Shown here: positions 1-64,000 of the stretch, in pieces
Layout: each line of letters opens with the position of its first letter
Numbering within the stretch: position 1 is the stretch's first letter
Assembly: GCF_004114375.1 (NCBI RefSeq)
Contig: NZ_CP034692.1
Span: 2,294,001 to 2,358,000, forward strand
Length of the DNA stretch: 64,000 nt
Source of the DNA: Halorubrum sp. BOL3-1
Lineage (GTDB): Archaea > Halobacteriota > Halobacteria > Halobacteriales > Haloferacaceae
Direction: 5' to 3'
Position numbers and translations under genes: made by a program
The notes under the pieces: generated by a model
What the model saw: only the letters and a program-made list of their open reading frames with translations
Databases searched by the model: none
Told to the model about the DNA's origin: nothing

Positions 1-803
1 CGAACGTTCCGGACGCGTGTCGCGTCGATCGTCATCGGCACGTCGAAGAAGACCTCGCCCTCGGTGTCGTACGGCGCGGAGAACACCTCGCCCGAGGGGA
101 GGTTGTGGGAGTCGTACGCGACGGAGGCGGCGGAGTTGACCGCGGTGCGGCCCGCGATCGACATCGTAACGTCGGTGTCGGGCGCGTCGTCGCGCTCGGT
201 GACGACCCGGACTTCCTCGCCGGAATCGAGGATATCCTTCATCCGCGCCATCTCGTCGGCCAGCGCCTCCCAGTCGCGCAGGACGGCGTCGTAGACGAAC
301 TCCCGATACTCCTCGTAGGCCATCCCCGCCTGCTGGGCGAGGCTCCGCGTCGGGTGGACCGTCGACACCCAGTCGGTGTCCATCCGCGCCTCGCGGGCGC
401 CCTTCCGGGCCGTGGCGTACGCGCGGCGCGTGTCGCCATCGACGCCCGCGGTCGCGGTCGTGTTGCGGCCGCCGCCGATCCGGAGGTAGGCGTCGGCCGC
501 CTCGAAGATCGCGCGGTCGACGGCGGGGTCCGAATCGAAGTCGTCCGCGTCGACCGCGTCGGTCTCTCCCTCGCCGGTCTCCTCTTCGACCCTCGTCTCG
601 ACGCCCTTCAGGTAGGCCCGCGAGACCTCGCTCGACCCGTACAGCGTGGTCACGTTCGCCCCGCGCTCGCCGAGCGCCTCGGCGACCGCGACCCCCAGTT
701 CGTGGGCGTCTTCCGCGACGCTGACGACCACGTCGTCGCCGGCCTCGACCCGCGCGCTCCAGTCGACGAGCACCTCGGCGTGCTCGCGTACGCGTCCGTC
801 CAT
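1..803 (-). CDS. M29-family aminopeptidase, C-terminal part outside window
   Basis: The reading frame opens with ATG at 803 (MDGRVREHAEVLVDWS) and stays open to the left edge, giving 267 residues of a protein normally near 360-400. The N-terminal pattern (EHAEVLVDWSARVEAGDDVV, then AHELGVAVAEALGERGANV) is the Rossmann-like first domain of the thermophilic M29 metallo-aminopeptidases (AmpS/AmpT), which remove N-terminal residues from peptides in the cytoplasm using two metal ions. The metal ligands of this family lie in the C-terminal half, mostly beyond the edge, so catalytic competence cannot be judged here. The family call comes from recognising the N-terminal domain. Confidence 0.8.
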   Translation of the reverse strand, partial: MDGRVREHAEVLVDWSARVEAGDDVVVSVAEDAHELGVAVAEALGERGANVTTLYGSSEVSRAYLKGVETRVEEETGEGETDAVDADDFDSDPAVDRAIFEAADAYLRIGGGRNTTATAGVDGDTRRAYATARKGAREARMDTDWVSTVHPTRSLAQQAGMAYEEYREFVYDAVLRDWEALADEMARMKDILDSGEEVRVVTERDDAPDTDVTMSIAGRTAVNSAASVAYDSHNLPSGEVFSAPYDTEGEVFFDVPMTIDATRVRNV

Positions 804-906
804 ACCCCGTGCGTCGCGCCCGCCAGGTTAAAATCGGTCGACCCGTCGCTCGCGGGTCGGCGCAACCGGGGCGAAAAAGCGATCTGCGTCGAGGCGGCTG
901 GCGGCT

Positions 907-1073
907 CTACGACGATCCCTCGGGGAGCGCGAACCCAGTGCCGCCCGCGATGATCGACGCGGCGATGTCCACGACGAAGGCGGTGACGAACAGGCTCAGT
1001 ATCACGGACGCGAGCATCACGAACCCCGCGTCAGCGCACCGGCCAGTGAGCCGAACGCGCCAAGAATTTCCAT
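907..1073 (-). pseudogene. frameshifted small membrane protein remnant
   Basis: From an ATG at 1073 one frame reads MEILGAFGSLAGALTRGS and stops. One base away a second frame reads on as a hydrophobic helix (FVMLASVILSLFVTAFVVDI, then AASIIAGGTGFALPEGSS) to a stop at 907. Together these look like one small membrane protein of about 55 residues broken by a single-base slip near 1020-1040. A shorter intact version beginning at the internal ATG near 1020 is possible. No family is recognised. Codon use in both halves is typical of the genome, which suggests recent decay or a sequencing error. Confidence 0.35.
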
Positions 1074-1078
1074 GCGTC

Positions 1079-1606
1079 TCAACGGCCTGCGGCTACTCCG
1101 AAATATCTCATCGATCCTAGCGGTCCACGCTCGGTCGGTGTCCACCCACTGATCCCCGAGAGTTCCGCTCCTACGGGGTCTTCTCGGAATCTGCGGACAT
1201 CGACGTCTACCGCCAACTCGTCGAAGTCGTCGTCCGCCCCGACGACCAGCGTCGCGTCGCGCTCGGCGGCGAGCGCGACCGCGTACGCGTCGGCGAGCGA
1301 AATGTCCCCGTCGGCTTTCGCCTCGGCCGCGAGCCGCCAGTCGGCGGGTTCGATCCCCAGCCCCCGCCGTTCGAGCGCGCGGAGGTCACGGTCGGCCGCC
1401 CGGAGCGAGGCGTCCGTCGGAGCGTCGTCGACGCCCTCGAACCGGGACACGAGGTAGAACACCTCGCTCGCGTTGGTCTCCGCGAGCGCGCCGTCGACGT
1501 CGCCCGCAAAGACGTCCCCGAGGAGGTCCGCAACCGTGTCGTGACCCGGTTCGCCGTAGAGGAACGCGACGATCGCCTCGGTGTCGAAGACGTACTCGTC
1601 GCTCAT
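1079..1606 (-). CDS. vapC: PIN-domain ribonuclease toxin, VapC family
   Basis: The protein has 175 residues. The N-terminus YVFDTEAIVAFLYGEPG supplies the first conserved PIN acidic residue. The middle ISLADAYAVALA and the C-terminal ADDDFDEL carry the later acidic residues of the four-residue metal site. VapC toxins cleave RNA (often initiator tRNA or rRNA) when freed from their antitoxin. The ATG start overlaps the TGA of the upstream AbrB-type gene by four bases (ATGA), so the two are almost surely translated together. The C-terminal ~25 residues (SGISGWTPTERGPLGSMRYF) extend past the usual PIN end and may be a read-through tail after a lost stop. Confidence 0.87.
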   Translation of the reverse strand: MSDEYVFDTEAIVAFLYGEPGHDTVADLLGDVFAGDVDGALAETNASEVFYLVSRFEGVDDAPTDASLRAADRDLRALERRGLGIEPADWRLAAEAKADGDISLADAYAVALAAERDATLVVGADDDFDELAVDVDVRRFREDPVGAELSGISGWTPTERGPLGSMRYFGVAAGR

Positions 1607-1899
1607 GCGTCCTCGGACGGGCGGAACCGCTCGGCTCGTGTGTCCTCCCGACGCCGCTCCTCGTCTCTCAGCTCACGCACCCGTTCCATTACCTCGCCCC
1701 GCTCGTGTTCGCCGGCGTGGATACCGTGGAGATCGTCGAGAGAGGGCACCGGCTCGACGACGATTCGGCCCGCCTCCTCGTAGACGAACACCTCGCCGGG
1801 CGCCTCGATCCCGAACTTCTCCCGCAGCCGCTTCGGGATCGTGGCCTGTCCCTTCTGGGACACGCGTACTACCCGCGGACCTCTCGTACTACTCGCCAT
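1603..1899 (-). CDS. vapB: AbrB/SpoVT-type antitoxin, VapB family
   Basis: This 98-residue protein has an N-terminal swapped-hairpin AbrB domain (RVSQKGQATIPKRLREKFGI), with the T-I-P-K core typical of VapB/MazE antitoxins. A charged C-terminal tail (EVMERVRELRDEERRREDT) would wrap the toxin. The ATG at 1899 was chosen because the domain begins within ten residues and everything upstream is non-coding in composition. It lies directly before vapC with a four-base overlap. Such antitoxins usually repress their own operon by binding palindromes at the promoter. The preceding stretch 1900-1935 holds TATTACT and AATAC repeats that could serve this role, but that is inference. Confidence 0.85.
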   Translation of the reverse strand: MASSTRGPRVVRVSQKGQATIPKRLREKFGIEAPGEVFVYEEAGRIVVEPVPSLDDLHGIHAGEHERGEVMERVRELRDEERRREDTRAERFRPSEDA

Positions 1900-2020
1900 C
1901 TTCAGTAATACTTCAGCACCCGTATTACTAAAGCTATCGCAGCGAAACGAAGCGCTTCCAGACGTCCTCGGAACGCGGACGCCCTCGGAACGCGGACGCC
2001 TTCGAAATGCGAACGCCCGC

Positions 2021-3820
2021 CTACTCCAGATCCAGCAGCGTCGCGATCTCATCGAGGTACTCGTCGTAGATCCCGACCGCGGACTCGATCGGATCGGGGG
2101 AGGCCATGTCGACGCCGGCGAGCTCGACGACTTCGAGGGGGTAGTCGGAGCCGCCCGCCCTCAGCATCTCGCGGTAGTCGGTGGCGGCCTCCTCGCCCTC
2201 CTCTAAGACGCGCTCGACGATGGCGGCCGCGGCGGAGATGCCGGTCGCGTACTGGTAGACGTAGAAGTCGTAGTAGAAGTGCGGAATCCGCTCCCACTCG
2301 CGCTCGATGCCGCCGGTCAGCTCTGCGGGCGCGTAGTAGTCGCCCTTCAGGTCGCCGTACAGCTCGTCGAACGCGTCGGGGGTGAGCGCGTCGCCGGACT
2401 CGACGCGCTCGTGGATCCGCTGTTCGAAGGTCGCGAACATCGTCTGGCGGAACAGCGTCGAGCGGAAGCGTTCGAGGTACTCGTCGAGGACGTGGGTGCG
2501 GAGTTCGTCGTCCTCGACGGTGTCGAGCAGGTGGCGGGTCAGGAGGGTCTCGTTGACCGTGGAGGCGATCTCCGCGACGAAGATCTCGTAGCTCGCGTCG
2601 TGCCACGGCTGCGCGTCGCCCGCCAGCTCGGAGTGCATCGAGTGACCCAGCTCGTGAGCCAGGGTGTACATCGACGCGATGTCGTCCTGGTAGTTCATCA
2701 TGATATACGGCTGGGTGTCGTAGGTGCCGGAGGAGAACGCGCCCGAGCGCTTCCCGCGGTTCTCGTAGACGTCGACCCACCGCGAGTCCAGCCCCTCGGC
2801 CAGCCGCTCTTGGTAGGCGTCGCCCAGCGGCGCGACCGCCTCGATCACCCACTCGCGGGCCTGCTCGTACTCCACGTCGGGACCCTGGTCGCCCGTCAGC
2901 GACATGTAGAGGTCGTGGCTCTCCAGCTGGTCGACCCCGAGCGCCTCGGCCTTCAGGTCGGCGTGGCGGTGGAGGACGTCGAGGTTGTCGTCGACGGCCT
3001 CGACGAGGGTGTCGTACACCTCGACGGGGACGTTCGAGCCGTCGAGCGCGGCGGCGCGCGCCGAGTCGTAGTCCCGGATCTCCGCGCCCGTGACGTGTTC
3101 GCGGACGGCCTTCTCCAGCGAGGTGCCGACCGTGTTACGGACGCCCGCCCACTCGTCGTAGAACGTCTCGTGGACGCGCTCGCGAAACTCGCGGTCCGGG
3201 TTCGTCTGGAGCTTCGTGAAGTTCGCCTGCGTGATCTCCACCTCCTCGCCGTCGGGGTCCTCGACGACGCCGTAGGTCATGTCGGCGTTCGTCAGCATCG
3301 AGTAGATCTCGCTCGGCGCGTCGGTCACCTCCGAGAGGTCCGCGAGCACCTCCTCGACCTCGCTCGACCGCGTGTGCGGCTTCTTCCGCAACACGTCGTC
3401 GAGGTAGTGCTCGTACTCGGCCAGGGCCGGCTCGGCGTCGACGAACGCCGCGACGTCGGTCTCGGTCAGCGTCTGTAGTTCGGGCCGGAGGTACGAGACC
3501 GCGCTCGACGCCTCGGAGCCGAGCGACGACGCCCGGGCGGACATCGCCTGGTACTCCTGATTCCGCGTGTCCTCGGCGCTGCGGAGCCGGGCGTACGTGG
3601 TCACCTGCTGGAGCTCGCGGAATATCTCCTCGCGCAGTTCGAGCAGTTCGAGCAGGGTCGCGGCGTCCTCGGTGACGCGCCCCTCGTAGGCGGCCAGCTC
3701 GTCGATCCGGTCGGCAACGGTCTCGCGGGCCGCCTCCCACGCCTCGTCGTCGGCGTAGATGCCGTCGAGCTTCCACTTGTACTCGGCGTCGATCTCGGAC
3801 CGCTCGGGAACCGAACTCAT
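2021..3820 (-). CDS. pepF: oligoendopeptidase F (M3 family)
   Basis: This is a cytosolic zinc metallopeptidase of 599 residues that degrades oligopeptides. The M3 signature HELGHSMHSELAG lies at about residues 389-401, with the third zinc ligand expected in YEIFVAEIASTVNE about 25 residues later. The N-terminal half is the helical PepF domain (REIFRELQQVTTYARLRS), and the C-terminus closes with the family pattern PLEVVELAGVDMASPDPIE. Length matches bacterial and archaeal PepF. The ATG at 3820 (MSSVPERSEIDAEYKW) is preferred to an upstream in-frame ATG because the extra 13 residues look non-coding. It is followed downstream by the vapBC pair. Confidence 0.95.
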   Translation of the reverse strand: MSSVPERSEIDAEYKWKLDGIYADDEAWEAARETVADRIDELAAYEGRVTEDAATLLELLELREEIFRELQQVTTYARLRSAEDTRNQEYQAMSARASSLGSEASSAVSYLRPELQTLTETDVAAFVDAEPALAEYEHYLDDVLRKKPHTRSSEVEEVLADLSEVTDAPSEIYSMLTNADMTYGVVEDPDGEEVEITQANFTKLQTNPDREFRERVHETFYDEWAGVRNTVGTSLEKAVREHVTGAEIRDYDSARAAALDGSNVPVEVYDTLVEAVDDNLDVLHRHADLKAEALGVDQLESHDLYMSLTGDQGPDVEYEQAREWVIEAVAPLGDAYQERLAEGLDSRWVDVYENRGKRSGAFSSGTYDTQPYIMMNYQDDIASMYTLAHELGHSMHSELAGDAQPWHDASYEIFVAEIASTVNETLLTRHLLDTVEDDELRTHVLDEYLERFRSTLFRQTMFATFEQRIHERVESGDALTPDAFDELYGDLKGDYYAPAELTGGIEREWERIPHFYYDFYVYQYATGISAAAAIVERVLEEGEEAATDYREMLRAGGSDYPLEVVELAGVDMASPDPIESAVGIYDEYLDEIATLLDLE

Positions 3821-3901
3821 ACCCGTCAGCTCGGTCTCCCGCACACTAAGCCTTGGCAAACCCCGCGTTGCGAGCCGATAGGCGTGAGAAACGTCAACGC
3901 G

Positions 3902-4381
3902 TCACTCGACTTCCCCGCCGGCCCACGCCGCGAGATCGAGGACCAGAACGAGCGCGTCCTCGCCGTCGCGGTAGTAGTTCGCCGCCCGCCGGACCGGGTC
4001 GAACCCCTCGTCGGCGTACAGCGACCGGGCGGGGTCGTTCCCCTCGCGGACCTCCAGCCGAGCGACGGCCACCCCGGTCGCGCGGAGCCGCGCCAGCGCC
4101 GACCGGAGAAGGGTCCGCCCGATCCCCTCGCCGCGGGCATCGGGGCGGACGGCGAGGTCTTTGATGTGGCCGATGTCGCGGCCGTGGTTCGGGGTCCGGT
4201 CACCGACGACGAATCCCACGACCGCGCCCTCCCGTTCCGCCACGAGGAACGCCGGCTCGTCCACCAGCCGCTCGAAGGCGTCGTGCGGCCACGGGTCAGA
4301 AAAGCAGGCGCGCTCGATCCTGACCACCGCGAGGAGGTCGGCGCGTTCGGCCCGTCGGACCGTCACGTCTGCGACGCTCAC
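3902..4381 (-). CDS. rimI: GNAT N-acetyltransferase, RimI type
   Basis: This 159-residue acetyltransferase has the GNAT core in order: VRRAERADLLAVVRIERACF, then the acetyl-CoA loop VRPDARGEGIGRTLLRSALA (R/Q-x-x-G-x-G/A), then SLYADEGFDPVRRAANYY. The ERACFSDPWP motif is characteristic of RimI/Ard1-like enzymes that acetylate protein N-termini. The start is GTG at 4381 (MSVADVTVRR). An AT-rich box GAAATAAAC at 4403-4411, about 25 bases upstream, suits a leaderless transcript. The upstream extension of the frame is arginine-rich shadow and was excluded. Confidence 0.88.
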   Translation of the reverse strand: MSVADVTVRRAERADLLAVVRIERACFSDPWPHDAFERLVDEPAFLVAEREGAVVGFVVGDRTPNHGRDIGHIKDLAVRPDARGEGIGRTLLRSALARLRATGVAVARLEVREGNDPARSLYADEGFDPVRRAANYYRDGEDALVLVLDLAAWAGGEVE

Positions 4382-4402
4382 GGATCGAATTGCGGGCCGC
4401 GG

Positions 4403-4411
4403 GAAATAAAC
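4403..4411 (-). promoter_or_regulatory. TATA-like box for rimI
   Basis: On the minus strand this reads GTTTATTTC, the only AT-rich stretch upstream of the GTG at 4381, at the spacing expected of a haloarchaeal leaderless promoter. Confidence 0.5.
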
Positions 4412-4425
4412 TCGCCGGGTTTCCC

Positions 4426-4883
4426 CTACCCGTCGATCCACGGTTCGTCCGGGTCGGCGTCCGCCGGACCGGGAGCGCGCACCTCGAAGCACGCACCCCC
4501 GGGCGGCCGGAGCCGCCGCCCGTCAGGGAGACCGATGGGACCCTCGGACTCGCGGCGAAGCTCGACGGCCCAGCCGTGGGACTCGACGACCTCGCGGACG
4601 ATGTCCAACCCGTATCCCGTCCCGTCTGCCCGCGTGGTGAACCCCGAGTCGAACACGGACTCCCGGTCGTCTGGGTCGACCCCGGTCCCGTCGTCGGCGA
4701 CGAGGAACCCCCGTCGGTCGCGGTCACGAGGACGGTGAGCGCGTCCCCGTCGGCCGAGATGTCGTCGGTCGGGGTGTCGTCGGTCGGAGTGTCTCCGGCC
4801 GGGGCGTCGTCGGAACCGGGTTCTGTCCCCCCGGTCGCGTCCGACTTCGCGTGTTCGGTCGCGTTACGGAACGGGTTCTCCAA
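4426..4883 (-). pseudogene. frameshifted histidine-kinase ATPase-domain remnant
   Basis: The frame from a TTG at 4883 begins with an N-box (MENPFRNATEHA), then reads LTVLVTATDGG. At a run of five C residues (4708-4712) the homology jumps one base into a second frame: FLVADDGTGVDPDDRESVFD, then FTTRADGTGYGLDIVREVVE. These are the N, G1 (D-x-G-x-G) and G2 boxes of a HATPase_c domain. An in-frame stop lies just before the N-box, so the dimerisation/phosphoacceptor part is missing. The intact second frame alone (4426-4656) would be 76 residues. It is either a decayed kinase tail or a homopolymer sequencing error within a truncated gene. Confidence 0.7.
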
Positions 4884-5015
4884 GCTGTGCTAATCGCGTC
4901 CGACGCGACCGACAAATTCGAGTCTGACACGGCCGTCGCCTCCCGCGGACCCCTCACGCCTCGTGAGGCGCCCTCTCCTGAGACGCCCCCTCTTGAGGTC
5001 ACGTCTCGCGAGACC

Positions 5016-5822
5016 TCACACCTCGTCGACGACGGTCGCGTCCGCCCACGCGGTCTCGAAGCCGTCGCTCACGCGGGTCGCGAACCCGCGGTCGCGCAGG
5101 TCGAGCATGCCGAACAGCCGGTCCGGAGCGAGCGGGTCCGCAACCTCTAGGCACACCTCCTCGCCGTCGATGAGGTAGAAGTTCCCGTACGCGTCTCCCG
5201 TGATCCGCAGCTCGAACGGCCCCTGTGCGATCGTCAGCGTCGCCCGGTCCTCGTCGACCGCGGCGCGCGCGTCGTCGAACACGTCCGGCGAGAGCAGCAC
5301 GGAGACGTCGACGCCGCTCCGGATAACCCCGAGAAGCCGGTCGAGCAGCTCCGGCCCCTCGCGGTCGACGTCGAACTGCGCCGAGACCTCGGTGGCGACG
5401 ACGACGATCGACTCCTCGGCCGCGTCGATCCGCTCGAAGAGGAGGTCGAGGGAGTCGTCGGCGCCGACCGCGGCGGTCCAGAACTCGTCGTCGGTCGTCT
5501 CGGCGTCGGCCAGCCGGTCTATCAGCTCCGATTTGCCCGACTCGTACGTCTCGATCCGCTGCCGCAGTTCCCGCCGCTTCGCCTCGACCAGCCGGTCGAC
5601 GGCGACCGCCGGCTCGACGGGCGCGTACCGCTTCGGCTCGCGGTCGGTCTGGACGCGGACCAGCCCGCGGGACTCGAGACCGCCGAGCGCGTCGTAGATC
5701 CGCCCCTTCGGGACGCCGCTCTCGTCGGCGGCGGCCGCGGCGGTTCCGGTCCCCAACGCGAGCAGCGCGCGGTACGCCCGGTCCTCGTAGCTCGACAGCC
5801 CCAGATCGCGAAGCGACTCCAT
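5016..5822 (-). CDS. TrmB-family transcriptional regulator
   Basis: The protein has 268 residues. The N-terminal winged helix (LGLSSYEDRAYRALLALGTG, VPKGRIYDALGGLESRGLV, KRYAPVEP) is the TrmB DNA-binding domain. A coiled linker (VDRLVEAKRRELRQRIETYE) and a C-terminal phospholipase-D-like sensor domain (ESIVVVATEVSAQF, GNFYLIDGEEVCLEV) follow. TrmB proteins often sense sugars or membrane/envelope signals. The ATG at 5822 was chosen because it starts right at the helix-turn-helix domain. It is divergent from the secreted protein/RND pair at 6106-10512, a pairing that suggests it controls those genes. The intervening 283 bases hold both promoters and an inverted repeat. Confidence 0.88.
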   Translation of the reverse strand: MESLRDLGLSSYEDRAYRALLALGTGTAAAAADESGVPKGRIYDALGGLESRGLVRVQTDREPKRYAPVEPAVAVDRLVEAKRRELRQRIETYESGKSELIDRLADAETTDDEFWTAAVGADDSLDLLFERIDAAEESIVVVATEVSAQFDVDREGPELLDRLLGVIRSGVDVSVLLSPDVFDDARAAVDEDRATLTIAQGPFELRITGDAYGNFYLIDGEEVCLEVADPLAPDRLFGMLDLRDRGFATRVSDGFETAWADATVVDEV

Positions 5823-5874
5823 ACGCCTCGTAGGCGCGTCCCCCGCAAAAGCGTCGGCGGTTCTCGCTGTTAAC

Positions 5875-5885
5875 ATATATAAAAG
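5875..5885 (-). promoter_or_regulatory. TATA box for the TrmB regulator gene
   Basis: Minus-strand CTTTTATATAT is a near-consensus archaeal TATA element about 55 bases before the ATG at 5822, implying a leader of roughly 25-30 nucleotides. Confidence 0.6.
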
Positions 5886-5969
5886 AGCGCGCGTACAACG
5901 ACGGACCGTTTCGTCGATAGGCCTCGACGCTCGCGAAATCGTTTCGACTAAACTCGTTTCTACGGCCGG

Positions 5970-5989
5970 AATCCGATGGAATTCGGATT
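5970..5989. promoter_or_regulatory. inverted repeat between divergent promoters, candidate TrmB operator
   Basis: Arms AATCCGA (5970-5976) and TCGGATT (5983-5989) are perfect complements around a six-base spacer. The site lies between the TATA boxes of the regulator gene and of the secreted-protein operon. Assignment to TrmB is inference. Confidence 0.4.
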
Positions 5990-6035
5990 TTCGATCGACC
6001 ACGTTCGTCGTCTTTCGCCGTGGTTCTTCTTTAGA

Positions 6036-6046
6036 AACAAATATAT
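6036..6046 (+). promoter_or_regulatory. TATA-like box for the 6106-10512 operon
   Basis: AAACAAATATA lies about 60 bases before the ATG at 6106. It is the only strong AT-rich element on the plus strand in this spacer. Confidence 0.45.
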
Positions 6047-6105
6047 TGTTGTTATTGGTTCCCGAAGGGTATTACGTCGCAGTCCCGTGCGCGAACGCAA
6101 CCAAC

Positions 6106-7908
6106 ATGAGTCGAATTCGGACGGTCGCCGTCCTCCTCCTCGTCGCGTCCCTCCTCGCGACCGGAACGGTCGTCGCACAGCAGTCCAACGATACGGTGCG
6201 CGGTGACCCCGACATCGAGGCGTTCGCGCCGGAGACCGCGTTCGTCGCCGGCGAGGAGTCGACGCTTCAGGTGAACCTGAACAACCGCGGCGACGTCTCC
6301 GCGCAGGGGGCCGACAACCTCGAGACCGAGGTCGTGACCGCCCACGAGACGACGGCGCGGATCCGCTCCGGTTCGGAGACCGACCGGGCGGTCCCCTTCG
6401 ACGTGCGGACCGACGAGCAGACGGTCGGGGACGTCGGCCGCGGCGTCACCGGCCCGGTCGAGTTCACCGTCGTCCCCGACGAGGACGCGGAACCCGGCGT
6501 CTACCGCGTCCCGATCGAGCTGGAGTACCGGAACGTGGAGAGCGCGGAGGTCGACGACGGAAACACGGTCCGCGACGAGGAGGTCGTGACCGAGACGGTG
6601 TCCGTCTCCGTCGAGATCACCGACCGCGCGCAGTTCGCGGTCGTCGACGTCGACGGCGTCGTCCAAGCCGGCGACAACGGTCTCGTCGACGTGACGCTGC
6701 GGAACGTGCGGAACGAGAGCGCCCGCGAGGCCAGCGTCGCCGCGAACCCGATCGACCCGGACCTCTCCTTCGCCACCGACGCGGGCACGACCGAGACGTA
6801 CGTCGGCGCGTGGGCGCCGGGCGAGAACCGTACGTTCACCTACCGGCTCGCCGCCGCCGGCGAGGCCACCGCGCGGGCGTCGACGCTGGAGTTCGAGGTC
6901 GACTACCGCGACGCCGAGCGCGCCGACGCGGCCGCCCGGACGGTCCGGACGGGCGTGACGCCGCTCTCCCAGCAGGCGTTCTCCGCGGAGGGACTGAACA
7001 GCACGCTGCGCGTCGGCGAGGACGGCTCCTTCACCGTCGAGGTCCGCAACCGCGGCCCCCGGGACGTCGAGAGCGCGGTCGCCGTGTTCAGCAACGAGGC
7101 GCCCGCCCCCGACGGGGCCGGTCAGGACACGGTCCAGACGGACCCGAACATCGTCCCCCGCTCGACGCGGGACACGATCGGTGACCTCGCGGTCGGAGAG
7201 ACGGCCACCGTGACGTTCGACGCCGGTCTCCGCACGGACGCGAACCCCGGGGAGCGAACGGTCAACGTGGCGGTCCGCTACCGCGGACTCGGCACCGACG
7301 AGGGCGTGAGCGCGAGCCCGGGCGACAACGGCTCCGTCTCGCTCGTGTCGACGGGGTCGGCCGGCGACGTCGTCGCCTCCGACACGCTTGACGTCGTCGT
7401 CGACGTCGCGCCCGAGGCCGACGTGTTCTCGGTGTCGCCGGCGGAGCCGAACGCGACTCGGCCGTCGACGGTCGCGCCGGGGTCGACGGTCCGGTACGAC
7501 GCGGTCGTCCGCAACACCGGTCCCGAGCCGATCTCGGACGTCCAGGCCAAGCTGTTCGTCGACTCGCCGCTCTCCTCGTCCGACGACGAGGCGTTCGTCA
7601 CCTCGCTCGACCCGGGCGAGGAGCGGACGGTCACCTTCGAGGTCGCCGTCGACGGCGGCGCGACGCCGAAGACGTACTCGGCCGCGGTCGACTTCCGCTA
7701 CGACGACGCGGACGGCGACGAGCAGCTCTCGGACACCTACCGGCTCCCGGTCGAGGTGGTCGAAGACGACGAGAGCGGGGCGCTCTCCTCGCCGCTCGAA
7801 ATCGTCACCCTACTCGGGGTCGTCGCAGTCGGCGGCGGCCTCGTGTGGCAGCGCGGCCGGGTGAGCCGAGCGGTGTCCGGACTCCGAAGCCGGCTCCGCT
7901 CCCGATAG
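6106..7908 (+). CDS. secreted COG1361-type S-layer/CARDB-repeat protein with C-terminal membrane anchor
   Basis: This is a 600-residue exported protein. An N-terminal signal peptide (RTVAVLLLVASLLATGTVVA, cut near AQQ) is followed by several immunoglobulin-like units of the COG1361 kind. Their recurring core is 'vR N r G' (VNLNNRGDVSAQ, VTLRNVRNESAR, VEVRNRGPRDVES, AVVRNTGPEPISD). One transmembrane helix (PLEIVTLLGVVAVGGGLVW) with a basic cytoplasmic end closes the protein. It would sit on the outer face of the membrane. The next gene starts at the base after its stop, so both are one transcription unit. Haloarchaea often pair such proteins with RND exporters, where they may act as an extracytoplasmic partner. 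Confidence 0.85.
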   Translation: MSRIRTVAVLLLVASLLATGTVVAQQSNDTVRGDPDIEAFAPETAFVAGEESTLQVNLNNRGDVSAQGADNLETEVVTAHETTARIRSGSETDRAVPFDVRTDEQTVGDVGRGVTGPVEFTVVPDEDAEPGVYRVPIELEYRNVESAEVDDGNTVRDEEVVTETVSVSVEITDRAQFAVVDVDGVVQAGDNGLVDVTLRNVRNESAREASVAANPIDPDLSFATDAGTTETYVGAWAPGENRTFTYRLAAAGEATARASTLEFEVDYRDAERADAAARTVRTGVTPLSQQAFSAEGLNSTLRVGEDGSFTVEVRNRGPRDVESAVAVFSNEAPAPDGAGQDTVQTDPNIVPRSTRDTIGDLAVGETATVTFDAGLRTDANPGERTVNVAVRYRGLGTDEGVSASPGDNGSVSLVSTGSAGDVVASDTLDVVVDVAPEADVFSVSPAEPNATRPSTVAPGSTVRYDAVVRNTGPEPISDVQAKLFVDSPLSSSDDEAFVTSLDPGEERTVTFEVAVDGGATPKTYSAAVDFRYDDADGDEQLSDTYRLPVEVVEDDESGALSSPLEIVTLLGVVAVGGGLVWQRGRVSRAVSGLRSRLRSR

Positions 7909-10512
7909 ATGGACCCCGTCACCCGGCTCTTCGGCGCGATCATTGACCGGGTCATCGAGCAGCCGCGCCGGGTGGTGATCGCCTGTCTCGTTCTGACAGC
8001 CCTGTTCGCCCCCGGGATGGCGCTGCTTGAGGCGAGCGCGGGGAGCGACCAGTTCACCGACGGGATCGAGGAAGCGGACGCACTCGACCGCGTGAACGAG
8101 CAGTTCGAGCCGGCCTTCGGTGGTGACGACCCGACGACCCAACTGATCCAGCGCGACGTCAACGTACTCGACCGCCGCGGGCTCCTCGACATGCTGGCGA
8201 CCGCCGAACGGCTTGACGAGCGCGACCGGCTGCGGGTGACCGACTTTTCCGCGCCCGCCATGGACGTGGCCGCCGAACTCGACGAGGGCGCCGACACCCC
8301 GGCCGCGGCCCGCGACGCCATCGAACGCGCCAGCGACGGTGAGATAGACGACGCGGTCGACGCCGCGGCCGAGGACCCCGGGTTCGCGACGCTGCTCTCC
8401 GACGACTTCAACAGCGAGTCGGGGACGGCTTCCGCGGCGCTCGGCGTCGTCTCACACTCGTTCCCGGCGTCGGCCGACACGCAGGCGCTACAGGGCGAGG
8501 CGCAGGTGATCGCCGAACAGGCCCCGGGCGACGTCACCGCGTTCGGGAGCGGGATCGTCAACGACGAGACCGAACGCGTCATCTTCGACTCGCTCGGCAT
8601 CGTGGTGCCCGCCGCGCTCGCGGTCATCCTCGGCCTGCTGGCGTACGCCTACCGCGATCCCTTCGACTTCGTCCTCGGCGGGATCGCGCTGCTGATGACG
8701 GTCGTGTGGACCTTCGGCTTCACCGGCTACGCGGGGATCGCCTTCTCTGAGGTGCTGATCGCGGTGCCCGTCCTCCTCCTCGCGATCGGGATCGACTTCG
8801 GCATCCACACGGTGAACCGCTACCGGGAGGACCGCGCCGCGGGCGCGTCCCCTGAGACGGCAATGCGCGGGGCGCTCGGACAGCTCGTGGTGGCATACTC
8901 GATCATCGCCGGGACGACGATCATCGGCTTCCTCGCGAACCTCACCAGCTCGCTGCCCCCGCTCCGAGAGTTCGGCGTCGTCGCCGGGCTGGGGATCTGC
9001 TTCACCCTCGTCATCTTCGTCGGCTTCCTCCCGGCCGCCAAGCTGCTCGTCGACCGCTGGCGCGCCGAGCGCGACCTGCCTGAGTTCGGCTCGCGCCCCC
9101 TCGGCGCGGAGGAGTCAGCGCTCGGGGGGCTCCTCCCGCGGCTGTCCGCGATCTCGCGGCCCGCGCCCGCCGTCTTCCTCGTCGTCGTTCTGCTCGTCAC
9201 CGCCGGCGCCGCGGGCTACGGCGCCGGCGTCGACACCACCTTCGAGGACGACGACTTCCTGCCGCCGAGCGAGCAGCCGGCGTACGTCGACTTCTTCCCC
9301 GGCCCGCTCCAGCCCGGCGAGTACACCGCGACGGAGACGATCGACTTCCTCTCCGACAACTTCGCCACGAGCGAGGACGACACCGTCACGATCTACGTCG
9401 AGCGGCGCATGACGAGCGACGCGGCCCTCCGCAGCCTCGCGCGCGCTGAGCGCGATCCCCCGGACTCGTTCGTCACCGTCGACGGCCGCGCCAGCGTCGA
9501 CAGCGTTCAGAGCCCGGTCGACGCCTACGCCGCGGAGGACCCCGAGTTCGAGGCGCTGATCGAGTCGTCGTCGCTCGACGACGGCCGGCCGAACCGGAAC
9601 CTCGACCGGATCTACGCCGAACTCCGCGACTCGCCGTACGACGACTTCACCGGCGAGTACCTCGCGGACGACAGCCGCTCGACGCGGGTCGTGTACGCCG
9701 TCGAATCGGACGCCAGCGACGCCGCGGTCACGGCCGACGCCCGGCGAGTGGCCGACCGCTACCGCGGGGACGCGACCGCGACCGGGCAGATCGTCGTGTT
9801 TCAGGCGGTCGCGGACACGATTTTCGAGTCCGCGATCGTCTCGCTGGCGGCCGCGCTCGGCCTCTCCGCCGTCTTCCTCGTTGTCCTGTTCTGGCTGTTG
9901 CTCGGCAGCCCGACGCTCGGGCTGGTCACGCTCGTCCCGGTGACGGTCGCGGTCGCGACGCTCACCGCGACGATGCGGCTCGCCGGCATCCCGTTCAACG
10001 CGATCACCGCGACGATCCTCGCGATCACGATCGGGCTCGGGGTCGACTACACCGTCCACGTCGCGCACCGCTTCCACGACGAGTACGAGCGCGACAGCGA
10101 TGTCGACGCCGCGGTCGTCACCACCCTCCGCGGGACGGGCGGCGCGCTCACCGGTACGTGGGCGACGACCGCGCTCGGCACGGGCGTCCTCGTCTTGGCG
10201 ATCACGCCGGTCCTCGGCCAGTTCGGGCTGCTCACCGCCGCCAGCATCACCCTCGCGTACCTGGCGTCGCTGATCGTGTTACCCCCGGCGCTTCTCGTCT
10301 GGGTCGCCGTCGTCGAGCGTCGCCCCGGACTGCTGTTCGTCGGCCGCCTGCTCGCCGCCGCCGACGCGATCGACGCCGCCGGCGATCGCGGCCCGAGCGA
10401 GCAGCCGCGAACTGACGGCGGCACGGACGGGCCGGTCGATACTGAAGCCGGCGCGTTCGAGTGGCAGACCGACCCGGAGTCGCCCGGGGACGCCCCGAGT
10501 CAGAAGCGTTAA
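7909..10512 (+). CDS. RND/MMPL-family transporter
   Basis: This 867-residue inner-membrane protein has the duplicated RND plan. One helix near residue 25 is followed by an extracellular domain and a block of helices (VVPAALAVILGLLAYAYRD, VLIAVPVLLLAIGIDFGIHT, YSIIAGTTIIGFLANLTSS). The same plan repeats in the second half (LAAALGLSAVFLVVLFWLLL, ITATILAITIGLGVDYTVHV, LGTGVLVLAITPVLGQFGLL). The two GIDFGIHT/GVDYTVHV motifs carry the proton-relay aspartates of the family. It is translationally joined to the secreted protein upstream (no gap). The substrate is unknown; MMPL relatives export lipids or hydrophobic compounds. The C-terminal ~60 residues are acidic and disordered. Confidence 0.9.
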   Translation: MDPVTRLFGAIIDRVIEQPRRVVIACLVLTALFAPGMALLEASAGSDQFTDGIEEADALDRVNEQFEPAFGGDDPTTQLIQRDVNVLDRRGLLDMLATAERLDERDRLRVTDFSAPAMDVAAELDEGADTPAAARDAIERASDGEIDDAVDAAAEDPGFATLLSDDFNSESGTASAALGVVSHSFPASADTQALQGEAQVIAEQAPGDVTAFGSGIVNDETERVIFDSLGIVVPAALAVILGLLAYAYRDPFDFVLGGIALLMTVVWTFGFTGYAGIAFSEVLIAVPVLLLAIGIDFGIHTVNRYREDRAAGASPETAMRGALGQLVVAYSIIAGTTIIGFLANLTSSLPPLREFGVVAGLGICFTLVIFVGFLPAAKLLVDRWRAERDLPEFGSRPLGAEESALGGLLPRLSAISRPAPAVFLVVVLLVTAGAAGYGAGVDTTFEDDDFLPPSEQPAYVDFFPGPLQPGEYTATETIDFLSDNFATSEDDTVTIYVERRMTSDAALRSLARAERDPPDSFVTVDGRASVDSVQSPVDAYAAEDPEFEALIESSSLDDGRPNRNLDRIYAELRDSPYDDFTGEYLADDSRSTRVVYAVESDASDAAVTADARRVADRYRGDATATGQIVVFQAVADTIFESAIVSLAAALGLSAVFLVVLFWLLLGSPTLGLVTLVPVTVAVATLTATMRLAGIPFNAITATILAITIGLGVDYTVHVAHRFHDEYERDSDVDAAVVTTLRGTGGALTGTWATTALGTGVLVLAITPVLGQFGLLTAASITLAYLASLIVLPPALLVWVAVVERRPGLLFVGRLLAAADAIDAAGDRGPSEQPRTDGGTDGPVDTEAGAFEWQTDPESPGDAPSQKR

Positions 10513-10539
10513 ACGCTCGCCGCGGATATCCGGTCGTGA

Positions 10540-10612
10540 GGGCGCGTAGCTCAGCGGACAGAGCACTTGGTTCCGAACCAAGACGCCGCGGGTTCAAATC
10601 CCGTCGCGCCCG
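10540..10612 (+). tRNA. tRNA-Arg (anticodon CCG)
   Basis: A complete cloverleaf: acceptor GGGCGCG/CGCGCCC with discriminator G, anticodon stem CTTGG/CCAAG around TTCCGAA (anticodon CCG), T arm GCGGG TTCAAAT CCCGT. No intron and no encoded CCA. Its last 13 bases are the attachment site of the elements that follow. Confidence 0.95.
10600..10612 (+). other. att site 1 (3' end of tRNA-Arg)
   Basis: CCCGTCGCGCCCG here recurs exactly at 13756-13768, and without its last base at 16049-16060. It forms the boundaries of two tandem elements. Confidence 0.8.
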
Positions 10613-10870
10613 TATCGTTCTAATCGCATGACTGCGTTGGGGTAGATGCCGTAATAGTGCGAGGCGCGTGCTTTCGTTCGATAGGTGATCGTCCGCTGGT
10701 GTATCGGTGGGGTTCGCGTACATCCAAACTGGCGCAGGGAGAGAAAATCAATCGCCGATTGACTCATTCCTCTTGCGTGATCGGAGAGAATGCCTGAATT
10801 CTATCGAGATTCGACTATTGAATAGAGTGAGAGATTCTGTTGAAACTCTCTTCTTCAGAGATAAGACCAT

Positions 10871-10933
10871 ATGAAACAGCCGGCCACTGAAGACTGCGAA
10901 CTGACCGCCGAGAGTCTTGTCAGTTACAGATGA
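10871..10933 (+). CDS. 20-residue micro-ORF in left-end module, copy 1
   Basis: ATG to TGA encodes 20 residues ending TEDCELTAESLVSYR. The copy at 14027-14089 keeps the same frame, length, start and stop, and shares the core TEDCELTAES. It differs by both silent (CTG/CTA) and coding changes. The hairpin starts 11 bases after the stop. It could be a real micro-protein, a leader peptide or chance conservation inside a DNA or RNA element. No homolog is recognised. Confidence 0.35.
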   Translation: MKQPATEDCELTAESLVSYR

Positions 10934-10944
10934 TGTTCAAATCG

Positions 10945-10977
10945 CCGTGCAAGATACAGGGCGCGTATCTTACACGG
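10945..10977. other. 33-base hairpin in left-end module, copy 1
   Basis: Arms CCGTGCAAGATAC and GTATCTTACACGG pair over 13 positions with one C-A mismatch around the loop AGGGCGC. The second copy keeps the fold with altered bases. It may be an RNA structure, terminator or recombination site. Confidence 0.6.
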
Positions 10978-11064
10978 AGAGTTTGAGGAAGACCGCTTGT
11001 TCGGATCGGTCAATACAGGTGGAGCACATAGCGAGCACACCTCTCAAAGGGCTCTGGTAGCTTG

Positions 11065-11460
11065 TCACTCCGTCCCGTCGCGGATGATCATCACCTTGAC
11101 CCGGTTTACGCCGTCAAAATCGCGGAGTCGGTAGGTGAGGGTACGTACCTGCTCGGCTGGCCCCCGGCAAAACAGCGATTCGAGGCACCACTCTCCTTGG
11201 TGCGTATGACTCGTGTTGAGGATCGTGTCTTGATACTCGTGTTGGACTGCGTGGAGTTCCTGAATCACTTCGTGGTGGCGATAATCGAACGCGATGAGCG
11301 CAACGATTTCCCCACTTGTCGATTCGAGGCGGGAGTGTGACTCGGTGTACTCTAGCATCGCTTCTCGGACCGCCCGCGACCTATTTTCGAGACCCTGCTC
11401 TTGCCAGACTCGGTCGAACTCTTCGACGACTTTGTCTGGTATATTAAAACTCGTTCGCAT
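11065..11460 (-). CDS. nikR: nickel-responsive regulator NikR
   Basis: This 131-residue protein has an N-terminal ribbon-helix-helix domain (RTSFNIPDKVVEEFDRVWQE, then SRAVREAMLEY). An ACT-like metal-binding domain carries the NikR ligands: HHEVIQELHAVQHEYQDTIL, then SHTHQGEWCLESLFCRG (His-His-Cys set). NikR binds Ni(II) and then represses nickel transport genes. It is divergent from a nickel permease whose start is about 100 bases away, the classic arrangement. The ATG at 11460 starts exactly at the ribbon. It is cargo of element A. Confidence 0.93.
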   Translation of the reverse strand: MRTSFNIPDKVVEEFDRVWQEQGLENRSRAVREAMLEYTESHSRLESTSGEIVALIAFDYRHHEVIQELHAVQHEYQDTILNTSHTHQGEWCLESLFCRGPAEQVRTLTYRLRDFDGVNRVKVMIIRDGTE

Positions 11461-11500
11461 AGGTACTGACTCGTCGGGGTTCTACAAAATGGCCTCGTAT

Positions 11501-11511
11501 GACGATTCGTC
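11501..11511. promoter_or_regulatory. palindrome between nikR and permease, candidate NikR operator
   Basis: GACGA-T-TCGTC is a perfect 5+1+5 palindrome in the 103-base spacer between the divergent genes. Known NikR sites are longer dyads with half-sites resembling GTATGA. Here the left half extends as GTATGACGA, so the match is suggestive only. Confidence 0.4.
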
Positions 11512-11563
11512 CATTTCGGTATTAACAACTGTTTTTCACCTCGGTAGCAGAATTTCGATCAGG

Positions 11564-12418
11564 ATGTTACACGGTGAAGCACTCAGCCTTTTCCTCGGTA
11601 CAATCGCTCTCGGTGCCGTTCACGGCATCGAACCAGGTCATGGGTGGCCAATTGCTGCCTCATATGCGCTCGACCAGACAAACAAGTGGGTGTACGGGTT
11701 CGCGGCGAGTCTCATCATCGGCGTCGGTCACCTTATCAGCAGTATTGCGATGGTAGGGGTGTTCTTCTACGCGAAAGACTACTTCAATCTCACACAGGTC
11801 AACGAGCCGATAACGATACTCGGTGGGATCCAAATCGGCGGGCCAGTCAGTCTTGTTGCCGGTGGCTTGCTTATCGCGCTTGGAATTCGTGAATACTTCT
11901 ACGGGCACTCTCACGGCAGTCAGGGTGATGACAGCCACTCTGACCATCACAGCCAGAACCGCCACCATGATCTAGACGAGCATTCGAGCCATTCTCACGA
12001 GCAGGGCCATTCGCACGATCCTGATAGCGGCCATTCACACGACCACACCGTTGGACTGATCGCCCGTTTAAAAGGTTTTATTCCCTTCGTCGGTGGTCAC
12101 TCTCACTCGCACGATGCTCCCGAAGAAGTTGCTGATCGCGGCCTCCTCGGTATCGCGTGGTTCGCGTTCGTTCTCGGATTCGCCCATGAAGAGGAGTTCG
12201 AGATTATTGCGCTTTGCGCCGGTTCAAACCACTGTCTTGAACTGATGAGTGCGTACGCCCTCACCGTCATCGTGGGTATTGTCGGACTGACAATGTTGTT
12301 GATTGCAGGCTACCAGCATTCCGAGGAGAAAGTTGAGCAGTACACGCCGTACCTGCCAGCGTTTTCTGCAGCTGTCCTCATCATCATGGGATTTGGTTTC
12401 ATTACCGGAATCTTCTGA
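11564..12418 (+). CDS. NicO/RcnA-type nickel (cobalt) permease
   Basis: This 284-residue membrane protein has the hallmark HGIEPGHGWPIAASYAL in the first helix region, followed by helices FAASLIIGVGHLISSIAMVG and GPVSLVAGGLLIALGIREY. A long cytoplasmic or external loop is packed with histidines (HSHGSQGDDSHSDHHSQNRH, continuing to HSHDHTVG). The C-terminal helices are AWFAFVLGFAHEEEFEIIAL, LTVIVGIVGLTMLLIAGY and AAVLIIMGFGFITGIF. NicO/RcnA proteins move Ni/Co across the membrane; efflux versus uptake cannot be told from sequence. Divergence from nikR supports nickel as the substrate. The ATG at 11564 starts at the conserved region; a longer start at 11489 is possible. Confidence 0.88.
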   Translation: MLHGEALSLFLGTIALGAVHGIEPGHGWPIAASYALDQTNKWVYGFAASLIIGVGHLISSIAMVGVFFYAKDYFNLTQVNEPITILGGIQIGGPVSLVAGGLLIALGIREYFYGHSHGSQGDDSHSDHHSQNRHHDLDEHSSHSHEQGHSHDPDSGHSHDHTVGLIARLKGFIPFVGGHSHSHDAPEEVADRGLLGIAWFAFVLGFAHEEEFEIIALCAGSNHCLELMSAYALTVIVGIVGLTMLLIAGYQHSEEKVEQYTPYLPAFSAAVLIIMGFGFITGIF

Positions 12419-12516
12419 GTTCTCTGTTCAATAAGCAGTCTTCATCGACTGACTATTTCAGACGAGAACATCTCTGAAGAATAGGATTTCAACAGAGCCA
12501 TATTTTTGGCTTTGTT

Positions 12517-12960
12517 GGATCAACTGATTCCTCGGAGTACTCGGCGTGCTCCTCGTGGGCAGTCCCTATTCACCGACGCTGTTGAGTGCGCTGTTCAGCT
12601 CAAATAGCTCGCGGACGACGTCGCTGTCCGCGACCCGGTACCGACGCGGTGACGTGTCCGGAACCCCCTCGATGAGTTCGACCTCACACAAGAGGTCGGT
12701 GTAGTTGCCGACGGTCTGGCGCGTTACGCCGGCGTGTTCTGCGAGCTCGGTCTTGTTGAACTCGCGGTTCGGCGGGAGATCGAGTAACGCGTCTACGAGA
12801 ATCGGAATCGCGTCGTGCTGTGTGAGGTAGAGCCACCCGCTCGGGTGCTCTTTCCGGAGTTCCTTCTTCGCCCCGCGGTCGTCCGCGTGCTCCATATCAC
12901 TCGTGTAGAGAGTCCGCCTGTGTGTATAAGTACACCCACTAGCGTTAACAGCCAGTAACG
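12517..12960. repeat. regulator block repeated in both elements, copy A
   Basis: About 440 bases holding the winged-helix gene and its upstream operator-like repeats are close to identical to about 15073-15520 in element B. The proteins differ at only two or three residues. Confidence 0.8.
12566..12895 (-). CDS. winged-helix transcriptional regulator, element A copy
   Basis: The 109-residue protein has a helix-turn-helix in NKTELAEHAGVTRQTVGNYT, followed by the wing LIEGVPDTSPRRYRVADSD. The N-terminus is acidic/basic mixed (MEHADDRGAKKELRKEHPSG). It is nearly identical to 15122-15451. Such small regulators are common on haloarchaeal plasmids and integrated elements; the target is unknown. 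Direct repeats related to TTAACAG about 50 bases upstream of both copies suggest self-regulation. The ATG at 12895 is the only start close to the conserved segment. Confidence 0.75.
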   Translation of the reverse strand: MEHADDRGAKKELRKEHPSGWLYLTQHDAIPILVDALLDLPPNREFNKTELAEHAGVTRQTVGNYTDLLCEVELIEGVPDTSPRRYRVADSDVVRELFELNSALNSVGE

Positions 12961-12963
12961 GTG

Positions 12964-13104
12964 TTATTCGTGTTCGAGGGCGTCGTAGACATCTCGATTC
13001 GACTCCCGGTCGTCCGCCGCGACCCGCCGAATCAGCTCCCGCCGGATATCCTCCATCACGTCGTCGAGCGGTGACGCCGTTTTTGATCCCTCTTCAGTGG
13101 CCAT
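12964..13104 (-). CDS. 46-residue partner of Doc toxin, candidate antitoxin
   Basis: This short acidic protein (MATEEGSKTASPLDDVMEDI, then RRELIRRVAADDRESNRDVY) lies 25 bases downstream of the Doc gene on the same strand. Its size, charge and position suit the antitoxin of a Fic/Doc pair, although Phd/VbhA-type antitoxins are usually encoded upstream of the toxin. No Phd fold or (S/T)xxxE(G/N) inhibitory motif is obvious. The function is inference from context. Confidence 0.55.
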   Translation of the reverse strand: MATEEGSKTASPLDDVMEDIRRELIRRVAADDRESNRDVYDALEHE

Positions 13105-13129
13105 GACTGTACGAACGCGTCGAACGCCG

Positions 13130-13630
13130 TTAATCGTTCGGGTCCGACGAATCGCCGGTCAACTCCGATAGCCCGTACCGGACGAGTTCGTCTCGCCACG
13201 CTTCGATCTCACCGGCCAGATCGAGTGCTTCGGTGTGAGATTGGAGATAGTCAGTGGTGTCCTCCTCATCGACGGCCGCTTCGTCGGTGCCGAACCCTTT
13301 CAGTATCGCCCTCGCTTCGCCGTCGTACTCGAACCGATACCCGTTGAGGAAGTAGAAGACGACCGTCACGTTGAGCGCGGTGCGTTTGTTCGCGTCGACG
13401 AAGGGGTGATTGGCAACGAGGAGCCGGAAGAGGTGATACGCCTTCTCGTGGACGGTTTCCGGCGCTGAGCCGAAGCTCCCCTCTTCGATGTAGTTCAGTG
13501 CGAACTCGATGTCACCGCGGTTCCGAACACCGGCGGGAGTATCGGGGTACTCCGCGACGATGTCGTCGTGGATAGTGACGACGTCTTCGACAGACGGGTA
13601 CCACAACGAATCGGCCATTCGCTCCGGCAT
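13130..13630 (-). CDS. doc: Fic/Doc-family toxin
   Basis: The protein has 166 residues. The catalytic loop HPFVDANKRTALN lies at residues 75-87. Ala-Asn-Lys-Arg replaces the Gly-Asn-x-Arg of AMP-transferring Fic proteins, as in phage P1 Doc (HxFxDANKRTA), which phosphorylates EF-Tu and stops translation. The N-terminus contains the family pattern LWYPSVEDVVTIHDDIVAEY. The ATG at 13630 is used; a second at 13618 is equally plausible. A 46-residue gene follows it and may be the antitoxin. It probably stabilises element A. Confidence 0.87.
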   Translation of the reverse strand: MPERMADSLWYPSVEDVVTIHDDIVAEYPDTPAGVRNRGDIEFALNYIEEGSFGSAPETVHEKAYHLFRLLVANHPFVDANKRTALNVTVVFYFLNGYRFEYDGEARAILKGFGTDEAAVDEEDTTDYLQSHTEALDLAGEIEAWRDELVRYGLSELTGDSSDPND

Positions 13631-13713
13631 CGGTGCTGCACCGGTGTAGATTTTGTCATAGCTGACTGAACGATGCCAGAAATCACCGTTTTAGTGACGT
13701 CGAATTCGGCCGC

Positions 13714-13767
13714 CTCACGCCTCAAAGGTGTAGTCGTTCGACAGTCGATGTAGCGCCCGTCGCGCCC
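13714..13767 (+). repeat. 54-base right end, element A
   Basis: It runs from CTCACGCCTCAAAGG to the att core GCGCCCGTCGCGCCC and matches 16007-16060 at 52 of 54 positions. The stretch 13631-13713 before it holds no gene. Confidence 0.8.
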
Positions 13768-13768
13768 G
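13756..13768 (+). other. att site 2, junction of the two elements
   Basis: An exact copy of the last 13 bases of tRNA-Arg (CCCGTCGCGCCCG). It is shared as the right boundary of element A and the left boundary of element B. Confidence 0.8.
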
Positions 13769-14026
13769 TATCGTTCTAATCGCATGACTGCGTTGGGGTA
13801 GGTGCCGTAATAGTGCGAGGCGCGTGCTTTCGTTCGATAGGTGATCGTCCGCTGGTGTATCGGTGGGGTTCGCGTACATCCAAACTGGCGCAGAGAGAGA
13901 AAATCAACCGCCGATTGACTCATCCTTCTCACTTGATTGGAGAGACTACTTGACTTCCATCAAGATTCGACTATACAGTAGAGAGTGCGATTCTGTTGTG
14001 ACTCTCTTGTTCAGAAATAAGACCAT

Positions 14027-14089
14027 ATGACACACTCGGTCACTGAAGACTGCGAACTAACCGCCGAGAGTCTTACCAGTTACAGATGA
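14027..14089 (+). CDS. 20-residue micro-ORF in left-end module, copy 2
   Basis: It keeps start, stop, frame and length relative to 10871-10933 and shares the core TEDCELTAES. The differences sit at residues 2-5 and at 17. The conservation of the frame could reflect translation or simply recent duplication. Confidence 0.35.
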   Translation: MTHSVTEDCELTAESLTSYR

Positions 14090-14100
14090 TGTTCAAATCG

Positions 14101-14133
14101 CCGTGTAAGATGTAGGGCGCGAGTCTTGTACGG
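14101..14133. other. 33-base hairpin in left-end module, copy 2
   Basis: CCGTGTAAGA pairs with TCTTGTACGG over ten positions as RNA (two G-U). At the positions where the two copies differ the outer stem pairing is kept, and the loop AGGGCGC is identical. Confidence 0.6.
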
Positions 14134-14141
14134 CAATTCGC

Positions 14142-14354
14142 TCAATCGAGATATCCTAATTGATGGAGCGACTCAAGCGTTTCATCATCTATATCGGCTT
14201 TTTCGAGTGCTTCTTGTCCCGCTGTATATTGTTCTTCGATGGCGACTAACGATTGACGTGCTGTGCGTATCTTGAATGTCAGACCAGAATCTGTCATTTC
14301 CTCTTGAACACTCTCAAGCATGGTGTCTATGTGTTCGAACAGGTCTTCTTCCAT
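14142..14354 (-). CDS. 70-residue helical hypothetical protein
   Basis: A small acidic protein (MEEDLFEHIDTMLESVQEEM, then TARQSLVAIEEQYTAGQEAL) of predicted helical, coiled-coil character ending SLHQLGYLD. The ATG at 14354 was chosen because the upstream frame is not coding in character. No family is recognised. It is cargo of element B, immediately after the left-end module; such a position often holds regulatory or stability genes, but nothing in the sequence proves this. Confidence 0.6.
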   Translation of the reverse strand: MEEDLFEHIDTMLESVQEEMTDSGLTFKIRTARQSLVAIEEQYTAGQEALEKADIDDETLESLHQLGYLD

Positions 14355-14537
14355 ACGTGTATGTTGAAACGCTCGATGATTTAATACTACGATATTTCCT
14401 ACTATCAGGGAGTACCGACTTGAGATATGTCTCCACGCTGTACATTCTTTTCGGCGGCTACTGGTAAATGCTGTATTCCGCCTCTTAGGGCGCATATGTA
14501 GGACCAGTCCGTGCTGACCAAGTTTTATTTTTGTGAC

Positions 14538-14549
14538 AAAATTTAAATG
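14538..14549 (+). promoter_or_regulatory. TATA-like box for the pentad-repeat protein
   Basis: AAAATTTAAATG lies about 25-30 bases before the ATG at 14572, fitting a leaderless promoter. The surrounding 200 bases are AT-rich for this genome and contain no other gene. Confidence 0.5.
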
Positions 14550-14571
14550 AACACCCTCTGAATCGTGACGT

Positions 14572-14910
14572 ATGGATATAGACTGGCAAAACTCAGGTGG
14601 CATCATTGCGCTTGGTTTGTTGGGGACTGCGCTGGTGTTGACACTGGCCGGTATCGAAACTGTGGCAGGATACGAGGTGCTTGCTGCCGGACAATCGGCC
14701 TTTGGATTCCTCGCTGCAGGGAATTTTAGTCTTGGTGTGCTCTCCGCGGGCATCTTTTCAGTCGGAATCTTCTCGGTAGGAGTTTTCTCTGTCGGGATTT
14801 TCTCAGTCGGGATCTTCGCTGTTGGCCCATTTGCATTCGGGACCTACGCCGTCGGATTCTACGCATCACAACAGTATATCGCCTCTTCAGAAACGACAGC
14901 TGAAAAATAA
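14572..14910 (+). CDS. glycine-pentad repeat protein (112 residues)
   Basis: After a hydrophobic N-terminal helix (IIALGLLGTALVLTLAGIET), glycine occurs at exactly every fifth residue from 40 to 95 (twelve pentads). The consensus is x-[FY]-[SA]-x-G (IFSVG IFSVG VFSVG IFAVG PFAFG TYAVG). A short polar tail closes the protein. The strict five-residue period recalls pentapeptide-repeat beta-helices, but the usual A(D/N)Lxx pattern is absent and the repeat surface is wholly non-polar, so it may lie in or on the membrane. The function is unknown. Confidence 0.7.
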   Translation: MDIDWQNSGGIIALGLLGTALVLTLAGIETVAGYEVLAAGQSAFGFLAAGNFSLGVLSAGIFSVGIFSVGVFSVGIFSVGIFAVGPFAFGTYAVGFYASQQYIASSETTAEK

Positions 14911-15072
14911 TCAGTGCTGGCTTCACCCTCTATATCTTGTACGGGTTTCTTACCAGTTAGTCGATGGTTCGTAGATTCCCACGTTACGTCGCTCACCTGT
15001 ATTGAGCGCGGTTGGGTCTGACTGTAGCACCAACTGATGGATTTCGATACTTCGCTATGTTCTGTAACGGGT

Positions 15073-15520
15073 GGATCAACGGATTCCTCGTAGTACTCGG
15101 CGTGCTCCTTGCGGGCAGTCGCTATTCCCCGACGCTGTTAAGCGCGCTGTTCAGCTTGAAGAGCTCGCGGACGACATCGCTGTCCGCGACCCGGTACCGA
15201 CGCGGTGACGTGTCCGGAACCTCCTCGATGAGTTCGACCTCACACAAGAGGTCGGTGTAGTTGCCGACGGTCTGCCGTGTTACGCCGGCGTGTTCTGCGA
15301 GCTCGGTCTTGTTGAACTCGCGGTTCGGCGGGAGATCGAGCAACGCGTCTACGAGGATCGGAATCGCGTCGTGTTGGGTGAGGTAGAGCCACCCGCTCGG
15401 GTGCTCTTTCCGGAGTTCTTTCTTTGCCCCGCGGTCGTCCGCGTGCTCCATACTGCTCATACGGAGAAACATCATCTGGGCGTATATAACTGTTTCCGCT
15501 ACTGTTAACAGCCATTAACA
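15073..15520. repeat. regulator block repeated in both elements, copy B
   Basis: The counterpart of 12517-12960, containing the second regulator gene and upstream TTAACAG repeats. The stretch 14911-15072 before it holds no gene. Confidence 0.8.
15122..15451 (-). CDS. winged-helix transcriptional regulator, element B copy
   Basis: The 109-residue near-twin of 12566-12895, with the same helix-turn-helix NKTELAEHAGVTRQTVGNYT. The differences (LIEEVPDT for LIEGVPDT, LFKLNSA for LFELNSA) are conservative. It is divergent from the 104-residue gene at 15554, with a shared spacer holding TATA elements for both directions and two TTAACAG direct repeats. This suggests it controls both itself and its neighbour. 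The start could be three codons further up (MSSMEH). Confidence 0.75.
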   Translation of the reverse strand: MEHADDRGAKKELRKEHPSGWLYLTQHDAIPILVDALLDLPPNREFNKTELAEHAGVTRQTVGNYTDLLCEVELIEEVPDTSPRRYRVADSDVVRELFKLNSALNSVGE

Positions 15521-15522
15521 GC
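15502..15522. promoter_or_regulatory. TTAACAG direct repeats, candidate operator of the element regulator
   Basis: TTAACAG occurs twice ten bases apart (TTAACAGCCATTAACAG) between the divergent TATA boxes at about 15484 (minus) and 15533 (plus). The element A copy has TTAACAGCCAGTAACG at the same place. Confidence 0.45.
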
Positions 15523-15553
15523 ATTTATATACAAGTGAATTTATTCCGGCGAT

Positions 15554-15868
15554 ATGGAGAAGCCGTCGGTGAAGTGTGCCCTCTTGGCGACGATGATAGC
15601 GAAGCACAAGTGGGGAACACCGATCACCGAGGATGCCCTTCTCAATCTCTCGGCGATCGACGGCGACTACCCGACTGCGCGTGACGTCTATGCGAACCTT
15701 CGACGCGAACCCTACATCACCCACCGCGGAAACCGCGGTATCGAACTCAACAAGAGTCGCTTCGACGAACTTGCCGATGTTCTCTACCACGAGTGTGGCT
15801 GGGAAGCGTGGGAGATCGACAGTCGGCTGAAACACTACGAGGGTATCGACGAGCACGATTGGAAGTGA
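15554..15868 (+). CDS. hypothetical protein of 104 residues, element B cargo
   Basis: It begins MEKPSVKCALLATMIAKHKW and ends HYEGIDEHDWK. The content is mixed alpha with two conserved-looking stretches (DYPTARDVYANLRREPYITH and ELADVLYHECGWEAWEIDS). It is preceded by TTTATATAC at 15533-15541. No family is recognised. It is divergent from the winged-helix gene with a shared operator region, so it is probably regulated by it. A DNA-binding or toxin role would be a guess. Confidence 0.65.
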   Translation: MEKPSVKCALLATMIAKHKWGTPITEDALLNLSAIDGDYPTARDVYANLRREPYITHRGNRGIELNKSRFDELADVLYHECGWEAWEIDSRLKHYEGIDEHDWK

Positions 15869-16006
15869 GCCCCTGATGCTGAACGATTCGGTCCTACTGA
15901 CGTGGGGAGGTCCGATGTGATGTCTCTGTAGTTGAGTTTGGATGAATAGACAAAATCTAATAAATCTGTTAAGAACATCCGTCTTGAGACGGCCGATTTT
16001 AGGTGT

Positions 16007-16060
16007 CTCACGCCTCAAAGGTCTAGTCGTTCGACAGTCGACGTAGCGCCCGTCGCGCCC
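16007..16060 (+). repeat. 54-base right end, element B
   Basis: It matches 13714-13767 at 52 of 54 positions. The spacer 15869-16006 before it and the stretch 16061-16245 after it hold no recognisable gene. Confidence 0.8.
16049..16060 (+). other. att site 3, outer right boundary
   Basis: CCCGTCGCGCCC equals the first 12 bases of att sites 1 and 2. The next base differs, marking the return to chromosomal sequence. Confidence 0.75.
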
Positions 16061-16245
16061 TCGCGTCTCTCGTCCTCACCGTGAACGCGGCGTCCCTCGC
16101 GAGCCGGGCGTCTTTGACCGAATCGTGGCCACTACGCCGCGGCTAACGCGGTATTGGCGGCCGTCGATCGCCGGGTCAGACCGATCCGAGCCGCCGGATC
16201 GCCGTCGCCGTTTTTGAGGGTCGCGACCGAACCTTGCTCCGTGCC

Positions 16246-17067
16246 ATGGACGTGACCGAGGACGCGGTTCGCGGACTCTGTACTGACGCGGTGTACGAGC
16301 GCGGAGAGCAGTACCGCGACGAGGGTAGAATTCGTGAGATTCACCGCGTCGACGCCACCGTAACCGCCGTCGTGAGCGGGAGCTGTCAGTACGACGTCCG
16401 CGTCGACCTCGCGGCCGACGAGTTCGACCCGTGGTGTGATTGCCCGTACGACGGACCCGGAGCGTGTAAACACGTCGTCGCCGTGTTGCTCCGGTGTTTC
16501 GACGACCCTCCCACAGACGAAGGGAACCGGCTTGATGCGGCGATTGAGACGGTTGACTCCGACGACCTCCGGGCGTTCCTTCGCGAGACGCTGGCGAGCG
16601 ATGTTGTCCTGCGTGAACGCTTCTTCGCGCGCTTCGACGAGTCCCCGGTCCGGTCGGTCGATAGCCTCCGGGCCGCGGTCGACCGACGGTTCGAGGAGAC
16701 GAACCCGGACTACTTCGTCGTCTTCGAGCCGATCGACTTCTCGGAGTGGTTCGACCTCGCGGCCGAGTATCGCGATCAGGAGCGGTACGCGGCGGCAGCA
16801 GCCGTCTATCGGGCGCTCATCGAATCGCTCGACGACAACATGGAGCGCGTCGACGGCGCGTACGACCACTTTTCGAAGGCGTTCTCGCGAGCGCTCGACG
16901 GGTACGTCGACTGCGTGGCGGCCGCGGAACGCGAGGCGGCCGCGGTCGCATCCGCCCTCGGCTTCCTCGACGAGCGGGCATCGTCGGGAAGACCGTTTCT
17001 CGCGGAGCAGTTCGAGCGGGCGGCGGCCGAGCTCCGGGAAGAAGCGAGCGAGCAGTTCTCCACGTAG
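16246..17067 (+). CDS. SWIM zinc-finger domain protein
   Basis: The 273-residue protein has an N-terminal SWIM domain with C64-x-C66, C74-x-H76 (WCDCPYDGPGACKHVVAVLL). The rest is helical and tetratricopeptide-like (YRDQERYAAAAAVYRALIES, then DHFSKAFSRALDGYVDC). SWIM domains bind DNA or proteins and accompany SWI2/SNF2 ATPases or act as adaptors in recombination. No such partner is adjacent here. The ATG at 16246 (MDVTEDAV) is used; one four codons upstream is possible. It is the first intact chromosomal gene after the integrated elements. Confidence 0.8.
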   Translation: MDVTEDAVRGLCTDAVYERGEQYRDEGRIREIHRVDATVTAVVSGSCQYDVRVDLAADEFDPWCDCPYDGPGACKHVVAVLLRCFDDPPTDEGNRLDAAIETVDSDDLRAFLRETLASDVVLRERFFARFDESPVRSVDSLRAAVDRRFEETNPDYFVVFEPIDFSEWFDLAAEYRDQERYAAAAAVYRALIESLDDNMERVDGAYDHFSKAFSRALDGYVDCVAAAEREAAAVASALGFLDERASSGRPFLAEQFERAAAELREEASEQFST

Positions 17068-17229
17068 CTCACGCGGCGTCGACTGTCATCGACGAACAGC
17101 GAACGCGGTCGAGAACGTCGATCGCACCGACGCGCCGATCCCCTGCTCCCCGGCGACGGATCTCCATATCGACGAGCGCGACGCGCAGCTCCGCGTGCGG
17201 ACAGGGAACCTCGGGGCGAGTCCTGATCG

Positions 17230-17626
17230 ATGACGCGACTGAACCGATTCTGGACGGCCGTCAGTCGCGCTTCGGAGCGACTCGGGGACGCGGTGACGCA
17301 CGACCGCGACGAGACGGGTGCGGACATTCGACTTGCGCGGTCGGCGTGGAGGAAGGGGCAGACGCTCGGGTAGCGCGGCCCCTCGTGAGTGGCAACACTA
17401 CCCCGACCCTCTTTTTGCGGCCGTTTTCGACGCGATCGACCTTCTCGATCGGTGCGGACGGGATTATCTCGACCGCAACACAAACGCGGATCTCGACTCG
17501 ACGAGCTGGTCGTCGACGCCGAACCGACACCGGGGGGTCGGTTGGCGGTTAGCGGTGTGGCGAAGGTCACAGCAGCTAAAACAGCACAAGGGTTCGGCCG
17601 GAGTGCTGACGCGCCGAAAAATTAAT
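17230..17626 (+). pseudogene. decayed gene of unknown family
   Basis: Coding-like sequence is spread over three frames. From ATG 17230 it reads MTRLNRFWTAVSRASERLGD to a stop at 17373 after RSAWRKGQTLG. Then, one frame over, REWQHYPDPLFAAVFDAIDL and LDRCGRDYLDRNTNADLDS; then, in a third frame, ELVVDAEPTPGGRLAVSGVA. The pieces follow each other without overlap, as expected of one gene with two frameshifts. No family is recognised. This occupies most of the 559-base gap between 17068 and 17626. Confidence 0.45.
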
Positions 17627-18079
17627 TTATTGATCACTATCTCGAACCTCTGTAAGCAGAATATGTAGCGTTTCTTTGTGTCCCTCGCCGGAGTAATTTA
17701 TTGAGAACTCTTGCCACCGCTCTGGATATAAAATTCCCAACCAATCTGCTGGACTCAGTATAGATGCGCCCAAGAGTGTACAGAGAACCAGTGACTCAAT
17801 ACCAAGATTAGGAATGCCTGAAAAGAATATAAACAGAAGAAACAAAATCGGATAAATAACTACTAGTCCTGAGACTATCCGAACTGTGCTGTGTGACATA
17901 TCCGTTGGATTCTCAAATTTCACCATATGTGGTAAATAGAAACGACCGGTTAGTGTGATAGGGTTAACACGTTTTAGCTTACCAACCGCATAGTGTATCA
18001 ATTCGTGGACTGACGAGCCAACATACACTCCAACAATCACAGACAGGATGGCAGATACGACACTGTATACTATACTCAT
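17627..18079 (-). CDS. AT-rich membrane protein with HELIH motif, putative zinc protease
   Basis: The protein has 150 residues. Helix 1 (VYSVVSAILSVIVGVYVGSS) runs into VHELIHYAVGKLKRVNP, an HExxH motif at the membrane face. Two further helices (IVSGLVVIYPILFLLFIFF and SLVLCTLLGASILSPADW) follow. The layout resembles small site-2-protease or DUF3267-like zincins, with DWLGILYP as a possible third-ligand region. Base composition is near 40% GC against about 68% around it, and codon use is unlike its neighbours, so it was acquired by transfer. The AT-rich island extends to about 18235 with no further gene visible. Confidence 0.65.
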   Translation of the reverse strand: MSIVYSVVSAILSVIVGVYVGSSVHELIHYAVGKLKRVNPITLTGRFYLPHMVKFENPTDMSHSTVRIVSGLVVIYPILFLLFIFFSGIPNLGIESLVLCTLLGASILSPADWLGILYPERWQEFSINYSGEGHKETLHILLTEVRDSDQ

Positions 18080-18274
18080 ACCCTTTTCATCGAAATATTA
18101 CAACTTGTCACTATATGAAGATTGTCAGTATAGAACCTCCATATTATCGATACCTAATTCTATTTGCGTTGACTTGTGCTTCTCGCAAATGACTCCGATA
18201 GTGCGTCTCACCGGAATTTGTCTAGTTCGTGACCTCTAAGTCCCGAGCGCGAAGCGTCCGGGACAACATGACGG

Positions 18275-18544
18275 TTATCTCTCTTCCTTCTGCCCGACAC
18301 CATACGAGCGCGTATCCGCCACCAGCATCCGCGAGCGTCTCGTGTTGTCCTCCCAGAATTTAAACGTCGACCGGACCTCGTTCGTCATCGATCGCTTCAG
18401 GTCCCACGGCTGGCCGTCGCAGTCCGTCGCGTCGAACTTGAGTCCGTCCACGACTGGATAGTCGAGCGTCAGCGGGTAGTGGTCGGTCGCCCACAGCTCG
18501 ACGAGCTTCCCGTACCGACCGACGATCGCCGGATCGTCGCTCAC
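18275..18544 (-). CDS. truncated PD-(D/E)xK-like nuclease-fold protein
   Basis: The 89-residue protein has GRYGKLVELWATDHYPLTLD followed by GLKFDATDCDGQPWDLKRSM. The spacing D-(x)n-(D/E)-x-K (FDATDCDGQPWDLK) is that of the PD-(D/E)xK nuclease core. The C-terminus (RMLVADTRSYGVGQKEER) looks like frame-shifted tail, and the protein is too short for a whole nuclease fold, so it is probably a remnant. It lies between the AT-rich island and the pilin gene. Confidence 0.45.
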   Translation of the reverse strand: MSDDPAIVGRYGKLVELWATDHYPLTLDYPVVDGLKFDATDCDGQPWDLKRSMTNEVRSTFKFWEDNTRRSRMLVADTRSYGVGQKEER

Positions 18545-18724
18545 GGCGATCCTCGTTTGGGTTGCGGTTGGTCGACGCGACCATCTCGCTTACTGGCCGA
18601 TTCTCGGTCGAACCCCTGCTCGTGTACCTAATTCAGTCGAAATAGAGCGTTCATGAGGCTCGTAGTGAGTCGAATTCTGCGGTAATCTGGCTGCTAAATG
18701 CCTATATACTTGCGTTGCGGTCGC

Positions 18725-18750
18725 GAGAAAAAAGACTGCCAGAAAAATGA
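18725..18750 (-). terminator. T-rich terminator after the pilin gene
   Basis: On the minus strand two T runs (CATTTTTCT and CTTTTTTCTC) follow the pilin stop at 18764 within 40 bases. This is the usual form of archaeal termination. Confidence 0.5.
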
Positions 18751-18763
18751 ATCAGTTATCCGA

Positions 18764-19174
18764 TCAGTTGAAGTCGTAGGTCCGCTCGAAGACCGCGTTC
18801 CCACTCGGATCGTGGATGATCCGGACTACAGCTTCACCAGTAACAGCACTGTCGTAGCTTATTTGCTTCCGTTCACCGGTCTCCCAAGTGTCGTCAGCAA
18901 TGGAGCTATTGACCCTTTCACCATCAATGGAAAGGACGAGGTCTGCCGACTCAATCGACTGACCGCCGGTCTTGGTTATGTTGATGCTTGTCGATTCATT
19001 CCCGTCGACTGTGAAACTCGCCTGCGGCGCGGTGTCTCCTAACTGATCGCCGAGTCCGAGAACGAACGTCCCGATAACGGCCGCCAGGATGACGGTGATC
19101 GCGACCATGAGGATGACGCCGATGACGGGACTCACTGCCCTGTCGTCCGCGTTGGATTGTGTGCTTGGTTTCAT
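18764..19174 (-). CDS. archaeal type IV pilin (PilA family)
   Basis: This 136-residue prepilin has a short charged leader ([13 protein letters not shown]) and the conserved archaeal pilin N-terminus [20 protein letters not shown]. The class III prepilin peptidase (PibD) would cut just before VSPVIG. The hydrophobic helix then assembles the pilus core, and a beta-rich head ([20 protein letters not shown]) faces outward with N-glycosylation sequons (NES, NIT, NSS). Haloarchaea use such pilins for adhesion. It is a single gene, with the terminator at 18725-18750. The 260 bases upstream (19175-19434) hold only an AT-rich element near 19300. Confidence 0.93.
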
Positions 19175-19434
19175 AGTTTGAACCCAGCGGCCACCGCCGA
19201 ACGAGACCCCGACGACTCGGACGCCGCCGTCGACGCCGGAGACAGCCCGGACCCGTTCGGATCGGTTGCTGGTTACTACCGGATACGCCGGACTTCCTTA
19301 TGTAGTTAATGGCACGAGTATCAACGGAGAAAATTGGACGCACACCGTCAAAGTCGTCGACGTATTCTCGTGTTGCTGAAAGCCACGGCGAAGCCCCTCT
19401 GCCGGACGTGCGGCGATCCGACTCTATCTCGCAA

Positions 19435-19800
19435 TCACTCGTCGGCCGCGGTGACGACGTCGTCGTCGCCCGTGGGCGCTTCGACGTCGACGGTGTGGCG
19501 CGTGTGTCGCGCGTGCGTCTGCGCCCAGCGTCGCGCGGGCCGCTCCGAGAGGAACCGCTCGCCGTCGGGGCAGCGTCGACACCGGACGGTCCACGGACGC
19601 ACGCCGTCCGGGTAGTGGCCGGTGTGGCGCTCGTGGTCGAGCGCGAACTGCTCTATCGCGTGCCCGCCCGGCGGAACCGCGTCGAGTTCGCGGTCGAGGT
19701 CCCACTCGCGGTCGCAGCGAGCACACGAGACCGTCGGTGCCTCCGGTCCGCCGTCAGAAACCGAATCGTCCGTCACGGCTCCGCTTCGGTCCGCGGACAT
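19435..19800 (-). CDS. small zinc-binding-type hypothetical protein
   Basis: The 121-residue protein has C26-x2-C29 (SCARCDREWDLD) and C74-x2-C77 (VRCRRCPDGERFLSERPARR), with a histidine cluster between (H56, H59, H62: LDHERHTGHYP). The two CxxC knuckles would bind one zinc. A second histidine-rich stretch (THARHTRHTVDVE) follows. No named family is recognised. The ATG at 19800 is the first in frame after a composition change. It lies in a run of three small minus-strand genes (19435-20623). Confidence 0.6.
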   Translation of the reverse strand: MSADRSGAVTDDSVSDGGPEAPTVSCARCDREWDLDRELDAVPPGGHAIEQFALDHERHTGHYPDGVRPWTVRCRRCPDGERFLSERPARRWAQTHARHTRHTVDVEAPTGDDDVVTAADE

Positions 19801-19845
19801 TTGAACGCCGCCCTCCGCCGTTCGACGCGGCGACGAGACCGGTAC

Positions 19846-20220
19846 CTACAACCGGTTGAGGGCGTCGTCGAGATCGAACTGTTCGGTCGTCTCGTCGAAG
19901 TCCTCCCCGCGCGCGTCCGAGAGCGCCGACGAACCAGCGCCGTCGTCCGTCGACGACCCCGCCGAAGTCGGACTCGCGAGGCGGACGTGTTCGTGGTCGA
20001 TCGAGTCCGCGGTCACCGTCGCTTCGAACCGCTCGCGCTCCGCGGCCGGCCCCTCGAACGACTCGACTTCCTCGACCCCCTCGACCGCACACGCCACTGC
20101 GAGACACACCGCTTCGCGGAGCCGGTCGACCGTCTCCCACCCGTCCGGCGGGACGCGCGGGAGGGCATGCTCGCGGACCCGCCACGTTTCGATCACCAAC
20201 TCCGCGCTGCGAGGGGACAT
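19846..20220 (-). CDS. hypothetical acidic protein of 124 residues
   Basis: The start at 20220 (MSPRSAELVIETWRVREHAL) was preferred to an upstream ATG because the intervening residues are basic and shadow-like. The body has LREAVCLAVACAVEGVEEVE and then RFEATVTADSIDHEHVRLAS. The C-terminal third is serine/acid rich and ends EQFDLDDALNRL. No family is recognised. The conserved-looking N-terminal 80 residues resemble haloarchaea-only hypotheticals. Confidence 0.55.
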   Translation of the reverse strand: MSPRSAELVIETWRVREHALPRVPPDGWETVDRLREAVCLAVACAVEGVEEVESFEGPAAERERFEATVTADSIDHEHVRLASPTSAGSSTDDGAGSSALSDARGEDFDETTEQFDLDDALNRL

Positions 20221-20317
20221 TCGTACACGATCCACGGGACGCGCAATCAAGTGGGTTTCGTCCCGACGGTCCGCCGCCGTCGCTGTGAACCGCAGCGTCC
20301 GCGGCCGTCCAACCGAT

Positions 20318-20623
20318 TTAGCGCCGGTCGCGAACGCGGTCGCTCGTCGTGACGTCGATGTCGAGCTTGTCCGTCCCGCGGATCCAATCGAGGTACCCCC
20401 GGAGGCGGTCCGCCGACCGAAGCGCCTCGACGGTGTCGTACGTCTCCCGCAGTTCGGCGTTGGTGAACAGCGCGTGGATCTGGTCGTGGCACGGGCGACA
20501 GAGCATCACCGTGGGGCTGGTCGCCCGGTCTTCCGGCCGGAGGTGGTGTTCTTGGACGACCTGCGGATCGTCGATCCGCCCGTCCGGAACGACACGGCGA
20601 CAGAGCGCGCACGTCGTCGCCAT
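20318..20623 (-). CDS. HNH-type endonuclease-fold protein
   Basis: The 101-residue protein has C5-x2-C8 (CALCRRVVP), a histidine pair in VVQEHHLRPED (residues 26-27), and C42-x2-C45-H46 with H50 (LCRPCHDQIH). This is the beta-beta-alpha-metal layout of HNH nucleases, with the structural zinc of the four-cysteine subgroup. It stands alone without a methylase or restriction partner. The first histidine could be the general base, but activity is not proven by sequence. The ATG at 20623 starts just before the zinc knuckle. Confidence 0.75.
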   Translation of the reverse strand: MATTCALCRRVVPDGRIDDPQVVQEHHLRPEDRATSPTVMLCRPCHDQIHALFTNAELRETYDTVEALRSADRLRGYLDWIRGTDKLDIDVTTSDRVRDRR

Positions 20624-20778
20624 ACGTCTCAGAGGTCGCGCGTCCGTATAGGTCCTGCTCGACCGCGTCGCCGCGGACGGCGCCCGCGACGGTCGACTCG
20701 GTCGACCGACGTTGAACCCGGTTGGCCTGGGGGCGCGTCGGGCGCGGTCCTCGGTCTCTCGGGCGGTATCGACTCGAC

Positions 20779-21630
20779 TCACGACTCGCGTTCAAACTCC
20801 GGATCGAACATCTGCGCCGACATCGGCGCCGGGTCGCCGTCGGTGAGGTTGTACGCAGAGAAGTCGTTGACGCCCGCCTCGCGGAGCAGGGCCTCGTCGT
20901 AGAAGCTGTTGCCCGTACACTCCGACGGGTCGCGCGCGAGGATCTCCAGCACCGCGTCGGCGACGACCTCCGGGGTGCGCCAGTCGTCTTCGGTCCCGAG
21001 TCCGAAGTAGCGGGTCGCCCGGGTGTCGATGGTCGTCACGGGCCAGAACGTGTTACAGCCGACGTCTTCGCCTACCAGCTCCTCCGCGAGCGAGAGCGTG
21101 ATGAACGACATCCCGAGCTTGGACCACGCGTACGGCGCCTTCCCGGGCGATCGGTCGGTCACGACCGGCGGCGAGTTCGACAGGAGCCACGCCCCGTCCA
21201 ACCCCGCGAGGTGGTCCGCGAACGCGTGCGCGACGAGGTGGCTGCCGCGGACGTTCACGTCCGTCAGCAGGTCGAACCGGTCGGCCGGCAGGTCGGCGAC
21301 GTTCGCCAACTGGATGGCGCTCGCGTTGTTGATGACGATGTCGACCTCCCCGAAGTGGTCGATCGCCTCCTCGACAACCGCGTCGACCCGGTCCTCGTCG
21401 CGGAGGTCGAGTTCGCACGCGAGCGCCTCGACCCCGCGGTCGCGCACCTCGCGGGCCGTCTGCTCGACCGATCCCGCCAGCTCGGTGTCGTCCTCGTCGG
21501 TCGTCTTCCCCGTCGAGACGATGTCACAGCCGCGGTCAGCGAGCGCGAGCGCGAGCCGTTTCCCGATGCCGCGAGTCGTCCCCGTGATGAACGCCGTCGA
21601 ACCCGAGAGGTCGGGCGCTGCGAGTGCCAT
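20779..21630 (-). CDS. short-chain dehydrogenase/reductase
   Basis: The 283-residue Rossmann enzyme has the cofactor motif TGTTRGIGKRLAL near residue 18, NNAS (INNASAIQLANVADLPADRF) and the catalytic YAWSK (Tyr-x3-Lys). The long C-terminal extension (TRYFGLGTEDDWRTPEVVAD, ending FDPEFERES) resembles the HSDL2-like SDR group. Substrate is unknown. The ATG at 21630 is used because upstream residues are arginine-rich shadow. It is divergent from the Gfo/Idh/MocA gene at 21737. Confidence 0.88.
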   Translation of the reverse strand: MALAAPDLSGSTAFITGTTRGIGKRLALALADRGCDIVSTGKTTDEDDTELAGSVEQTAREVRDRGVEALACELDLRDEDRVDAVVEEAIDHFGEVDIVINNASAIQLANVADLPADRFDLLTDVNVRGSHLVAHAFADHLAGLDGAWLLSNSPPVVTDRSPGKAPYAWSKLGMSFITLSLAEELVGEDVGCNTFWPVTTIDTRATRYFGLGTEDDWRTPEVVADAVLEILARDPSECTGNSFYDEALLREAGVNDFSAYNLTDGDPAPMSAQMFDPEFERES

Positions 21631-21736
21631 GCCCTCGGATCGGTCGACCGGAGTATAATTCCCGGTGCCCGAGCACGCCCCCGCGACGCGCCCACCGGGC
21701 ACAAACCACTTGACAGGGGGACGCGTCGCTCCGCGC

Positions 21737-22741
21737 ATGAGCACTCCGACGGCTGCGGCAGACCGACTCCGATTCGGCGTCCTCGGCACCGCGGGGATCG
21801 CTCGCGACGCCGTGATCCCGGCGATCGCAGCGAGCGACCACTCCGTCGGCGCGGTGGCGTCCCGAGACGCCGACCGCGCGGAGCGATTCGCGGCCGAAAA
21901 CGGGACCCCGCGGAGCTACGGCTCCTACGAGGCCGTCCTCGACGACGACGCGCTCGACGCGGTGTACGTCCCGCTCCCCAACGGACTCCACGCCGAGTGG
22001 ACGAAACGCGCGGCGGACGCCGGGTTGGATGTCCTCTGTGAGAAGCCGCTGGCCGCGGACGCCGACGAGGCGCGGGCGGTAGTCGACCGCTGCGACGAGC
22101 GTGGCGTCACGCTGATGGAGGCGTTCATGTACCGCTACCACCCGCGAACCGAGCGCGCCGTCGCGCTCGCGGCGACCGAGCTTGACGACGTTCGCACGGT
22201 GACGGCGACCTTCCGGTTTCCGCTGTACGACCGCCCGGACGACGTCCGGCTCGACCCCGGACTCGCCGGGGGGTCGCTGATGGACGTCGGCTGCTACCCC
22301 GTCTCGCTGGCCCGAACGATCCTCGGAACCCCCGACCGGGCGTACGCCCACACCGGCGACACCCGAGACGCGGGCGTCGACACCGAAATCGCGGGCGTGC
22401 TGGAGTACGACGACGGCCGGTCGGCGCGGGTCGCCTCCGGCTTCGACACGCGGCTCGTCCAGCGGTACCGCGTCGACGCGACGAACGGGTGGATCGAGGT
22501 CGAGCGGGCCTTCGACGCCCCGGCCGACGAGGCGGTGGAACTGACCTACGAGATCGACGGTCGACGCGGCGTCGAGACGTTCCCCGCGGTCGACCAGTAT
22601 CGGCTCCAGGTCGACCACTTCGCCGCCCGCGTCGCCGACGAGAGCGCTCCGCTGACCGACGGAGCAGAGGCCGTCGAAAACATGCGGATCATCGACGCGC
22701 TGGCGGAGAGCGCGGCCGACGGCGGTCCCGTCGACTGCTGA
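21737..22741 (+). CDS. Gfo/Idh/MocA-family NAD(P)-dependent oxidoreductase
   Basis: The 334-residue protein has the N-terminal nucleotide fold (RFGVLGTAGIARDAVIPAIA), the family signature EKP (LCEKPLAADADEARAVVDRC) and the C-terminal alpha/beta substrate domain (MEAFMYRYHPRTERAVALA, SLMDVGCYPVSLARTILG). D/CYP carries the usual catalytic histidine-equivalent region. Haloarchaeal members include D-xylose dehydrogenases and sugar oxidoreductases. A sugar substrate is likely, but the exact one cannot be read here. Confidence 0.88.
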   Translation: MSTPTAAADRLRFGVLGTAGIARDAVIPAIAASDHSVGAVASRDADRAERFAAENGTPRSYGSYEAVLDDDALDAVYVPLPNGLHAEWTKRAADAGLDVLCEKPLAADADEARAVVDRCDERGVTLMEAFMYRYHPRTERAVALAATELDDVRTVTATFRFPLYDRPDDVRLDPGLAGGSLMDVGCYPVSLARTILGTPDRAYAHTGDTRDAGVDTEIAGVLEYDDGRSARVASGFDTRLVQRYRVDATNGWIEVERAFDAPADEAVELTYEIDGRRGVETFPAVDQYRLQVDHFAARVADESAPLTDGAEAVENMRIIDALAESAADGGPVDC

Positions 22742-22799
22742 GCCCGGGCCGACCGCTCGGAGCGTCCCGCCGGAGCCGTCCCCGGGGCGCGACGCGCGC

Positions 22800-22955
22800 C
22801 TACCGCGCCGGTGAGCGGGTCTCGTCGGGGGACTCCGCCGACGGGGACCGTACCGCGTCCCACCCGCTGACACAGGTCTCACACAGGTAGTACGCGAACC
22901 CGTCGACGTCTTGATGCGTGAGCGAGGCGTCGGTACCGCATCTCTCGCAGTTCAT
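22800..22955 (-). CDS. 51-residue zinc-ribbon protein
   Basis: It begins MNCERCGTDASLTHQDVDGF. C3-x2-C6 and C25-x2-C28 (YYLCETCVSGWDAV) form one zinc ribbon, and the tail is short and charged. Small stand-alone ribbons like this are frequent in haloarchaea and of unknown role. It is tail-to-tail with the oxidoreductase at 21737, and its upstream region is AT-rich (ATATAGTCG near 23000), which suits a promoter. Confidence 0.65.
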   Translation of the reverse strand: MNCERCGTDASLTHQDVDGFAYYLCETCVSGWDAVRSPSAESPDETRSPAR

Positions 22956-23075
22956 GTCCGGTCACTACGCCAAGCTGGATATAACTCTTCTGCTCTCGAC
23001 TATATCTGTGATAGTCCGCTACGGAACCGACGAAACGGAAGTTCCGTCGTCCGCAAGCCCGACCCACGTCGGCGT

Positions 23076-24812
23076 CTATCGCAGCGCGTCGAGCTTGAAC
23101 TCGAACGCGGCGACCGGTACCTCGAGGTCGTGCTCGACGAGCACCGCGGGGTGGAGTTCACCGATCACGCCGACTCGCTCGCCGTCGACCACGATGTCGG
23201 CGGTGCGCCCCTCGATGAACGAGGGGTGTTCGGTCCGCGGCGTCCCCAAGTCGGCGTCGAAGTCGTCACAGAGCGCCTGGAGTCGGCCCTTCGCGGCCTC
23301 GTAGGAGGCGTCGCGACGAGCGACCGCGCCGGCGACGTGTCGCGACTCGGATACGTTCGTGTCCGCGTCGCCGTCGCGCTCCGCGACGAATCCGACCTCG
23401 GCGATGTCCTGCGGGTAGGCGTTGTGCGTGTTCCGCTCCAACAGCATGACGAGCGAGGGGAGCGCCCAGGTGCGGAGCTGGGTGTACTCCCCGCTGTACG
23501 GCTCCGTGATCTCGACGGGGTCGCCGGCCCCGAAGGCGTCGTCTCTCGCCCCCATCTTCATCCGGTCGTAGTTCTCGGACCCGCTCGTCATGTGGAAGTT
23601 CAGCAGATCCTCGAACCCCAACCCGACGAGGCTGGTCCGGACCGCGTCCTCCAACCGCGAGCGCTCGTGGCGCCCGCCGACGGTGCCCACGTCGGGGTAG
23701 CGCGGCTCCAGGTTGTCGAAGCCGTACGCGCGTCCCACGTCGTCGACGAGGTCGAGCGGGTGGAGCACGTCGACGCGGTACGGGGGAACCTCGACCTCGT
23801 AGGTCACGTCCTCGTCGAGGGTGTAGCTCGCGTCTAACCCGGCGCGCTCGAAGCAGTCGACGACCTCCTCCGGCTCGAAGTCGACGCCGAGCAGCGTCTC
23901 GATCCGGTTGTGTGCGACCGTCTTCTCGTCGATGTCGAGGTTCGGACGGACCAACTCGGGACCGTACTCGCTCGGGTGGGTCGCGCCGTCGGCGTAGTTC
24001 ACCTCGACCGCTTCGACCGTTCCGCCGCGGGCCGACAGCGCGTAACAGATGATGTTGCACATCCGGTCGATCGTCCACTGGTCGGTGCCGGTGAGTTCGA
24101 CGAACAGCTCGCGGGAGCCGGTGGTCACCTCGGTGCGTTTCCCGTTGATCACGGGCGGGAACGAGAACAGCCTGAGATCGTCGTAGATCGCCGGATACCG
24201 GTCCAGATCTGCGACGAGGTCGGCGTAGCTTCGGCCCGTGTCGTGTTCGTCGAGGACCTCGGCGGGGGTCAGCTCGTCGTTCGAATCGAGCGGGACGAAC
24301 GCGTCGCCGTCGGGGTCGACGCCGCGGTAGGTGACCGACGGCTCCGCCCCCTCCTGGAGCGGCGCGCCCTTCACCATCGCGAGGTCGTGGATCCCGATGG
24401 CGCCCTTCGCTCGGCCGCGGCCCATCGTCGCGTGGAGCTTCTCTTGGAGCTGGATAAGCGACTCCAGAGCGGCCTCGTCGAGGTCGAGTCCGCGCACCAC
24501 GGCGCCGGTGACGTACGGGCGCTCGTCGGGGACCGACTCGTCGACCTCGATGGTCCACTCCGGATCGTTCGTGTTCGGGACGTAGACGCCGCGCGCGTCG
24601 CCGTAGTGGTACCGCAGCGAGCGCGCGACGCCCTCGACGGAGAGCCGGTCGAGCCGGTCGGGGGCGAACTCGAACTGGAACCCCCCGTCGTCGGTCTCGC
24701 CTTCGAACTCCAGGCCGAGTCCGAACAGGTCATCCTTGAACTCCTCGTCGCCCTTCTCCTCGTGACCGGTGAGCTCGCGGAGTTCGTCGGGGTCGATGTC
24801 GACAACGGGCAT
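23076..24812 (-). CDS. pheT: phenylalanyl-tRNA synthetase beta subunit
   Basis: This 578-residue archaeal/eukaryal-type beta chain starts MPVVDIDPDELRELTGHEEK. A B3/4 editing-like region follows (LIQLQEKLHATMGRGRAKGA, AIGIHDLAMVKG), then the B5 domain (EKTVAHNRIETLLGVDFEPE) and the class II-like core (GFEDLLNFHMTSGSENYDRM). It ends AAFEFKLDALR. The gene starts inside the stop of pheS (TGATG overlap), so both subunits of the alpha2beta2 enzyme are made from one message. Confidence 0.96.
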   Translation of the reverse strand: MPVVDIDPDELRELTGHEEKGDEEFKDDLFGLGLEFEGETDDGGFQFEFAPDRLDRLSVEGVARSLRYHYGDARGVYVPNTNDPEWTIEVDESVPDERPYVTGAVVRGLDLDEAALESLIQLQEKLHATMGRGRAKGAIGIHDLAMVKGAPLQEGAEPSVTYRGVDPDGDAFVPLDSNDELTPAEVLDEHDTGRSYADLVADLDRYPAIYDDLRLFSFPPVINGKRTEVTTGSRELFVELTGTDQWTIDRMCNIICYALSARGGTVEAVEVNYADGATHPSEYGPELVRPNLDIDEKTVAHNRIETLLGVDFEPEEVVDCFERAGLDASYTLDEDVTYEVEVPPYRVDVLHPLDLVDDVGRAYGFDNLEPRYPDVGTVGGRHERSRLEDAVRTSLVGLGFEDLLNFHMTSGSENYDRMKMGARDDAFGAGDPVEITEPYSGEYTQLRTWALPSLVMLLERNTHNAYPQDIAEVGFVAERDGDADTNVSESRHVAGAVARRDASYEAAKGRLQALCDDFDADLGTPRTEHPSFIEGRTADIVVDGERVGVIGELHPAVLVEHDLEVPVAAFEFKLDALR

Positions 24813-26341
24813 CAGTAGCTCACCTCCGCGTTCCGCAGGAAGTCGATGTCGGCTAGGGTCCCGTGGAGGTCGCGGATGTCCTCCGCACCGGTGGTCAGCA
24901 TGGCGAGCCGCTCCAAGGCGAGCCCCCACGCCATCACGTCGCAGTCGACGCCGAGCGCCCCGGTGACCTCCTCGCGGAAGACGCCCGAGTTGCCGATCTC
25001 GATCTCCTCGCCGGTCTCGGGGTGTTCACCGAACAGCTCGAAGGACGGCTCCGTGTAGGGGTTGTAGTGCGGCTTGAACTTGATGTCCGTGATTCCGAAC
25101 TGGCGGTAGAACTCCTCGAAGGTGCCCATCAGGTCGCGGACCGAGAGGTCCTCGGCCATCACCCACCCCTCGATCTGGAAGAACTCTAGGAGGTGCGTCG
25201 GGTCGAGCGTGTCGTTGCGGTACACCTTCTCGACCGAGAAGTAGCGCTGGGGCGGCTCCAACTCCGCGCCGGCGATCCCGGAGAGGTACCGCATCGACAG
25301 CGACGTGGTGTGGCCGCGTAAGGCGACCTCCCGGGCGAACTCCTCTGACCACGGCGAGTGGTAGCCGTCGCCGTCGACCCCCCAGCCGTCGCGGTGGGCG
25401 GCCTCGACGCGGGCCATCAGCTCGTCCGGAATCTCGTCCATCGGATCCACGTCGAGCGCGAACCGGTCCCAGTGGGTCCGCGCCGGGTGGTCCTGCGGCA
25501 TGAACAAGCAGTCGTTGATCCAGAAGTCGGCGTCGGCGTGAGGCCCCTCCATCTCCCGAAACCCCATGCCGACGAGGACGTCCTTCACGCGGTCGGCGGT
25601 CCGACGGAGGACGTGTTTGCGGCCGCCGCGGGCGGTCTCCGCCTCCGCCTCGACGTTGTACTCCGCGAACTCGGCGTCGCGCCACTCGCCGCTGGCGAGC
25701 AATTCGGGCGTGAGCGCTCCCACCGTCTCGGTCGCCTCCACCCCGGTCATCAGCGCGTCGACGCCGTCGTCGGTGAGAGTCACCGTCCGGGTGACCGACT
25801 CCGTGACCGCGAGCAGCCCCCGCGAGTCGAGCCGGTCAACGACCCCGTCGTCGACGTCGAGGTCGTCCGCACCGAGACCCTCATCGCCGGCGTCGGCGAG
25901 CGTCGCGAGCGCTGTCGCCTCCGGATCGGCGTCGGGGTCGGCGTCGGCGGCGACCGAGAGTTCGCCGCCGTCGACGCTCCCGAAGCCCTTGCGCGCGAAG
26001 TTCGCGAGCGCGATGTCGACCTCGGGACCGTCCAGGTCGGCGCCACCGATGACCGCGCCCATCGAGACCGGGTCGGCGTCGGTGCCCGCGTCGAGAGCGG
26101 CCCGGTAGAGCCGCGTCTCGGGGAGTCCCTCGTCGACGTAGGTCCGTCCCTCGTCGGTGAGTTCGAGCGTCTCGTCGGTCACCGACGCGACCTCGACGAG
26201 CCCCTCGTCGGCCAAGTCGAAGGCCGCGCCCGCGACCGTCTCCGGCTTCAGGCCGGTCTCCCCGCCGATCTCCGCTACCGTTCGTTCGTCCGTCGCGCTC
26301 GCGGCTTCGAGGACCGCGAGCTGTCGTTCCGTGAGTCGCAT
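24812..26341 (-). CDS. pheS: phenylalanyl-tRNA synthetase alpha subunit
   Basis: The 509-residue protein has N-terminal winged-helix repeats (MRLTERQLAVLEAASATDER, then TGLKPETVAGAAFDLADEGL) followed by the class II catalytic core: motif 2 region QRYFSVEKVYRNDTLDPTHL with FFQIEGWVM, and motif 3 GLALERLAMLTTGAEDIRDL. It charges tRNA-Phe together with PheT. The ATG at 26341 opens the first winged helix. Its promoter lies in the 122-base spacer shared with the divergent HalOD1 gene. Confidence 0.96.
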   Translation of the reverse strand: MRLTERQLAVLEAASATDERTVAEIGGETGLKPETVAGAAFDLADEGLVEVASVTDETLELTDEGRTYVDEGLPETRLYRAALDAGTDADPVSMGAVIGGADLDGPEVDIALANFARKGFGSVDGGELSVAADADPDADPEATALATLADAGDEGLGADDLDVDDGVVDRLDSRGLLAVTESVTRTVTLTDDGVDALMTGVEATETVGALTPELLASGEWRDAEFAEYNVEAEAETARGGRKHVLRRTADRVKDVLVGMGFREMEGPHADADFWINDCLFMPQDHPARTHWDRFALDVDPMDEIPDELMARVEAAHRDGWGVDGDGYHSPWSEEFAREVALRGHTTSLSMRYLSGIAGAELEPPQRYFSVEKVYRNDTLDPTHLLEFFQIEGWVMAEDLSVRDLMGTFEEFYRQFGITDIKFKPHYNPYTEPSFELFGEHPETGEEIEIGNSGVFREEVTGALGVDCDVMAWGLALERLAMLTTGAEDIRDLHGTLADIDFLRNAEVSY

Positions 26342-26432
26342 TCGAGTTGTCTCTACACGCGTGCGGCTGGTTGGTAACGGTTCCGGGACCGGGCTGCCGC
26401 GACGAACTCATTTCTGATAAATTGAACGTCCA

Positions 26433-26441
26433 TTTTATATA
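26433..26441 (+). promoter_or_regulatory. TATA box for the HalOD1 gene
   Basis: TTTTATATA stands 23-31 bases before the ATG at 26464. This is a textbook position for a leaderless haloarchaeal transcript. Confidence 0.65.
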
Positions 26442-26463
26442 CTACTTCGGTAAGACGATAGAC

Positions 26464-26769
26464 ATGAGCAGCGTAACCGCCGAATCGAACGATTGCGCTT
26501 CGATCTCCGAGACGGCTCGTGTCCCCCACGGCGACGACGGGCTCAGTCCCAGTCTCGCCGTCGTCGAGGCGATTGCCGACCTCGCCGGCGTCGAGCCGGC
26601 CGACCTGTCCGACGAGGGCGTGGTGCTGTACGAACACGTCGACCCCGACGCGCTGAACGCGCTGGTCTCCGGTCGGTCTGACGCCGACGTCGACGTCTCG
26701 CTCACCGTCGCAGGCTACGACGTCCGTGTCGGCCCCGAATCCGCCGTCGCCCGGCGGTCGCGGGACTGA
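26464..26769 (+). CDS. HalOD1 output-domain protein
   Basis: The 101-residue protein has the HalOD1 pattern SPSLAVVEAIADLAGVEPAD followed by LYEHVDPDALNALV and a beta-rich end (VDVSLTVAGYDVRVGPES). HalOD1 is a haloarchaeal domain found alone or as the output of two-component regulators; the effect is unknown. The ATG at 26464 sits at the right distance from a TATA box. It is divergent from pheST. Confidence 0.88.
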   Translation: MSSVTAESNDCASISETARVPHGDDGLSPSLAVVEAIADLAGVEPADLSDEGVVLYEHVDPDALNALVSGRSDADVDVSLTVAGYDVRVGPESAVARRSRD

Positions 26770-26813
26770 GACGTTTCGACCCGCCTCCCTCCCGACTGAG
26801 CCGTTTCGACCCG

Positions 26814-27515
26814 CTACTCCTCCTCCTCGGCCGCCCGCTCGCGGAGCCGCGCGATCCGGTCGCCCAGCGGCGGCTGGACCTCGAACCACGTCGACCAGTC
26901 TCCGGTCTCCGGCTCGGTCCCGCGACGCTCCGCGACGCGTTCGAACGCGTTCGCGATGCGCTCGGCGCCGACCGCGTCCGCGGCGCGGGCGTCCGCCGCG
27001 TACTGGACCCGGCGGCCGGCCCAGAAGGAGACGAGTCCCACGGCGACGACGGCGCCAAAGCCGGACTCGAACGGCACGAGCGTCGTGACGACCGCCGCGA
27101 GCAGTCCGAGGATCCCGCCGACTGCGACGGCCCGGAACTCGGCGTAGTACGTCGCCACTCGCCCGGCCTCCGCCGCGAACAGCCCGACCGCGACGTCCTC
27201 GTCGAGGCCCGTCAGCACGTCCTCCGTGATGAACAGCACCCGTCGACGGGGCGGTCCGCGGACGGCGACCTCCGCGGGGCCGGGGGCCCCGCTACCGTCG
27301 CCGTTCACCCCCTCGCCGCGGTTCCTCTCGGCGGACTCGATCGCGATCCGGCCGACGTCGAGACCGCCCGGTTCCGCCAGCGAAGCGATCTGCGCGCGCT
27401 CCGCGTCCGTCGGATCTCGGAGGTCGCGGAAGCGGTCGGCCGCGTACAGCGGGCCGACGGCGACCGCGAGCGCGGCGACGACGGCGACGCCGCCGACGAG
27501 TGCGACCGTGAGCAT
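26814..27515 (-). CDS. M48-like membrane protein lacking the HExxH zinc motif
   Basis: The 233-residue protein begins with a signal-anchor helix (MLTVALVGGVAVVAALAVAV). The middle has RRVLFITEDVLTGLDEDVAV followed by GLFAAEAGRVATYYAEF, at the place where M48/HtpX peptidases carry HExxH. Two helices follow (VGGILGLLAAVVTTLVPFE, GAVVAVGLVSFWAG). The C-terminus keeps the M48-like pattern DARAADAVGAERIANAFERV and the hallmark PPLGDRIARLRE. Glu/His ligands are replaced (AEAGR), so it is probably catalytically dead or has another role. It lies beside the MinD-like cluster on the same strand, but 65 bases away. Confidence 0.6.
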   Translation of the reverse strand: MLTVALVGGVAVVAALAVAVGPLYAADRFRDLRDPTDAERAQIASLAEPGGLDVGRIAIESAERNRGEGVNGDGSGAPGPAEVAVRGPPRRRVLFITEDVLTGLDEDVAVGLFAAEAGRVATYYAEFRAVAVGGILGLLAAVVTTLVPFESGFGAVVAVGLVSFWAGRRVQYAADARAADAVGAERIANAFERVAERRGTEPETGDWSTWFEVQPPLGDRIARLRERAAEEEE

Positions 27516-27579
27516 CGCTCACGTCGACGGGTCGGGGCCGTTAAAAAGACGCGGTGTCGCGGCGGTTCGCTGCCCACCC

Positions 27580-28230
27580 TTACTCCGGAACGCGCCGCGC
27601 GAGCGACCGGACCGCCGCCGCGGCCTCGCTGTCGGGCGCGGCGTCAACGACCGGACGCTCCGCCGCCACCGACCGGCCGACGCGCGGATCGGCCGGGACC
27701 ACCTCTACCGGCGCGCCGAGGGCGTCACCGATCGCCTCAACCGGCGGCGGGTCAGTCGCGCGGTTGACCGCGCAGCCGACCAGCCCGGCGTCGAGTTCGC
27801 GCGCGAGCTCGCGGGTCCGGATCGCGTCGGCCAGCGCGAACGCCCGCGGCGAGACGACGAGCAGGCAGGCGTCCGCGACCGCGATCGGTACGCCGGCGTC
27901 GGCACGGCGCCCCGCGGGACAGTCGAGGACGACGGTCCCGAACTCGCGCTCGACCGCGGTGACCGCCTCCGCCAGCTGGGTCAGGTCGGACGCCCGCGCG
28001 CCGGCCAGCGTCCGGCCGCACGGGACGACGTCGACCGGTCCCGGCCGGACCGTCTCGACCGGGTCCGCAGCCCCGGCGAGCACGTCGTGAAGGTCCGGCC
28101 CGCGACCGTCCGGCAGGTCCGCCATCCCGAGGTCCGCGTCGACGACGATCCCGTCGAGTTCGGCGGCGAGGTTGTACGCGAGCGTCGTCTTCCCCACGCC
28201 GCCCTTTCCGCCCGCCACCGCGAGGATCAC
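27580..28230 (-). CDS. MinD/ParA-like P-loop ATPase
   Basis: The 216-residue deviant-Walker ATPase starts with GTG at 28230 (MILAVAGGKGGVGKTTLAYN). The Walker A GGKGGVGKTT has the signature first lysine. VVDADLGMADLP is the switch I region and VVLDCPAGRRADAGVP the Walker B. The usual C-terminal amphipathic membrane helix is not evident. MinD-like proteins of haloarchaea position motility or cell-shape machinery. It overlaps the end of the upstream gene by four bases (GTGA), indicating one operon with 28227-30709. Confidence 0.85.
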   Translation of the reverse strand: MILAVAGGKGGVGKTTLAYNLAAELDGIVVDADLGMADLPDGRGPDLHDVLAGAADPVETVRPGPVDVVPCGRTLAGARASDLTQLAEAVTAVEREFGTVVLDCPAGRRADAGVPIAVADACLLVVSPRAFALADAIRTRELARELDAGLVGCAVNRATDPPPVEAIGDALGAPVEVVPADPRVGRSVAAERPVVDAAPDSEAAAAVRSLARRVPE

Positions 28231-29051
28231 GCCAGCGCCTCCAGCGCCTCCGTCGAGATGTCGGTCGCTTCGGCGCGTTCCGCCAACGCCGCGGCGCGGT
28301 CGCGGATCGCCCGCAGGCACTCGGCGTCGGCCGCGACGCGCTCGTCGAGCCCCTCGACCGAGTCGAGACCGCCGACCGCCTCGACGACCGTCGTCGCGGT
28401 CGCGAGGTCGGCGCCGGTCAGCCGCTCCGCCCGATCGATCCGGGTCTCGACGGTCGCGAACCACGCGTCAATCTCGGCGCGACTCGCCGCACTCGTCGCT
28501 GGCTCCGCGGCCGTCGACCCGTCCGCGTCGGTCTCGTCGGTCGGTTCGACTCTCTCCGTGTCTGTCTCGTCGGTCGGTTCGCATTCTTTTGAGTCAGTCT
28601 CGTCGGTCGGTCCAACTCTCTCCGCGTCGCCGCCGCTCGGTCCGTCGTCGCGGTCCACTCCTCTCGCTCCGGCGACCGCTCGCCGCGGCGGTCGGTGGTC
28701 TTCGAGGCTCCGTACTGCCGCCCGCGCGGGAGAATCTCCGCCTTCCTCCGCCGCGCGAGCGCTTTTCTCGCCCGAATCTACGGACTCAACGTCGACGATC
28801 TCGACCGGCGGTTCGACCCGGTCGGCGAGCGCGGCGTATCCGAACGCCTCGGTTTCGCCCGGATCGATCACCGTCGTCACACCTGTCGCGTCCCACCCGG
28901 CCTCGGTAACGCCGCCCCGGCGCGGCGGGAGGACCGGACCGTCGATCCGGCTCTCGATCCGGACCCGCCGCGGGACCGCCCCGTCGTTTCGCACCCGGAA
29001 TCCGACGAGCGACGCGTCGCCCTCGCGCTCGACGGACCAGTCGAGTTCCAT
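28227..29051 (-). CDS. hypothetical protein of the MinD-like cluster, with acidic PTDETD repeats
   Basis: The 274-residue protein has an N-terminal beta domain (MELDWSVEREGDASLVGFRV, RVRIESRIDGPVLPPRRGGV). A linker contains three PTDETD repeats (residues ~147-175). The C-terminal domain is helical (ASRAEIDAWFATVETRIDRA, then RAAALAERAEATDISTEALE). It is haloarchaea-specific in appearance with no assigned function. It is translationally coupled to the MinD-like ATPase, so it may be its partner or adaptor. The ATG at 29051 is the first start in the frame. Confidence 0.7.
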   Translation of the reverse strand: MELDWSVEREGDASLVGFRVRNDGAVPRRVRIESRIDGPVLPPRRGGVTEAGWDATGVTTVIDPGETEAFGYAALADRVEPPVEIVDVESVDSGEKSARAAEEGGDSPARAAVRSLEDHRPPRRAVAGARGVDRDDGPSGGDAERVGPTDETDSKECEPTDETDTERVEPTDETDADGSTAAEPATSAASRAEIDAWFATVETRIDRAERLTGADLATATTVVEAVGGLDSVEGLDERVAADAECLRAIRDRAAALAERAEATDISTEALEALA

Positions 29052-29110
29052 GCGCCGGATCCCGCGGAATGGTATTTAAGCGTCGGGGCGACCCAGCGCT
29101 CCGACCGAGT

Positions 29111-29977
29111 TCAGCGTTCGCTCCCAGAAGCCGATCCGCCGGACCCGCCCGCCTCGTCGGGAGTGTCCACCACGCGAACGTCCGCGGTCCGGAGCAGCGA
29201 CCTCGCGCTCCGGTCCGCCGCCTCGACCGCCCGCGCCGCGTCGCCGCGCAGTTCGATCGGGGTATCGAGCGCCGCGATTCTGGTCGCCGCGAGCGACGCC
29301 GCGATCGGGTCCCCATCGTACGCGTCCGGTTCCGCTCCGGCCGCGTTCGGATCCCCGGCCGGAACGACCGTGAGCGCCCGCCGAAACTCCGAATACACCG
29401 ACTCCGCGAGCTCGCGGCGGGCGGCGCGCCGGCGATTTCGGAGCCGGTCGCGGATCCGCAGCCGCCGGCGACGCTCGTCGCGGGCGCGGGCCGCCTCGGC
29501 TCGCGCGCGTTCGAGCGCCTGCTCGGCGGCGATCGCCTCGGTCTGTGCGGCCGACAGCTCCGCGGCCGCCGCCTCCAGGTCGTTAAGCGTCTCGTCCGCG
29601 TCGGCGTCGACCGCGCGACGCGCTCGGGCGTCGCCGCGGAGCGCCGCGACCCGTTCTTTCAGTCGCTCGATCTCACCGGTCGTCTCCGCGACCCGCCGCC
29701 GCGCCGGGGTCAGATCGACCGATTCGACCTCGATCGCCGCGAGCTCCGATTCGATCTCGTCGATTTCGTCCGCCACCGTCGCGGTCCGCCCGCGCGAACG
29801 TGCGGCCGCCGCGAGCTGGCGCCGGAGCCCGGCGTCGGTGGGCAACTCCCCGATCACCCCGCTCGGCTTCGGACGGGCCTCGACGAGTGCGGACTCGGTC
29901 CTCCCGTCCGCTCCGGTGGACGCGTCTTCTCCGTCCTCGCGGTCGGACCTCGACGACCTCGACCCCGCCCCGGTCAC
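29111..29977 (-). CDS. coiled-coil protein of the MinD-like cluster
   Basis: The 288-residue protein is made mainly of long heptad-rich helices (DEIDEIESELAAIEVESVDL, ETTGEIERLKERVAALRGDA, EALERARAEAARARDE-like stretches), then RNRRRAARRELAESVYSEFR and a small C-terminal globular part. The start is GTG at 29977, four bases inside the preceding gene (GTGA overlap). Its SMC-like coiled coil next to a MinD-like ATPase suggests a cytoskeletal or chromosome-associated role. This is inference; no named family is recognised. Confidence 0.7.
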   Translation of the reverse strand: MTGAGSRSSRSDREDGEDASTGADGRTESALVEARPKPSGVIGELPTDAGLRRQLAAAARSRGRTATVADEIDEIESELAAIEVESVDLTPARRRVAETTGEIERLKERVAALRGDARARRAVDADADETLNDLEAAAAELSAAQTEAIAAEQALERARAEAARARDERRRRLRIRDRLRNRRRAARRELAESVYSEFRRALTVVPAGDPNAAGAEPDAYDGDPIAASLAATRIAALDTPIELRGDAARAVEAADRSARSLLRTADVRVVDTPDEAGGSGGSASGSER

Positions 29978-30312
29978 AGCTCTCGTCCGCGCATGGCCTC
30001 CGGATCCGGGTGGTCCGTCCCCGCGGCGAAGGCGGCGTACGGCGTCGACTTCGTCGACCGGTCCGCGTAGGCCGCGGCGGCTTTCCGCACCGGACCGTCG
30101 ACGGCGACGAACTCGTTGAACGGCTCTGTGCGCTCTATCTGGACGTCTCCGCCGTGCGACTCCCGTAACCGCAGCGCGAGGAACGCGGCGTACACCGTCC
30201 CGTCGAACAGCGCAGCCCGCCCGAATCGCCGGGCGACGACCGACTCGTGGCGGCGACACAGGTTTCTGAGACCGGTTCGGGCGGCCGCCGAATACGTCAC
30301 GACCAACAACAC
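29974..30312 (-). CDS. hypothetical protein of 112 residues, MinD-like cluster
   Basis: It begins MLLVVTYSAAARTGLRNLCR, continues RRFGRAALFDGTVYAAFLAL, and ends PDPEAMRGREL. It looks like a compact alpha/beta domain with no catalytic motif seen. Its stop overlaps the GTG start of the coiled-coil gene. It is haloarchaea-specific in appearance. Confidence 0.7.
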   Translation of the reverse strand: MLLVVTYSAAARTGLRNLCRRHESVVARRFGRAALFDGTVYAAFLALRLRESHGGDVQIERTEPFNEFVAVDGPVRKAAAAYADRSTKSTPYAAFAAGTDHPDPEAMRGREL

Positions 30313-30418
30313 GCCTGCCGCTGATCGATCTCGGGATTTAGCCGTTCCGGACCGGAACGTTTCAGCCGGCTTCAGCGACCGCGGTTCGGTCGCGATCTCT
30401 CGCTCTCGATGTCGACAA

Positions 30419-30709
30419 TCAGAACCGCTCGACGTCGAACTCGGCCCGATCGCTGTCGTCCGGACCGTCGTCGTCGCTCACCGCGAGGACGCGCTCGCGC
30501 GCGGCCGGCTCGGAGGGCGCGACGACCACGGTCCCGTCAACCGGATCGTCACCGGCCGCACGGAACACGTCGTCGTCGCCGTCGAACTCCGTGGCGTACG
30601 TCCGAAGCACGGCCGCGACCCGCCGCTCCGTGGCCGCGAGGTCGGCCTCGCCGTTCTCGAACTCGCGGAGCGCGTCCTCGACGTTCCGTATCGCGGAGAT
30701 TCGGTCCAT
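30419..30709 (-). CDS. hypothetical protein of 96 residues directly after mcm
   Basis: A helical N-terminus (MDRISAIRNVEDALREFENG, ERRVAAVLRTYATEFDGD) is followed by an acidic beta/loop end (DDDGPDDSDRAEFDVERF). The ATG follows the mcm stop codon immediately (TAG ATG), so it is the second gene of the mcm operon. The function is unknown, but linkage to mcm suggests a replication-associated haloarchaeal protein. Confidence 0.72.
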   Translation of the reverse strand: MDRISAIRNVEDALREFENGEADLAATERRVAAVLRTYATEFDGDDDVFRAAGDDPVDGTVVVAPSEPAARERVLAVSDDDGPDDSDRAEFDVERF

Positions 30710-33700
30710 CTACGTCGTCCGCAGGTGGCCCTGCTTGGGCTCGTACACCTCGCCTTTCGTCCGGAGCTTCTCGATCTCCTGCTCCGCTTTCCCCCGATCC
30801 ATCCCGATCTCGCCCGTGCGGTCGAGCACCTCGTCGACGGGGGCGCCCTCCTGGTACTCCTCCTCGATGTCGGCGATGAGGCCCTTGATGTTCTTGATGC
30901 GGTCGCGCTGGCTCTTCGAGGTGCCCGTCTCGACGACGTCGGCGTCGAACTGACCGGTCTCCGGGTCGACGCCGATGTCCTTGAGACACGACTCGATGAT
31001 GTCGGTCGCGCGGTCGGCGTCCTCGCGTTCGACGGTGTCCGAGAGCCGGACCCGCGCGCTCGCCTCCGAGAGCCGCACCATCGCCTCCAGCTTCCGGGCG
31101 GTCACCGGTACCGGCGCGTCCTCGTCGGCGCCCTTCGAGCGGAGGTCGACGTAGAACTCCTCTATCAGCTCCTTCGCCTCCTCGGTCATCGTCGGGTAAC
31201 AGGAGCGCTTCGCGTGGGCGATGTACTTCCTGAGCAGTTCGGCGTCGATCTCCGGGGCGACCTCCTCGGTCACCTCCGCGACCTGCTCCGGCGTGAACTC
31301 CGAGCTCGCCAGCTCCTCGCGCTGCGTGTTCAGCTCTCCGGCGTAGTTCGTCTTGATGATGTGTTTCGCCAGCCGGGAGTCGTGTTCCGGGTCGGGGCTG
31401 TCAGTCACCGTGAAGATGAGGTCGAACCGCGAGACCAGCGCGGGTTCGAGGTCGATCTGTTCACCGATCGGCTCGTACTGGTCGAATCGGCCGTACTTGG
31501 GGTTCGCGGCGCCCAGCAGCGAACACCGGGCTTTGAGTGTGGCGTTGATCCCGGCCTTCGACACCGAGATCTGCTGCTGTTCGAGGCCCTCGTGCATCGC
31601 GGAGCGGTCCGAGGAGTTGTGGACGACGAGGCCGTTCGCGACGAAGTTGTGCGTCTCGTCGACGGTCAGGTCGTACACCTTCGGCCGCCGTCCGTCGTCG
31701 ATCCGAGAGAGGATCGACCGCAGTTCGTCCTCGACGCCCCTTACTTCCCCTGCGACCGCCTCTCGGAGATCGCCGAGCCGCTCCGTCTCGACGGCACCGG
31801 AGAGCCAACGAGAGACGGTCGCCTGTGTCACGTCGAGCGACGACGCGACGTCTCCTTGGCTGACGCCGTACGCGTCGATCCCGGCCGCCAACTCCGCTCT
31901 CGTTTCCCCGATCGGGCCCCGGTCGAGGAGATCGCGCGCGCGCCGTTCGACCGTCTCGATAGGTCCACCGATGACGTCCGCGAGGCGCTGTCTGAGCACC
32001 TCGCTGCGGTGTTCGGTCGACTCCGGTGGCACGGTTTCGACCGACTCGACCCGTCGCCACTTCACGTCGCCACGGACGAACTCGCGAAGGTCTTCGAAGT
32101 CGGTCTCGGCAACGCTCTCGACGACCTCTCGAAGCCGAGCCGTCACCGTTTGCCGAACGTCGTCGCTCTCGCCCCACTCGCGGGATATCCGCTGTTGTGA
32201 CAGCGACGTTCCCTCCGCGAGTTCGGACTGCGAGACGTGGTAGCGGTGTCGCAACTCGGAGAGCGTCTCCCACGTCGGGTTCGCCTCCAGCGCGGTGCGG
32301 TCCTCGCTTGCCGCCTCGATCCGTTCCTCGAAGGCGGTGAGAACCCGCTGTGCGTGATGGAGCGAGACGTTTGCGGTTCCGTTCTCGAAGTCGTGATACG
32401 TGACGGCGCCGATCCCGCACTCGCTCTGGTGGAGCCGGAGCGACTCGCGACACCGCGCGAGTACGTCGTCGATCTCCGGAACCACGTCGAGGATCGTGCG
32501 ATCGCCGTCGGCGGCCTCGACGATCCGGTCTAGCGACTCCGCCTTCCGGGTGGCCGTGAAGCCGATAAACCTGCGGAACGCCGCCAGCGACGCCGCGTCG
32601 GTCACGGTGAGGTAGTACACGTCCCGACCGTCGTCGCGGGCGCGACGCTGGAGCTGGCTCGAAACGCCGAACTGGAGGAGGAGGTTCCGCGTCCCCCGCA
32701 GGAGGTCTTGGCTCGCGGAAGCCACGCGGACGTTTCCTGCCGACTCGTCGACGTGACCCTCGCTGTCGGCCAGCGCTCGAACGAACGCCGCCTTCGTGGC
32801 GCGAGACCCCGTCGAGACGGCGGTCGGGAAGCACTTCTCGTCGTATCGGCCGAGGTTCATTCCCGCGTCGAGGACGGCGTCGGCGTACGCCTTTCCGGTG
32901 ACTCGAACGGTTTCGACGCCGTCCTCTCGCTTCTCGCTCGGCGGCCGAACAGGCTCCGCGTCGAACGCCGCTCTCGCCGCCCGCTCAAAGTCGTCCAACA
33001 GCTCGTCGTCGGCGTTCGTGAATCGAACGCCGTACACTCCCTCGTCGCGGTCGTAGTAGACGTTCCCGTCGCCGGAGAGGTAGCCGAGGACGCTCGCCAT
33101 ATCGGCGTCGACACTCTCGTCGTCGCCGGGCAGTTCACCGGTGACGCCGCTCGCTGCGACCGCTCCCCCGCCGTCGGCGGCCGCCGTCGGGACCTCTCGC
33201 GGGACGTACACCCAGTCGCCCTCGTCGAGGGCGGCCGCCTCGCGCTCGACCCGTTCCCCGTCGTTGAGGACGAAGAACGGGTGATCTGCCGTCGCGCGCA
33301 GCGACTCACCGGTCTCCATCGTCACCCGGGTCAGCTCGGAGGGGGCGTCGTACTCGTGGACGGCGGAGACGGGACGTTCGACGAGCCGCCCGTCCTCGTC
33401 CATCGACCAGACCGCGAGGTCGACGTCGCGGATGTGGCGCCCGTTCGAGAGTTCCTCGATCTCGCCGTCTTCGGCGGCTTCTCGCGCCAGTTCGTCGATA
33501 CGCTCCACGCGACTGTCGGCCAGCGTGACGAGGGTGTCACCCGTGACGCAGTCCATCTTGTCCAGCTCGTCGACGGCGGCGATGCCCTTGTCCGCGAGGA
33601 CGAGTGCGCCGGCTTCGAGCGACCACTGCTGGCCGTCGCCGAAGTCATCTCTTACAGCAGCGGCCGTGAGTCCCGCAGCGGATGATCCTTTTCCTGAGGT

Positions 33701-36166
33701 ATAAACTGATCTTGGAGCAATGTTTTCTACATACGAAATCATCTGGGAGTTATGTGAGACAACTCCGTTCGAGATGTAGTTGTGAGTTCCTTCGATTTCG
33801 AGGTCGTACACCCAATCATCACTCGGGCTGACCGGCTCGATCGATTCGATGCGATCCCAGCGGATGTCGCTATCTACCAGCTGCCGAAGGGCCGTAATGT
33901 CGGCGGCTACACCTCCTCCGTCGGTCTGTGCGCTTCCGATTTCAGTGCCATTAGGCGAGTCGGGAAGAGCGGCCTCGAACGCTTCGACGACCTCTCGAAG
34001 CGCACCGACACTCGGATTCCGAGACCCCTTCTCGTAGTGGCGATACGTATTGCGAGGGACGCCGCACTCGTACTGCGTTAGTCCGAGCGACTCACGGAGT
34101 CGTCCAAGGACGGGCGCGACGTTCGGGAGGACATCGACGTTGGTGTTCCGGTCTGTTTTGAGGTGTTCTTCTGCTGCCTCTTGTTTACGATCGGTTACGA
34201 ACCCGATATCGGTCACGTACCGATCGAACTGTTCCCCGCTGATGCGTAACCTATTGCTCCCGTTCTTCCGTTCGTGGAGTTGGCTGGTGATGCCGTGTTG
34301 AAGCAGGAGGGTCCGGAGATCACGGAGGAGCGTCTCGCTCATCGAGGCTACGGTAATCTCTCGCTGTGTCGCCGAAACATGACCCTCTCCATCAACGAAG
34401 CCCTTTACGAACATTCGCGTGATGGCTGGTGATGCCCCGAGGATCGGCCTCGGAATCCGCTGATCCGCGGAGCCTTCGAGCAGCATCCCGTCGAGGTTCT
34501 TGAGAAAACTGACGAATTCTCCTGCGGAACACATCAGCTCTCGCGCGTCCTTCCCATCGTGTGGTTCCCGAGTGGTGGTCCGGAGACCGAGTGTCTCGAA
34601 TGTCGATCGAGCGTCGGACAGGACTGCCTCGTCGTTGTTTGTGATCGAGACGAAACCTGAGTGGTCGTCACGTCGCTCGACGTATCCTTCGGCGACGATG
34701 TACCCGAGAAGGCGCGCAAGAGCCGGAGTCCACTCGTCGGGCAGATCGAGTCGAACCGCGTTGTGTGACTGGGCGCGGCGGAACTCGACATCAATTGCGT
34801 CATCGTCCTCGACGTCGAGTCGATTCGGGGTGGCGACGAACTCGCCTTCACTCAGTTCGTCCGCGACAACCGGCTCGAACCCTCCGTTGTGCTGGACGAA
34901 CAGCGGGTGCGACGGCGTTACCTCTACCTCTGCGCCGGACGCGGTCTCGACCTGATACATCGTTTCGGGAGCCTCGCGCTTCCATACCTTTGTCGCCCGC
35001 GCGGACCCGATTGTCTCGTCCGACTGGAGCGATGGGACTTCGAAATTGACCTCGTCGAAGACGCCATCGTCAACCGGTTTTGGATCGTCAAGGTTCCCTT
35101 CGACGAGTTCTCGTATCGGAACCTCTCGGCCATCTCCGAGTGTCACACGCGTATCGCCATCGAGACACTTTCCAGTTCCCGGGTCACCGATCAGGAGCAT
35201 GTGGAGGTCGCCGCGGATCCGCGAGCCGTCGGGGAGGTGTTTCGTCACGCCGGAGAACAGCTGGAGGATCATCGCGAGCTTCTCCTCCTCGTAGCCGTAG
35301 ATGGCCGGGGCGATCGATTCGACCATCGCCTCGTAGATGTCGTCGCGCTCGGAGAGCTCGATGATGTCGCGTTTGTCCGCCTCGGTGATATCCATGTCCT
35401 CGAACTCCTCGTCCTCGATGGCGATGGAGACGCCGTCCATGTAGAGGTCGAAGATGGCGGACTTCTCGTTACCCTGCTCGACCTGCTCGATGTGGAGGAC
35501 GCCGACGCAGGTGACGTGGTCGCCCGGGCTCACCTTCCCGGTGATGTCGTCGACGATGTCGACGTCGAGCGACTGCGGCGTCTCGCCGCCGCGCAGTCCC
35601 TCCGGCGACTCCTGGATGCGGAGCTTCTGGGAGTCGACGAACTCGGACTGGTCGAAGTTGACGCGGAAGGGTCCCTGTCGCTCGCAGCCCTGACACTCGT
35701 GGGGTTCCTGAAAACCGCCGTCGCTCTGCGGGATGTACGTCATCGTGCCGCAGCGCTGGCACTCGAAGGCGGCCTCAGTCACCTTCGGACGCACGTCGGT
35801 CGCCTTACGGACGATCCCCTGAACGGAAACGAGCTTCCCGATGTGGTCGTCGTGGACACGGATTCCTCGGATGTCGACGCTCTCGGGGAGGTCCTCGATA
35901 CGTACGTGTGCGCGACCGAGGCTCACGTCTGCGGGGAGGTCGTAGAGCCGGAGCGCCTCCTCGGCGTACTCGCGCATCTGTTCGGGCTTGTTCAGAAAGT
36001 CCTCTGCGAGGTCGCGGTCGAACTGAAAGAGGTCGTCGTAGGAGACGTACAGCGAGCGCTGCTCGTTGGGATACCGCTGTGCGAGCTGTCCGATCTCCTC
36101 GCGGTAGTAGTTGCGATAGAACTGAATGAACCGCTCCGTGAGGTCCTGGGTGCCGGCCTGTGCCAT
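30710..36166 (-). CDS. mcm: MCM replicative DNA helicase with two inteins
   Basis: The precursor is 1818 residues. Three extein segments (1-333, 807-872, 1518-1818) join into a 700-residue MCM, the normal archaeal length. The N-terminal domain has the zinc ribbon CQRCG/CQGCE (136-161). The ATPase has Walker A GDPGTGK|S, interrupted by intein 1, and Walker B AAVDELDKMD, followed at once by intein 2. SRFDLIF (sensor/arginine-finger region) and a winged helix ending KQGHLRTT lie in the last segment. MCM unwinds DNA at replication forks as a hexamer. Both inteins sit in the nucleotide site, so an unspliced protein would be inactive. Confidence 0.96.
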   Translation of the reverse strand: MAQAGTQDLTERFIQFYRNYYREEIGQLAQRYPNEQRSLYVSYDDLFQFDRDLAEDFLNKPEQMREYAEEALRLYDLPADVSLGRAHVRIEDLPESVDIRGIRVHDDHIGKLVSVQGIVRKATDVRPKVTEAAFECQRCGTMTYIPQSDGGFQEPHECQGCERQGPFRVNFDQSEFVDSQKLRIQESPEGLRGGETPQSLDVDIVDDITGKVSPGDHVTCVGVLHIEQVEQGNEKSAIFDLYMDGVSIAIEDEEFEDMDITEADKRDIIELSERDDIYEAMVESIAPAIYGYEEEKLAMILQLFSGVTKHLPDGSRIRGDLHMLLIGDPGTGKCLDGDTRVTLGDGREVPIRELVEGNLDDPKPVDDGVFDEVNFEVPSLQSDETIGSARATKVWKREAPETMYQVETASGAEVEVTPSHPLFVQHNGGFEPVVADELSEGEFVATPNRLDVEDDDAIDVEFRRAQSHNAVRLDLPDEWTPALARLLGYIVAEGYVERRDDHSGFVSITNNDEAVLSDARSTFETLGLRTTTREPHDGKDARELMCSAGEFVSFLKNLDGMLLEGSADQRIPRPILGASPAITRMFVKGFVDGEGHVSATQREITVASMSETLLRDLRTLLLQHGITSQLHERKNGSNRLRISGEQFDRYVTDIGFVTDRKQEAAEEHLKTDRNTNVDVLPNVAPVLGRLRESLGLTQYECGVPRNTYRHYEKGSRNPSVGALREVVEAFEAALPDSPNGTEIGSAQTDGGGVAADITALRQLVDSDIRWDRIESIEPVSPSDDWVYDLEIEGTHNYISNGVVSHNSQMISYVENIAPRSVYTSGKGSSAAGLTAAAVRDDFGDGQQWSLEAGALVLADKGIAAVDELDKMDCVTGDTLVTLADSRVERIDELAREAAEDGEIEELSNGRHIRDVDLAVWSMDEDGRLVERPVSAVHEYDAPSELTRVTMETGESLRATADHPFFVLNDGERVEREAAALDEGDWVYVPREVPTAAADGGGAVAASGVTGELPGDDESVDADMASVLGYLSGDGNVYYDRDEGVYGVRFTNADDELLDDFERAARAAFDAEPVRPPSEKREDGVETVRVTGKAYADAVLDAGMNLGRYDEKCFPTAVSTGSRATKAAFVRALADSEGHVDESAGNVRVASASQDLLRGTRNLLLQFGVSSQLQRRARDDGRDVYYLTVTDAASLAAFRRFIGFTATRKAESLDRIVEAADGDRTILDVVPEIDDVLARCRESLRLHQSECGIGAVTYHDFENGTANVSLHHAQRVLTAFEERIEAASEDRTALEANPTWETLSELRHRYHVSQSELAEGTSLSQQRISREWGESDDVRQTVTARLREVVESVAETDFEDLREFVRGDVKWRRVESVETVPPESTEHRSEVLRQRLADVIGGPIETVERRARDLLDRGPIGETRAELAAGIDAYGVSQGDVASSLDVTQATVSRWLSGAVETERLGDLREAVAGEVRGVEDELRSILSRIDDGRRPKVYDLTVDETHNFVANGLVVHNSSDRSAMHEGLEQQQISVSKAGINATLKARCSLLGAANPKYGRFDQYEPIGEQIDLEPALVSRFDLIFTVTDSPDPEHDSRLAKHIIKTNYAGELNTQREELASSEFTPEQVAEVTEEVAPEIDAELLRKYIAHAKRSCYPTMTEEAKELIEEFYVDLRSKGADEDAPVPVTARKLEAMVRLSEASARVRLSDTVEREDADRATDIIESCLKDIGVDPETGQFDADVVETGTSKSQRDRIKNIKGLIADIEEEYQEGAPVDEVLDRTGEIGMDRGKAEQEIEKLRTKGEVYEPKQGHLRTT
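31616..33550 (-). other. intein 2 of MCM (645 residues), after Walker B
   Basis: It runs from Cys873 (CVTGDTLVTLADSRVERIDE) to His-Asn 1516-1517 (ETHNFVANGLVVHN), followed by Ser of the next extein. Splicing blocks: TADHPFFV (block B) and the terminal VHN. A LAGLIDADG-type homing endonuclease is present, with MASVLGYLSGDGNVY and FVRALADSEGHVDE. Three helix-turn-helix-like units follow at about 1241-1270 (RLHQSECGIGAVTYHDFENG), 1303-1350 (HVSQSELAEGTSLSQQRISR) and 1431-1470 (GVSQGDVASSLDVTQATVSR). The last lies in a ~118-residue stretch between WRRVESVETV and VYDLTVDETHN, where intein 1 has only about ten residues. Confidence 0.93.
33749..35167 (-). other. intein 1 of MCM (473 residues), within Walker A
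   Basis: It runs from Cys334 (CLDGDTRVTLGDGREVPIRE) to His-Asn 805-806 (GTHNYISNGVVSHN), followed by Ser. It splits GDPGTGK from the next serine of the P-loop, a classic intein site. Block B is TPSHPLFV. The LAGLIDADG motifs are LARLLGYIVAEGYV and FVKGFVDGEGHVS. One XRE-like helix-turn-helix (LGLTQYECGVPRNTYRHYEK) follows. The full set of splicing and endonuclease residues looks intact. Confidence 0.94.
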
Positions 36167-36266
36167 TGCGACGCCACTTCGTCGCCATCACGTATGAACC
36201 TCTGGTTCGGGGTGGAGGTGATCGATCGGAGTGCGGTCGACGTGCGGGGCGGACGGACCGCTCCGA

Positions 36267-36629
36267 CTACGCCCGCCCGACGAAGGTCGCGTCGGCGGAG
36301 GTGCGCCCCTCGTTGAAGGAGAGCACCTTCGCCCGGATCACGTCGCCGGGTTCGAGTCCGCCGGGGATGTCCTCGGTGAACACGACGAACCCCTCGACTT
36401 TCCCGACGGCGACCTCCGAGCCGGAGTGGTGGTCGGTCAGTTCCGTCACGCCGAACTCGTAGGTCTCTCCGATCTTGACGGGCGCGTCGCGCTCCTGGGC
36501 GGCCTCGTGGGCGCGCTTCGATTCGCGCGCCCCGGCGGACGGGCCGCGGAGGCGGCGGACGAGTGCGAACAGCGCGAGCAGCGCGACTGCGACGGCGACG
36601 GAGATCGCGACCGGCGACGAGGGAATCAT
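36267..36629 (-). CDS. membrane-anchored TRAM-domain protein
   Basis: The 120-residue protein has an N-terminal transmembrane helix (VAISVAVAVALLALFALVRR) followed by a short linker and a TRAM beta-barrel (VKIGETYEFGVTELTDHHSG, GFVVFTEDIPGGLEPGDVIR, KVLSFNEGRTSADATFVGRA). TRAM domains bind RNA. Small TRAM proteins in archaea may act as RNA chaperones; this one would be tethered to the membrane. It is upstream of mcm on the same strand. Confidence 0.85.
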   Translation of the reverse strand: MIPSSPVAISVAVAVALLALFALVRRLRGPSAGARESKRAHEAAQERDAPVKIGETYEFGVTELTDHHSGSEVAVGKVEGFVVFTEDIPGGLEPGDVIRAKVLSFNEGRTSADATFVGRA

Positions 36630-36830
36630 ACCCGTGCGGTCGTCCGCGGGAACCTAAACGATGTGGGTCCGGGACGGCGGTTCACCGCCCGAGGTCCCGC
36701 GAACGCGACCCCGCGAGCGACCCGATCCGTCGCACTCGCATGAGAAACGCCTTTGCCCTCGAAGCCCCCGTCTCGATCCGATGCGACACAGCCGCGGTTC
36801 CCGACGACTCGCGCACGGGTGTGGTGTGCC

Positions 36831-39173
36831 GTGAAGGTCGCGGACGCGGTGCCGGAGTTCGCCGACGCCTTCGGGTTCGACGAGTTCAATCGGATGCAAC
36901 GCGAGGCGTTGCCGGGAGTCTTCGAGACCGACCACAACGTGGTCGCGTCGGCGCCCACGGCCTCCGGGAAGACGGCGCTCGCCGAACTCGCTATCTGTAA
37001 GACGCTGGCGGCGGGCGGGACCGCCCTCTTTATCGCGCCGCTGCGAGCGCTCACGAACGAGAAGGAGAGCGAGTGGGAGCGGTTCGAGGACCTCGGCTAC
37101 TCCGTGTACGTCGTCTCGGGTGAGCGCGACCTGAACCCCCGTCGCGCCGAGCGCGCGGACGTGTTAGTGACGACCCCGGAGAAGGCCGACAGCGCCACCC
37201 GAAAGCACGACTCGGCGCGCTACTCGTTCATTACCGACGTGGACTGCGTCGTCATCGACGAGGTCCACTTACTCGACTCCGAGAAGCGGGGCGCGGTGCT
37301 CGAAGTGACCGTCTCGCGGCTCCGCCGGCTTCAGGACCCCCGCGTCGTCGCGCTCTCCGCGACGATGCCGAACGTCGACGATGTCGCCGAGTGGCTCGAC
37401 GCGCCCGCGGAGACGACCTACGCGTTCGGAGACGAGTACCGCCCCGTCGATCTGGAGACCGGCGTGAAGACGTACTCGCACGGATCGAACGCGTTCGCGG
37501 ACAAGTACCGCCGGCTCTACCGCGCGCTCGACCTGGCCGAGCCGCACGTCCGCGAGGACGGGCAGGCGCTCGTGTTCGTCTCCTCGCGGCAGGACACGGT
37601 ACAGGCCGCGAAGAAGGCGCGCGACGAGATCACGGAGCGCGACATCCCGATCGACTCGCGGGACGACTACGACTTCCACAACGAGGCCACGGAGCTGACC
37701 AACGACACGCTCCGCCAGTCGGTCACCGACGGCGTCGGCTTCCACCACGCCGGACTCGGGAAGGGGGACCGCGACCGCGTCGAGGAGTGGTTCAAGCAGG
37801 GGAAGATCAAGTTCCTCTTTTCGACGTCGACGCTCGCGTGGGGGGTGAACCTCCCCGCCCGGTGCGTCGTCATTCGCGACACGAAGTACCACGACCCGCT
37901 GGAGGGCGAGACCGACATCTCGCCGCTGGACGTGCTCCAGATGCTCGGGCGCGCCGGCCGCCCGGAGTACGACGACGTGGGGTACGGCTGGGTGGTCTGC
38001 GACCGCGGCGACGCCGACAAGTACCGCGAACTGCTCCGCGAGGGCAAGGAGATCGAGTCGCGGCTCGCGGCTGACCTCGAATCGCACCTCAACGCCGAGA
38101 TCGCGATGGGGACGATCCGCGGGTTAGAGGACGTGATGGACTGGCTAGAGACGACGTTCTACTACGTCCGCGCCGAGTCGAAGCCCGAGACCTACGAGTT
38201 CTCGACGCTACGCGACCGCGTCCGCGACACCCTCGAATCGCTCGTCGACGACGGGTTCGTCGCGGCCGACGACGACCTCGCGATCGAGCCGACGGGGCTG
38301 GGGCGGCTCGCCTCGAAGTACTACCTCCGGCTCGACACCGCGCGGCGGTTCCGGCGACTCGCCGACCGGGAGACGCTGACGGTCGACTCGGTGTTGGAGA
38401 CGGTCGCGTCGGCCGGCGAGTTCGACTCCGTCTCGGCGCGCTCGGCCGAGTCGGACGCGATCGACAGGGTCCTCGACGGCCGCGACACCGACCTCGAAGA
38501 CGGCCACCGCAAGGTGTTCGCGATCCTGCGCGCGGGGATGGTCGACTCGATCCCCTCGGACCTCCGCTCCGACGCGTGGGTGATCCGGCAGAACGCGCTC
38601 CGCCTGCTCGCCGCGCTCGCGGAGTTCCTCGACCGGTTCGCCGGTCCCCGCGCCGCCAACCTCGCCCGCCGCGTCGAGGCGCGCGTCGAACACGGCGTCT
38701 CCCGCGAGGCGGTCGCGCTCACCGCGATCGAGGGGGTCGGCTCCGGCCGCGCCGAGCGCCTCGCGGAAGCCGGCCTCACGTCGCCCGCCGAGGTCGTCGA
38801 CGCCGGCCCGGGGGCGCTCGCAGGCGCCGGGCTGAGCGACTCCGTCGCCGAGCGAATCGTCGACGCCGCCCGCGACTGCCCCCGGATCGACGTCGACTGG
38901 GGCGAGTTCCCCGACGCGATCGCGACGGGCGAAAACGAGATGTGCGAGGTCGCCGTCGCCGCCGTCTCCGGGAGCGCTCGCGTGGGAATTCGCGTCACCG
39001 TCAACGACGTGGAGATGACCGCGACGACGACGTACCTCGACGGCGAGACGACGGTTCCGGTCGGCGTGTTCGGCCCGCCGGACGCCGACGAGCTGGAGTT
39101 CGTCGTCGAGGTCGTCTTCCCCGACCTCCCGCTCCTCCCCGTTCGAGCGACCCGGACGGTTCGGGTGACGTAG
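36831..39173 (+). CDS. Ski2-type superfamily 2 helicase (Hel308/Mer3-like)
   Basis: The 780-residue protein has RecA-like domains with FNRMQREALPG (Q-like motif), SAPTASGKTALAEL (Walker A), VVIDEVHLLD (motif II), ALSATMPNV (motif III), VGFHHAGLGKGDRDRVEEWF (motif IV/V) and LQMLGRAGRPEYDD (motif VI). A winged-helix/ratchet part and a helix-hairpin-helix (AIEGVGSGRAERLAEAGLTS) come next, and a C-terminal beta domain closes it. Such helicases remodel stalled forks or recombination intermediates. The start is taken as GTG at 36831 (MKVADAVPEFADAFGFDEF); the upstream frame lacks homology. Confidence 0.9.
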   Translation: MKVADAVPEFADAFGFDEFNRMQREALPGVFETDHNVVASAPTASGKTALAELAICKTLAAGGTALFIAPLRALTNEKESEWERFEDLGYSVYVVSGERDLNPRRAERADVLVTTPEKADSATRKHDSARYSFITDVDCVVIDEVHLLDSEKRGAVLEVTVSRLRRLQDPRVVALSATMPNVDDVAEWLDAPAETTYAFGDEYRPVDLETGVKTYSHGSNAFADKYRRLYRALDLAEPHVREDGQALVFVSSRQDTVQAAKKARDEITERDIPIDSRDDYDFHNEATELTNDTLRQSVTDGVGFHHAGLGKGDRDRVEEWFKQGKIKFLFSTSTLAWGVNLPARCVVIRDTKYHDPLEGETDISPLDVLQMLGRAGRPEYDDVGYGWVVCDRGDADKYRELLREGKEIESRLAADLESHLNAEIAMGTIRGLEDVMDWLETTFYYVRAESKPETYEFSTLRDRVRDTLESLVDDGFVAADDDLAIEPTGLGRLASKYYLRLDTARRFRRLADRETLTVDSVLETVASAGEFDSVSARSAESDAIDRVLDGRDTDLEDGHRKVFAILRAGMVDSIPSDLRSDAWVIRQNALRLLAALAEFLDRFAGPRAANLARRVEARVEHGVSREAVALTAIEGVGSGRAERLAEAGLTSPAEVVDAGPGALAGAGLSDSVAERIVDAARDCPRIDVDWGEFPDAIATGENEMCEVAVAAVSGSARVGIRVTVNDVEMTATTTYLDGETTVPVGVFGPPDADELEFVVEVVFPDLPLLPVRATRTVRVT

Positions 39174-39208
39174 GGAGAACTCCGGGTCGAGGCGAGAGCA
39201 GCTGTTAT

Positions 39209-39568
39209 TTATAAATCGACCCGCGGTGGCGCGTGCCGACGAGCGCCCGACAGGGCGCGAGTCGCACGCGCGAGGGAGTCGGTCGCCGAGCGAAGCGACG
39301 GCGACCGACGAGGCTGGGGAGGAGTGAGGTGCCGTACGGAGCGGTGCGGGGCGGGACTCGAAGGGGCAGCCGTGAGGACGAAGACTCGCGACGTAAGGAC
39401 CGCAGGGAGTAAGCGAAGCGAGCGACTGAGGACCGCAGCGAGCGCATCAAGTCCTCGCGGCTGGGGCTTCGGAGGTGTTTGTGTCGCTCGTCGATTTATA
39501 AGTGGAACCAGCAACGTAGAGCCGAGCGGCTGGGGCTTCGTAGTTCGTGCCGATCGGCGATTTATAAG
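39209..39568. repeat. intergenic repeat block with GCGGCTGGGGCTTCG and CGATTTATAAG motifs
   Basis: The 516-base gap 39174-39689 holds no gene. GCGGCTGGGGCTTCG occurs at 39457-39471 (last base variant) and 39526-39540. CGATTTATAAG follows each at 39492-39502 and 39558-39568, so the unit is about 70 bases. An inverted TTTATAAATCG stands at 39209-39219. Between them is purine-biased low-complexity sequence (GAGCGAAGCGACGG-like). TATA-like ACGTATAAACC near 39637 probably drives the next gene. Confidence 0.65.
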
Positions 39569-39689
39569 CGACCACGTCCGGTCGAGCGACCGGAACGACG
39601 ATCCCGACCTTGCCTCGACGCCCCCGCCCCACATCACGTATAAACCCGCGTTCCGACCGGTTAAGGCCGGAACCGCGGCCACCCCTCGT

Positions 39690-40457
39690 ATGCCGCAACG
39701 ACTCCGCGTGTTAGCCGGCGACTGCGAAGTGACCGACCGCGGCGACCGGACCCGCACCCATCGGGGGAGCGTCGTAATCCTGATCAAACCCGACGACACC
39801 ACGCTCGTCCACGACGCCGACGGCTACCAGCCGGTGGCGTGGCTCACCCGTCCCGAGAGCGTCGTCGTCGAGGGCGACGGCGACGGGTTCACCGTCACCG
39901 CCCGTGACGGCTCCCGCGAACTGCGGGCCGTCGCGCGGGAGGCGACCGCGAGCCGCGCGCTCCCCGTCACGGAGGCGGGCGTGCCGGTCGGGACCTGTCC
40001 CGAGGACGGCGGGTCGCTCGTGCGCTCGCGCGGCGACGTGGTCTGTCTCGACTGCGAGACGCGGTGGGGGCTGCCCGCGGGCGCGAGCGTCACGGACGCG
40101 ACCTGCGACGACTGCGGGCTGCCGAAGATCCGCGTCGAGCGCGGCGAGCCGTTCCACCTCTGTCTCGACCCCGCGTGCGACCCGATGGAAGACGCCGTCA
40201 GCGACCGGTTCGACGGCGAGTGGGGCTGTCCCGACTGCGACGGCGACCTCGCCGTCCGTTCCGCACCCGGTCGCGTCTACCTCGGCTGCGAGGATTATCC
40301 CGACTGCGAGACCACCTTCTCGTTCCCGGCCGGGGTCGTCGTCGACGAGTGCGACTGCGGGCTTCCCGTCTTCGAGACGGCCGCCGGCCGGGGCTGTCTG
40401 GACGGGAGCTGTGAGGTCGGCGGCCACGCGGCGAGGAAGAGTGCGGACCCGGAGTGA
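39690..40457 (+). CDS. NucS-like N-terminal domain fused to zinc ribbons
   Basis: The 255-residue protein has residues 1-90 that match the N-terminal DNA-binding half of the endonuclease NucS (RVLAGDCEVTDRGDRTRTHR, VVILIKPDDTTLVHDADGYQ, PVAWLTRPESVVVEGDGDGF). In place of the RecB-like nuclease there are several CxxC ribbons (CPEDGG.., CLDCETRWGLP, CDDCGLPKIRVE, CPDCDGDLAVR, CDCGLPVFE). The last ones resemble topoisomerase I C4 zinc fingers (YLGCEDYPDCETTFSFP). It probably binds single-stranded or mismatched DNA without cutting it; this is inference from domain content. Confidence 0.75.
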   Translation: MPQRLRVLAGDCEVTDRGDRTRTHRGSVVILIKPDDTTLVHDADGYQPVAWLTRPESVVVEGDGDGFTVTARDGSRELRAVAREATASRALPVTEAGVPVGTCPEDGGSLVRSRGDVVCLDCETRWGLPAGASVTDATCDDCGLPKIRVERGEPFHLCLDPACDPMEDAVSDRFDGEWGCPDCDGDLAVRSAPGRVYLGCEDYPDCETTFSFPAGVVVDECDCGLPVFETAAGRGCLDGSCEVGGHAARKSADPE

Positions 40458-40465
40458 CGACCGGC

Positions 40466-41452
40466 CTACTCCGCGAGCTGCTGGCGGCCCGGGGCGATGA
40501 GCCGGTCGAGGTACTCCGCGAGTGCGCCCTTCGCGTCCGCGGGGTGAAGCTCGCCGGACTCCAAGTCGGCTTCGAGCGCGTCGTAGGCGTCGTAATCTAG
40601 GTCGCCGCCGTACTCCTCGGGGCGCTCGACGACGACCGAGTCGAACCGGGGGAACACGTGGTACTCGAACAGCTGGAGGACGGGGTTCTCGCGCTCGACG
40701 CCGTCCTCGGTCGGCTCGGGGTCGACCGTCGGCGGGCAGTAGGCGTCGTTGACCTTCGACTCGACGTCCTCGCGGCAGTCCTCCATCGAGATGGTGACGC
40801 CTTCGCTGGAGGACATCTTCCCGCGACCGCTGCCGAGGTCAGCGATCAGCGGCGTGTGGAGGCTCGTCGGCGGCTCGCGGTCGATGCTCGGGAGCACGTC
40901 CCGCGCGAGCATGTGGACCTTGCGCTGCTCCATCCCGCCGACCGCTAGGTCGACGCCGAGGTACGGGATGTCGAGCGCCTGCATCAGCGGGTAGACGGCC
41001 TGTGAAACCTTCACGGAGTCGCCGGAGCTGATCTCTGCCATTGCGCGCTCCGCCCGCGCGAGGGTGGTCTCAAGCTCCAGAGCGTGGAGGTCGAGGGTGT
41101 AGTCGTCGTCGAGCTGGAAGTCGGAGCCGAGGACGAACTGCGTGTTCGACTCGTCGAGCCCGTACGCGATGAACTGGTCGCGCATCCGTTCTGCGGTGTG
41201 GCGGATCTCCTCGAAGGAGCCCTTGTCGTTGAGGTAGGCGTGTACGTCCGCCAGAAGCACCGTCACCTCGAAGCCCGCTTCTTGGAGGTCGATGAGTTTG
41301 TTCGCGGTGAGCATGTGGCCGACGTGGAGCACGCCCGAGGGCTCGTAGCCGACGTACGCCCGCTTGCCCTCGGGGTCGTCGGCCAGCGCCTCGGTCTCCT
41401 CCTCGGTGACCACCTCGGCCGCGTTCCGGGTGATCAGCTCGTGAGCGTCCAT
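40466..41452 (-). CDS. tyrS: tyrosyl-tRNA synthetase, archaeal type
   Basis: This 328-residue class I synthetase has the HIGH motif as HVGH (residues 43-46, YEPSGVLHVGHMLTANKLID) and KMSSS at 212-216 (GSGRGKMSSSEGVTISMED). The tyrosine pocket region ADVHAYLNDKGSFEEIR and the QALDIPYLGVDLAVGGMEQR segment match the compact archaeal/eukaryal form, which lacks the bacterial S4-like tail. It charges tRNA-Tyr. ATG at 41452. Confidence 0.96.
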   Translation of the reverse strand: MDAHELITRNAAEVVTEEETEALADDPEGKRAYVGYEPSGVLHVGHMLTANKLIDLQEAGFEVTVLLADVHAYLNDKGSFEEIRHTAERMRDQFIAYGLDESNTQFVLGSDFQLDDDYTLDLHALELETTLARAERAMAEISSGDSVKVSQAVYPLMQALDIPYLGVDLAVGGMEQRKVHMLARDVLPSIDREPPTSLHTPLIADLGSGRGKMSSSEGVTISMEDCREDVESKVNDAYCPPTVDPEPTEDGVERENPVLQLFEYHVFPRFDSVVVERPEEYGGDLDYDAYDALEADLESGELHPADAKGALAEYLDRLIAPGRQQLAE

Positions 41453-41539
41453 ACGTCCGAGTGTGTGGTCCCGAACATATGACTTCTGGAAGCGTGCCGA
41501 CGGGTCACGCGGGTCGACGCGGTCGACCCCGTCGGCCGC

Positions 41540-43588
41540 TCACTCCTCCGTCTCGGGCAGCGTCCGCCCCGCGCGGTGTTCGGAGATGATCCGGTCGATC
41601 CGCTCGGCCTTCTCGTCTCGGCGCCGCGCCTCGGCGCGGTCCTCCCAGTCGTCGACCGCTGCGGCGAGGTCCTCCTCGCTCGCGACCGCCAGCTCGTCGA
41701 CCTCGCGGACCGGCACGTCGGCGGCCGGGACGACCGGAATCCCGCGCTCGAACAGCACCTCGTCGGCCACGTCCGAGAAGTTCCCCTCGCCGCGGACCAC
41801 GGCTCGCGGCTCCGCCTCCGCGAGCCGCTCCGCGGTCCGGCGCCCGGCCCCGGACGCGTCCCGGATGTAGACAATGTCGCCGGCGACGAGTCCGTACGCC
41901 TCGTCGGCGGCGTCGAGCGCGTCGAGGGTGAACTGCTCGACGACCTTCACGCTCACTAACCCTCGCCCCGCCGCCACGTCACCGAAGTTCGAGTGGTCGA
42001 GGCGCCACAGCTCCTTCAACGTCTCCACCTTGCGTTCGAGGTCGGCCACCTCCTCGCGGGCCTCGTCGCGCTCGCGCTCCAGTCGGTCCGTCTCGCGCTC
42101 CAACCGGGAGACGGCGCGCCGCGTCCGGGCCTCGATCCGCTCTTCGCGTCTCGCCTCCTCCAGCTCCGACTCCAGCTCCGCGATCCGGTCGTCGCGCTCG
42201 TCGAGGTCGTCTTCGAGCGACTCGGCGTGCGACTCCAGCCGGTCGACGCGCTCGCGGAGCCGCCGGATCGTCTCCTCCTCCTCGGTGCGCTCCGGCTCCG
42301 TGGGATCGGTCTCGGCGTCGCCGTCGTCGCTCTCGTCACCGCCGTCGTCCTCGCTCAGGTCCTCGACGACGGACTCGACCGACGACCCGCCCGCGACGAC
42401 GCCGGCGATCACCGCCTCGCGGTCGAGCCGGGGCGGCGTCTTCGCGCCGATGCGCTCGAACTGGTCTTCGTGGTCGTCGTAGGCGTACAGCGCCGCGGCC
42501 AGCGCGTCGCGCTCGTGGTCGTTCGCGTAGCTCGCCTCGCGGGTGCGGTGGAGCTTCTCGTCGACGGGGAGGTCGGTCGTGGGGCGCCACTCCGCCGCGT
42601 CGAACGAGCGCCGGAACTTCTCGACGGTCTCCGGCATCGGCTCCACGTCGGCGGCGACGATGATCGGCCGCCCCTGTTCGACGATCCACTCGGTCACGTC
42701 GGCGGTGTCGGCGGTCCGCGAGGAGTACAGCGCGTGGACGGTGCCGTCGAGCCCGACGACCGCGGCCGCGGTGGTGGTGCCGGGGTCGATCCCGACGATG
42801 ACGCGGTCGCGTCGCCGTACCAGCGGCTCGTACTCGATGCCGTCGCGACGCTCGCGCTCGACCTCGACGCGCACGTCGCCGGCCCGCGAGTTCGACACCG
42901 GGATGTCCTCCGGGCGCGCCTCGACCGTGAACGTCGCGTTCGCGTAGCCGCCGTACTTCTCGGTCACCTCGCGCTCGAAGGAGAGGTTCGAGTCCTTCAG
43001 CTTCGACTGGACCTGCCGCGTCCGCTTTTTCACGTTGCCGTGGATGCGCCGCGTGTAGCGGTCCTGGCTCCACCCGCCCTTTCCGGTTGAGCGCCCGCGA
43101 GACACCTTCACGGTCGTCTCGTCGGTGAACGCGGTCACCTCGTGGCCGACGTTGCCGGCCGCGAGCCGGGCCGACGCCTCCGCCTCCTCCATTGGCTTCT
43201 TCCCGTAGGGAATCCCGTGGCGGGAGGCGACCCGCGAGAGCGGTTCCGGGCGCTCCGCGCCGGTCACCTGAACGAGCCGCGTCCCGTCGGGTAGCGACCG
43301 GAGGAACCCGACGAGCTCTCCTTTGTCCGCCGCCAGCTCGTAGGCGTTGTCGGTGGCGACGTAGAGCGGTTCCCGGTCGTCGATCAGCCGGCAGAGCTTC
43401 CGGAAGGAGACAACGTCGCGGGTGACCCGGGCCATTGGGACGTCGGCGTCCGGGGCGTCCGGGTCGTCCTCGTCTACCGGATCTAAGATTACGAGCGCGT
43501 AGGAGGGGCTGTCGCCGCGGACGTCGCCGCTGTGGACGTCGACGCCGAACACCGGCCGGTTGCGGGCGCGGATGGTCCGGGTTGTCAC
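41540..43588 (-). CDS. DUF460 (COG2433) RNase H-fold protein with coiled coil
   Basis: The 682-residue protein has an N-terminal RNase H/RuvC-like part (RPVFGVDVHSGDVRGDSPSY) and a second such fold (RVIVGIDPGTTTAAAVVGLD, with SYANDHERDALAAALYAYDD carrying late acidic residues). A very acidic linker, a long coiled coil (RRLRERVDRLESHAESLEDD through LERKVETLKELW) and a C-terminal domain (YGLVAGDIVYIRDASGAGRR) follow. The family is archaeal and of unproven function; a nuclease role on nucleic acids is suggested by the fold. The start is GTG at 43588 (MTTRTIRARNRPVFG). Confidence 0.88.
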   Translation of the reverse strand: MTTRTIRARNRPVFGVDVHSGDVRGDSPSYALVILDPVDEDDPDAPDADVPMARVTRDVVSFRKLCRLIDDREPLYVATDNAYELAADKGELVGFLRSLPDGTRLVQVTGAERPEPLSRVASRHGIPYGKKPMEEAEASARLAAGNVGHEVTAFTDETTVKVSRGRSTGKGGWSQDRYTRRIHGNVKKRTRQVQSKLKDSNLSFEREVTEKYGGYANATFTVEARPEDIPVSNSRAGDVRVEVERERRDGIEYEPLVRRRDRVIVGIDPGTTTAAAVVGLDGTVHALYSSRTADTADVTEWIVEQGRPIIVAADVEPMPETVEKFRRSFDAAEWRPTTDLPVDEKLHRTREASYANDHERDALAAALYAYDDHEDQFERIGAKTPPRLDREAVIAGVVAGGSSVESVVEDLSEDDGGDESDDGDAETDPTEPERTEEEETIRRLRERVDRLESHAESLEDDLDERDDRIAELESELEEARREERIEARTRRAVSRLERETDRLERERDEAREEVADLERKVETLKELWRLDHSNFGDVAAGRGLVSVKVVEQFTLDALDAADEAYGLVAGDIVYIRDASGAGRRTAERLAEAEPRAVVRGEGNFSDVADEVLFERGIPVVPAADVPVREVDELAVASEEDLAAAVDDWEDRAEARRRDEKAERIDRIISEHRAGRTLPETEE

Positions 43589-43659
43589 GCACCGAGGTAG
43601 GTCGTTGCCGCGTATATACCCCACGCCGAGGCGTCCGAGCGGTCGGGGCGGGCGGGCCG

Positions 43660-44859
43660 TCAGAGGATCCCCGGCTCGTCGTCGACCCGCTGTCGGCCGC
43701 CGATGACCTGCGGCGTGCCGCCGGTCTGGATGATGTTGAACGCGGTCATCAGGTCGGACCGCGAGATGAGGCCGACGAGTTCGCCGTCGGCGTCGACAAC
43801 GGGGAGCCGACCGACCCCGTGTTCCTGCATGGACTGAAGCGCGGTCAGCGCGTCGGCGTCGGGGGCGGCCGCGACGAGGTCGGTCGCCATCACGTCGTCG
43901 ACGCGGTAGGCGTCGCGCTCGACTTCAGGGACCGACCGGGCGTCCTCTAAGGTGACCATCCCGACGAGTTCGCCGCCGTCGAGGACGGGGTAGCCGGTGT
44001 GACGCTCCTCGAACATCCGGCTCATCAGGTCGGCCACGGAGGCGTCATCGGTCACCGTGTGGAGGTTCTCGCGAGCGGTCATCACGTCTGCGACGGCGAC
44101 GTCCTCGAAGGCGGCCTTCAGCGTCGTCTGTTGGGCCTCGCCCGAGGCGGCGACGTAGACAAAGAAGGCGAGGACGATGAGCAGCAGCTGGAAGGTGAGC
44201 AGCCCGATGATCCCCATCAGGAACGCGAACACCTTTCCCACGGAGGCGGCCCGTTGGGTCGCCTGCGCGTGCGGCTGGTTCCGCGCGAGGAGCGCCCGGA
44301 GGACGCGCCCGCCGTCCATCGGGAACGCCGGGAGCATATTGAAGACGGCGAGGACGACGTTCAAAAGCGCGAGGTAGCCGAAGACGAAGAGCGCGGCGTT
44401 CACCCCGACGGAGGCCTCCGTCCCGGCGGGCAGGGCGAAGACGACCCCGTAGCAGGCGACCCCGACCGCGACGCTGACCAGCGGGCCAGCGATTGCGATC
44501 CAGAACTCGTGTTTCCAGTCCTCGGGGAACTCCGAGAAGCTGGCCAGCCCGCCGAGCAGCCACAGCGTGATCGACTCGATCTCGTAGCCGTAGCGCATCG
44601 CGACGAGCGAGTGCCCGAACTCGTGGAGCAACACCCCGACGAACAGCCCCACCGCGGCCGCCAAGCCGAGCAGCCACGGGGCGGGTCCCGCCGCGAGCAC
44701 GGCCGCGTCGATCCCGAGTCCCGCGGTCTCGTTCATCACGTCGACGATCTCTCCGACCTGTTGGCCGATGAGATACGCGAACAGTGGTAAGACGAGTAGG
44801 AACGTCCAGTTGAGCCGGAGCGGGATGCCGAAGGCGCTCCCGACCTTGATGCCTCGCAT
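43660..44859 (-). CDS. site-2 protease (M50) with CBS domain pair
   Basis: The 399-residue protein has five to six helices with HEFGH at residues 79-83 (GVLLHEFGHSLVAMRYGYEI) and the third zinc ligand in NMLPAFPMDGGRVLRALL (Asp182). Two cytoplasmic CBS domains follow (VADVMTARENLHTVTDDASV, VDDVMATDLVAAAPDADALT). Such intramembrane proteases cut membrane-bound regulators; CBS pairs bind adenine nucleotides and may tune activity. ATG at 44859. It is divergent from the cupin at 44914. Confidence 0.94.
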   Translation of the reverse strand: MRGIKVGSAFGIPLRLNWTFLLVLPLFAYLIGQQVGEIVDVMNETAGLGIDAAVLAAGPAPWLLGLAAAVGLFVGVLLHEFGHSLVAMRYGYEIESITLWLLGGLASFSEFPEDWKHEFWIAIAGPLVSVAVGVACYGVVFALPAGTEASVGVNAALFVFGYLALLNVVLAVFNMLPAFPMDGGRVLRALLARNQPHAQATQRAASVGKVFAFLMGIIGLLTFQLLLIVLAFFVYVAASGEAQQTTLKAAFEDVAVADVMTARENLHTVTDDASVADLMSRMFEERHTGYPVLDGGELVGMVTLEDARSVPEVERDAYRVDDVMATDLVAAAPDADALTALQSMQEHGVGRLPVVDADGELVGLISRSDLMTAFNIIQTGGTPQVIGGRQRVDDEPGIL

Positions 44860-44913
44860 AGGTCCGCGTTGGTCCGGTGAGCGGTTAAATACCCGGGAGC
44901 CGTCGGCCGAAAC

Positions 44914-45393
44914 ATGAGCGACGGAGAGCGGTCCGACGCGGGAACGGGATCGAACGGCTCGGAAACCGGTCCGGACGACGCACACGACGGAGCGGCGGAC
45001 CCGATGGTAAAAGGCGACGACGGCGGAGCGGCGGACCCGGTCGTAAAACGGGACGACGACGTCGCGTACGAACCCGTCGAGGCCGCCGCCGGGCTCTCGA
45101 AGGGCGTCCTCCTCGACGAGTCTGACGGCGCTCCGAACTTCGCGATGCGGCGGTTCGAACTCGCGCCGGGCGCCGAGGTCCCCCGCCACACCAACGCGGT
45201 CGAACACGAGCAGTACGTACTCGCCGGCGAGTACGTCGTCGGTATCGGGGACGAAGAGCGGTCGGTCTCTCCCGGCGACGCCCTGTTGATCCCGGCCGGC
45301 GTCGAACACTGGTACCGAAACGGCGGCGACGAGACCGGCGCGTTCGTCTGCGTCGTCCCGAACGGCGACGACACCATCGAACTCGTCGAGTAG
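44914..45393 (+). CDS. cupin-domain protein
   Basis: The 159-residue protein has a disordered acidic N-terminus containing a short internal duplication (GAADPMVKGDD and GAADPVVKRDD), then a single cupin barrel. Motif 1 is PRHTNAVEHEQYVLAGEYVV (metal His/His/Glu) and motif 2 is PGDALLIPAGVEHWYRNGG. It probably binds a divalent metal; the substrate is unknown. ATG at 44914. Confidence 0.88.
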   Translation: MSDGERSDAGTGSNGSETGPDDAHDGAADPMVKGDDGGAADPVVKRDDDVAYEPVEAAAGLSKGVLLDESDGAPNFAMRRFELAPGAEVPRHTNAVEHEQYVLAGEYVVGIGDEERSVSPGDALLIPAGVEHWYRNGGDETGAFVCVVPNGDDTIELVE

Positions 45394-45465
45394 CGGGGGC
45401 GGCTCCGAAGGCGTCTCACTCCGGCGTGCCGCCGCGCCGACTGCTCCGGCGTACCGCCGCGCCGA

Positions 45466-46269
45466 CTACTCCAGCGTGCCGATCCGGTCGGCAACGTAAC
45501 CGAACTGGTCACGGTAGCCGTTCGGGGACAGCAACACGGGGTAGAACGCCTCGTCGGCCAGCAGGGGTTCGCCGTCGGCGGCCGCGAACCGCTCGCCGGC
45601 CTCGACGCGCTCGAAGTTGCGCGCAAACACCTCGTAGGTGTCGGCCGCGGGCTTCGGGATCCGCTCGCGGAGCCGGAACACCGAGACGTCCTCGCGGCCG
45701 CCGGCGTCCAGCACGTCGTCGGCGCCGGGCGCGGAGATGGCGCCCGTCGCGGCGAGGAACGCGCGGGCCAGCCAGTAGGCGTTGTCGGCGGCGCCCTCGG
45801 AGCCCTGGAGGCCCGCCTCGACTTCGAGGGTGTGCGGGTGTTCGATGAGCCGCCCCTCGGTGAACGCGTCGGTCTGGATCACGGCGTCGACCGGGAGGTG
45901 CGGCGCGACGGCGCGGGTCACCTCGTCCATCGAGTCGACGACGGCGAACGGGCCGGCGTACGACTGCGTCGAGTGGATCGCGAGGGTCGTACACCCTTCC
46001 AGCGTGTCGAGCAAGTCGGCGGCGAGCCGCACCTCGTGGGCCTCCGCGTCCGGGTTCCCCGGAAACGATCGGTTGAGGTCGGCGTCGAGGTACCGCTCGC
46101 CGGCCGAAAGCGCCGCCTCGTTGGCGACGACCAGCCGAACCGGTCGCTCGGGGTCGAGGTCGGCGTCGAGCAGGCGCTCGACGGCGCGGGCGCCGCAGGG
46201 CTCGTCGCCGTGGATCGCGCCGACGACGGCCACCTCCGGCTCCCCGTCGCCCAGATCGTGAACTTCCAT
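45466..46269 (-). CDS. succinylglutamate desuccinylase/aspartoacylase-family protein
   Basis: The 267-residue zinc hydrolase has the N-terminal metal motif GAIHGDEPCGARAVERLL (H-G-D/N-E), the DLNRSFPGNP signature, and AIHSTQSYAGP with the third ligand histidine. VEAGLQGSEGAADNAYW supplies the catalytic glutamate. The family hydrolyses N-acyl amino acids; the real substrate here is unknown. ATG at 46269. Confidence 0.88.
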   Translation of the reverse strand: MEVHDLGDGEPEVAVVGAIHGDEPCGARAVERLLDADLDPERPVRLVVANEAALSAGERYLDADLNRSFPGNPDAEAHEVRLAADLLDTLEGCTTLAIHSTQSYAGPFAVVDSMDEVTRAVAPHLPVDAVIQTDAFTEGRLIEHPHTLEVEAGLQGSEGAADNAYWLARAFLAATGAISAPGADDVLDAGGREDVSVFRLRERIPKPAADTYEVFARNFERVEAGERFAAADGEPLLADEAFYPVLLSPNGYRDQFGYVADRIGTLE

Positions 46270-46346
46270 ACGAGGTATAGGCGCGCGGCGGGTAAGTGGC
46301 GTTCGGATCGCGGGCGGACCTCCCGAACACCCATCGATCCGGCCTC

Positions 46347-46904
46347 TCAGCCCCGCTCGTCGACTCGGTCCGCGTACTCGTAGTCCACGGGGTACGCCGG
46401 CGGCCGGGCGTCGTCGAGGCGGATCTGCCACCCGTCGATCGCGGCGGGGTCGTCGAGGGCGCCCCGGAGCGTGTCCCGGACGTCGTCGACGTCGACGCCG
46501 TAGAAGTCGCTCGGGACGCCGTTGAGGTACTGGAGCGCGGTCTCGAACAGCGAGCGCATCCCCGCATCGCTCTCGAAGTCGACGCGCTTGTAGGCGCCGG
46601 CGGCGACCTGGACCATCCCGTGAAGAAACGCGCTCTCGGCGGTGCCGCGTCCGTAGTTGTACCACTCGTCCTCGAAGCAGTCGTGCGACTCGTGGTAGGC
46701 GCCGTCGTTGAACAGCCGGACCCCGTGTTCGGTCGCGCGCCGGAGCGTGGCGTGCTCCCAGTAGCCGCCGACCACCCGCGCGTCGGGCGTGTCGCCCGGC
46801 CGCGCTTCCCCGTCGTCCTCCGTGGGGCCGCTGTCGCCCGCGTGCCACCCGGTCGGATCCCCGAGCGGCGGAGCGACGCCCGGGTCGCGGGTGTGCTCGT
46901 CCAT
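46347..46904 (-). CDS. DUF309 protein
   Basis: The 185-residue protein has a low-complexity N-terminal 45 residues. The DUF309 helical core is [63 protein letters not shown]309 has a conserved H-E-x2-E-x2-W type helix (here [12 protein letters not shown]) and unknown function. The ATG at 46904 (MDEHTRDPG) is preferred; one at 46919 also fits. It is upstream of the aspartoacylase-like gene on the same strand. Confidence 0.82.
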
Positions 46905-47070
46905 ACGTGCGGCGTTCACGCGGGAGCGACCTAACCGTTTCGCGGCCGCTCCGCCGACGCGTGCGGACCGCCGGCGCAGGCGGACCGCCGACCTGGCAGA
47001 AGTCGGCGGGCGCGAGAGCCGGTCGGACGAAACTGCCCAAAATGACTGCCGCTACCCCGTCAACACTCGC

Positions 47071-47361
47071 GTGTTCGGGAACCTGATCGGCAATGCCTTC
47101 GACCACGCCGGCGACGCCCCGACGGTCCGGGTCGGCGTCGACGACCGGGGGCTGTACGTCGCGGACGACGGGCCGGGACTCCCGGATGCTGAGTTCGGGC
47201 GCGACGAACTGACTGAATTCGGCGTCTCTCGCGGCGGCACCGGGATCGGACTCGCCATCGTCGAGCGCGTCGCGGCCGCGCACGGCTGGGAACTGGCGGT
47301 CGGTGAGTCCGACGAAGGCGGGTTCCGAGCGACGCTGGTCGGCGCGGAACCGACGGCATAA
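47071..47361 (+). pseudogene. orphan HATPase domain of a histidine kinase
   Basis: The frame from GTG 47071 carries only the kinase ATPase core: N-box RVFGNLIGNAFDHAGD, G1 box LYVADDGPGLPDAEFG, G2 box FGVSRGGTGIGLAIVERVAA, ending FRATLVGAEPTA. No histidine phosphoacceptor or sensor part precedes it, as the sequence upstream is not coding in character. It is the tail of a truncated kinase, lying directly before tRNA-Leu. Confidence 0.7.
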
Positions 47362-47391
47362 AGGACTCCGCCATCGAACGGCCGGCTGCGT

Positions 47392-47475
47392 GCGAGGGTA
47401 GCCAAGCCCGGAAACGGCGGCGGACTCAAGATCCGCTCCTGTAGAGGTCCGTGGGTTCAAATCCCTCCCCTCGCA
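47392..47475 (+). tRNA. tRNA-Leu (anticodon CAA)
   Basis: 84 bases: acceptor GCGAGGG/CCCTCGC with discriminator A, anticodon stem GCGGA/TCCGC around CTCAAGA (anticodon CAA), a long class II variable arm (GCTCCTGTAGAGGTCC region), T arm GTGGG TTCAAAT CCCTC with an unpaired edge. No intron. Confidence 0.9.
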
Positions 47476-47566
47476 TCGCCGGGGTCTATCCCCCGTGATG
47501 CGGAAGGCGCTCTCGGAGCGTTCTTCCCTCGCAAAACTTCATCGCTACCTCAACTAGCCGAGCGAC
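47454..47566 (+). repeat. 113-base direct repeat at tRNA-Leu 3' end, copy 1
   Basis: From the T loop of tRNA-Leu through TCGCCGGGGTCTATCCCC and CGCTCTCGGAGCG to AGCCGAGCGAC. It recurs at 47787-47900 with a one-base insertion and a few changes. Confidence 0.8.
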
Positions 47567-47571
47567 CCGTT

Positions 47572-47721
47572 TCCCAGAAACGGTGGCGGACTCGAGATCC
47601 GCTCCTGTAGAGTTCTCGTGAGCGAGCAACGCGAGCGAACGAGAGCACGCGAGTCGCAGCCGGCGAGCGGAGCGAGCCGGATCGTCTGGCGGCGGTCCGT
47701 GGGTTCAAATCTCCCCTCGCA
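47572..47721 (+). pseudogene. interrupted tRNA-Leu-like pseudogene
   Basis: GAAACGG then GCGGACTCGAGATCCGC and TCCTGTAGAG (to 47612) match tRNA-Leu with the anticodon changed from CAA to CGA. GGTCCGTGGGTTCAAAT followed by CCCCTCGCA (47694-47721) matches its 3' end. The two halves are split in the variable arm by about 82 bases of GCGAGCGAACGAG-like low-complexity sequence. The 5' acceptor strand is missing, so it is not a functional gene. Confidence 0.65.
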
Positions 47722-47786
47722 TGAGCGCGCCACAGCGCGCGAGTACAGGAGGGATTTGAATCAGGGAGCGCCTCTGGCGCGACCGT

Positions 47787-47900
47787 GGTTCAAATCCCTC
47801 CCCTCGCATCGCCGGGGTCTATCCCCCGTGATGCGGAAGGGCGCTCTCGGAGCGTTCTTCCCTCGCAAAACTTCATCGCTACCTCGATTAGCCGAGCGAC
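47787..47900 (+). repeat. 114-base direct repeat of tRNA-Leu 3' end, copy 2
   Basis: It begins with a third copy of the tRNA-Leu T arm and acceptor 3' strand (GGTTCAAATCCCTCCCCTCG) and continues as in 47454-47566. It is the outer boundary of the repeat cluster 47392-47900. Confidence 0.8.
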
Positions 47901-47963
47901 TCGCCAGCCACGGCCGCGTCGCGTCCGCTGACCGCGTCTCCGCCTCGGTCCGAGCGCCGTGGG

Positions 47964-47970
47964 TTTTTAT
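47964..47970 (+). promoter_or_regulatory. TATA-like box for the lipoprotein gene
   Basis: TTTTTAT lies 23-29 bases before the ATG at 47993. Confidence 0.5.
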
Positions 47971-47992
47971 CCTCGCCCGTGAATCGGCTCCT

Positions 47993-49297
47993 ATGAGAGA
48001 ACGGACGCGCCGCGACTGGCTCCGCGCCGCCGGCGCCGTCGGAGTCGCCGGATTGGCCGGGTGTAGCTCGCTCGGCAACTCGACGCCCGACGACGCCGAA
48101 TCGGGGATCGGAGACGCCGACCTCCCGCTGGACCTCGACGCCCGCCCGCAGTCGAGCGACGGACTCGAATCGCAGTTCCGGCAGGGGCTCCGGAACCACG
48201 CCCACGTCGACGCGACGATCCCCGAGACCGTCGAGGTGCAGTGGTCCGTCCCGACGAACCGCGGCGAGCACTCCGCCTCGAAGGGGAGTCCGACGATCGC
48301 GCCGTCGGGCGACGTCCTCGTCGCCGACGACACGGGCCGCGTTCGGTCGATCGCGGTCGACGGGACGACCAACTGGGCGACGACCGTCTCCGACAACGAC
48401 CGCGGGAGCCACGGCACCCCCGCGATCGCCGGCGGGCTGGCGTACGTCGGGACCTACGACGGCGTCGTCTCCGCGGTCTCCGTCGCGAGCGGCGAGGTCG
48501 AGTGGCAGACGGAGGTGGGCGACGCGGCCGCCGCCAGCCCGACGTACCACGAGGGGACGCTGTACCTCGCCGTCGAGCACACGCCGCCGAGCGGGAGCGC
48601 CGTCGCGCTCGACGCCGAGAGCGGCGAGGAGGTGTGGCGCGACGACCGGCCGACGGACCACCCGCACTCGACGGTCGCGGTCGACCTCGAACGCGACCGG
48701 TTCCTGTTCGGGTCCAACGATGGACACGTCTACGCGTGGTCGCTCTCCGACCGCGAGCGCGCGTGGACGTACGACGCCGGCGGCGATATCAAGGCGCCGA
48801 TCGCGGTCAGCCGCGGAATCGCGGTGGTCCCGTCGTGGGCCGGCACCGTCACCGCCGTCGACGTCACCGACGGCACCGGACTCTGGGAGTTCGAGACCGA
48901 CGACTCCGTGTCCCCGTCGGACGAGCCCGACCCGACCCGCACGGGCGGGGTTATGTGTGCGCCGGCCGTCCACGACGGGACGGTCTACGTCGGGAGCCAC
49001 GACCGCAACGCCTACGCGATCGACCTCGCGACCGGTGAGGAGCTGTGGTCGACCCCGACGGACGGGTGGATCACGGGGAACGTGACCGTCACGAACGGGC
49101 ACGTCCTCGTCGGCTCGTACGACAGACACCTCTACGCGCTTGACCGCGAGGACGGTTCGGTGACCTGGACGGTCGAGGGGAACGGTGAGGTGACAAGCGC
49201 GCCGTACGTCACCGACGACGGGGTCTACTACACGGAGCGCGCGCCGGAGGACTCGGACGATCCCGGGATGTGCTACCGGCTCGCCGCACCGGAGTGA
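47993..49297 (+). CDS. PQQ-like beta-propeller lipoprotein, Tat-exported
   Basis: The 434-residue protein has an N-terminus RTRRDWLRAAGAVGVAGLAG followed by Cys, a twin-arginine signal with a haloarchaeal lipobox, so it is anchored by lipid on the cell surface. The body is a series of PQQ/WD-like blades (DVLVADDTGRVRSIAVDGTT, LAYVGTYDGVVSAVSVASGE, FLFGSNDGHVYAWSLSDRER, TVYVGSHDRNAYAIDLATGE, HVLVGSYDRHLYALDREDGS), each with the A-x-D-x-x-T/S-G-x-x-W pattern. Without enzymatic residues it may serve as a BamB-like scaffold or a PQQ-type binding protein. Confidence 0.88.
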   Translation: MRERTRRDWLRAAGAVGVAGLAGCSSLGNSTPDDAESGIGDADLPLDLDARPQSSDGLESQFRQGLRNHAHVDATIPETVEVQWSVPTNRGEHSASKGSPTIAPSGDVLVADDTGRVRSIAVDGTTNWATTVSDNDRGSHGTPAIAGGLAYVGTYDGVVSAVSVASGEVEWQTEVGDAAAASPTYHEGTLYLAVEHTPPSGSAVALDAESGEEVWRDDRPTDHPHSTVAVDLERDRFLFGSNDGHVYAWSLSDRERAWTYDAGGDIKAPIAVSRGIAVVPSWAGTVTAVDVTDGTGLWEFETDDSVSPSDEPDPTRTGGVMCAPAVHDGTVYVGSHDRNAYAIDLATGEELWSTPTDGWITGNVTVTNGHVLVGSYDRHLYALDREDGSVTWTVEGNGEVTSAPYVTDDGVYYTERAPEDSDDPGMCYRLAAPE

Positions 49298-49410
49298 GCC
49301 GGTCGCCTCACGATCCTGGCGACGGAGCGGCGAGCCGTGAGAAGGTCACGAACGTCCACCCGAAATAGAGGGTCCGAAACGGTTTTGCCGGCCCCTGACT
49401 GACGGTCGAT

Positions 49411-51066
49411 ATGCCAACAGATCCCGACACCGGGTACGACCCCTCGCTGGGTCGGAAGTTCGTGTTCGTCACGGGCGGGGTGATGTCCGGACTGGGCAAG
49501 GGCATCACCGCCGCCAGCACCGGGCGCCTCCTCGCGAACGCGGGCTTCGACGTCACCGCCGTCAAGGTGGACCCCTATCTCAACGTCGACGCCGGGACCA
49601 TGAACCCGTACGAACACGGCGAGGTGTACGTCCTCAAGGACGGCGGCGAGGTCGACCTCGACTTAGGCAACTACGAGCGGTTCCTCGGCACCGACATGAC
49701 GTTCGACCACAACGTCACCACGGGGAAGACCTACCAGCACGTCATCGAGCGCGAGCGCGCCGGCGACTACCTCGGCAAGACCGTCCAGATCATCCCCCAC
49801 GTCACCGACGACATCAAGCGGCGCATCCGGGAGGCCGCCGAGGGCAGCGACGTCTGTCTCGTCGAGATCGGCGGGACGGTGGGCGACATCGAGTCGATGC
49901 CCTTCCTCGAGGCGCTCCGGCAGTTCGCTCACGAGGAGGACGACGAGGACATCCTCTTTACCCACGTCACGCTCGTCCCCTACTCGAAGAACGGCGAGCA
50001 GAAGACCAAGCCCACACAACACTCCGTGAAGGAACTGCGTTCGATCGGTCTGCAGCCGGACGTCCTCGTCGGGCGCTGCGAGGACCGGCTCGACCCGGAG
50101 ACGAAAGAGAAGATCGCCCTGTTCTGTGACGTGTCCACGGAGGCCGTCTTCTCGAACCCCGACGTCGAGGACATCTACCACGTCCCGCTGATGGTCGAAG
50201 ACGAGGGGCTAGACGAGTACGTGATGGAGCGGCTCGGACTCACAGACGAGGCGCTCCCTGAGGCGGAGCGGTCGACGGAGTGGCGAGAGTTGGTCACCCG
50301 CGACCGTGAGGAGGAGATCGACGTGGCCCTGGTCGGTAAGTACGCCCTCGAAGACGCCTACATGTCGATCCACGAGGCGCTGAAACACGCGGGCATCCAC
50401 ACCGAGACCGAGGTGAACGTGCTGTGGGTCGACGCCGACGAGACCACGGACCGTCACGAGGAGCGACTCGCCTCGGCCGACGCCGTCGTCGTCCCCGGCG
50501 GCTTCGGCTCCCGCGGGACGGACGGGAAGATCGAGGCGGTCCGGTACGCCCGCGAGAACGACGTGCCCTTCCTCGGGCTCTGTTTAGGCTTCCAGATGGC
50601 CGTCGTCGAACACGCGCGCAACGTCCTCGGCCTGGAGGGCGCCCACTCCGCGGAGATCGACCCCGACACGTCCCACCCGGTCATCGACCTGCTCCCCAGC
50701 CAGTACGAGACGGAGGACATGGGCGGGACGATGCGGCTCGGCGCCCACGAGACCGACATCGAGCCGGGGACGCTCGCGGCGGCGGTGTACGACGCCGACT
50801 CGTGCACGGAGCGGCACCGCCACCGCTACGAGGTGAACCCCGAGTACATCGAGGCGCTGGAGGCGGACGGACTCGCGTTTTCCGGCCGCGCCGACAACCG
50901 GATGGAGATCTTAGAGCGCCCCAACCACCCGTTCTTCCTCGGGACGCAGGCGCACCCCGAGTTCCGGTCGCGGCCCGACCGCGCGAGTCCGCCGTTCGTC
51001 TCGCTCGTCGAGGCGGCGCTGGAATCGACGGACACAACCGAGCGGAACGCGGACGTGAGGCTATAG
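49411..51066 (+). CDS. pyrG: CTP synthase
   Basis: The 551-residue protein has an N-terminal synthetase domain starting [20 protein letters not shown] with [20 protein letters not shown]. The C-terminal class I glutaminase has the catalytic Cys391 in [14 protein letters not shown] and His/Glu in [14 protein letters not shown]. It makes CTP from UTP, ATP and glutamine. It is followed at once by guaAB, forming a nucleotide operon. Confidence 0.97.
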
Positions 51067-51984
51067 ATGGTCGAGACGGAGGAGTTCATCGAGGACGCGA
51101 AAGCGGAGATCCGGGAGGCGATCGGCGACGCGAACGCCGTGATCGCCTTATCGGGCGGGGTCGACTCGTCGGTCGCGGCGACGCTCGCGTACGAGGCGGT
51201 CGGTGACCAGCTCACCCCCGTCTACGTCGACACGGGACTGATGCGGAAGGGCGAGACCGAGGAGATCCGAGACACCTTCTCGTTCATGGAGTCGCTGCGG
51301 GTGACCGAGGCACAGGACCGCTTCTTCGATCGACTGTCCGGCGTCACCGACCCCGAAGAGAAGCGCCACGTCATCGGCGAGGGGTTCATCGACGAGTTCG
51401 AGGCGGTCGCGAGCGACGTCGGCGCCGACTACCTCGTCCAGGGGACGATCTACCCCGACCGGATCGAGTCCGAAGGGAATATCAAATCGCACCACAACGT
51501 CGGCGGCCTCCCCGACGTCGTCGACTTCGAGGGAATTGTCGAGCCGGTACGGGACCTCTATAAGGACGAGGTCCGCGAAGTCGCGCGCGCGCTCGGCCTC
51601 GAAGCGGTCATCTCCGAGCGGATGCCGTTCCCCGGGCCGGGGCTCGCCATCCGAGTCGTCGGTGAGGTCACCCCAGAGAAGGCCGACGTCGCCCGCGAGG
51701 CGTGTCACGTCGTCGAGGAGGAGCTGGAGGAGTACGACCCGTGGCAGGCGTTCGCGGCCGTCCTCGGGAAGGCGACCGGCGTCAAGGGCGACAACCGCGT
51801 CCACGGCTGGGTCGTCGCCGTGCGCTCCGTCGAGAGCCGCGACGGGATGACGGCCCGCGCACAGGAGCTTGACTGGAGCACACTCCAGCGGATCCAGAGC
51901 CGGATCACGGGCGAGAACGATGACGTGGCGCGGGTCGTCTACGACGTCACCCACAAGCCACCCGCGACGATCGAATACGAGTGA
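51067..51984 (+). CDS. guaAB: GMP synthase, ATP-pyrophosphatase subunit B
   Basis: The 305-residue protein has the P-loop [20 protein letters not shown] near residue 28 and the PPase C-terminal dimerisation domain ([20 protein letters not shown], ending [10 protein letters not shown]). In archaea the glutaminase subunit is a separate protein, and this subunit aminates XMP. The ATG follows the pyrG stop directly, so the two are translated as one operon. Confidence 0.96.
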
Positions 51985-52349
51985 TGGCGGACCAGTTAAC
52001 CGCCGTCGTCGCCGGTCCCGACGAGCGCGGCCTCGGTGAGGAGCTCGCGGCGCTGGGCGTCGAGATCGACCGCATCGACGGCCTCGTCACGGCGGCGAAG
52101 CTCGAAGCCGCCGGAATCTCCGACGCCGACCTGTTCGTCCTCACGGACGTCGAGGAGGCCACCGGGATCCCGATCGCCAAGGAGCTGAACCCCGGCGTCC
52201 GGATCGTGGCGTACGCGAGCCGGTCGCTGCCGGAGTTCGTCGCGACCGTCGCCGACCTCGCGGTCGACCCCGACCTGCTGGACGCCGAGACGGTCGCCGA
52301 AGAGCTGACCGGCGACGCGGAATCGACCGACAACGAGTCCGAGCCGTGA
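51984..52349 (+). CDS. small Rossmann-like hypothetical protein (DUF7126-type)
   Basis: The 121-residue protein has the TrkA-N-like fold: LTAVVAGPDERGLGEELAAL, then LEAAGISDADLFVLTDVEEA and RIVAYASRSLPEFVATVADL. The glycine-rich loop suggests nucleotide binding, but the fold is shortened. Its ATG lies in the guaAB stop (TGATG). The function is unknown. Confidence 0.75.
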   Translation: MADQLTAVVAGPDERGLGEELAALGVEIDRIDGLVTAAKLEAAGISDADLFVLTDVEEATGIPIAKELNPGVRIVAYASRSLPEFVATVADLAVDPDLLDAETVAEELTGDAESTDNESEP

Positions 52350-52368
52350 CCGAGGATGACGCCGAACC

Positions 52369-52668
52369 GTGACCGGAAACGACGGGACCACGGAAGCCGG
52401 TGACGACGACCCCGAAACCGTCCCCGTCACCCTCTACACCCGCGAGGACTGCTCGCTCTGCGTCGCCGCCCGCGAGACGATCGCGTCGGTCGCCGCCGAC
52501 CTCGACGGCGTCGCGGTCGCGCTCGACGAGGTCGACGTCGACGCCGACCCCGAACTGGCCGACGAGTACGGCGAGCGCGTCCCGTACGTGTTCGTCGACG
52601 GCGACCCGGCGTTCAAGTACGAGGTCGACGAGCGCGACCTGCGCCTGAAGCTGCTCGCGGCGACCTGA
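52369..52668 (+). CDS. glutaredoxin-like protein
   Basis: The 99-residue thioredoxin-fold protein has the redox motif C28-x2-C31 (VTLYTREDCSLCVAARETIA) and cis-Pro region VPYVFVDGDPAFKYEVDERD. It belongs to the DUF836/glutaredoxin 2 group. The start is GTG at 52369, 19 bases after the previous stop, so it is probably the last gene of the pyrG operon. The spacer 52669-52891 holds nothing recognisable. Confidence 0.85.
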   Translation: MTGNDGTTEAGDDDPETVPVTLYTREDCSLCVAARETIASVAADLDGVAVALDEVDVDADPELADEYGERVPYVFVDGDPAFKYEVDERDLRLKLLAAT

Positions 52669-52891
52669 ATCCAGAAAAACATCGACTGACCGCGGCTACT
52701 CCGCTACTTTTCGACCGTCTCCGCACTCGGCGCGTTCGCTTTCACCCTCGTCACGGCCTCGACGGCGTTCGGCCGCGAGGCGTACCCCTCCCCGAGTCCG
52801 CGAGGACGTTGCCGTTTCGGTGGCGGAGCCGCCAGCGCTCGAACTACCGCGACCCGAGCGTTTACCTGTCGAACGGTCCCTGTTGGGACGT

Positions 52892-56330
<3,439 letters not shown>

Positions 56331-56409
56331 GGGCGACATCGGTCGGCTCGTTCTCTGCCGCCGGCGACGACCCACAACCCTTTATCAGGTGACGCCGGAA
56401 CCGGAAGGC

Positions 56410-57435
56410 ATGACTGCGATCGAACTGCGGGGCGTTCGGAAGGAGTTCGCGGACGTCACGGCCGTTCGCGACCTCGATCTCACCGTCGAAGACGGCGAGG
56501 TGTACGGCTTCCTCGGACCGAACGGCGCGGGCAAGTCGACGACGATCGACATGCTCTTAGACCTCGTCCGCCCGACCGCGGGGACGGTCCGCGCCCTCGG
56601 TTCCGACGTCGCGACCGAGGGGGTCGAGATCCGCCGGCGGACGGGGGTACTCCCCGACGGCTTCTCCGTGTACGACCGGCTCTCAGGCCGGAAACACGTC
56701 GAGTTCGCGGTGGAGTCGAAAGAGGCCGACGACGACCCGGACGCGCTGCTCGACCGGGTCGGTCTCGCCGGGGACGGCGACCGCTCGGCCGGGGAGTACT
56801 CGAAGGGAATGCGCCAGCGGCTCGCCCTGGCGATGGCGCTCGTGGGCGACCCGGACCTGCTGATCCTCGACGAACCCTCCTCCGGTCTCGACCCGGCCGG
56901 CGCGAAAGAGATGCGCGAGATCGTCCGAACCGAGGCCGACCGCGGGGCCACCGTCTTCTTCTCCTCGCACGTCCTCGGACAGGTCGACGCCGTCTGCGAC
57001 CGGGTCGGCATCTTGCGGGACGGAACCCTCGTCGCCGAGGACTCCGTCGAGGGATTACGCGAGGCCGTCGGCGGCGAGGAGACCCTCGAAGTCGCGGCCG
57101 CGGGCGCCGACGACGACGCGGTCGCGGCGGTCCACGCGCTCGCCGGCGTCTCCGGCGTCACCCGCGACGGCGACGAACTGGTGGTGAACTGCGCCAGCGA
57201 CGCAAAGACCGACGTGATCGCCGCCTTAGAGGAGGCGGGCGTCACGGTCGACGACTTCCACACCCGTGAGGCCTCGCTGGAGGACCTCTTTTTGGCCTAC
57301 ACGGAGGGCGACGCGGCGGAGGGCGACGCGACGGAGGGCGACGCGACGGAGGGCGACGCGACGGAGGGCGATGTCAACGCCGCTGCTTCCACTCAGACCG
57401 ACGACGAGCCGGCGACCGAGGAGGTGGACTCATGA
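56410..57435 (+). CDS. ABC transporter ATP-binding protein
   Basis: The 341-residue ATPase has Walker A FLGPNGAGKSTTID, signature SAGEYSKGMRQRLALAMA, Walker B LLILDEPSSGLDPAG and H-loop FFSSHVLGQ. The class is the CcmA/NatA exporter type. The C-terminal tail bears five repeats of TEGDA (encoded by a 15-base tandem repeat at 57301-57372). The downstream permease starts inside its stop, so they form one exporter. The substrate is not indicated. Confidence 0.93.
   Translation: MTAIELRGVRKEFADVTAVRDLDLTVEDGEVYGFLGPNGAGKSTTIDMLLDLVRPTAGTVRALGSDVATEGVEIRRRTGVLPDGFSVYDRLSGRKHVEFAVESKEADDDPDALLDRVGLAGDGDRSAGEYSKGMRQRLALAMALVGDPDLLILDEPSSGLDPAGAKEMREIVRTEADRGATVFFSSHVLGQVDAVCDRVGILRDGTLVAEDSVEGLREAVGGEETLEVAAAGADDDAVAAVHALAGVSGVTRDGDELVVNCASDAKTDVIAALEEAGVTVDDFHTREASLEDLFLAYTEGDAAEGDATEGDATEGDATEGDVNAAASTQTDDEPATEEVDS
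57301..57372 (+). repeat. 15-base tandem repeat within the ABC ATPase gene
   Basis: Unit ACGGAGGGCGACGCG occurs about five times with little change, encoding TEGDA repeats. It is prone to length variation between strains. Confidence 0.8.
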
Positions 57436-58247
57436 GCCTTCCCGCAATCGCCCGGAAGGACCTCCGAGAGACGGTTCAGTCGCGCGGGATGATCGCGCTG
57501 ATCGCGCTGTTCTCGCTGCTCGTCTCGGTGCTCGCGTTCATCGTCCGCCCCACGGGACAGAACGAGCAGTTCGCCACGGAGACCCTATTGGGCTTCTTTG
57601 TCGGCCCGGTCCTCGTGACGTACCTCGTCCCGTTGGTCGGCGTCGTCGTCGGCTACAGCGCCGTTAGCGGCGAGCGCGAGTCGGGGTCGCTGAAACTGCT
57701 CCTGTCACTCCCGCACTCGCGGGCCGACGTGGTGTTCGGGAAGGTCGTCGGTCGCGGGGCGGCGCTCTCGCTCGCGGTGTTCGCCGGCTTCCTGCTGCCG
57801 GCGGCCGTGCTGATCGTCGCGCCGGTCACGTTCAACGCCGGCGCGTTCCTCGGCTACACCGTGTTCGCGGCCGCGCTCGGCGTCGTGTTCGTCGCCATCT
57901 CCGTGGGCTGTTCGGCCGCGTCGTCGACCCAGTTGCGCGCGCTCATCGCTAGCATCGGCGTCTACGTGCTGTTCGTCCTCCTGTGGAGCGTACTCACCGG
58001 CCGACTGCTCGGCGCCGCCGGTCCTCTCGTCGACGCGCTGCCGGCATCGGCGGCGCAGATCGAGGTGTTCCTTCAGGTCTCGAACCCCACGACCGCGGTC
58101 GAAGCGCTGTCGAACGCGTTCCTCGGTGAACAGCTGTTCGCTGGCGAGACCGCGAACCGGCAGCTCTCGGCGGCCGCCATGTTGGTGTTCTGGACGCTCG
58201 CGCCCCCGCTCGCGGGACTGCTGAAGTTCGACGGCGACGACCTCTGA
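57432..58247 (+). CDS. ABC transporter permease (ABC-2 type)
   Basis: The 271-residue protein has six predicted helices, e.g. MIALIALFSLLVSVLAFIV, FFVGPVLVTYLVPLVGVVVG, LAVFAGFLLPAAVLIVAPV, GYTVFAAALGVVFVAISVG, ALIASIGVYVLFVLLWSVL and MLVFWTLAPPLAGLL. This is the NosY/ABC-2 plan, with YSAVSGERESGSLKLLLSLP as the conserved cytoplasmic segment. It overlaps the ATPase gene by four bases (ATGA). Confidence 0.9.
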   Translation: MSLPAIARKDLRETVQSRGMIALIALFSLLVSVLAFIVRPTGQNEQFATETLLGFFVGPVLVTYLVPLVGVVVGYSAVSGERESGSLKLLLSLPHSRADVVFGKVVGRGAALSLAVFAGFLLPAAVLIVAPVTFNAGAFLGYTVFAAALGVVFVAISVGCSAASSTQLRALIASIGVYVLFVLLWSVLTGRLLGAAGPLVDALPASAAQIEVFLQVSNPTTAVEALSNAFLGEQLFAGETANRQLSAAAMLVFWTLAPPLAGLLKFDGDDL

Positions 58248-58314
58248 GCGGTCGCGACTCGCCCGCGACGCCGCTCGGATACATTTCTGTGACTCACTTC
58301 GTTCGTCCCAGAAA

Positions 58315-58336
58315 TTGGCTCGGTCGGGTTCGAACC
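58315..58336 (-). repeat. copy of the tRNA-Val 3' end
   Basis: TTGGCTCGGTCGGGTTCGAACC differs from the tRNA-Val end 58437-58458 at two of 22 positions. It is an isolated fragment, probably an att scar. The gap 58248-58436 is otherwise low-complexity with no gene. Confidence 0.55.
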
Positions 58337-58398
58337 TCACTCACTCCACTCGCTGCGCTCGCTCCGTTCCCTGCTTCGAACCCGCCCTCGAACAGGCA

Positions 58399-58435
58399 CG
58401 TCGCTGTCGCTCGCGAGTTGCTCGCGACAGCGACA
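58399..58435 (-). terminator. strong hairpin directly after tRNA-Val
   Basis: Arms GTCGCTGTCGC..GCGAG and CTCGCGACAGCGAC pair with a four-base bulge around TTG, immediately 3' of the tRNA on the minus strand. It may end the transcript or be part of an att scar. Confidence 0.45.
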
Positions 58436-58436
58436 G

Positions 58437-58510
58437 TGGGCTCGGGCGGGTTCGAACCGCCGATCTCAGCCTTGTAAAGGCCGCGTCATAACCAGCTAGA
58501 CCACGAGCCC
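58437..58510 (-). tRNA. tRNA-Val (anticodon UAC)
   Basis: 74 bases on the minus strand: acceptor GGGCTCG/CGAGCCC with discriminator A, anticodon stem CGGCC/GGCTG around TTTACAA (anticodon TAC), T arm GGCGG TTCGAAC CCGCC. No intron, no encoded CCA. Confidence 0.93.
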
Positions 58511-58570
58511 TCACCTGAACAACCTCCCGAGAGCGGAAAACGATTTCCTTCCGGACTCCGAACCTCCGCC

Positions 58571-59059
58571 GTGAACCGCCGCCTTATCGGGATCGCAGGC
58601 GTCCTCGCGTGTGCCGTCCTCGTCGGAATCGCCGTCGTCGCGACGAACCCGGCCCTCCTGATCACCGGCTACGACACCGCTACCGTCGAGGCCGTCGACG
58701 GTGACACCGGCGAGTCGCTTGCGACCGTCGACGCCCGGGTGGCCGACGGCGTCGTGAAACGGTACGTCGGACTCTCCGCGACCGAGGAACTCGGCGCCGG
58801 CGAGGGGATGCTGTTCGTCCACGACGACTCCGCCGAGCGCGCCTACGTGATGCGCGATATGGCGTTCCCGATAGATATCGTCTACGTCGACGCGAACGGG
58901 ACCGTCACGACGGTCCACGAGGCGACGCCGGAGTCGCGGCCGCTCACCCGCTACGAGGGGACCGGCCGGTACGTCCTCGAAGCCCCGCGCGGGTGGAGCG
59001 ACCGCCACGGCGTCGAACCCGGCGACCGACTGGTGATCGAGGGCCGCGAGCGCGCGTGA
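58571..59059 (+). CDS. DUF192 membrane-anchored protein
   Basis: The 162-residue protein has an N-terminal signal-anchor (LIGIAGVLACAVLVGIAVVA) and the DUF192 beta domain: DGVVKRYVGLSATEELGAGE, MLFVHDDSAERAYVMRDMAF, PIDIVYVDANGTVTTVHEAT, GRYVLEAPRGWSDRHGVEPG. DUF192 is a small secreted fold of unknown function. GTG start at 58571 gives the usual length. Confidence 0.88.
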   Translation: MNRRLIGIAGVLACAVLVGIAVVATNPALLITGYDTATVEAVDGDTGESLATVDARVADGVVKRYVGLSATEELGAGEGMLFVHDDSAERAYVMRDMAFPIDIVYVDANGTVTTVHEATPESRPLTRYEGTGRYVLEAPRGWSDRHGVEPGDRLVIEGRERA

Positions 59060-59126
59060 CGGCGGCCGCGACCTGCCTCGCCCGGCCGACGAAACCGCTT
59101 TCAGCCCCGCAGGCGTCCCGTCGACT

Positions 59127-59540
59127 ATGACCGGACTCGCCCGCCGGATCGCGTGGAACCTCCGCCACCGCTGGCGGCGGGTGTTCGCGCTCTGCGTCGT
59201 CGGCGTCGGCGTCGCCGCCCCGCTCGTCACCGGCCTCTGGTGGACCCTCCCGCTCGCGTGGTTCTTCGGTCTCGTCATCGCGCTCCCCGTCCTCCACACG
59301 CTGGTGAAACCGATCCCGGACGACGACGGAGACGGACCCGAGAAGGCCACCGGCGACCCCGCGCTCGACGCCCTCCGCGAGCGGTACGCCAACGGGGAGA
59401 TCGACGAGCGCGAGTTCGAGCGGAGACTCGACCGCCTGCTGGAGACCGAGGACGTCGAGACCGTCGACCCGGCCGACGGCGACGCCGCTGACCGAGTGCG
59501 CGAGGAGATCCGGCGTAAAATGGAACGGATACGGGAGTGA
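59127..59540 (+). CDS. SHOCT-domain membrane protein
   Basis: The 137-residue protein has two N-terminal helices (VFALCVVGVGVAAPLVTGLW, LAWFFGLVIALPVLHTLV) and a C-terminal SHOCT motif (DPALDALRERYANGEIDERE, FERRLDRLLE). SHOCT is a short oligomerisation module. The tail is a charged helix. ATG at 59127. Function unknown. Confidence 0.88.
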   Translation: MTGLARRIAWNLRHRWRRVFALCVVGVGVAAPLVTGLWWTLPLAWFFGLVIALPVLHTLVKPIPDDDGDGPEKATGDPALDALRERYANGEIDEREFERRLDRLLETEDVETVDPADGDAADRVREEIRRKMERIRE

Positions 59541-59597
59541 AACGCCCCGTCCGCAGCCGGTTCGGACCGACGTCAGGTCGGGACGGCGCGTCGGCCG

Positions 59598-60716
59598 TTA
59601 CTCGTCGATCTCGCGGTTGTGAACCGTCTCTCCGGACTCCCCGTCGAAGAGGTGAATCGTCTTCTCCGGGATCTCGATCTCGATCTCGTCGCCGGCCGAG
59701 ACCTGCTGGAGACCGTCGATGGTGGCGATGAACGTCTCGCCCTCCGGTGCGTCCTCGAACCGGAGGTACACGGTGTTCTCGTCGCCCATCGGTTCGACGA
59801 CCTCGACGACCGTCGAGAAGGTGTGTTCGCCGGCGGCGTCGCCGGCCAGCGAGATGTCCTCGGGGCGAACCCCGAGGGTGAGGTCGGTCGCGTCGCCGAC
59901 GTCGTCGAGCGTCGACTCCGAGAGCGGGTAGTCGAACACGGAGCCGACGAGGGTCTCGCCGTCCCGCCGAACGTCGAAGAAGTTCATCGACGGGTCCCCG
60001 ATGAACCCGGCGACGAACCGGTTCGCCGGCTCGTGGTAACACTCCAGCGGGGTCGCGACTTGCTGGAGTTCGCCGGCGTCTAAGATCGCGATCCGGTCGC
60101 CCATCGTCATCGCCTCGGTCTGGTCGTGCGTGACGTACATCGTCGTCGCGTCGAGGTCGTCTTGGAGCCGCTGGAGCTCCGTCCGCATCTCCGACCGGAG
60201 CTTGGCGTCGAGGTTGCTGAGCGGCTCGTCCATCAGGAACACCTCCGGGTCGCGAACGATCGCTCGACCGAGCGCCACCCGCTGGCGCTGTCCGCCGGAG
60301 AGGTCGGACGGCTTCCGGTCTAAGAGCTCGTCGATGCCCATCGTCTCCGCGGCGTCGGTGACGCGCTCGTCGATCTCGCCGTCGGAGAGGTCCGTCGACT
60401 CCTCCAAGCCGAACGCCATGTTCTCCCGGACCGTCATGTGGGGGTACAGCGCGTACGACTGGAACACCATCGCGATGTCCCGGTGTTGCGGTTTCACGTC
60501 GTTGACGGTCTCGCCGGCGAGCCGAATGTCACCCCGAGAGACCGTCTCCAGCCCCGCTACCATCCGGAGCGTCGTCGACTTGCCGCAGCCCGAGGGACCG
60601 ACGACGACGAGGAACTCGCCGTCGCGCATCTCGATGTCGACGTCGTCGACGGCGACGATCTCGCCGTCGCCGTCGGGGAACACCTTGGTCACGGCGTCGA
60701 GTTCGAGCGTTCCCAT
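59598..60716 (-). CDS. sugar ABC transporter ATPase (MalK/UgpC type)
   Basis: The 372-residue protein has Walker A VVGPSGCGKSTTLRM, signature LSGGQRQRVALGRAIV, Walker B EVFLMDEPLSNLDAKL, and the H-loop YVTHDQTEAMTM. A C-terminal TOBE/OB regulatory domain (LGVRPEDISLAGDAAGEHTF) follows, as in MalK/UgpC. It energises the two permeases encoded upstream on the same strand, and is the last gene of the operon running in from the right edge. Confidence 0.95.
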   Translation of the reverse strand: MGTLELDAVTKVFPDGDGEIVAVDDVDIEMRDGEFLVVVGPSGCGKSTTLRMVAGLETVSRGDIRLAGETVNDVKPQHRDIAMVFQSYALYPHMTVRENMAFGLEESTDLSDGEIDERVTDAAETMGIDELLDRKPSDLSGGQRQRVALGRAIVRDPEVFLMDEPLSNLDAKLRSEMRTELQRLQDDLDATTMYVTHDQTEAMTMGDRIAILDAGELQQVATPLECYHEPANRFVAGFIGDPSMNFFDVRRDGETLVGSVFDYPLSESTLDDVGDATDLTLGVRPEDISLAGDAAGEHTFSTVVEVVEPMGDENTVYLRFEDAPEGETFIATIDGLQQVSAGDEIEIEIPEKTIHLFDGESGETVHNREIDE

Positions 60717-60818
60717 GCTATCGCCTCCGTGAAACGGCGCGGCGGTTCGAGAGCGGTGCGTCCGGTCGGGTACGTGGTTGCTGTCGGATCATAGATTGCT
60801 GCTGGCGAGAGGCGGGGA

Positions 60819-61763
60819 TCACGTCGCCACCCCCTCGGCGAACTCCTCCCCGAACGCGATGTACACCGCGAGCGTCGGCAAGGCGGCGATGAACGCGCCC
60901 GCCATCCGGAGCGCGAAGTCTTGGCCTTCGAGCGACGTTCCCAGTCCGGCGAGGATCAACACGATCGGTGCGGCCGCGCTCGACTCCGTCTGGACCAACA
61001 CGAGCGTGAACAGGAGGTCGTTCCATATCTGGGTGAACTGGTAGATCAGGACTACTGCGAACATCGGTCCAGAAAGCGGGAGGACGATCCGACGGTAGAT
61101 GCGGCGAATGGACGCGCCGTCCAGCCGCGCCGCCTCGATCATCTCCTCGTTCATGTTCTTGTAGTACGACCGAAACAGAACGGTACAGATCGGCAGCCCG
61201 TAGGCCACGTGGGTGACGATCAGCTCGACGATCCCGACGTAGTCGCTGTTGATTCCGAGCGCCCACAGGAACCCGAGCGACTCCTGGAGCGGGACCATCG
61301 ACCAGAACTGTGAGAGCGGCACGAGCACGGCCTGGTAGGGTATGAAGATCCCGGCGACGAACAGCGCGAGGACCGGCGCCTTGTACCGCGGCTTCCAGTC
61401 CGACTGGGTGAGACCGTAGGCCGCAAAGCTCCCGAGCAGCGCCGAGATGATCGTCGCGGGAATCGCGTACAGCGCGCTGTTGATCAGCCCGCGTCCAAGC
61501 GCGTCGAACGCGGTCCGCCACTTTTCGAGAGTGAACGTGCTCGCCGTCGGCGGCGCGAACGGGAGCGACCCGCTGACGCCGCCGGACGTCTTGAACGAGG
61601 TGACGAGCCCAGACTCGATCGGGATCAGGAAGAACGTCAACACCCCGAGCAGGCCGAGATACAGGAGGGCCCGGTACCTGTCGACCTCGGACAACGCCCC
61701 CGCGGACGCGTCCGGACCCTTCGTCGATGCCGTTCCGCCGTCGGTTCGTGCGTTGTCGCTCAT
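60819..61763 (-). CDS. sugar ABC transporter permease, MalG type
   Basis: The 314-residue protein has six helices (first GLLGVLTFFLIPIESGLVTS) and the EAA loop EAARLDGASIRRIYRRIVLP that docks to the ATPase. The C-terminus is FIAALPTLAVYIAFGEEFAEG, as in MalG. A disordered charged N-terminus precedes helix 1. Its start overlaps the stop of the other permease by four bases. The 102-base gap to the ATPase gene holds nothing notable. Confidence 0.94.
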   Translation of the reverse strand: MSDNARTDGGTASTKGPDASAGALSEVDRYRALLYLGLLGVLTFFLIPIESGLVTSFKTSGGVSGSLPFAPPTASTFTLEKWRTAFDALGRGLINSALYAIPATIISALLGSFAAYGLTQSDWKPRYKAPVLALFVAGIFIPYQAVLVPLSQFWSMVPLQESLGFLWALGINSDYVGIVELIVTHVAYGLPICTVLFRSYYKNMNEEMIEAARLDGASIRRIYRRIVLPLSGPMFAVVLIYQFTQIWNDLLFTLVLVQTESSAAAPIVLILAGLGTSLEGQDFALRMAGAFIAALPTLAVYIAFGEEFAEGVAT

Positions 61764-62770
61764 AGGTTCCCCCGGTTGTACTGGTAGTAGAGGTACGGGC
61801 CGACGATACCGAGCGTCATCACGAACAGCGTGATGGCGATCGCCGACGCGTACGCCCAGTTCAGATTCGCGTACGCTTCACGCACCATCTTGGTCGCGAG
61901 AATGTCCGCCCCGTTCGGTGGCCGGTAGCCGCCGACCAGCGAGTAGAGGAAGTCGAACGCCTTCAACGCGAACACCATTAGGACGACGGATGCGCTGATC
62001 GTCGACCCCTTCAGCTGGGGGATGATCACGCGCCAGTACATCTTGACCGTTGAGGCCCCGTCGACCTTGGCCGCTTCGTAGTGTTCGTCCGGGATGGCGC
62101 GCAACCCCGCGAGGAACACGACCATCGCGTACCCGGCGAACTGCCACATCAAGGCGAACATGACCGCCCAGAGGACGATCTGCGGGTTCCCGATCCAGGC
62201 GACTCGGCCGAACCCGAGCGACGTGATCACGATGTTGATGACGCCGTTGTTGAAGTTGAACATCCACGCCCAAAACTGGGCGGTGACGACGAACGAGAGG
62301 CTCATCGGCAGGAGGTAGATCGTCCGGAAGGTGTTCTCGAACCGGATGTTCCGGTCGATCAGGATCGCGAGTCCGAGACCGAGCGCGAGCGTCACCAGCG
62401 TGAACCCCAAGAGGAGGATGAAGGTGTTTATCGCGGCGTCGACGAACCCGCTGTCCGCCAGCGCCTTGGTGTACATCTCGAAGTCGAGGTCGCTGTAGTT
62501 CGGCGTCCCGAAGCCGCGGAAGTCCGTCAGCGAGATCAGGAGGTTCCAGATGATCGCGCCGTAGACGAACAGCGCCACCAGCAGGAACGGCGGCAGCCAG
62601 AACTGTGACGACTCCACGAAGTCGCTGCCGAAGCGTTCGTTCAGTGCGGCCACGGGGCTGAATCCGGAGCCCTCTCGGCCTCGGGCGACGCTGTCGTCGG
62701 TGACGCCCCCGTCCGGAACCGCGTCGCCACTGTCGTCGCCGTTGTCTGTATTCCGTGTCATATCGGTCAT
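61760..62770 (-). CDS. sugar ABC transporter permease, MalF type
   Basis: The 336-residue protein has an N-terminal acidic tail and six helices (FWLPPFLLVALFVYGAIIWN, INTFILLLGFTLVTLALGLG, and others), with the EAA loop EAAKVDGASTVKMYWRVIIP. ATG at 62770; an alternative ATG three codons on is possible. The substrate-binding gene lies 44 bases upstream. Confidence 0.94.
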   Translation of the reverse strand: MTDMTRNTDNGDDSGDAVPDGGVTDDSVARGREGSGFSPVAALNERFGSDFVESSQFWLPPFLLVALFVYGAIIWNLLISLTDFRGFGTPNYSDLDFEMYTKALADSGFVDAAINTFILLLGFTLVTLALGLGLAILIDRNIRFENTFRTIYLLPMSLSFVVTAQFWAWMFNFNNGVINIVITSLGFGRVAWIGNPQIVLWAVMFALMWQFAGYAMVVFLAGLRAIPDEHYEAAKVDGASTVKMYWRVIIPQLKGSTISASVVLMVFALKAFDFLYSLVGGYRPPNGADILATKMVREAYANLNWAYASAIAITLFVMTLGIVGPYLYYQYNRGNL

Positions 62771-62814
62771 CGTGTGCCGAAACCGCCGAAATCCGGTCGC
62801 ATCGTGGACCGGAG

Positions 62815-64000
62815 TCAGTTGGAGACCGCGTCGACGAAGCCTTCCGTCGCGGCGTCGACGTTGTACGGTCCGGAGAACTCGCTGGAGACCACGTCGTTCA
62901 GTGCCGTCCTCGTCTCCGAGGAGACGCCGAGCCCGTGCTGGATGTTCGGCGGCCGCTCGTCGGCCTCGGCGAAGTCCTGTTGCGTTTCCTGGAGGAACGG
63001 CCCGAACTCACTTATATCGACGTCGGTTCGGGTCGGGATCGAGCCCTTAAACTGGTTGAAGGCGACCTGTGCCGCCTCGCTCCCGACGAACGCCATGAAC
63101 TTCTCCGTCGCGTCTGGAGTCGGGTTGCCCGAGGGGTAGAGGAACGAGTCGAAGTGGAGCATATACATGCCCTCCGAGCCGGGGTAAGTCTTGAATCCCC
63201 AGTCCTCGTTGTACGCGAAGTCCTCGGCGTTCCGGTAGGCGCCGGCCGCCCAGTTCCCCTGGTGGATGAACGCCGCGTTCCCTTCGGTGATGTTCTGGTT
63301 GGACTCGGTGAGTCCGATCGAGGCGGCGTCCTCGTTGATGTAGTTGCCGAGGATCTCCGCCAGCGACTCGAACGTTGCCCGAACGGCGGCCTCGTCGGGG
63401 TCCCCCTGAACGAAGTTCATGTACGCGTCGAAGCCCTCCTGTCCGAGCATGGTCGAGGAGAACAACTGGGTCGTCGTCCAGGTCCCGCTCGCGCCGTGGG
63501 TCATCGGGACCGCGTCCGTCTCGCTCTGGACGGTCTCCAGCGCGTCGATCAGCGCCGAGACGCTCGTCAGCGAGTCGGGGTCGACCCCCGCCTCCTCGAC
63601 GACCGACGTGTTGTAGAACAGGCAGTTCAGCCGGTGCGATCCAAGCGGGACCGCGCGGTACGCGCCGTTGTACTGGTGGAGGTCGACCGCCTCGTCGACC
63701 ATCACGTCCGCGAAGCCTTCGGACTCCCAGACGCTGTCGACTTCACCCAGGACGCCCTCGTAGCGCTGGAGGTTCGGGCCAGGCCAGTTGGCGAAGGAAC
63801 TCGGCGCGTCGTTGTTCTGGAGCCGGTTCGCGACGACCGCGTCGAGGTTCTGGTTGCCGCCGCCCCCGATGGGGTTGAACTCGTGTTCGACGTCCGGATA
63901 CTCCTCATCGAAGGCCGTGACGAGCGCCTCGGCGGCGCGCGCGCCGTCCCCACCGGTCCAGCCGTGGAGGACTTCGAGCGGGGCTCCGCCGTCGGAGCCG
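62815..64000 (-). CDS. sugar ABC substrate-binding protein, N-terminus outside window
   Basis: The frame is open to the right edge (395 codons), so signal peptide and lipobox are off the window. Visible parts: PLEVLHGWTGGDGARAAEAL, then FDEEYPDVEHEFNPIGGGGN, PLGSHRLNCLFYNTSVVEEA and KFMAFVGSEAAQVAFNQFKG. These are typical of family 1 (MalE/UgpB) solute-binding lipoproteins. It delivers the sugar to the permeases downstream; the exact sugar is not shown. Confidence 0.92.
   Translation of the reverse strand, partial: GSDGGAPLEVLHGWTGGDGARAAEALVTAFDEEYPDVEHEFNPIGGGGNQNLDAVVANRLQNNDAPSSFANWPGPNLQRYEGVLGEVDSVWESEGFADVMVDEAVDLHQYNGAYRAVPLGSHRLNCLFYNTSVVEEAGVDPDSLTSVSALIDALETVQSETDAVPMTHGASGTWTTTQLFSSTMLGQEGFDAYMNFVQGDPDEAAVRATFESLAEILGNYINEDAASIGLTESNQNITEGNAAFIHQGNWAAGAYRNAEDFAYNEDWGFKTYPGSEGMYMLHFDSFLYPSGNPTPDATEKFMAFVGSEAAQVAFNQFKGSIPTRTDVDISEFGPFLQETQQDFAEADERPPNIQHGLGVSSETRTALNDVVSSEFSGPYNVDAATEGFVDAVSN

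What the first reader, a model, noticed from the sequence alone, without database searches (positions are those of the whole stretch)
10600..10977. Conserved left-end module with a micro-ORF followed by a hairpin
The module (10600-10977 and 13756-14133) has equal length in both copies. It contains a 20-codon ORF with identical start, stop and core TEDCELTAES, and eleven bases later a 33-base hairpin with invariant loop AGGGCGC. Sequence differences in the stem mostly keep pairing (G-C to G-U, T-A retained). That pattern suggests selection on an RNA or cruciform rather than on simple sequence. It could be a small RNA, an attenuator-type leader peptide, or the recognition site of the missing recombinase.
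Basis: partly seen in the sequence, partly recalled or inferred. Interest (0 to 1): 0.75.

Follow-up and report, generated by a model that had tools for sequence, protein, structure and literature searches.

The report
Transposon end inside tRNA-linked archaeal cassette
The repeated 378-base block is the left end of two gene cassettes lined up behind a tRNA gene in a salt-loving archaeon, with a worn end of a common cargo-carrying transposon inside it, so the tiny ORF is an accident and the hairpin belongs to a dispersed mobile repeat.

Summary
In detail: 378 ungapped bases, 339 identical, both micro-ORFs and both hairpins present. The block is composite. Bases 10600-10612 are the 3' end of tRNA-Arg(CCG), the att repeat. 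Bases 10613 to about 10828 are the left end of an integrase-less cassette family at this tRNA, matched in 21 of 39 congeners and tandem in several. Bases 10833 to about 10905 are a worn end of a transposon family with inverted repeat GGCTCTGTTGAAATCC: 15 of 80 facing pairs carry an 8-bp target duplication, against 1 in 320 control comparisons. Autonomous members encode an IS5-family transposase; others carry unrelated cargo. Bases 10894-10977 are a dispersed hairpin module, absent from the autonomous copies checked. The micro-ORF fails: four of 20 aligned copies have ATG there, only the two window copies keep the whole ORF, and pN/pS is 0.96. The inverted repeat is real (29 of 60 copies pair at 9 or more of 11 positions, controls 0 of 300) but shows no covariation beyond shuffles. 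Homology between the window copies ends at the hairpin, where cargo changes. The hairpin's function is unsettled. Moderate interest.

The parts
10540..10612 (+). tRNA-Arg (CCG); its 3' end CCCGTCGCGCCCG (10600-10612) is the att repeat
   Evidence: ARAGORN, Rfam RF00005; repeat at each cassette junction
10613..10832 (+). left end (LE) of cassette 1; core 10613-10762, weaker similarity to about 10828
   Evidence: matches in 21 of 39 congeners; tandem in several genomes
10833..10905 (+). worn type-1 end (A) of the IS5-type transposon family, TIR decayed to GATTCTGTTGAAA
   Evidence: family alignment and nhmmer; TIR and 8-bp TSD family
10871..10933 (+). micro-ORF of the finding: chance ORF
   Evidence: start codon and reading constraint absent in other copies
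10894..10977 (+). hairpin module B; stem-loop core 10947-10975
11008..11018 (+). GGTCAATACAG boundary oligonucleotide about 33 nt after the hairpin
   Evidence: GGTCARTACAG: 10 sites in the genome, 0 in reversed control
11065..11460 (-). cargo gene: NikR-like regulator
   Evidence: PF08753
11564..12418 (+). cargo gene: NicO-like Ni/Co transporter with His-rich loop (start codon inferred)
   Evidence: PF03824, below gathering score
12428..12499 (-). second type-1 transposon end, facing left, TIR GGCTCTGTTGAAATCC intact
12566..12895 (-). small winged-helix-like regulator gene, duplicated at 15122-15475
   Evidence: repeat D1; only a sub-threshold DUF4143 match; function read from the sequence
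13130..13630 (-). Fic/Doc-family protein, likely toxin of a toxin-antitoxin pair
   Evidence: PF02661
13714..13768 (+). right end (RE) of cassette 1 plus att repeat; abuts LE of cassette 2
13769..13988 (+). LE of cassette 2 (core 98% identical to LE 1)
13989..14133 (+). worn type-1 end plus hairpin module of cassette 2 (hairpin core 14103-14131)
14990..15057 (-). probable decayed type-2 end at the far side of the cargo in cassette 2
   Evidence: CGCTCAATACAG context; resemblance read by eye, TIR largely lost; no significant blastn hit
16007..16060 (+). RE of cassette 2 plus att repeat, end of the island

Best explanation
The module is the left boundary of a tRNA-Arg(CCG)-linked, integrase-less cassette, present twice in tandem, with the remains of one end of a passenger-carrying IS5-type transposon inside it. 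Shown: the att repeat sits at the tRNA end and at both cassette ends; the left end is shared by many congeners, in several of them in tandem; the part from 10833 belongs to a dispersed family of ends with TIR GGCTCTGTTGAAATCC and 8-bp target duplications, whose autonomous members encode an IS5-family transposase and whose non-autonomous members carry unrelated genes; similarity between the two window copies stops at the hairpin, beyond which the cargo differs. Inferred: an ancestral transposon entered a cassette near base 216 of its left end (the same junction is seen in four other species); the cassette was duplicated in tandem; the genes between the ends were then exchanged, leaving the shared left end, transposon end and hairpin as the visible repeat. 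The micro-ORF is a chance reading frame. The hairpin is a DNA module carried next to the type-1 end of many non-autonomous copies; the most likely role (weakly supported) is that of flanking DNA of the cargo that marks the limit of homology when cargo is swapped.
For: Own genome: 16 matches to the module, 14 of them confined to its tail; 33 sites for GGCTCTGTTGAAATCCTC with up to 3 mismatches against 1 in the reversed control. TSDs: 15 of 80 facing TIR pairs match in at least 7 of 8 flanking bases, 12 of them exactly (e.g. AACTCACT, AGCTATTT, CAAAAAGC, GATTTTCT, ACTATTTC); 1 match in 320 displaced comparisons. Autonomous elements with transposase: L091, L141, L144, L149, L151, L157; transposase is NF033579 transpos_IS5_2, 219.6 bits against cut-off 140, and PF01609. 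TSD-bounded elements whose type-1 end carries the full A+B composite: L012, L027 and L031 exactly, L009 with one mismatch. Left end: 21 of 39 congeners, after CCCGTCGCGCCCG or a close variant in the well-covered cases; tandem LE-RE-LE in L190, L191, L192, L194 and in part L195. Transposon end joined at the same point of the left end in L171-L174. Micro-ORF.
Against: Neither window copy has an intact TIR, a matching TSD or a clear partner end, so membership of these two copies rests on homology. The end at 12499 faces the module but is also type 1, so 10833-12499 is not a regular transposon unit. No empty site of the window copies was shown. The hairpin module also occurs without the transposon end (18 B-only against 28 A+B copies), and the autonomous elements checked lack it, so its origin is separate and unexplained. 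A tendency of the inner gene to read towards the module is not significant (18 against 8, p 0.076).
Confidence: 0.85

Rival explanations
1. Small RNA or attenuator: the module is transcribed, the peptide is a leader and the hairpin a regulatory or terminator structure.
For: Inverted repeat kept in many copies: mean 8.3 of 11 positions pair against 3.96 in displaced controls. A few both-side changes (7 cells in 34 hairpins).
Against: No covariation beyond shuffles. Sixteen of 20 copies lack ATG at that site and pN/pS is 0.96. No Rfam family except the tRNA. The NikR-like gene in copy 1 lies on the opposite strand, so the ORF and hairpin do not lead into it.
Confidence: 0.05
2. The hairpin is a site-specific recombination site (11-bp inverted arms around a 7-bp core) at which cargo is exchanged.
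For: Architecture 11-7-11; core A-NN-GCGC strongly conserved while right arms occur as CTTGCAC, CGGTCAC or CAGCAC types (32, 11 and 6 of 60); homology between the window copies ends at the hairpin. Tyrosine recombinase genes lie within about 3 kb outside the cassette array in G006 and G015.
Against: No recombinase is tied to the hairpin; right arms change without a matching change of the left arm; homologous recombination at conserved ends would give the same boundary.
Confidence: 0.1
3. PATE: a transposase-free palindrome-associated element derived from an IS200/IS605 transposon, as described in Haloquadratum (PMC3119063).
For: Near-terminal palindromes, short non-coding copies, a conserved oligonucleotide after a variable stretch.
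Against: The family has terminal inverted repeats and 8-bp TSDs, both excluded by the PATE definition; of 15 TnpB genes and one Y1 transposase gene in the genome only two TnpB genes lie near copies, one of them inserted into a copy.
Confidence: 0.05

Closest known systems
Mobile insertion cassettes (MICs): IS ends bounding passenger genes without transposase, mobilised in trans
   Same: TIRs, TSDs, cargo genes, no transposase in many copies; cognate transposase present elsewhere in the genus
   Different: Haloarchaeal IS5-type; asymmetric type-1 and type-2 subterminal regions; extra hairpin module in many copies; cargo diverse
IS5-family insertion sequences (that the ISH1 group has an 8-bp TSD is recalled from memory)
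   Same: Transposase matches NCBIfam transpos_IS5_2 above cut-off; 8-bp TSD
   Different: Window copies are worn ends without transposase
CIME-type or tandem tRNA-integrated elements
   Same: att repeats from a tRNA 3' end, tandem accretion, no integrase inside the unit
   Different: Units of only about 1-3 kb with fixed left and right ends, several with a toxin-antitoxin-like gene; mobilisation not shown
PATEs and SMRs of Haloquadratum walsbyi (PMC3119063)
   Same: Short dispersed non-coding mobile repeats with palindromes in a haloarchaeon
   Different: PATEs lack TIR and TSD

Membership tests
Mobile insertion cassette / non-autonomous IS5-type transposon (the family) | Terminal inverted repeats at both ends | tested here: met
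   GGCTCTGTTGAAATCC-like repeats at both ends of 15 TSD-supported elements
Mobile insertion cassette / non-autonomous IS5-type transposon (the family) | Target-site duplication of fixed length | tested here: met
   8 bp; 15 of 80 pairs against 1 of 320 control comparisons
Mobile insertion cassette / non-autonomous IS5-type transposon (the family) | Autonomous relative with a transposase and the same ends | tested here: met
   L091, L141, L149, L157 among others
Mobile insertion cassette / non-autonomous IS5-type transposon (the two window copies) | Intact TIR, partner end and TSD | tested here: not met
   TIR reads GATTCTG; no partner with matching flank: worn ends, not complete elements
CIME-like tRNA cassette | Flanking att direct repeats from a tRNA 3' end | tested here: met
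   CCCGTCGCGCCC at 10600, 13756, 16049
CIME-like tRNA cassette | Excision or transfer driven in trans by a related integrative element | not testable with these tools
   Tyrosine recombinase genes lie beside the arrays in G006 and G015; no activity data
PATE (IS200/IS605-derived) | No terminal inverted repeats and no target duplication | tested here: not met
   Both are present in the family
Leader peptide / attenuator | Conserved start codon and reading frame under purifying selection | tested here: not met
   ATG in 4 of 20 copies, full ORF only in the two window copies; pN/pS 0.96
Structured RNA | Covarying base pairs | tested here: not met
   Observed values reached in 69-240 of 500 shuffles and 81-100 of 500; high conservation limits the power
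Tyrosine-recombinase core site | Strand exchange at the core by a cognate recombinase | not testable with these tools
   Only the 11-7-11 layout was seen

The most novel reading that the evidence does not exclude
The hairpin (11-7-11 with a conserved A-NN-GCGC core) is a recombination site at which genes are exchanged between fixed transposon ends, giving haloarchaea a cassette-swapping system unlike integrons.
Probability: 0.08. Interest if true: 0.75.

Novelty: new member of a known kind. Interest (0 to 1): 0.4.

Why it matters
It removes a candidate small RNA and leader peptide and replaces them with a testable account. It also points to a widespread haloarchaeal transposon family that moves ordinary genes (a CPBP-type protease, a RidA-like protein, an Mrr-like nuclease and others, named here from their sequence) without carrying its own transposase, and to integrase-less tandem cassettes at one tRNA gene across a genus; both would be useful for understanding gene flow in haloarchaea.

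Tried and rejected
IS200/IS605 (PATE) origin: TnpB and Y1 transposase genes are not associated with copies, and TIR plus TSD contradict it. TnpB guide-RNA remnant: the one TnpB element overlapping a copy is inserted into it. IS110 bridge RNA: one copy lies near an IS110 gene on a plasmid, no pattern. RNAalifold on 20 and 23 copies gave almost no consensus structure. Virus or phage origin: no match in phage records, and none for the hairpin pattern in viral contigs. Literature search for the terminal sequence found nothing relevant. A regular transposon unit bounded by 10833 and 12499 was considered and dropped because both ends are type 1 and the flanks do not match.

Full report
What was reported is there. 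The two copies align without gaps over 378 bases with 339 identities, the two 20-codon ORFs and the two hairpins exist, and each hairpin forms 10 of 11 RNA-type pairs. Conservation is uneven, however: 147/150 next to the tRNA, 52/70 in the next stretch, 60/68 and 67/77 in the ORF and hairpin part, and 2/10 right after the hairpin. The ORF-hairpin part is therefore not the best conserved part, and the module ends abruptly at the hairpin.

The first bases are the 3' end of tRNA-Arg(CCG). The same CCCGTCGCGCCC recurs at 13756 and 16049. The stretch 10613-10835 finds matches in 21 of 39 genomes of the genus, and together with a 55-base right end it bounds units that abut each other in the window and in other species. 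The window thus holds two tandem cassettes, 10600-13768 and 13756-16060, with no recombinase found inside. In two other species tyrosine recombinase genes lie within about 3 kb outside the array. The organism appears to be a Halorubrum-like haloarchaeon; this is judged from named hits, since the genome itself is unnamed.

The tail of the module is a dispersed repeat: 16 matches in the genome, and matches in 38 of 59 genomes searched next. Aligned copies start at GGCTCTGTTGAAATCC. The 18-base pattern occurs 33 times in the genome against once for the reversed control. Facing pairs were tested for target duplications: 15 of 80 distinct pairs match in at least 7 of 8 bases, 12 exactly, while displaced flanks gave 1 match in 320 comparisons (first seen). 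Six of these elements carry a 273-aa transposase; its representative matches NCBIfam transpos_IS5_2 above its cut-off and the Pfam DDE_Tnp_1 domain. The others carry unrelated genes. Two kinds of end occur: type 1, the kind in the module, and type 2. In the autonomous elements checked the type-1 homology stops at or before model position 96, before the hairpin.

The hairpin module therefore is an addition. It occurs after a type-1 end in 28 distinct copies, without it in 18, and 46 type-1 ends lack it. It is found in several haloarchaeal genera. TSD-bounded elements with the full composite end exist (L012, L027, L031; L009 with one mismatch). In the window the type-1 ends are worn (GATTCTG instead of GGCTCTG) and no partner end with matching flank was found. 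Four other species have a type-1 end at the same point of the left end, without the hairpin and with other sequence behind it. The simplest history is a transposon insertion into a cassette, gain of the hairpin, tandem duplication, and replacement of cargo: NikR and NicO-like genes in cassette 1, two small genes in cassette 2. This order is inferred.

The micro-ORF was tested on the 20 aligned copies. Four have ATG at the site and one more has GTG; only the two window copies keep the full ORF to the stop. Most others have CTG. Third codon positions are the best conserved, and pN/pS is 0.96, within the range of the other frames (0.64-1.15). Indels are rare throughout the repeat, so the shared frame says little. 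Between the window copies six codons differ, five of them non-synonymously.

The hairpin was tested on copies found by their left half only. Right arms pair with left arms far above displaced controls (mean 8.3 against 3.96 of 11; 29 of 60 at 9 or more against 0 of 300), so the inverted repeat is a real property. But in 48 copies, and in 34 with the standard arm, pair counts and double changes are not clearly higher than in column shuffles, and 17 of 60 copies have another recognisable right arm (CGGTCAC or CAGCAC types; 11 more fit none), while the left arm keeps its usual form in most of them. Selection on an RNA stem is thus not shown; the high conservation limits the power of this test. 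The arm exchange and the 11-7-11 layout leave room for a protein-binding or recombination site, which I rate at about one in ten.

Compared with what is known, the family fits mobile insertion cassettes of an IS5-type element; PATEs of Haloquadratum (PMC3119063) are excluded by TIR and TSD. No published description of this family was found in the papers searched, which cover open-licence papers only. The finding as written is mostly explained; the transposon family and the cassette array are the parts of interest.

Noticed in passing
window 10600-16060; L190, L191, L192, L194, L195: Tandem integrase-less cassettes with fixed left and right ends at tRNA-Arg(CCG); in the window they carry a Fic/Doc-type gene and a duplicated small regulator gene; related ends in over half of the congeners searched.
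   Followed up: partly
L017 5065-6648: A TnpB-encoding element is inserted inside a type-1 transposon end, splitting its palindrome.
   Followed up: partly
window 11008-11018; L012, L015, L072, L077 and others: GGTCARTACAG occurs 10 times in the genome and not in the reversed control; it often marks the border between a transposon end or hairpin module and the cargo.
   Followed up: partly
window 12482-12523: Two TIR-like sequences (CAACAGAGCC and GGCTTTGTTG) face away from each other eight bases apart, as if two elements met end to end.
   Followed up: no
L103 1501-1861: A 361-bp element bounded by type-2 and type-1 ends carries a single small membrane-protein-like ORF, but its flanks do not match as a TSD.
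   Followed up: no
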